20,230 nucleotides of DNA from a virus. The position numbers and the translations under genes were made by a program. The notes beneath the pieces were generated by a model. That model was not told the origin of the DNA. It did not search any database and was given only the letters and a program-made list of their open reading frames with translations. Below, one piece after another: positions 1-20,230 of this stretch (the stretch's first letter is position 1; every line of letters starts with the position of its first letter). Where the stretch lies: positions 1 through 20,230 of IMG/VR virus record IMGVR_UViG_3300042506_000065. One strand, given 5' to 3'.

Positions 1-2532
1 ACAGATTACACCCAGGCGTTTCAGATACCCGCATCAGACACCAACAACCAAATCTTTTCGGATTGGTTTGATGAGAATGTGGTATTAGGTGCGTGGAACC
101 CAAATTTGGGAAAGGATGCCACATTGCTTATTCACTCATTACCCGTTTACGAAGGGCGTGTGGAGTTCATAGGGTGCAAGTACAAAGACGGGATTCCCCA
201 ATTGTATAATATCGTGTTTTATGGAACAACCAAAAAGATATTAGACCAATGGGGTGAAACATTATTAAACCAAGTGGATTGGTCATCATACAATCACTTT
301 GTAAACTATAGTAACATTTTATCATCGTGGAATCAGACATTGTTAAGCGGTGATGTATTGTGGCCGATTGCGGATTACAATCAAAATTGGCGGTATTCTA
401 AGGCAACGGGAATAAATGGGAATATCAGAAATCCACGGGGCGTTGAAATTGATGATTTACGACCCGCAATCCGATTAAGGGCAATGATGGAAACCGTATT
501 TGAAGCAGCGGGATACACATTACAAAGTTCGTTTTTACAATCACCCGAGTTTGATGATTTATACATTTTGCCAATGCAAACGGCGGGTCCATTATACGAT
601 CCCGAGTATTTCAAACCAGGCACATTGACATCACAAAGAAACGGGTTTACATACACACAAAGAACATACGGGGCGGTAAATTATGATAAAATCATTTACA
701 ACAATGTAATTGCAAACCCATCGGGAAACTATAATCCCGCTACGGGAATTTACACCGCCAATCGTTTGGGCAATTATGATTTTCGTGCGGAATTTGGTGT
801 GACATTTGGTGCGGGTGCGTATAACTCAATCAATTTTGCGTATATGCTTAATGGTCGAGTAGTATCAACCAAGGCCTACACAACAACAGTTACCAATACA
901 TCGTTTACATTTAGTCCAAGATTAAAGCCAGGTGATGAAATATCATTTGGGTATTTGACATTTTCAAGTGTTTCAACGGCGGGTGTGTTCTTGTATTGTT
1001 TAGATGCACCACAAGGTATTGCGGATACCACCGTTCGTTTTGAGGATGCTATGCCACAAATGAAAATTAAAGATTTTGTGAATGGCGTGATAAAAACTTT
1101 TAATTGCATATTGTACCCAACGGGTGAAAAAACAATCGCATTGGAAAATTTACCACAATGGTATAATGGAGGGACACTAAGAAATTGGTCACCATTTGCG
1201 GACACCAAAGATATTGAACACGATAAGTTGCCAATCCCAAGCATCGTGTCAATGACACACAAGGAATCGGAATGTATTGCAAATGAATACTATCGAAACA
1301 TTAACAGACGGGAATACGGGTCAATTTCATTTACACCCGTAATTGATTACCCAACAGATGCGTTTCAGTTGGAAAGCCCATTTAATGTAATTTGCCCATC
1401 TGTTTTATACGAGGTGAATGCCAATGGTCAAAAGATAAGGGATACAGAATTGAACATTCCCCGATTTATGGATAAGGATGATAAACCAGTGCAACAAGAT
1501 TTAACATTGTTTTATTACGGAGGCAAACAATCAATCAGCGATCCATATTATTTCAACAATGTAAACCAATATGTGATGCCATTAATGACATCGTATTCCG
1601 CGTATCCAACTATTCAAACAAGTTATTCAGTTGCGTTTGGTTTGGAATTTTCAGCCCGTGGAGATGCCCCGACAAACACGATGTATTTGATGTATTGGCA
1701 TGAATACCTATCCCGTATGTATTCAACGCAATCAAGGTTAGTTAAAATGACTGCAATCATACCCGTGGGTGAATGGTTGAACTTTGAATTAAATGATACC
1801 ATCGCAATTAGTGGTAATTACTACAAAGTGCAGTCGGTCAAGTACGACATGTTGACCGAGGTTGCAAACCTTGAATTAATCACTTATCCAAATGTGGATA
1901 TTTTAGGATTTTCAACCACGGGTCAAAAGCCCGATTACACGGATGTGGTTGTTAATGCAAATGGGAAATCATACCTTAACGATTATGTCGTTGCCAAAGG
2001 CATCATGAATTCGTATCGGTTTGGAACACAAGATTATTTGGACACCAACCAGGATACCACATTTAACCAAAATAGTGTTAGTGATATTGCCCAACAGATG
2101 GAAAGTTTACAAGCCATTGTGCAATTCAATCAAATCACAATGTATCGGACCACGCCAACTTCCGTTGCAACCGATTCCACATTGTGGGCGCCAGTGCCAC
2201 AAGAATTACAAGTAGCGATTGGTTATACACAGAACATCACATATAATTTGGCATTGGCAAAATATGTATGCACCGATGGTGGTCAATATAAGTTCACGGG
2301 AATGTGTGCATTTGGCCAAACGGGAAACAAACAACTTGAATTTGAAATCCAAGTGAATGGCGTTCAAACAACGGCGTATGCGTTGACGGATTCAAACCAT
2401 CACAGTATTAATTTTGATACCATTTTGGATTTATCCCCAACCGATGAAGTGACATTTGTTTGGAAGCCACACACGGGAGGTTCACACACCATTATTATTG
2501 AAAAATCAAACTTTTTAATACTTAAAAAATGA
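1..2532 (+). CDS. Large tail protein (tail tip / baseplate hub-like), 5' end outside window
   Basis: The frame is open from base 1, so the true start lies upstream; the GTG at 79 is only an internal codon. 843 codons are visible. The protein is aromatic and beta-rich with no transmembrane segment. The opening (DYTQAFQIPASDTNNQIF) and the block around bases 450-560 (DDLRPAIRLRAMMETVFEAAGY) resemble the large tail proteins found beside the tape measure in Bacteroidota phages. Two beta-sandwich-like modules can be picked out: about bases 730-1020 and 2220-2520, both with a G-x-Y-x-F strand, an N-G turn and a P-(G/T)-D-E turn. The C-terminal one resembles jelly-roll (C1q/TNF-like) receptor-binding domains. 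Its position directly before the tape measure fits a tail-tip role. The structural assignment is good; the exact role (hub, distal tail or receptor binding) is inferred. Confidence 0.72.
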   Translation, partial: TDYTQAFQIPASDTNNQIFSDWFDENVVLGAWNPNLGKDATLLIHSLPVYEGRVEFIGCKYKDGIPQLYNIVFYGTTKKILDQWGETLLNQVDWSSYNHFVNYSNILSSWNQTLLSGDVLWPIADYNQNWRYSKATGINGNIRNPRGVEIDDLRPAIRLRAMMETVFEAAGYTLQSSFLQSPEFDDLYILPMQTAGPLYDPEYFKPGTLTSQRNGFTYTQRTYGAVNYDKIIYNNVIANPSGNYNPATGIYTANRLGNYDFRAEFGVTFGAGAYNSINFAYMLNGRVVSTKAYTTTVTNTSFTFSPRLKPGDEISFGYLTFSSVSTAGVFLYCLDAPQGIADTTVRFEDAMPQMKIKDFVNGVIKTFNCILYPTGEKTIALENLPQWYNGGTLRNWSPFADTKDIEHDKLPIPSIVSMTHKESECIANEYYRNINRREYGSISFTPVIDYPTDAFQLESPFNVICPSVLYEVNANGQKIRDTELNIPRFMDKDDKPVQQDLTLFYYGGKQSISDPYYFNNVNQYVMPLMTSYSAYPTIQTSYSVAFGLEFSARGDAPTNTMYLMYWHEYLSRMYSTQSRLVKMTAIIPVGEWLNFELNDTIAISGNYYKVQSVKYDMLTEVANLELITYPNVDILGFSTTGQKPDYTDVVVNANGKSYLNDYVVAKGIMNSYRFGTQDYLDTNQDTTFNQNSVSDIAQQMESLQAIVQFNQITMYRTTPTSVATDSTLWAPVPQELQVAIGYTQNITYNLALAKYVCTDGGQYKFTGMCAFGQTGNKQLEFEIQVNGVQTTAYALTDSNHHSINFDTILDLSPTDEVTFVWKPHTGGSHTIIIEKSNFLILKK

Positions 2533-2684
2533 TATTACTCATTATAAAATTAGCACAAGCCCAAGAATGGTATGGGGTATCGGAGACGGTGGAACTTGCC
2601 AAAGGTAAAAAACAATATGCCCAGACTTTGGGACAAGTAGCAAAACAATATAAAAGAGCATTCAAATCATGGCGGACGAAATAA
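2529..2684 (+). CDS. Small 51-residue protein between tail-tip gene and tape measure
   Basis: A 51-codon frame begins with the ATG of an ATGA overlap with the preceding tail gene and runs 16 bases into the tape-measure gene, so it is overlapped at both ends, typical of translationally coupled phage genes. The product is basic: a short hydrophobic start (MILLIIKLAQAQEW) followed by a Lys/Gln-rich helix-forming stretch. No family is recognised. Genes just before a tape measure often encode tail assembly chaperones, but this one is much shorter than usual. The preceding gene ends in an A-run (CTT AAA AAA TGA), and a -1 slip there would continue directly into this frame, so it could also be expressed as a C-terminal extension. 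Both ideas are inference. Confidence 0.5.
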   Translation: MILLIIKLAQAQEWYGVSETVELAKGKKQYAQTLGQVAKQYKRAFKSWRTK

Positions 2685-4555
2685 ATTTTAAGGTTAACGC
2701 GGACACCAAAGGTGCGGAAAAATCACTTAACAAACTCGAAAAGAATGCCAAAGGATTAGGCGGTATTTTCAACAAGGCGGGGGGCGGTGTAAAGTCGTTT
2801 GGCAAAACATTGTCGGCCATTGGTAACACAATCAAAACGGGTTTAGGACTTGGTATATTATTGGGTGTACTCGATACATTCAAATCCGTATTAAGTGAGA
2901 ACCAGGTCGTGGTTGATTTGATGAACCAGGCAATGGTTGTGATGCAAGGCGTGGTGACGGGAGTTATTGAAGTATTGAAACCATTGTTTATGTGGTTTGG
3001 TAAGGCGTTTCAAGACCCAAAGAAATGGTGGGATGAGTTGGTTCAGTCGTTTAAGGATGGTGCATCGTGGATCAAAACAAACATGATTGACCAGGTGTTG
3101 AACAAGTTTACCGAGTGGGCGAACAACGCCAAAATTGCAGTATTGGAATTACGCAAATCGTGGAACGAGTTTACAGGGGATACCGAGGAAGCGGAAAAGA
3201 TAGGCAAACAGATTGACGAACTAAGCAAACAGAACATCAAGTTGGCGGAGGAAAATGCCAAGAAGATGCAAAACATCAAAGGGGTTGTCAATGCGGTTGT
3301 TAGTGCGGTTACAAGTGCGGTTAAGACAATTGCCAAGTCAACAAGGAAAGCGTTTGATAATTCGGCGGCGATTGTAGCGGCAAAACAAAACCTTGAAAGA
3401 TTGCAAATCCAATATCAAGGCATTGTTGAAACATACGATTTAATGGCTGAAAAGCAACGCCAAATTCGTGATGATGAAAACAAAACCATCGAGGAACGAT
3501 TGGCGGCGAACAAGGAATTACAAAAGACATTAGACGAAGGTGCGAAAGCGGAAACCGCAAATATCAATGCCCGTATTGCTGAAAATCAAAAGTTGTTAAT
3601 TGTCAATAAAGGCAACAAGGAAATCCAAAATGAGATACTTTCATTAAAGCAAGAATTAACGGGAGTTGAGGCAAAGTATGCGGGGTTGGTATCGGAGACA
3701 TTAACCAACGAAGTATCATTGGGTAAAGAGGCCTTGGACATCCAAAAGTCAATCAACGAAACCAAAATATCAATGGCCGAAATTGCAAACGAAAGTTTGT
3801 TGTCGGAAAAACAAGCGGCGGTGGATCGTGCGGACTTGATTAAAAACGAGTTTGAAAAATTCAAAGCAATCAAGGAAGCGGAACAAGCATTGCGGGAGGA
3901 AGAAATGCGACAATTGGATGAGTTGAACGCAAAACGACAAGCGGACTTTGACACCCAGTTATCACAGTTGGGAAAAGGAACGGCAGCGTATCAAGAAGTA
4001 TTAAACGCAAAAACCGAGGCACAAGCCCAATATGATTCGGATAGGAAAGTAAAAACAAACGAGTTTGAAACATGGTCAGCACAAAAAGACAAAGAGGCAA
4101 GGGACATGAAGATTGCCAACCAAGAAGCCATCGTTGGTGCGGTGAGTGGGGCATTGTCATCCCTAACATCGTTGGTCGGAGAAAGCACTGCAATGGGCAA
4201 ATCAATGATGATTGCACAAGCGATTATCGATACCTATGCGGGTGCAACGAAAGCCCTTGCACAAGGTGGTGTATTGGGATACATTGGTGCAGCATCGGTA
4301 ATTGCAACGGGTTTGGCAAACATTCGCAAAATGACACAAACCGAAATCCCAGGTGCATCCGATTCGGGGTCAGCACCAAGCATGGGGCCAAGCGTTTCAA
4401 TTATCGGAGGAAGTGCAGACCCATCCGCCCAACTTGCACGACAATTTTCACAACAGAATCAAAAGCCCGTCAAGGCATACACAGTTGGAACGGACATGAG
4501 TTCACAACAAGCGTTGGATAGGCGGATTCAAACAAATGCAACATTCCCAGGATAA
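2669..4555 (+). CDS. Tail tape measure protein
   Basis: At 628 residues, it sets tail length and is later ejected with the DNA in siphoviruses. The N-terminus (MADEINFKVNADTKGAEKSLNKLEKNAKGLG) is a common opening for tape measures in Bacteroidota phages and prophages. Hydrophobic glycine-rich segments lie at about residues 58-70 and 88-110. A long Lys/Glu/Gln/Ala-rich coiled-coil region spans roughly 170-480. A second hydrophobic small-residue region follows at about 484-560 (SMMIAQAIIDTYAGATKALAQ), then a polar tail. Using the usual rule of about 0.15 nm per residue, the tail would be near 90-95 nm. The ATG at 2669 overlaps the preceding 51-codon gene. The family is clear from composition and architecture; tape measures diverge fast, so motif support is limited. 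Confidence 0.88.
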   Translation: MADEINFKVNADTKGAEKSLNKLEKNAKGLGGIFNKAGGGVKSFGKTLSAIGNTIKTGLGLGILLGVLDTFKSVLSENQVVVDLMNQAMVVMQGVVTGVIEVLKPLFMWFGKAFQDPKKWWDELVQSFKDGASWIKTNMIDQVLNKFTEWANNAKIAVLELRKSWNEFTGDTEEAEKIGKQIDELSKQNIKLAEENAKKMQNIKGVVNAVVSAVTSAVKTIAKSTRKAFDNSAAIVAAKQNLERLQIQYQGIVETYDLMAEKQRQIRDDENKTIEERLAANKELQKTLDEGAKAETANINARIAENQKLLIVNKGNKEIQNEILSLKQELTGVEAKYAGLVSETLTNEVSLGKEALDIQKSINETKISMAEIANESLLSEKQAAVDRADLIKNEFEKFKAIKEAEQALREEEMRQLDELNAKRQADFDTQLSQLGKGTAAYQEVLNAKTEAQAQYDSDRKVKTNEFETWSAQKDKEARDMKIANQEAIVGAVSGALSSLTSLVGESTAMGKSMMIAQAIIDTYAGATKALAQGGVLGYIGAASVIATGLANIRKMTQTEIPGASDSGSAPSMGPSVSIIGGSADPSAQLARQFSQQNQKPVKAYTVGTDMSSQQALDRRIQTNATFPG

Positions 4556-4572
4556 TTAGTTTTATAGATAAT

Positions 4573-5010
4573 ATGAAAACATCATTCCATAAATTCATGG
4601 CATCAAACGCCGTTAACAAAGTTGAGTTATCAAAAAACGAATTGATCCAAGTGCAAATGGGTGCAAAGGAAGATTTGATTAAGTTGATTGGACAAGCGGG
4701 AAAATTAGTTGGCCCCGCCCGTAAATTGGAAGATGCGACAAGCAAATTCGCGGACCAAATCAACACATTGAAAAAACAGGTTCCCGATTACATCGCAAAG
4801 AATAAAGACATGGCCGCACAATTGGCATCGTTGGATTCTCAAATCAAAAGTGGTTACGATAAATTCCAAGCACAATTAAAAGCGTTGGGTGTTCCAAAAG
4901 ATGCGGTTGCCGATTTAGAAGCAGCAATTAAAACTTTGGATGGCAATGATTTTTACCCATTGCAAAGGGATTTGACTTTTAACACCACTTATTTGGATAA
5001 GTTGAAATAA
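4573..5010 (+). CDS. Hypothetical coiled-coil phage protein (145 aa)
   Basis: No family is recognised. The product is Lys/Ala/Leu-rich and almost entirely helical, with coiled-coil-like stretches at about residues 30-75 and 80-120, and no signal peptide or transmembrane helix. It follows the tape measure by 17 bases, and its TAA shares the last A with the ATG of the protease gene (TAATG), suggesting coupled translation. Its place between tape measure and head-maturation genes suggests a virion or assembly role, such as an assembly chaperone or scaffold helper, but the sequence does not prove this. The start context is GATAATATG, matching the A/T-rich starts of neighbouring genes. Confidence 0.75.
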   Translation: MKTSFHKFMASNAVNKVELSKNELIQVQMGAKEDLIKLIGQAGKLVGPARKLEDATSKFADQINTLKKQVPDYIAKNKDMAAQLASLDSQIKSGYDKFQAQLKALGVPKDAVADLEAAIKTLDGNDFYPLQRDLTFNTTYLDKLK

Positions 5011-5627
5011 TGAGAATTGTTGAACTGATATTGGATGACCAACAATTGGCAAGTGGCATTGATGCAATAAGCATTGTGGAAGCCCCCGCCATTGAATCCA
5101 ATTTCATTGCATTGAAATCACATGAAATAAAGTTTGCCCAAGTGGATGCCGAAAAACGCATCTTGATGGGTCCTGTTCTTATTCCCGACAAACCCATTTA
5201 TCGCAAACAAATGATGAATGGTGAAATGCAAGAATTTTATGTTTACTTTTCAAAGAACACCGTATCCCGTGCATCGCAAATGTTTTTGATGAAGGGTAAC
5301 CAAGGCAAAGCCACATTGGAACACGACATGGCGTTGCAAGGTATTTGCATGGTGGAATCTTGGATTAAGGAGGACATGGAAAAAGACAAGTCGGCCATTT
5401 ATGGTATGAACGATCCGATTGGAACTTGGATGGGGTCATTAAAGGTTACCAACGATGAGATTTGGAACGACTATGTTAAAACGGGTCGTGTTAAAGGATT
5501 CAGCATCGAAGGGTATTTTGCGGATAGGTCAATGCCATTGTCAAAGGTTCAAACCGATGATGAAAAGTTAGCCAAGGTAATTGACATCCTTACCGAATTT
5601 CAAAAATCAAACAAAGTAAACAATTAA
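5010..5627 (+). CDS. Prohead maturation protease, XkdF-like
   Basis: At 205 residues, it resembles the XkdF-like phage serine protease family, which cleaves scaffold and capsid proteins during head maturation. Visible signatures are GPVLIPDKPIYR at about 54-65, EFYVYFSKNTV at about 75-85, TLEH with candidate catalytic His105, VESWIKEDMEKDKS at about 115-128, YGMNDPIGTWMGSLKV at about 131-146, and VKGFSIEG with candidate nucleophile Ser165. The N-terminal VELILDD and SIVEAPAIESNFIAL blocks are also typical. It is directly followed by a scaffold-like gene and the major capsid gene, the expected order for a protease-scaffold-capsid module. The ATG overlaps the preceding stop by one base. Confidence 0.88.
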   Translation: MRIVELILDDQQLASGIDAISIVEAPAIESNFIALKSHEIKFAQVDAEKRILMGPVLIPDKPIYRKQMMNGEMQEFYVYFSKNTVSRASQMFLMKGNQGKATLEHDMALQGICMVESWIKEDMEKDKSAIYGMNDPIGTWMGSLKVTNDEIWNDYVKTGRVKGFSIEGYFADRSMPLSKVQTDDEKLAKVIDILTEFQKSNKVNN

Positions 5628-5639
5628 AGTATTTTAGAT

Positions 5640-6275
5640 ATGAACGCAACCGAAACATTAAACCGCGTATTGGCAACTTTGGGATTAAAGCCCGAGGAAG
5701 CGATTGTGGTTGATTTGGCACAAGTTAAGACCGAGGATGGTCAAGCCACATTTGAATCAGACAATTTCGCCGTGGGTGAAGCGGTATTTATCGTTACTCC
5801 CGATGGTAACATCCCAACACCAGAAGGTGAATTTGCATTGGAAAACGGAAATGTAATGACCGTGGATGCAAATGGTACTATCGTTGAAATCGCAACCAAG
5901 GAGGAAGAAGCCCCCGAGGAAGAAATCATCGAGGAAGTTGAAGCCGAAGACCAACCAATGAAAGAGCAAATTGGCGATATGCCAATGGCAAAGAAGGTGG
6001 TTAAAAGCAAAACCGAAATGGAAGAATCTTATTTTAGCAAACAGATGAGCGAATTGGAAGCCAAGTTTGAAGCCCGTTTATCAGCATTGGAAGGCGAGAA
6101 AATCGCATTGAGTGCCGAGAACAAAGAATTGACAGAGAGATTGGCTAACGAACCAGCACCACACACATTGCACAACCCAGAGGCAAACATGAAGGATTCC
6201 AAGTTGATTTTCAAGTTGGGTGCCAAGCGTGAGGAAACTTTGAAGGATCGTGTATTTAATCAACTTTTTAACTAA
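5640..6275 (+). CDS. Putative capsid scaffolding protein
   Basis: At 211 residues, it sits between the protease and the major capsid protein, the usual place of a scaffold. The N-terminal half (about 1-85) looks beta-rich with repeated Gly/Pro/Asp turns (TPDGNIPTPEGEF). A strongly acidic run of Glu residues covers about 87-104. A coiled coil follows at about 126-170 (MSELEAKFEARLSALEGEKIAL), then a basic C-terminal tail (LIFKLGAKREETLKDRVFNQLF) that could bind capsid subunits. Scaffolds have little sequence conservation, so the assignment rests on position, acidity and the coiled coil. The start has the AGATATG context seen at several other genes here. A minor head protein is the main alternative. 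Confidence 0.68.
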   Translation: MNATETLNRVLATLGLKPEEAIVVDLAQVKTEDGQATFESDNFAVGEAVFIVTPDGNIPTPEGEFALENGNVMTVDANGTIVEIATKEEEAPEEEIIEEVEAEDQPMKEQIGDMPMAKKVVKSKTEMEESYFSKQMSELEAKFEARLSALEGEKIALSAENKELTERLANEPAPHTLHNPEANMKDSKLIFKLGAKREETLKDRVFNQLFN

Positions 6276-6284
6276 ACCACTAAA

Positions 6285-7226
6285 ATGAACAATAAATTAA
6301 ACAAAATCAATTTGAGTGGCCCAACAATATCACCAAATACCTACGCGGGTCTTTTTGGTAACAAATATATTGCGGCCGCGTTGTTGTCGGGTGAAACCTT
6401 GGCAAAAGAACTTATCACATTGCACCCCAATGTTGCATTCAAAGAAGTTATCCGTAACTACCAAGATTCAGTTGTAATTGCTGACGCATCTTGTGACTTT
6501 ACAGATTCATCTTCAGTAACTTTAGGTGAATATGTGTTGACCACAGTTGAAAAGCAAGTGAACTTGCAGTTGTGTAAAAACAATTTGCGTACCACTTGGG
6601 AATCAGCACAAGCGGGTTTCAGTGCATTTGAGAAATTACCAGCAACATTCGAAGAATTTATGTTGGCTCAAACTGCAGCGGAAGTTGCACAAGCAAACGA
6701 ATTAGGTATTTGGAAATCAAGTCTTTGGTATGATTCCGCAATCGTAGCGGGTCAAGACGGAATGGTTGGTTATTTGATTGATAACTCTGCAATCGTTCGT
6801 CCATTCTCGGGTGCAACAGATGGAACAAATGTTGTTGCTCGTTTGCAAGAAGCATTAAATTACTCACCTGCAGCATTGTACGGAAAAGAAGGTTACCAAT
6901 ACTATGTTGGTCCATCTACCATGAAGGCGTATCAAGCGGCGTTATCTGCGGGTAACTTCAACTTCCAATTCTATGTTGGTGAAAAGCCAATGAACTTCCA
7001 AGGTATTCCCGTTACAATGTGTCCAGGTCTAAACGACTACGATTGTGTATTGGGTATGAAATCTGATTTGCACTTTGGAACAGGATTGTTGAGCGATTAC
7101 AACGAAGTGAAGGTTATCGACATGAGCGATATCGATGGTTCACAGAATGTTCGTGTAATCATGCGTTTCACGGGTGGTATCATTGCTACAAACCCAACTC
7201 AACAAGTTGTAATTAATGTAACCTAA
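6285..7226 (+). CDS. Major capsid protein
   Basis: At 313 residues, it is the likely shell subunit, presumably of the HK97 fold. It lies after the protease and scaffold-like genes and is followed at once by a strong intrinsic terminator, typical of a highly expressed structural gene. Blocks such as TVEKQVNLQLCKNNLRTTWESAQAG (about 86-110) and FEEFMLAQTAAEVAQANELGIWKS (about 123-146) resemble the major capsid proteins of Bacteroidota siphophages. The C-terminus (GSQNVRVIMRFTGGIIATNPTQQVVINVT) resembles the beta-rich end of such proteins. By eye the codon use is more selective than in neighbours (CGT, GCA, GGT, TTC favoured), as expected for high expression. The capsid role is well supported; the fold is inferred. 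Confidence 0.87.
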   Translation: MNNKLNKINLSGPTISPNTYAGLFGNKYIAAALLSGETLAKELITLHPNVAFKEVIRNYQDSVVIADASCDFTDSSSVTLGEYVLTTVEKQVNLQLCKNNLRTTWESAQAGFSAFEKLPATFEEFMLAQTAAEVAQANELGIWKSSLWYDSAIVAGQDGMVGYLIDNSAIVRPFSGATDGTNVVARLQEALNYSPAALYGKEGYQYYVGPSTMKAYQAALSAGNFNFQFYVGEKPMNFQGIPVTMCPGLNDYDCVLGMKSDLHFGTGLLSDYNEVKVIDMSDIDGSQNVRVIMRFTGGIIATNPTQQVVINVT

Positions 7227-7249
7227 TCCGATAAGGAAAATATAAACAC

Positions 7250-7281
7250 GGGGTGGGCATAAACACCCACCCCTTTTTTTT
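7250..7281 (+). terminator. Intrinsic terminator after the major capsid gene
   Basis: A perfect 8-bp stem (GGGGTGGG at 7250-7257, CCCACCCC at 7266-7273) with an 8-base loop is followed by eight T residues (7274-7281). No promoter of the TTTG/TAnnTTTG type lies between it and the next gene at 7303, so it probably trims rather than abolishes downstream transcription. Confidence 0.9.
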
Positions 7282-7302
7282 AACCAAGATAATAGAAAAG
7301 AT

Positions 7303-7875
7303 ATGCCAACTTGTGGAACTTTAGTCGGAAGATACGAACCTTGTAAACAATATGTCGGTGGTATCAAAGGTGCGTTTTTCGTACCCTTTGAATTTGCCAA
7401 TACCATCGTAACTGACGGAACGGGTTTAATTACGCAAATTAATAACGGAGCAAGTCCTACACCCGTAAAGGTGACGGGTTACTTTTGGGAGTTGAAAGGA
7501 TTGTCTACATTGGAAACAACCATCACCGCATCACGCGATAATGGAACAACCATGTATGAGAGTATTTTCACCTTATCATTCAAACCAAGCGGTGTTACAC
7601 CAGCAGCGGGAGATTTAGACATGGATTCAATCCAAACTTTGTCCAAGGGCAGATGGCAAATTGTCATTTGGGACAGAAACGACCAATTTTGGTTGATAGG
7701 TCAAACCTTGGGTTGTGATGCCAATGGCGGATCATCTTCATGGGGTGTGCAAATGGGCGATGCTCGTTTGAATACAATCACTTTTTCAAGCCAAGAAAAA
7801 ACACCACCATCACCAATCGATGCGGACAATTACGCAGAATTGGGAAGTGTGATTACAATTTCAACCGCACCGTAA
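7303..7875 (+). CDS. Putative major tail tube protein
   Basis: At 190 residues, it is beta-rich without membrane segments. It starts MPTCGTLVGRYEPCKQYVGGIKGAFF and contains a strand-rich core (TGYFWELKGLSTLETTITASRDNGTTMYESIFTLSFKP) and a late segment (WGVQMGDARLNTITFSSQEKTPP) resembling the end strand of tail tube proteins. It is bracketed by two intrinsic terminators, so it forms its own transcript end, as expected for an abundant virion protein second only to the capsid. Its ATG has the AGATATG context. Tail tube is the best reading from size, strand content and expression context; head decoration protein is the alternative. I do not recognise a named family with certainty. Confidence 0.6.
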   Translation: MPTCGTLVGRYEPCKQYVGGIKGAFFVPFEFANTIVTDGTGLITQINNGASPTPVKVTGYFWELKGLSTLETTITASRDNGTTMYESIFTLSFKPSGVTPAAGDLDMDSIQTLSKGRWQIVIWDRNDQFWLIGQTLGCDANGGSSSWGVQMGDARLNTITFSSQEKTPPSPIDADNYAELGSVITISTAP

Positions 7876-7901
7876 TTGTTTTAATTATATTTCTATGTAA
7901 G

Positions 7902-7926
7902 CCCTCACCATTCGGTGGGGGTTTTT
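7902..7926 (+). terminator. Intrinsic terminator after the putative tail tube gene
   Basis: An 8-bp stem (CCCTCACC at 7902-7909, GGTGGGGG at 7914-7921, one T-G wobble) with an ATTC loop is followed by five T residues at 7922-7926. It lies 27 bases after the stop at 7875. Confidence 0.88.
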
Positions 7927-7963
7927 CATTTATAACAAAAAATGTATTTCGCGTTTTATAGGT

Positions 7964-8305
7964 ATGCACATCAATAACGCATCCACCAATATCAATTTCA
8001 CATCGTTTGTGGAATTTACGGGTGTATCAACGATTGAGGTGTGGCACAAGCCCACCAAAACGATGGTGACGGCCACAAGTACCCCAAGCAAGTTGTATTC
8101 GTTCTACACGATGAATTTGCCATCATTAACCGCCATCAATGCGGTTGCACAAAACACCGATGAGATATTAATTCGTGTATTCAACGCAAATAATTTGGTG
8201 TGGGAGTATTTAGGGTATTGGATTGTGGGAACAACCAACATTAACAACACTTGGAAACAATGGGATACAACGGCCCCCGTTTCACCTAATTGGATAACAC
8301 TATGA
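7964..8305 (+). CDS. Hypothetical beta-rich phage protein (113 aa)
   Basis: No family is recognised. The product (MHINNASTNINFTSFVEFTGVSTIEVWHKPTKTM at the start) is rich in Thr, Asn and aromatic residues and looks like alternating beta strands, with no signal peptide or transmembrane helix. Repeated TNIN-type segments occur at both ends (STNINF near the start, TTNINNTW near the end). It follows a terminator by 38 bases, and its TGA overlaps the ATG of the portal gene (ATGA), so the two are probably co-translated. That context suggests a virion or connector protein, but function is not shown by sequence. The ATG at 7964 is the first start after the terminator. Confidence 0.72.
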   Translation: MHINNASTNINFTSFVEFTGVSTIEVWHKPTKTMVTATSTPSKLYSFYTMNLPSLTAINAVAQNTDEILIRVFNANNLVWEYLGYWIVGTTNINNTWKQWDTTAPVSPNWITL

Positions 8306-10083
8306 GTTTAGAATTTATACAACTACAATCGTATACGGCCCCATCCATCATTGAGCAAAAAAACAAAGATTGGGTGCAATATGGTGACGATAACAATTAT
8401 TATCAGTATTTGATTGACTTGTATCATGGTTCACCAACCAATAATGCGTGTATCAAAGGAATTGCAGACCAAATTTATGGCAAGGGATTAGAGGTGACAA
8501 CAACATCGCGCGATTTACCAGGTTACATTGAGTTCAAAAAGATGTTTAGTGGGGATGATTTACGCGCGGTAATTATGGATTTGAAGATGTTGGGCCAAGC
8601 ATCGTTTCAACTAATCAAATCAAAGGATAAGAAAAAGTATATTCAAGCCAAGCACTTTCCACAACAAACACTTCGCCCCGCCAAGTGCAACGACAAAGGC
8701 GAGATTGAAAAGTATTATTATTACCCCGATTGGGCCAATATCAAGCGTGGCACACAACCAACAGAGATAAGGGCATGGGGTTACGACCAAAACGCGAACG
8801 AATGTATACTAACCATCAAACCATATTCAACGGGTTCGTTCTACTTCGCACCCGTGGACTACCAAGGAGGTACGCAATATGCAAACTTGGAGTCGGAGAT
8901 ATCAAATTTCCACATCAACAACATCATGAATGGTCTTGCACCAAGTATGTTGATAAACTTCAACAATGGGCAACCACCCGCCGAGGTTAAAGATACGGTT
9001 GAATCACAAATCAAAGCCAAGTTTGGTGGATCGTCAAATGCAGGTCGTTTTATTATCAGTTGGAACGATGGCAAGGATTCAGCGGCGGACATCACCCCAG
9101 TACAATTAAGTGATGCCCACAACCAATATCAATTCCTAAGTTCGGAATCAATGCAAAAGGTTATGATATCGCATCGCGTGGTATCGCCGTTGTTATTGGG
9201 TATTAAAGACGGAACGGGATTTGGTAATAACGCGGATGAATTAAAGTCGGCATCTATTTTGTTTGACAATGTTGTTATTCGCCCATTCCAAAGATTGGTT
9301 ATTGATGCAGTTACTAAGGTATTGAACCACAATGGTTATAACCTTAATATGTATTTCAAGACCTTACAACCACTTGAATTTACGGATTTGACGGGTAATG
9401 TAATTGACGATGAAACACGCGAAGAAGAAACGGGCGTATCGTTGTCATTAAAAAAAAAGATTGATTTAGCGGACATGACCATCGCGGATGAAGATTCGTG
9501 GTTGGAACATTTGAAATCCCGTGGGGAAATAATTAACAATGAGGTGTGGGAACTCATTGATGTAACCGAGGTTACGGATGCGGATGAGGAAATGAAATTT
9601 GAAATGGCGTATGAAAACCCCAATAAAAAAAGTGGTGATGATAAAGGGGTTTACAAAATCCGTTATCGGTACGGCCCTAATATCGTGGCCGACAATTCAA
9701 GGCAGTTTTGTAGTACAATGGTTCAAGAATCCAAAGGGGGAGTAATTTATCGCCGTGAAGATATTTTGACAATGGGTGATGCGGGTGTCAACGGACAATT
9801 TGCACCAAGCGGACAAAGTTCATATTCCATTTGGAAGTACAAGGGCGGTGTTAATTGCCACCACCGATGGGAACGATTGACATTCAGACGGAAGCAAATC
9901 AAAGGTAAATTTTTACCTAAGCAACCAGGCGAAAGCGGTGAGAATCGCGATTTAGAAAATTACAACGAAGTATCAAATAAGAGTGCCAACAATGCGGGAG
10001 TTCCATTTTCACCAAGTGGATGGGAAACGGCATCAACACGCCCAATTGATATGCCAAACAAAGGAAGTTTAAAGAACAAATAA
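8302..10083 (+). CDS. Portal protein with C-terminal MuF-like Cys/His extension
   Basis: At 593 residues from ATG 8302, which forms an ATGA overlap with the upstream stop (an in-frame TTG at 8290 is less likely). The first ~390 residues look like a portal: WVQYGDDNNYYQYLIDLYHGSPTNNACI near the start, a GSSNAGRFIISW block, and VMISHRVVSPLLLGIKDGTGFGNNADELKSA around 290-320, which is the conserved portal clip/stem region in siphophages. The portal is the ring at the unique vertex through which DNA enters and leaves. After a hinge rich in Asp/Glu, residues about 450-530 form a second unit: RYRYGPNIVADNSRQFC with Cys470, then YKGGVNCHHRW with Cys519, His520 and His521. This layout resembles the C-terminal domain of MuF-type minor head proteins. 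No separate MuF gene is seen, so a fusion is likely. Confidence 0.85.
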   Translation: MSLEFIQLQSYTAPSIIEQKNKDWVQYGDDNNYYQYLIDLYHGSPTNNACIKGIADQIYGKGLEVTTTSRDLPGYIEFKKMFSGDDLRAVIMDLKMLGQASFQLIKSKDKKKYIQAKHFPQQTLRPAKCNDKGEIEKYYYYPDWANIKRGTQPTEIRAWGYDQNANECILTIKPYSTGSFYFAPVDYQGGTQYANLESEISNFHINNIMNGLAPSMLINFNNGQPPAEVKDTVESQIKAKFGGSSNAGRFIISWNDGKDSAADITPVQLSDAHNQYQFLSSESMQKVMISHRVVSPLLLGIKDGTGFGNNADELKSASILFDNVVIRPFQRLVIDAVTKVLNHNGYNLNMYFKTLQPLEFTDLTGNVIDDETREEETGVSLSLKKKIDLADMTIADEDSWLEHLKSRGEIINNEVWELIDVTEVTDADEEMKFEMAYENPNKKSGDDKGVYKIRYRYGPNIVADNSRQFCSTMVQESKGGVIYRREDILTMGDAGVNGQFAPSGQSSYSIWKYKGGVNCHHRWERLTFRRKQIKGKFLPKQPGESGENRDLENYNEVSNKSANNAGVPFSPSGWETASTRPIDMPNKGSLKNK

Positions 10084-10084
10084 G

Positions 10085-10597
10085 ATGTACGCAAACGATG
10101 ATGTATTATTAATCACCAAGGAGGACATATTCAAATACACCCAATTGAGTGGGAATTTTGATGTGGATAAAATCACCCCATTTATTAAGATAGCCCAGGA
10201 CATCCAAGTTCAAGAATTATGCGGTACTGTTTTGTATCGTAAATTGTTGGATGATGTTCAGTCAAGCACATTGGCGGGGTATTATCTTTTGTTGGTGTCA
10301 CACTATTTGCAACCTTTGTTGATCCATTACGCGATGAGTGATTTGTTGTTATTCCACGGGTATGAGGTAACCAATGCGGGTATCGTTCGTAATTCACCCG
10401 AGAATACACAGTTACCAAGCAAGGAGGAATTGGACACGATTGTCCAAAGACAAAGAAACATTGCAGAAACTTATCGGAGGCGTTGCGTGGATTACCTATC
10501 GTATTTCCCACAGAGGTACCCAGAATACACGGCCAACCAAGAAGCGGGAGAATACCCAAATTCAAATCCATCGAATTATGTAACATGGAATTTGTAA
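10085..10597 (+). CDS. Putative head-tail adaptor / connector protein (DUF6712-like)
   Basis: At 170 residues, it is mainly helical. The N-terminus (LLITKEDIFKYTQLSGNFDVDKITPFIKIAQDIQVQELCGTVLYRKLLDDV) matches what I recall of small proteins that follow the portal in Bacteroidota phages and are annotated DUF6712; they resemble helical head-tail adaptors such as gp6/gp15 types. The central helix has a hydrophobic face (YYLLLVSHYLQPLLIHYAMSDLLLFHG), probably a ring interface rather than a membrane helix. It starts one base after the portal stop, supporting a connector role. The end is polar and Asn/Tyr/Pro-rich. The position is strong evidence; the domain name is from memory and should be treated as probable. 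Confidence 0.65.
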   Translation: MYANDDVLLITKEDIFKYTQLSGNFDVDKITPFIKIAQDIQVQELCGTVLYRKLLDDVQSSTLAGYYLLLVSHYLQPLLIHYAMSDLLLFHGYEVTNAGIVRNSPENTQLPSKEELDTIVQRQRNIAETYRRRCVDYLSYFPQRYPEYTANQEAGEYPNSNPSNYVTWNL

Positions 10598-11085
10598 AAA
10601 AGACATATAAACCAAAGGAAGACAAGGTCAAGAAATTGACCACCTACATAACGCAATTGAAAATCGTTAAGGGGGTAAAATGTGATTTGTTTACCAAGAT
10701 AATCGCCATTATGATATTCTTCACGGGGTGTTCGGCCGAATGGCACTTAAAAAAAGCCATCCAAAAGAACCCCGCTATGGCGCAAACAAGCACCCATACC
10801 ATTGATACCCTATTTGTAACCGATTCTGTGAGCATTACAGACACTTTCACAACAAAAACGATTGATACCATCACAATTGAAAAAGACGGCGTTAAAACGA
10901 TTGTTTACAGAAATCACGATGTTATCCGAGTTCAAACAGTTGTGAAGGCCGACACCATCAGATACACCAAAACAATTCAGTTACCCGCCCAAATAAAGTA
11001 TACGGAACGCGTAAAGGTTCCACAATGGATTGGATTAACTTTGTTTTTGGGATTAATTTTGTTAATGATAATTATAAAACGATGA
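10585..11085 (+). CDS. Probable unimolecular spanin (lipoprotein with C-terminal TM)
   Basis: At 166 residues from ATG 10585, overlapping the adaptor gene by 13 bases. Two anchors are visible: a lipobox-like IMIFFTGC (Cys49) after a short hydrophobic run, and a C-terminal transmembrane helix WIGLTLFLGLILLMIIIKR (about 147-165). The stretch between is Thr/Ile/Val-rich and predicted beta. An outer-membrane lipid anchor plus an inner-membrane helix in one chain is the hallmark of u-spanins (T1 gp11 type), which fuse inner and outer membranes at the last step of lysis. The 48-residue basic leader before the Cys is too long for a classical signal; TTG at 10687 or ATG at 10711 would give a more normal one. 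It lies about 3.4 kb from the holin/amidase cassette. A tail-associated lipoprotein is the alternative. Confidence 0.68.
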   Translation: MEFVKKTYKPKEDKVKKLTTYITQLKIVKGVKCDLFTKIIAIMIFFTGCSAEWHLKKAIQKNPAMAQTSTHTIDTLFVTDSVSITDTFTTKTIDTITIEKDGVKTIVYRNHDVIRVQTVVKADTIRYTKTIQLPAQIKYTERVKVPQWIGLTLFLGLILLMIIIKR

Positions 11086-11357
11086 GCGATTGGGGTCAAG
11101 AATATAACAACAAGGCAGCACCATCGCAAGGATGGAAAACACCATCACGGAGTTCACCACAAGGGGGCGGAACGCGAAGTTGTTTATGCAAGGATACATT
11201 GAAGTATTCACGCAAGTGTTGTGATGGTTCGTTATGGGCGCAAGGCATTGGCAATATCACCCGTGAACCCGTTGTTGTTAATACGGGATTTTTGTTACAA
11301 CAAGACGGCGATTTTTTATTACAACAAGATTCAAGCAAAATAATAATAACCACATAA
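11082..11357 (+). CDS. Small Cys-rich phage protein with C-terminal LLQQD repeat
   Basis: At 91 residues from ATG 11082 (ATGA overlap with the spanin gene; a longer in-frame start at 11025 would lie inside the spanin helix). A polar Gly/Pro/Ser-rich N-terminus leads to a compact motif with Cys34, Cys36, Cys45 and Cys46 (CLCKDTLKYSRKCC) followed by DGSLWAQGIGNI. I recall similar CxC...CC-DG-QGIG proteins in Bacteroidota phages without known function. The C-terminus carries two near copies, GFLLQQDGD and DFLLQQDSS, ending KIIITT, like the short beta repeats of tail-fibre ends. It immediately precedes the tail fibre gene, so a virion accessory or fibre attachment role is plausible. Function is unknown; metal binding is possible but not shown. 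Confidence 0.72.
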   Translation: MSDWGQEYNNKAAPSQGWKTPSRSSPQGGGTRSCLCKDTLKYSRKCCDGSLWAQGIGNITREPVVVNTGFLLQQDGDFLLQQDSSKIIITT

Positions 11358-11358
11358 A

Positions 11359-12588
11359 ATGGCTGATAAGAAAATAACCGATTTAACCGCAATAATAACC
11401 ATCGCCGTTGATGATGTATTGCCAATTGTAGATATCAGCGATGATATTACGAAAAAAATTAGCATTTCACAAATCAAGGCACAATCACCCGTGCAAAGCG
11501 TTGCGGGTAAAACGGGTGCGGTGGTATTGTCGGCATCCGATATTGGTGCGGGTACTGTGGATGATACCGAATTTGGGTATTTGAATGGCGTTACAAGTGC
11601 GATTCAAACACAATTAAACGCCAAACAAGGTTCGTTGACATTAACCACCACGGGAACGAGTGGTGCATCAACTTTGGTTGGTAACACATTGAACATCCCA
11701 CAATATAGTGGTGGTGGTGGCGGAACGACCTGGGGTTCAATCACGGGGACTTTGTCAAACCAAACCGATTTGCAAACCGCATTGGATGGCAAGGTTGATG
11801 AAAACGCCGCGATTACGGCATCTACAAAAACCAAAATCACATATGATGCCAAAGGTTTAGTAACTGCGGGGGCGGATTTGTCGGCAAGTGATATTCCAAG
11901 TGGGGTGGATGCTTCCAAAATTAGCACGGGAGTAATCAGTAATGCAGAATTTGATTATTTGAACGGGTTGACCGACAACATCCAAACGCAGTTCACGGGC
12001 AAACAACCCATACTTATTTCGGGTAGCAACATCAAGACAGTTAATTCAAATTCACTTTTGGGTTCTGGGGATGTGACGGTACAAGCAACCTTGGTGAGTG
12101 GAACAAATATCAAAACCATTAATTCAACCTCTTTGTTGGGTAGTGGTGATATTAGCGTGGCACCCGCAACGGGAATTAATGCAACGGCAATTGCGGATGG
12201 ATCGGTTACAAGCACCGAATTTCAATACATAAATTCGCTTACAAGCAACGCACAAACACAGATTGATTCTAAGACCAATAAATTAATCACCACGAATCGC
12301 CAAACCGCATCATACACTTTGGTGTTAAGTGATGCCGATAAGTTGGTTGAAACGAATGTGGCCAGTGCAAATAACTTGACAGTCCCATTAAATAGTTCGG
12401 TGGCGTATCCAACGGGTACACAGATACTTTTGGCACAATATGGGGCAGGTCAAACAACCATCGTTGCTACAAGTGGAGTGACAATCCGAAGCAACGGGGG
12501 TAAATTAAAATTGAATGTTCAATATTCGGGTGCAACCTTAATTAAGATTGATACTAACGAGTGGTATTTATTTGGAGATATAGCATAA
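11359..12588 (+). CDS. Tail fibre / adhesin protein with internal repeats
   Basis: At 409 residues, it is Thr/Ser/Asn/Gly-rich with no Cys-rich or membrane region, typical of trimeric tail fibres. The N-terminus (MADKKITDLTAIITIAVDDVLPIVDISDD) is the common virion-attachment start of Bacteroidota phage fibres. A short motif F-x-Y-(L/I)-N-x-(L/V)-T-x-x-x-Q-T-Q occurs three times, at residues 72, 198 and 288. A 26-residue unit (SGxNIKTxNSxSLLGSGD) repeats at 219 and 245. A poly-Gly hinge (SGGGGGTTW) lies near 118-125. The C-terminal ~100 residues (ASYTLVLSDADKLVETNVASANNLTVPL) form a beta domain often seen at fibre tips. It probably binds the host surface. The stop shares its last A with the next ATG. 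Confidence 0.82.
   Translation: MADKKITDLTAIITIAVDDVLPIVDISDDITKKISISQIKAQSPVQSVAGKTGAVVLSASDIGAGTVDDTEFGYLNGVTSAIQTQLNAKQGSLTLTTTGTSGASTLVGNTLNIPQYSGGGGGTTWGSITGTLSNQTDLQTALDGKVDENAAITASTKTKITYDAKGLVTAGADLSASDIPSGVDASKISTGVISNAEFDYLNGLTDNIQTQFTGKQPILISGSNIKTVNSNSLLGSGDVTVQATLVSGTNIKTINSTSLLGSGDISVAPATGINATAIADGSVTSTEFQYINSLTSNAQTQIDSKTNKLITTNRQTASYTLVLSDADKLVETNVASANNLTVPLNSSVAYPTGTQILLAQYGAGQTTIVATSGVTIRSNGGKLKLNVQYSGATLIKIDTNEWYLFGDIA
12013..12159 (+). repeat. Two tandem 26-residue repeats within the tail fibre gene
   Basis: Bases 12013-12081 and 12091-12159 encode near-identical units (LISGSNIKTVNSNSLLGSGDVTV and LVSGTNIKTINSTSLLGSGDISV), 78 bases apart. The nucleotide copies have diverged mostly at third positions, so this is an old duplication kept by selection on the protein. 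Confidence 0.85.
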
Positions 12589-13394
12589 TGATATTATCAA
12601 GTCACGGAATTATCGCCTCGCAGATTGCCTCATTTGATGCGGATGCGTCTGCCTTCTTTGGTCGGGTTAGTGCCGCTGGTGGCACTCTTTCTTTAACCGA
12701 AAAAAATGCGGTCAATACTTTGGTCATTCAAATGAAGGCAGACGGAACTTGGACACCTATGAAAGCCATTTATCCAATGGTTGGGGCAAGTGCGGCAGCG
12801 TGTGCGCAGAATTTGAAAAGTTCAAGTTTTACGGGTACATTTACAAGCGGTTGGACTTTTGCGAGTACGGGAGTAACACCAAACGGAATAAGTGCGTATA
12901 TGGATACCGCGTTAAATACATTAACAAATTTAACAACCACAACCGCTCATTTGTCTATTTATGTGCGTAACAATTCGAGTATTGTAAACCCCTATGATTT
13001 AGCAAACTCTACAAATTTGGGATTAACAGTTGACTCAACTTTTTTAATTTCACGATATTCAACTAATACTGCATATTTTGGAATGGCAGATACCACTTAT
13101 GGTACAAGCGTATCCAGTACAGATTCTCGTGGGCTGTGGTTAGGTGCTACAAATGGATCGAGGGCTCAAATTCTTTATAAAAATGGCACTTCGGTTGCAA
13201 CGGGTACGGGTTCGGGAAGTTTTGCAAATAATAATTTATATTTAGGGGCAGCAAATGGAGGAGGTGTTGCGTCTCTTTTTTCAAGTAAACAATACGCCTT
13301 TTGTACCATTGGTAATGGCTTAAGCGGTACACAACAAGGCAACTTTTACACCGCAGTACAAGCGTTTCAAACCACTTTAAGCCGAAATGTATGA
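12588..13394 (+). CDS. Putative lectin-like (LamG/ConA-type) tail-associated protein
   Basis: At 268 residues from ATG 12588, in a TAATG junction with the fibre gene (a longer start at 12561 would sit inside the fibre gene). After a short helical N-terminus (DADASAFFGRVSAAGGTLSLTEKNAVNTLV) the rest is Ser/Thr/Asn/Gly-rich beta structure: FTGTFTSGWTFASTGVTPNG, SIYVRNNS, ISRYSTNTAYFGM, AQILYKNGTSVA, FANNNLYLGAANGG. The C-terminus YAFCTIGNGLSGTQQGNFYTAVQAFQTTLSR is a recurrent ending of LamG-like proteins in Bacteroidota phages. The strand pattern fits a concanavalin-type jelly roll that binds glycans. It sits in the adhesion module and overlaps the next small gene. The domain assignment is by eye, without a profile search. 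Confidence 0.65.
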   Translation: MILSSHGIIASQIASFDADASAFFGRVSAAGGTLSLTEKNAVNTLVIQMKADGTWTPMKAIYPMVGASAAACAQNLKSSSFTGTFTSGWTFASTGVTPNGISAYMDTALNTLTNLTTTTAHLSIYVRNNSSIVNPYDLANSTNLGLTVDSTFLISRYSTNTAYFGMADTTYGTSVSSTDSRGLWLGATNGSRAQILYKNGTSVATGTGSGSFANNNLYLGAANGGGVASLFSSKQYAFCTIGNGLSGTQQGNFYTAVQAFQTTLSRNV

Positions 13395-13618
13395 TAGGTT
13401 ACACACTTACCCCCGAACAAAAGGATTTGATACAAGGGCAATACTACGCACCTTATCAGTTTTTGAATTGCGTTCAAGATATTGACGGAACTTGGTTTTT
13501 GTTCCTAAGCGATGAAGACAAGCCCGAAGTTGAAGCAACTGAATACGCTTGGGTTTTAGATTTACCCGAAGCCGAATACATCCCACCACCATCACCACCT
13601 TTCCCCCCACAATCATAA
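13391..13618 (+). CDS. Small protein after the adhesin genes, possible fibre chaperone
   Basis: At 75 residues, its ATG overlaps the stop of the lectin-like gene (ATGA). It is acidic and aromatic (MIGYTLTPEQKDLIQGQYYAPYQFLNCVQDIDGTWFLFLSDEDKP) with a proline-rich tail (IPPPSPPFPPQS). Small acidic proteins right after tail fibre genes are often assembly chaperones or fibre-bound partners, and the coupling supports joint expression. No family is recognised, so the role is inference from place and composition. The visible W-x-L-F-L-S and Y-A-W-V-L strands suggest a small beta fold. Thirty bases separate it from the lysis-side genes. Confidence 0.68.
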   Translation: MIGYTLTPEQKDLIQGQYYAPYQFLNCVQDIDGTWFLFLSDEDKPEVEATEYAWVLDLPEAEYIPPPSPPFPPQS

Positions 13619-13648
13619 CAATTGGTTTTGAAATCGTTTTATTAGAAT

Positions 13649-13930
13649 ATGACCGCCGTCAAGAAAACCCCCAATGCGTTGCCCGTTTCGTTTGAGCAAT
13701 TTAAGAAAAATCCAATTGCGGCCGTTTCTTTTTGCATGTTGTTGGCTGTGTCTTATTTGTATATGGACTTGCGTTCGGGCTATAAGGAACAAATTGAAAA
13801 AGCCAATTTTAAGATTGAAGCATTGGATGTCAAGATTGATAAGTTAACTTACGCTTTGAAACGATCCGATTCGTGCTTGGCATCCGCCATGACTGAAATC
13901 CGTATAATGCAAACGATGAAAAAACTATGA
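13649..13930 (+). CDS. Single-TM coiled-coil membrane protein (lysis region)
   Basis: At 93 residues, it has a basic cytoplasmic-looking N-terminus (MTAVKKTPNALPVSFEQFKKNP), one transmembrane helix at about 22-39 (IAAVSFCMLLAVSYLYM), then a coiled coil at about 46-72 (KEQIEKANFKIEALDVKIDKL) and a Cys at 76. This N-in topology with a periplasmic coiled coil is the layout of an inner-membrane spanin (Rz-like). However, no partner outer-membrane lipoprotein overlaps it and a u-spanin candidate lies elsewhere, so a holin-associated or other membrane role is equally possible. It overlaps the following secreted protein gene by an ATGA, so the two are probably partners. Confidence 0.72.
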   Translation: MTAVKKTPNALPVSFEQFKKNPIAAVSFCMLLAVSYLYMDLRSGYKEQIEKANFKIEALDVKIDKLTYALKRSDSCLASAMTEIRIMQTMKKL

Positions 13931-14346
13931 GAACGGCATTATTAGTTTTTACCGCCCTATTTATGACGGGTTATGTGTTCACAATTGCAAACGCAAAACA
14001 AACCCCTAAAATCGATGAAATTGATGCGTTGCTTAGCAAGGTATCAAAAAATGTAGAAAGTGCGGGAGAAGTCACCAAAATGGCTCAAACGATGAATGCC
14101 AAGATGGTTGAATCAAAGGTTGCGGAAAAGGAAGCGTTAAAAGAGGATGTAAAGAAGGCGGAAGCCAAAGCGGAAGCATTGGCAAAAAAGGTTGAAGTAT
14201 ACGCGGTTAAAATGATTGGAAGTGGTATTGATACGGCAACCGAGGAAATCAAGTATAGTGGCCCGATATACGATGCGTATTTGAACTATGTTGAAGAAGG
14301 TGGCAAAGAGGATTTTCAATACTTCCGTTTATACATTTACAAATAA
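13927..14346 (+). CDS. Secreted coiled-coil protein (lysis region)
   Basis: At 139 residues, it has a clear Sec-type signal: MRT, a hydrophobic core ALLVFTALFMTGYVFTI, and a likely signal peptidase I site after ANA (residues 21-23). There is no lipobox Cys. The mature part is a Lys/Glu/Ala-rich coiled coil at about 30-95 (KEALKEDVKKAEAKAEALAKKVE) ending in an aromatic C-terminal segment (EEGGKEDFQYFRLYIYK). Its stop shares an A with the next ATG, and its start overlaps the previous gene, placing it in a tight chain that runs into the holin and amidase. A periplasmic partner of the upstream single-TM protein is a reasonable inference. No family is recognised. Confidence 0.75.
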   Translation: MRTALLVFTALFMTGYVFTIANAKQTPKIDEIDALLSKVSKNVESAGEVTKMAQTMNAKMVESKVAEKEALKEDVKKAEAKAEALAKKVEVYAVKMIGSGIDTATEEIKYSGPIYDAYLNYVEEGGKEDFQYFRLYIYK

Positions 14347-14462
14347 TGGCAAAGGCAACCAACACATCGACATTCCGTGCAAAGCCCAAAAACAAGTTGG
14401 GCAGACACACAAAGCACATCAACAAACACAAATCAAAAAAAGCCAGTAGAGGCCAAGGATAA
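14346..14462 (+). CDS. 38-residue highly basic conserved-looking small protein
   Basis: The ATG at 14346 uses the last A of the preceding TAA, and the TAA at 14460-14462 gives its last A to the next ATG, so this small gene is locked in a TAATG chain on both sides. The product (MAKATNTSTFRAKPKNKL, then GRHTKHINKHKSKKASRGQG) has Lys/Arg/His at about 16 of 38 positions. The pattern STFRxKPKxKxGRHxK is familiar to me from tiny unnamed proteins in Bacteroidota phages. A nucleic-acid-binding or ribosome-binding role would fit the composition, but nothing shows it directly. Position just before the holin is odd for such a protein. Confidence 0.78.
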   Translation: MAKATNTSTFRAKPKNKLGRHTKHINKHKSKKASRGQG

Positions 14463-14689
14463 TGAAAAAGATATTAGAGATTTTCAAAGGTGACCAAGGT
14501 CAATTCAGTTCAAAGCGTTTCGTGGGAATCATCGGGGCGTTTGTACTATTTGGAACAATGGCACACAATTCAATGTCACCGCAAGAGATAGCACCATCCA
14601 AAGAATTGGTGGAAGCGGTTGAATGGGTAACGATTCTAACATTGGGATTTACATCAATTGATAAATTTAGCAAGAAGGATGAAAACTAA
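14462..14689 (+). CDS. Holin, two transmembrane helices
   Basis: At 75 residues, a charged N-terminus (MKKILEIFKGDQGQFSSKRF) is followed by two hydrophobic helices, about 19-35 (RFVGIIGAFVLFGTMAH) and 48-66 (ELVEAVEWVTILTLGFTSI), and a short charged tail (DKFSKKDEN). Size, two-helix hairpin topology and position directly before the endolysin match a class II-like phage holin, which permeabilises the inner membrane to release or activate the endolysin. The GFTSIDKF ending recurs in holin-like proteins of Bacteroidota phages. The amidase ATG lies inside its last codons (11-base overlap), so the two are translationally coupled. Confidence 0.82.
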   Translation: MKKILEIFKGDQGQFSSKRFVGIIGAFVLFGTMAHNSMSPQEIAPSKELVEAVEWVTILTLGFTSIDKFSKKDEN

Positions 14690-15314
14690 ACAAGTACATT
14701 TTAGGTCGTATAACTACGAAAAGATTGAAAAGAAGCAAATCTATTTACACCACACGGCGGGTGGGCCAAGTGGCGAACAAGTGTTTCAGTATTGGGAATC
14801 ACAAGCCAACAAGGTTGCAACTTGCGTAGCCATCAGCAATGACGGAACCATCGTGCAAGGGTTTGGAAGCGAGTGTTGGGCGTATCATTTGGGATTAGGC
14901 ACAAAGCATTTCATGAGCCAGGGGTTGCCATTCCTTCCGTTGGATCGTTCATCGATTGGAATTGAGATTTGTAATTACGGACCATTAACACAAAAAGGTG
15001 GTAAGTATTATAATTATGTAGGCGGTGAAATCAAGAAGGACGATGTAATTGAGTTGGATAAACCATACAAGGGTTACAAGTTATGGCAGAATTACACAGA
15101 CGCACAAATCGAATCGGTGAAGGAGTTGTTATTGCATTGGAATACCAAGTACGGCATTGATTTGACTTATAACGAGGATATTTGGGAAGTTAGCAAACGG
15201 GCATTGAAAGGTGCGGAAGGTGTATTCACCCATAATTCGGTTCGCCCAGACAAGGCGGATGTATACCCACACCCCAAGTTGATTGCAATGTTGAAGTCAC
15301 TCACAAAAAAATAA
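14679..15314 (+). CDS. Endolysin: N-acetylmuramoyl-L-alanine amidase (Amidase_2/PGRP type)
   Basis: At 211 residues from ATG 14679, overlapping the holin end by 11 bases; an upstream in-frame ATG at 14658 would bury it further in the holin gene. It should cut the amide bond between N-acetylmuramate and the stem peptide of peptidoglycan. Zinc-site residues are visible: His24 in IYLHHTAGG, His185 in FTHNSVRPDKADV, and Asp194 as the likely third ligand, with Lys192 near the active site. The SIGIEICNYG strand (about 95-104) is typical of the fold. There is no signal peptide, consistent with holin-dependent release, and no separate wall-binding domain. A terminator follows. Confidence 0.92.
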   Translation: MKTKQVHFRSYNYEKIEKKQIYLHHTAGGPSGEQVFQYWESQANKVATCVAISNDGTIVQGFGSECWAYHLGLGTKHFMSQGLPFLPLDRSSIGIEICNYGPLTQKGGKYYNYVGGEIKKDDVIELDKPYKGYKLWQNYTDAQIESVKELLLHWNTKYGIDLTYNEDIWEVSKRALKGAEGVFTHNSVRPDKADVYPHPKLIAMLKSLTKK

Positions 15315-15328
15315 GGTCATTCACAAAG

Positions 15329-15355
15329 AAAGTGGGTTAATTCTCACTTTTTTTT
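15329..15355 (+). terminator. Intrinsic terminator at the end of the lysis genes
   Basis: An 8-bp stem (AAAGTGGG at 15329-15336, CTCACTTT at 15343-15350, one G-T wobble) with a TTAATT loop is followed by an unbroken T-run to 15355. It separates the late genes from the promoter of the next transcription unit. Confidence 0.87.
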
Positions 15356-15374
15356 AATCTTTTTATATTTGGAA

Positions 15375-15407
15375 TTTGGAATTACCAATTGAATGGATGT
15401 ATATTTG
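15375..15407 (+). promoter_or_regulatory. Bacteroidota-type promoter
   Basis: TTTG at 15375-15378 (-33) and TATATTTG at 15400-15407 (-7, exact TAnnTTTG) with 21 bases between. A second TATATTTG lies at 15364-15371. The next ATG is only 10 bases after the -7 box, so the leader would be very short. An ATTTGGA tandem and TTGG-N5-CCAA (15376-15388) lie between the boxes and could be an operator. Confidence 0.78.
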
Positions 15408-15417
15408 TTGTATAGAT

Positions 15418-15636
15418 ATGACACACAAAGAAATTTTAACAGCATTTAGAAACGGCAACACCAAGGTAGCCCTTACTTGCCACATTACTCGTGAAGAATA
15501 TGTTTGCACTATTTTAAGAGCGGGAGCAAAACAAATTCATGTTGCTCTTTCACCAAATTATGTTCAACAATATGAAAACCGAGGTGATGTAAATTATGAC
15601 TACCAAATGTTAAGAGTAATTTACGAGGGGGCTTAA
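15418..15636 (+). CDS. Hypothetical small early protein (72 aa)
   Basis: The first gene of the right-hand transcription unit. The ATG at 15418 is chosen because it follows the promoter and has the AGATATGACA context; the longer frame from TTG 15376 would begin inside the promoter. The product (MTHKEILTAFRNGNTKVALTCHITREEYVCTILRAGAKQIHVALSPNYVQQYE) is small, mixed alpha/beta, with two Cys and no membrane segment. No family is recognised. Its stop codon lies in the loop of a GGGGGC/GCCCCC hairpin. Location suggests an early, possibly host-directed, protein. Confidence 0.72.
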   Translation: MTHKEILTAFRNGNTKVALTCHITREEYVCTILRAGAKQIHVALSPNYVQQYENRGDVNYDYQMLRVIYEGA

Positions 15637-15644
15637 TTGCCCCC
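15627..15644 (+). other. GGGGGC hairpin built around a stop codon
   Basis: A perfect 6-bp G/C stem (GGGGGC at 15627-15632, GCCCCC at 15639-15644) has a six-base loop holding the TAA of the preceding gene. No T-run follows, so it is not a standard terminator. The same stem recurs at 17312 and 17822. Confidence 0.8.
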
Positions 15645-15653
15645 ACTAATAAT

Positions 15654-15824
15654 ATGGATATGACAATCAACATTTACGAGTGTGTTTATCGCACAGAACA
15701 AGGCAAAGAATTGTACACCAAAACTTGGTATGCACCGACATGGGAACACGCTTATCGCATGGCTGAAATTTATCGCACAGTCACTTTACACGATGCGTTT
15801 GATTTTATTTTACAACGCATTTAA
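15654..15824 (+). CDS. Hypothetical small early protein (56 aa)
   Basis: A 56-codon frame from ATG 15654; the ATG at 15660 (54 residues) has the same GATATGACA context as nearby starts at 15418 and 16926 and may be the real one. The product (MDMTINIYECVYRTEQGKELYTKTWYAPTWEHAYRMAEIYRTVTLHDAFDF) is rich in Tyr, Trp and His, soluble-looking, beta then helix. No family is recognised. It starts ten bases after the first stop-codon hairpin, and the next promoter begins directly at its stop, so it is the last gene of a short two-gene unit. Confidence 0.65.
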   Translation: MDMTINIYECVYRTEQGKELYTKTWYAPTWEHAYRMAEIYRTVTLHDAFDFILQRI

Positions 15825-15856
15825 TTTGGAATCTAAAATTATTTAACCTATTTTTG
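15825..15856 (+). promoter_or_regulatory. Bacteroidota-type promoter
   Basis: TTTG at 15825-15828 (-33) and TATTTTTG at 15849-15856 (-7, matches TAnnTTTG) with 20 bases between. The start codon of the next gene is 14 bases after the -7 box. It should drive the coupled chain from 15871 through the SSB-like gene. Confidence 0.75.
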
Positions 15857-15870
15857 AAAAGACAAATAAC

Positions 15871-16068
15871 ATGGATATAATTTACTTGATTCTATTTACA
15901 CCCGTTGCGGTGGTTGTTTCCTTCCTTGGATGGAAGTTGAAGCAGTACAAAAATGACATTAACAAATTACCAGAAGCAACCCCGTATCAGTACGAACGCG
16001 ATGAGTACATTCCGCATTTTGATGAGTACACCCAAACATTGTATCAGTTTAAGACGGGCAAGAAATGA
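15871..16068 (+). CDS. Small single-TM membrane protein (65 aa)
   Basis: The N-terminus is a transmembrane helix (MDIIYLILFTPVAVVVSFLGW, about 1-21), followed by a soluble tail with KLKQYKNDINKLPEATPYQYERDEYIPHFDEYTQTLYQF, rich in Tyr and acidic residues. A positive patch after the helix suggests the tail is cytoplasmic. It is the first gene after its promoter and overlaps the next gene by ATGA. No family is recognised; small early membrane proteins of phages often modify host functions or exclude other phages, but this is only a general possibility. Confidence 0.72.
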   Translation: MDIIYLILFTPVAVVVSFLGWKLKQYKNDINKLPEATPYQYERDEYIPHFDEYTQTLYQFKTGKK

Positions 16069-16265
16069 ACAACCAATTATTAATTTGGACACCCGAACTT
16101 AACAAGTTGCGGGAGGTATTAGAAACCAACAAGCATTTCAAACACATCAAGATTATTGAGATGCACTATGAATCGGAGTTAATGGATTTATGGCGTATCA
16201 CATTTAAGGATGATTTGACATTGTGGGATGGTTATGAATTAGGAAAAGAATGTAAAATTATATGA
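16065..16265 (+). CDS. Hypothetical small protein (66 aa)
   Basis: Joined by ATGA overlaps to the gene before and the gene after, so it is part of one translation-coupled chain. The product (MNNQLLIWTPELNKLREVLETNKHFKHIKIIEMHYESELMDLWRITFKDDLTLWDGYELGKEC) is soluble-looking, with a helix then three likely strands. No family is recognised and no active-site motif is visible. Confidence 0.7.
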   Translation: MNNQLLIWTPELNKLREVLETNKHFKHIKIIEMHYESELMDLWRITFKDDLTLWDGYELGKECKII

Positions 16266-16474
16266 CAACACACGAAGCACTAACACAAGTATTCAGCAAA
16301 TCAAACAAAGAATTATCAGAGGTATTGCAAACCAATTACAACACAGTTACCACATGGAAATTTCAATTCAAACGGAACGGGTTATCAATGGAAAAACAAT
16401 TTGAGATTTTAGAGCAGTTAAACTACACATTAAAAAACAAAATAATATGGAACAAACAAAAAGAAGTGCGGTAA
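16262..16474 (+). CDS. Small helix-turn-helix-like protein
   Basis: At 70 residues, it is all helical. Residues 14-38 (SNKELSEVLQTNYNTVTTWKFQFKR) look like a helix-turn-helix: E-L-S-E-V-L as helix 2, the N-Y-N turn, and T-V-T-T-W-K as the recognition helix, followed by a basic stretch. The rest (LSMEKQFEILEQLNYTLKNKIIW) forms packing helices. This fits a small Cro/XRE-like DNA-binding protein that could regulate the nearby early promoters. The start overlaps the previous stop (ATGA) and the end overlaps the SSB-like gene by 28 bases. The regulator role is inferred; the family is not certain. Confidence 0.65.
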   Translation: MTTHEALTQVFSKSNKELSEVLQTNYNTVTTWKFQFKRNGLSMEKQFEILEQLNYTLKNKIIWNKQKEVR

Positions 16475-16914
16475 CCAATGTAACCGCCAACGGATCATTC
16501 GATGGGCAGTATGGCACATTGTACAAATTTGAAATCACCTTTGCCAATGGCGATTCGGGTGAGTATGCGAGTAAGTCAAAAGACCAAACCAAGTTTAGTG
16601 TTGGGGTTGAAACGGATTACACCATCACGGACAGAACATTTAAGGACCGCATTTATTACAAGATTGCACCCGTAATGGCACAACCTGGGGCAACGCAACA
16701 ATTCACACCAAAACCCAAAGACCCAGAAACGGGCAAACACATCATGCGTATGAGTGTGTTAAAGGTAGCGGGTGACCTTGTTATCAACGGGGACATTAAA
16801 CTGCATGAGATACTATCCTATGCCCAAATTTTTGAGAATTTCGTAAACAATGGTGTCGACACTTTGCAGAACGCAAAGCCAATGAAATACGACGACGACC
16901 AATTACCTTTCTAA
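16447..16914 (+). CDS. ssb: Single-stranded DNA-binding protein-like
   Basis: At 155 residues, the N-terminal ~80 look like OB-fold strands (ANGSFDGQYGTLYKFEITFANGDSGEYASKSKDQTKFSVGVETDYTIT), and the C-terminus is the acidic tip DDDQLPF, almost the DDDIPF tail by which bacterial SSBs recruit replication partners. SSB coats single-stranded DNA during replication and recombination. A linker with PKPKDPETGKH leads to a helical segment. It is upstream of the initiator-like and DnaB genes, in the replication side of the genome. The ATG at 16447 lies inside the preceding HTH-like gene. The acidic tail is strong evidence; the OB fold is inferred by eye. Confidence 0.78.
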   Translation: MEQTKRSAVTNVTANGSFDGQYGTLYKFEITFANGDSGEYASKSKDQTKFSVGVETDYTITDRTFKDRIYYKIAPVMAQPGATQQFTPKPKDPETGKHIMRMSVLKVAGDLVINGDIKLHEILSYAQIFENFVNNGVDTLQNAKPMKYDDDQLPF

Positions 16915-16925
16915 ACAAACAAGAT

Positions 16926-17267
16926 ATGACACAACAACAATTATTTAGCCAGTTCACGGAGGGTGAATTGGCTACCTTAAAAAAGGCAATGAACATTTTG
17001 GGCAAGTTGTTTCCCGATGAAGAAAAACCAAAACAAAATCGTGGATGGAGGGTTCGCCAATCCACACGGGATTTTATGGATGAACTTCAAGCGTTTTATG
17101 GTAACCAATGGATTTATCGTTATGATGACCAATTATTGAATGTTTGCAGAAAACACAATGTATTGGAACTTCGCAATTGGATCCGTATGTATGACCAAGC
17201 GGGATTGATTGAAGTGGTAAGGGTTCAGAATGCAAACAAGAACATTGTTAAATTCCGATTTGTATGA
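16926..17267 (+). CDS. Hypothetical protein, possible winged-helix type (113 aa)
   Basis: An N-terminal helical part (MTQQQLFSQFTEGELATLKKAMNILGKLFPDEEKPKQNRGW) is followed by a basic segment (RVRQSTRDFMDELQAFYGNQW) and a helix-strand pattern (DDQLLNVCRKHNVLELRNWIRMYDQAGLIEVVRVQNANKNIVKFRFV) that could be a winged helix with the VVRVQ...VKFRFV strands as wing. No family is recognised. The start has the AAGATATGACA context and the stop overlaps the next start by ATGA. Between SSB-like and replication genes, a DNA-handling role is plausible but unproven. Confidence 0.7.
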   Translation: MTQQQLFSQFTEGELATLKKAMNILGKLFPDEEKPKQNRGWRVRQSTRDFMDELQAFYGNQWIYRYDDQLLNVCRKHNVLELRNWIRMYDQAGLIEVVRVQNANKNIVKFRFV

Positions 17268-17665
17268 CAAACGATATTAGCAAATTGGCAAACATGATGA
17301 TTGAAGTGGAGGGGGGCGAACGATGCCCCCTTGCATTCCACATCCACTTAAAAGAAATGGCGGAGGCCATCAAGGAGTTTCAAGACCAGGTCAAACCATT
17401 GGCATTAACCGAGGCGGTAAAATGGCATGGTCAAGTGTATTGCGGTTATGAGATAACAAAGAAAGCGGGTGGGGGTCGTTACAATTATGACCATATACCC
17501 GAGATAATTGAATTAAAGAACCAGGTGAAGGAGTTGGAGAAACAAGCCCAATATGCGTATAAAACAACCAACCAAGGTTTGTTGATTAGTGCGGATGGGG
17601 AATTGATAACACCCGCCCAGTACATTCAAAACGAGGACACGATCCAAATAAAACTAAGCAAATGA
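17264..17665 (+). CDS. Hypothetical phage protein (133 aa)
   Basis: The middle part (EAVKWHGQVYCGYEITKKAGGGRYNYDHIPEIIELKNQVKELEKQAQYAYK, about 50-100) matches a pattern I recall in small early proteins of many phages, with a Trp-His-Gly turn, a Gly-rich loop and a coiled coil, but no function is established. The C-terminal part (GLLISADGELITPAQYIQNEDTIQIKL) looks like two beta hairpins. ATGA overlaps link it to genes on both sides. A GGGGGC/GCCCCC hairpin lies within its first codons (encoding GGERCP), which may affect its translation. Confidence 0.75.
   Translation: MTNDISKLANMMIEVEGGERCPLAFHIHLKEMAEAIKEFQDQVKPLALTEAVKWHGQVYCGYEITKKAGGGRYNYDHIPEIIELKNQVKELEKQAQYAYKTTNQGLLISADGELITPAQYIQNEDTIQIKLSK
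17312..17330 (+). other. GGGGGC hairpin inside a coding region
   Basis: A perfect 6-bp stem (GGGGGC at 17312-17317, GCCCCC at 17325-17330) with a seven-base loop lies about 50 bases into the gene that starts at 17264. It is the same stem as those at 15627 and 17822, but here it is fully within codons. Confidence 0.7.
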
Positions 17666-17832
17666 GAATGTTTATTTTATCCCTTGTCTGTATTGTATTG
17701 AGTGGGTTGGGTTACGGGTGGTTAATTGTGCATCACCCGTATGTGGCCCAGTGCGTCGGAATATCAATGGTGGGGTTGGGTGGTATCATTTGGATTGTTG
17801 TGATGGTTAACGCAATAAAAAGGGGGCAATGA
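17662..17832 (+). CDS. Small two-TM membrane protein (56 aa)
   Basis: A 56-codon frame whose ATG overlaps the previous stop (ATGA). Two hydrophobic helices are visible: about 2-23 (RMFILSLVCIVLSGLGYGWLIV) and about 31-52 (CVGISMVGLGGIIWIVVMVNAI), joined by a short HHPYVAQ turn, with a basic end KRGQ. Its stop codon is in the loop of a GGGGGC/GCCCCC hairpin. Holin-like by topology but far from the lysis genes and in the early region, so an early membrane protein is more likely. No family is recognised. Confidence 0.72.
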   Translation: MRMFILSLVCIVLSGLGYGWLIVHHPYVAQCVGISMVGLGGIIWIVVMVNAIKRGQ

Positions 17833-17839
17833 AGCCCCC
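17822..17839 (+). other. GGGGGC hairpin built around a stop codon
   Basis: A perfect 6-bp stem (GGGGGC at 17822-17827, GCCCCC at 17834-17839) has a six-base loop (AATGAA) containing the TGA of the preceding gene. No T-run follows. It has the same size and stop-in-loop design as the hairpin at 15627. Confidence 0.8.
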
Positions 17840-17870
17840 CATCCTATGATATGACAAATAACAAACGGAT

Positions 17871-17904
17871 TTTGCAAATATACGGATAATTTATTTTATA
17901 TTTG
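17871..17904 (+). promoter_or_regulatory. Bacteroidota-type promoter
   Basis: TTTG at 17871-17874 (-33) and TATATTTG at 17897-17904 (-7, exact TAnnTTTG) with 22 bases between, slightly long. A 29-codon frame starts 15 bases after the -7 box, so the leader is again very short. It should drive the initiator-like and DnaB genes. Confidence 0.75.
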
Positions 17905-17919
17905 TAGGGTATTACAGTT

Positions 17920-18009
17920 ATGTACGAGATAACTAACCATGACCTTTTGCCCTTGGCATACCATCAACTCGTACTTGGTGGTTTGTTCAAGGGCTTTATT
18001 ATTTTATGA
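17920..18009 (+). CDS. 29-residue leader-type small protein
   Basis: The first ATG after the promoter opens a 29-codon frame (MYEITNHDLLPLAYHQL then VLGGLFKGFIIL) whose TGA overlaps the next ATG (ATGA). The overlap and the absence of other starts make it likely to be translated and coupled to the gene at 18006. It could be a leader peptide controlling entry into the replication genes or a true small protein with a hydrophobic C-terminus. No family is recognised. Confidence 0.5.
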   Translation: MYEITNHDLLPLAYHQLVLGGLFKGFIIL

Positions 18010-18242
18010 AAAACACATACACAACCCAAACCAGAGTAGAAAAGAATTATTGCATTATTGAAGTTTACAGAGACCACGAATGGTGGCTTACTTACGATTT
18101 TCATTTAGACAAATTGTATTACGACAACCAAGGTAGAAACATTTATTCAGACCTTGAATGCAAACATTGGGGAACGCCCGAAAACATCCAAGAAATTGAC
18201 AATTCAATTTTGAAAAACTTATTATCGAGGAACCATGTCTAA
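18006..18242 (+). CDS. Hypothetical protein (78 aa)
   Basis: A soluble-looking, aromatic small protein (MKNTYTTQTRVEKNYCIIEVYRDHEWWLTYDFHLDKLYYDNQGRNIYSDLECKHWG), probably a beta meander followed by a C-terminal helix (IDNSILKNLLSRN). No family is recognised. Its start overlaps the upstream 29-codon frame by ATGA and its end overlaps the initiator-like gene by 8 bases, placing it in the replication unit. Confidence 0.72.
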   Translation: MKNTYTTQTRVEKNYCIIEVYRDHEWWLTYDFHLDKLYYDNQGRNIYSDLECKHWGTPENIQEIDNSILKNLLSRNHV

Positions 18243-18903
18243 GGATCCCGCATTCCTTTTTTATTCAAGTGACTTTTTAACGGGTACGATGTTTATGGAC
18301 AACGAACAGGTTGGAAAGTTTATTCGATTGATGTGCGCCCAACATCAAAAAGGTAGGTTAACCAAAAAAGATATGTTAAAGATATGTGTCACACATGACG
18401 AAGATATATTTTCCAAATTCGCCGTGGACGAGGCGGGTTTGTATTATAACGAAAGGTTGGAAGAAGAAGTAACCAAGCGAAAGGCGTATTCTGAATCAAG
18501 AAGAAACAATCGTAAAAAGAAGGAAGATGTGAATAACATATCTTTATCATATGTTCCACATATGGAAAATGAAAATGAAAATGAAATTATAGATGAAGTA
18601 AATAATAAACTTATAATCAAAAATGAGTTTGAACAACTATGGGGTAATTACAAAAAAGGTGCAAGGAAGGTGGCGTGGGAAAGGTATGAAAAATTATCAC
18701 AATCGGCTCGTTCCCAAATTATAATCCATGCACCCCAGTTTGTAAAAAATCACATTGAAGCGGACAAGGAGGATTATTTGCCACATTTTTCAAGTTACAT
18801 TTCAAAGGAAAGGTGGAACGATGAATTGCCGTATAAACCAAAATTGATTGAGCAACCAACACAACCAACACAAAAAAGATTTAATATCGCAGACTATGAA
18901 TGA
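18235..18903 (+). CDS. Phage replication initiator / helicase loader-like protein
   Basis: At 222 residues, the N-terminal ~75 (DPAFLFYSSDFLTGTMFMDNEQVGKFIRLMCAQHQKGRLTKKDML) resemble the DUF1376-like N-terminal domain of phage replication proteins, which has a winged-helix look. A basic segment (KRKAYSESRRNNRKKK) follows, then a low-complexity Asn/Glu linker (ENENENEIIDEVNNK), then a C-terminal helical domain (FEQLWGNYKKGARKVAWERYEKLSQ ... LPHFSSYISKERWND) like those of helicase loaders. It is immediately before and overlaps (8 bases) the DnaB-type helicase gene, the normal pairing for initiator/loader and helicase. The role is to bring the helicase to the origin; the linker DNA has repeats that may be the origin itself. 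Confidence 0.75.
   Translation: MSKDPAFLFYSSDFLTGTMFMDNEQVGKFIRLMCAQHQKGRLTKKDMLKICVTHDEDIFSKFAVDEAGLYYNERLEEEVTKRKAYSESRRNNRKKKEDVNNISLSYVPHMENENENEIIDEVNNKLIIKNEFEQLWGNYKKGARKVAWERYEKLSQSARSQIIIHAPQFVKNHIEADKEDYLPHFSSYISKERWNDELPYKPKLIEQPTQPTQKRFNIADYE
18548..18582 (+). repeat. AT-rich repeats in the initiator linker, origin candidate
   Basis: Two CATATG palindromes 11 bases apart (18548-18553, 18559-18564) are followed by three tandem GAAAAT units (18565-18582) and a longer AT-rich stretch. A separate perfect inverted repeat ATGTGT-C-ACACAT lies at 18384-18396. Phage origins often lie inside the initiator gene (lambda O is the classic case), so this is a candidate origin; the link is inference. 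Confidence 0.35.
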
Positions 18904-20164
18904 CAATATCGAGGATTACATCTTGGGGCAATTATTGTATTACCCACAAGCCCAGGCACTTTTGCCACGCATTAAGCCCAATTGGTTTGATGGGATTTTA
19001 CACAAACACATCGTGGAACAAATGATTGAAAAGTATTTCAACAACGATCCAATCGATTACATGAGTTTATCCAAAGGATTAACACGGGAACAAATAGCGT
19101 GGATGGTTCGCATTGGTAACGATGTTTATCACGCATTCAATGTGCCATCGTATTTACCCAAGTTGGAACAAAAGTTTTTGAAAAAACAATTCATCGAGGA
19201 AATTGAAAAGTTAGATTTTGCAACCGATTTGCCAAACTTGATTACACAGACCCAGAATGTAATTGACAACACACAGTTCACAACGATACACGACCCCGAA
19301 TCCATCCACAAGGTAAGTGCCAAGGCATTGGATAACATAACAGAAGCCATTGCCCGTGGTGTAAGCATAACGGGTAAACCAACGGGGTGGAAATCATTGG
19401 ATCGGATATTGGGGGGATGGAACGCGGGTGATTTGGTTGTAATGGCTGCAAGACCAGGGATGGGAAAAACCGCATTGGCCTTATCGCTTATTTATGAGTT
19501 CGGGAAGTTGGGCGGAAAGGGTTTAATTATCAGTTTAGAAATGTCATCAGAGCAATTGGCGAAACGATACTTTTCATTATTGACCGACATTGTGAATTGG
19601 AAAATACGGAACGCCACATTGCGGGAACATGAAATTACCCAATTGTGCGAATCGGTAAATAAAAGCGATGTGGAATTTTTTGTGGATGAGGAACCAAACG
19701 CATCCATCCAACAAATCAAATCAAAGGCAAAAATCCACAAAGCAAAACACGGGTTGGATTTATTGGTCATTGATTACATTCAGTTGATGAAGGGATCAAA
19801 GCAAAACCGCGAACAAGAAATCGCGGAGATATCGCGTGGATTAAAATTGTTAGCAAAGGAATTACAAATCACGGTTATCGTATTGGCCCAGTTATCACGA
19901 AAACCAGAGGATAGGGCAGACAAACGCCCCATGTTAAGTGACATTCGGGAATCGGGTGCCATTGAACAAGATGCGGATGTGGTTATGTTCCCCTTCCGAC
20001 CCGCAAAATACGAAGCAATGCAACCCGAAATCGAGGATGCGGAATTGATTATTGCTAAGAACCGACACGGGGAATGCAGTATCATCCCAACCACATACAT
20101 CGGTAACCGCACTTTGTACAAAGAAAATATTGAACCAAAAATTTCATCACCTTTTGAATTTTGA
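18896..20164 (+). CDS. dnaB: Replicative DNA helicase, DnaB type
   Basis: At 422 residues from ATG 18896; the longer frame from 18848 is deep in the previous gene. It unwinds DNA 5'-3' as a hexamer at the replication fork. The N-terminal domain (MNDNIEDYILGQLLYYPQAQALLPRI ...) is the DnaB N-domain; the RecA-like C-domain begins near 160 (GKPTGWKSLDRILGGWNAGDLVVMAARPGMGKT). Walker A is at 184-192 (Lys191, Thr192), the SLEMSSEQL motif follows, Walker B is LLVIDYIQLM with Asp293, then QLSRKPEDR, DIRESGAIEQDAD and the KNRHG arginine-finger region at about 388-392. All expected motifs are present; no intein or insertion is seen. It is slightly shorter than bacterial DnaB, as usual in phages. Confidence 0.95.
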   Translation: MNDNIEDYILGQLLYYPQAQALLPRIKPNWFDGILHKHIVEQMIEKYFNNDPIDYMSLSKGLTREQIAWMVRIGNDVYHAFNVPSYLPKLEQKFLKKQFIEEIEKLDFATDLPNLITQTQNVIDNTQFTTIHDPESIHKVSAKALDNITEAIARGVSITGKPTGWKSLDRILGGWNAGDLVVMAARPGMGKTALALSLIYEFGKLGGKGLIISLEMSSEQLAKRYFSLLTDIVNWKIRNATLREHEITQLCESVNKSDVEFFVDEEPNASIQQIKSKAKIHKAKHGLDLLVIDYIQLMKGSKQNREQEIAEISRGLKLLAKELQITVIVLAQLSRKPEDRADKRPMLSDIRESGAIEQDADVVMFPFRPAKYEAMQPEIEDAELIIAKNRHGECSIIPTTYIGNRTLYKENIEPKISSPFEF

Positions 20165-20183
20165 AATTAAAATAGTATTATTG
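20153..20183 (+). promoter_or_regulatory. Probable Bacteroidota-type promoter (weaker match)
   Basis: TTTG at 20153-20156 and TATTATTG at 20176-20183 (one mismatch to TAnnTTTG) with 19 bases between, partly inside the end of the helicase gene. The next ATG is 11 bases after the -7 box, the same short-leader spacing as the three other promoters. Confidence 0.5.
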
Positions 20184-20194
20184 TATCGACAAAT

Positions 20195-20230
20195 ATGAAA
20201 ATGGATATTAAACAAACGGTGATTGACTTA
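20195..20230 (+). CDS. Start of a gene cut by the right edge
   Basis: An ATG at 20195 opens a frame of 12 codons (MKMDIKQTVIDL) that runs off the window. It follows the DnaB gene by 30 bases and has a promoter-like sequence just upstream; the ATG at 20201 is an alternative start. Too little is visible to name it. Confidence 0.5.
   Translation, partial: MKMDIKQTVIDL

Follow-up and report, generated by a model that had tools for sequence, protein, structure and literature searches.

The portal protein encoded in the viral DNA analysed here probably has, built into its C terminus, a minimal domain of MuF type that represents the Cys/His half of MuF and replaces a separate MuF protein. The DNA, referred to below as the window, is the stretch from position 1 to position 20,230 of the IMG/VR record IMGVR_UViG_3300042506_000065. 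Residues are numbered from the ATG at 8302 (593 aa); the list of open reading frames starts instead at a TTG at 8290, four codons earlier (597 aa). The features discussed are as follows.

5010..5627, + strand: XkdF-type head maturation protease (context; PF14550, E 4e-13)
8302..10083, + strand: portal gene, 593 aa, stop included (PHROG 33693 portal, residues 4-534, E 4e-101)
8302..9492, + strand: portal body, residues ~1-397, delimited by VIA-align to solved portals
9493..9642, + strand: linker region, residues ~398-447 (pLDDT <50 at residues 382-390 and 434-440)
9643..9897, + strand: MuF-like Cys/His domain, residues 448-532 (85 residues), from the alignment of domain sequences (A8), a separate AlphaFold2 model and profile links
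9700..9711, + strand: first half of the signature, R467-Q-F-C470 (R and C in 81/81 sequences)
9856..9864, + strand: second half of the signature, C519-H-H521 (C519 and H521 in 81/81; H520 variable)
9898..10080, + strand: C-terminal tail, residues 533-593 (61 residues), with a P-x-D-M-P motif and without a Pfam match
10085..10597, + strand: DUF6712 protein (context; PF20459, E 4e-21)

Architecture of the portal protein

An AlphaFold2 model of the full portal (mean pLDDT 76.9; input alignment of 55 full-length sequences) was aligned to solved portals with VIA-align. GTA portal 6toa was the best match (Z 21.1, rmsd 6.8, 314 residues), and HK97 portal 8cez was also matched (Z 17.9, rmsd 4.9, 314 residues). 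By the fold of this model, the window portal is of the HK97/GTA type. The Pfam model PF04860 (Phage_portal) scores the window protein at 19.6 bits, below its cut-off of 39.1. Alignments to solved portals cover residues ~7-397, with at least one fifth of the rows spanning the whole range. Elsewhere in the head gene region, the gene that follows the protease (5640-6275) matches the second half of PHROG 24921 and the protease matches its first half; the two correspond to a pair that is fused in other phages.

Two segments of the model, residues 382-390 and 434-440, have pLDDT <50, and both lie N-terminal to the Cys/His domain; two helices and one strand are predicted for residues 394-431. When residues 438-543 were modelled alone from an 81-sequence alignment, AlphaFold2 returned a pLDDT of 84.1 and a pTM of 0.73, with the modelled order strand 451-458, helix 468-478, helix 485-493, short helix 510-513 and strand 522-529. 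As modelled, the Cys/His domain is a distinct unit that folds separately from the portal body. Its modelled and aligned extent, residues 448-532, bears out the first-pass annotation, which had placed it after the portal body at about residues 450-530 and had read there two motifs that are present as written, Y455-R-Y457-x8-S466-R467-x-F469-C470 and G515-G-V-N-C519-H520-H521-R-W523. The structure prediction that it had proposed for this segment yielded a separate domain but no matching fold in the PDB, where Foldseek returned one match at E 9.9 and VIA-align none at Z >=2. A Foldseek search of BFVD with the domain model returned portal, XkdF and unnamed proteins, together with a weak match to the GpF-like protein R4TMK8 of a halovirus (E 8.7, TM 0.40).

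In the tail, the P-x-D-M-P motif near the portal end (window 10020-10080) recurs in 198 of the 284 domain-bearing ORFs, among the matches listed, that end at a natural stop. It is possibly a docking peptide or a cleavage signal.

Conservation of the Cys/His signature

Across 81 non-redundant domain sequences, window included (alignment A8), the residues R454, Y455, Y457, R467, F469, C470, M473, N497, K514, G515, G516, C519 and H521 are invariant. A sample of 65 domain-bearing loci chosen by the portal body gave the same picture, R467 and C470 being present in 65/65 and C519 and H521 in 64/65 (one gap). Conservation in both samples argues that the signature residues are not there by chance. The proposed signature had comprised Cys470, Cys519, His520 and His521; it survives in Cys470, Cys519 and His521 but not in His520, which is a histidine in just 45 of the 81 sequences and in 25 of the 65 body-chosen loci. 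His520 was rejected as a ligand on account of this variability.

In another alignment (A4), 19 of the 26 invariant columns fall at residue 447 or beyond. This extra conservation of the domain is a retrieval effect, since the motif of the domain itself had served to retrieve the 54 relatives in A4. We accordingly rejected the idea of a domain better conserved than the portal body: among the 65 body-chosen loci, mean pairwise identity is 0.52 for the domain versus 0.73 for the body.

Relationship to MuF proteins

Pfam, NCBIfam and PDB sequence searches with the domain gave no significant match, one of them returning just chance matches (E >=0.33). The curated cut-offs of PF04233 and PF06152 were reached neither by the window protein nor by the 12 members of alignment A3 (window included). 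Direct hhalign comparison of the domain gave 7% over 8 columns only with MuF2 and 0.06%, out of register, with MuF1.

MuF1 and MuF2 are treated as one superfamily in PMC5576092. A signature of the form R-x-x-[C/H] ... C-x-[H/C] is common to the domain (81/81) and the MuF families. In a set of ten MuF2 sequences, R occurs in 7, C or H in 10, C in 10, and H or C in 10; the corresponding counts for ten MuF1 sequences are R in 9, H or C in 10, C in 10, and C in 9. The ligand-like positions read C/C/H in the domain, mostly C/C/H in MuF2 and mostly H/C/C in MuF1. Two of these three positions are occupied by either Cys or His across the superfamily, as metal ligands would permit. As for the spacing, which had been described as MuF-like, it is identical within each half (R-x-x-C and C-x-H), but the halves themselves lie further apart than in Mu. 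C470 and C519 are separated by 49 residues, whereas the equivalent distance is 26 residues in phage Mu (158 to 184) and, in Listeria phage A118, 45 (238 to 283).

Stand-alone proteins provide the connection. A set of 395 genomes, all from the phylum to which the Galbibacter locus belongs, contained 7 with a domain-profile match at E <=0.01, one being the Galbibacter genome itself. Four of the six weak-match genomes (L329-L332), found with the domain's own profile, encode stand-alone proteins with R-x-F-C ... GG-x-x-C-x-H-x-W; in L333 and L334, short frames matched the second half only. One of the stand-alone MuF-like proteins (L332:988-1974, - strand) carries a C-terminal CdiA_C domain (E 3e-7), and some MuF toxins likewise carry toxin domains.

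A tblastn search with the L331 and L332 proteins led to the Pelagibacter phages HTVC111P, HTVC112P, HTVC202P and HTVC026P. All four cultured phages have the stand-alone gene between the portal and scaffold genes, directly so in HTVC112P, with one opposite-strand gene between portal and stand-alone gene in HTVC111P and HTVC202P, and with one small gene between stand-alone gene and scaffold in HTVC026P. Compared with the sister proteins, HTVC026P gp30 (L339:868-2694) has ~270 additional residues, which include an H-E-x-x-H motif. Against the domain profile, the L329-L332 and four Pelagibacter proteins score between 13.5 and 22.8 bits, compared with a maximum of 9.8 bits among 12,797 reversed ORFs, and hhalign of the domain with the four Pelagibacter proteins alone gives 93.2% (E 3e-7). 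These four alone gave just 19.2% against MuF2.

A scan of viral contigs with the stand-alone sequences (A9) found 516 relatives among 600 pattern matches, and the best 80 of the 516 supplied 29 non-redundant full stand-alone proteins (alignment A10). The signature R, C and C-R-H are invariant in these 29 proteins; the main figures use the alignment uncropped, cropping having removed the signature from 10 of the 29 sequences. At E <=0.1, Pfam searches matched PF06152 in 7 of the 29 (best 3.8e-4) and PF04233 in 2 (best 2.3e-3); one of the 29 also matched a metallopeptidase-type Pfam family. With hhalign, the domain aligns to A10 at 97.0% (E 1e-10, 61 columns, score 74.3), and A10 aligns to MuF2 (Phage_min_cap2) at 97.3% (E 3e-11, 160 columns, score 93.1) and to MuF1 at 27.6% (154 columns, score 35.7), an alignment that keeps the first signature half in register. 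None of the column-shuffled decoys for the three comparisons (80, 40 and 80) scored above 23.9. A pooled profile of the domain and the intermediates did worse than the intermediates alone (MuF2 9.2%, MuF1 0.2%). In the reverse search, the A10 profile matched the domain within the portal frame in six of 16 records (E 5e-10 to 2e-7), including Nonlabens phage P12024S (E 2e-7), and missed the window's own domain and nine others of the 16 at E 0.01.

These profile comparisons support a relationship of the domain to MuF through intermediate proteins, on which the link rests. The profile search proposed in the first-pass annotation thus produced no significant direct match to MuF but did link the domain to it by this chain, and the claim that the portal is fused to a MuF-like domain gains support in the same indirect way. 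The match to the MuF-linked proteins covers the Cys/His half only (61 columns) and does not extend into the helical N-terminal half of MuF; ahead of the domain, two helices and a strand are predicted at residues 394-431. The counterpart of the domain in MuF proteins is this Cys/His half and not Pfam's MuF_C.

Distribution of the fusion

Each viral scan contributed the best 80 of 457 to 600 confirmed relatives, and loci from several scans can share one contig, so that the ORF counts below do not equal counts of independent contigs. In the first locus set, the domain profile found at least 229 ORFs, of which 193 have at least 380 residues before the domain. Among the matches listed, 34 of the other 36 start at a contig edge, the exceptions being L148 and L089. 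L148, a single case, begins 125 bases from the contig start, with the portal out of view. L089:4552-6402, from a metagenome bin, has an in-frame stop between portal and MuF-like domain and represents either a natural split or a broken gene. Neither of these two isolated cases was given weight. Adding the loci fetched by the portal body brought the total to at least 291 domain-bearing ORFs, of which 280, or 250 distinct sequences, also include a portal body. The fusion is one reading frame with the portal and recurs in many contigs.

The best 80 loci fetched by portal body alone comprise 65 with the domain in the same ORF, 12 without it and 3 cut by the contig end. The 12 are complete portals that stop after the body, and the domain profile finds nothing on that strand. 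In a midpoint-rooted tree, their three non-redundant representatives form one clade (support 1.0) nested in domain-bearing sequences, a placement that fits loss of the domain. Among 50,697 phage records, the sole tblastn matches at E <=0.01 were the cultured Nonlabens phages P12024S and P12024L; aligned to the window, the P12024S portal (gp06) carries the Cys/His domain.

No separate MuF gene was found in the window, P12024S or 14 related viral records, as had been asserted for the window: PF04233 and PF06152 each matched in 0 of these 16 records, with the control genomes positive. The domain profile matches once, and no more, in each of the 16 records, always within a portal frame of 564-735 aa, and the A10 profile finds no place outside the portal frame. 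The window's own lack of such a gene proves little because it is a 20,230-base fragment; P12024S, whose record of 35,700 bases is titled complete genome, is the better witness. A MuF protein is expected to be encoded right after the portal, and here the domain occupies that place in fused form, as the portal C terminus.

No Pfam domain, toxin or enzyme was detected in the 61 residues that follow the domain in the window, in agreement with the earlier remark that no enzymatic or toxin activity is visible. One of the 291 domain-bearing ORFs (L295), among the matches listed, has a tail longer than 68 aa. This portal runs 252 residues past the domain (L295:5633-6388), with no Pfam or PDB match in the extension, which to the eye gives the impression of resembling the acetyltransferase-like domains of phage polyvalent proteins.

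Interpretation and alternatives

We consider a MuF-type domain built into the portal the probable explanation. Portal subunits have their C-terminal end toward the inside of the capsid, so the domain would lie within the head, hanging there on a flexible linker. Fusion to the portal leads one to expect the domain once per subunit, giving perhaps ~12 copies that come with the ring itself, in contrast to SPP1 gp7, of which a few copies are recruited by binding. A metal ion, probably bound by Cys470, Cys519 and His521, would stabilise the short fold. SPP1 gp7 is described as being present in few copies, taken into the procapsid by the portal and dispensable, with only ~25% of virions infectious in its absence (PMC6316719). 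From this biology and the once-per-subunit fusion we infer that the portal has incorporated a MuF module which takes part in DNA handling or early infection; by analogy with gp7, the domain may help to hold or release DNA or act early in infection. Its absence from one clade suggests that it would be useful but dispensable.

A general head-assembly tether, moved between portal and XkdF protease genes and bringing proteins to the scaffold or portal, is an unlikely alternative, although descent from MuF may be real on this account too, with assembly as the present job. The BFVD fold matches include proteins named XkdF (A0A6J5M430, A0A6J5N616, A0A6J7WLI9, A0A6J5NSI2 and A0A6J5PSY8) as well as a portal, and the presence of the domain, by fold, in XkdF-named proteins leaves room for a general head-interior adaptor. 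The evidence for these XkdF fusions consists of database names and fold matches only, however, and none of the 291 domain-bearing ORFs, among the matches listed, also matched the protease queries; the stand-alone relatives in cultured Pelagibacter phages, moreover, sit between portal and scaffold. That the portal C-terminal region takes other modules also speaks for a tether: a second element, K-ext, occurs in the portal ORF in 35 of 280 loci and in the protease ORF in 9 of 280.

K-ext ('VGKxRAQQLA ... TIKRMxSYLSRAE ... WGGKAG') is a second mobile module, found behind the XkdF protease (L300:251-1162, L278:183-1184) or inside the portal ORF (L113, L107, L141 and L143). It has no Pfam match and matches PHROG 2859 at E 6e-12. 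The notion that K-ext on the protease and the domain on the portal are mutually exclusive was rejected, 9 loci having both.

It is quite improbable that the segment is an ordinary extension of the portal crown or barrel, with a Cys/His motif invented locally and without relation to MuF. PHROG 33693 does span residues 4-534, treating the domain as part of the portal family, and there is no Pfam match or significant direct profile match to MuF. A normal portal C terminus, which the first-pass annotation had named as the finding that would overturn it, is opposed by the solved portals, which align over ~7-397, and by the clade whose portals end there, seen as 12 complete relatives among the best 80 body-fetched loci; the profile link via stand-alone proteins is, in addition, far above decoys and runs in both directions. 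An injected enzyme or toxin delivered by the portal fusion is scarcely credible, for although fusions of MuF and portal proteins to effectors are described (PMC5512222, PMC5576092), a Porphyromonas phage has a chain with Portal_Mu, MuF and PBECR2, and L295 has 252 residues behind the domain, the window tail is 61 residues without a Pfam match and tails exceed 68 aa in 1 of 291 ORFs, that one extension having no Pfam or PDB match.

The built-in MuF-type domain also admits a wider reading, which we offer tentatively. In it, an unnamed branch of MuF, consisting of the Cys/His half only, would be built into a large lineage of Bacteroidota phage portals as a 12-fold metal-binding ring within the head, the module occurring also on the protease and sometimes with extra domains. 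If that were so, MuF modules would be exchangeable head-interior adaptors rather than one minor protein.

MuF proteins are widespread, and some bear toxins; the function of the MuF domain is stated to be unknown in a 2017 survey (PMC5576092). In a natural fusion, the portal determines where the domain sits and in what number, and sister phages that have or lack it offer a ready comparison for its role. The present assignment also suggests a likely identity for a conserved region in phage proteins whose present annotation is simply portal.

Comparison with known systems

In the open literature, searched by title and start of abstract and with subscription papers largely outside, no paper on this portal lineage was found, and the word MuF is absent from a paper on flavobacterial phages (PMC8776804). 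Effector domains fused to portals (PMC5512222) and MuF toxins of Bacteroides prophages (PMC11699363) are described. Fusion of portal and MuF is itself not new, since such fusions are published for Microbacterium phages of clusters EA3, EA5, EA8 and EB (PMC7302621), and the window fusion is a variant of this arrangement. The Microbacterium phages likewise have a MuF-like function fused to the portal in one gene. They infect Actinobacteria, however, the likeness is taken from their published description, and Pfam does not recognise the window domain as MuF. Porphyromonas phage006a_EM3, likewise a Bacteroidota phage, has portal and MuF in one chain in its 'portal' (BK068089.1, L231), but this is a Mu-type portal (PF06074) with a Pfam-recognised MuF and PBECR2 behind it, from which the window portal differs.

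Among separate genes, phage Mu gpF has the signature R-x-x-[C/H] ... C-x-[H/C] as in the window domain, and extends further on the N-terminal side, its Pfam match starting at residue 59. Both Mu gpF and SPP1 gp7 share with the window domain a partnership with the portal, although each is encoded apart from it, and the few copies of gp7 (PMC6316719) differ from the one per subunit expected of the fused domain. Pelagibacter phage HTVC112P gp30 and its relatives carry R-x-x-C ... GG-x-N-C-R-H-x-[WF] in a separate gene in the gap between portal and scaffold. The gp06 portal of Nonlabens phages P12024S and P12024L, annotated in the record as portal only, is a full-length homologue of the window protein with the same domain (34% identity by tblastn, 38% by MAFFT).
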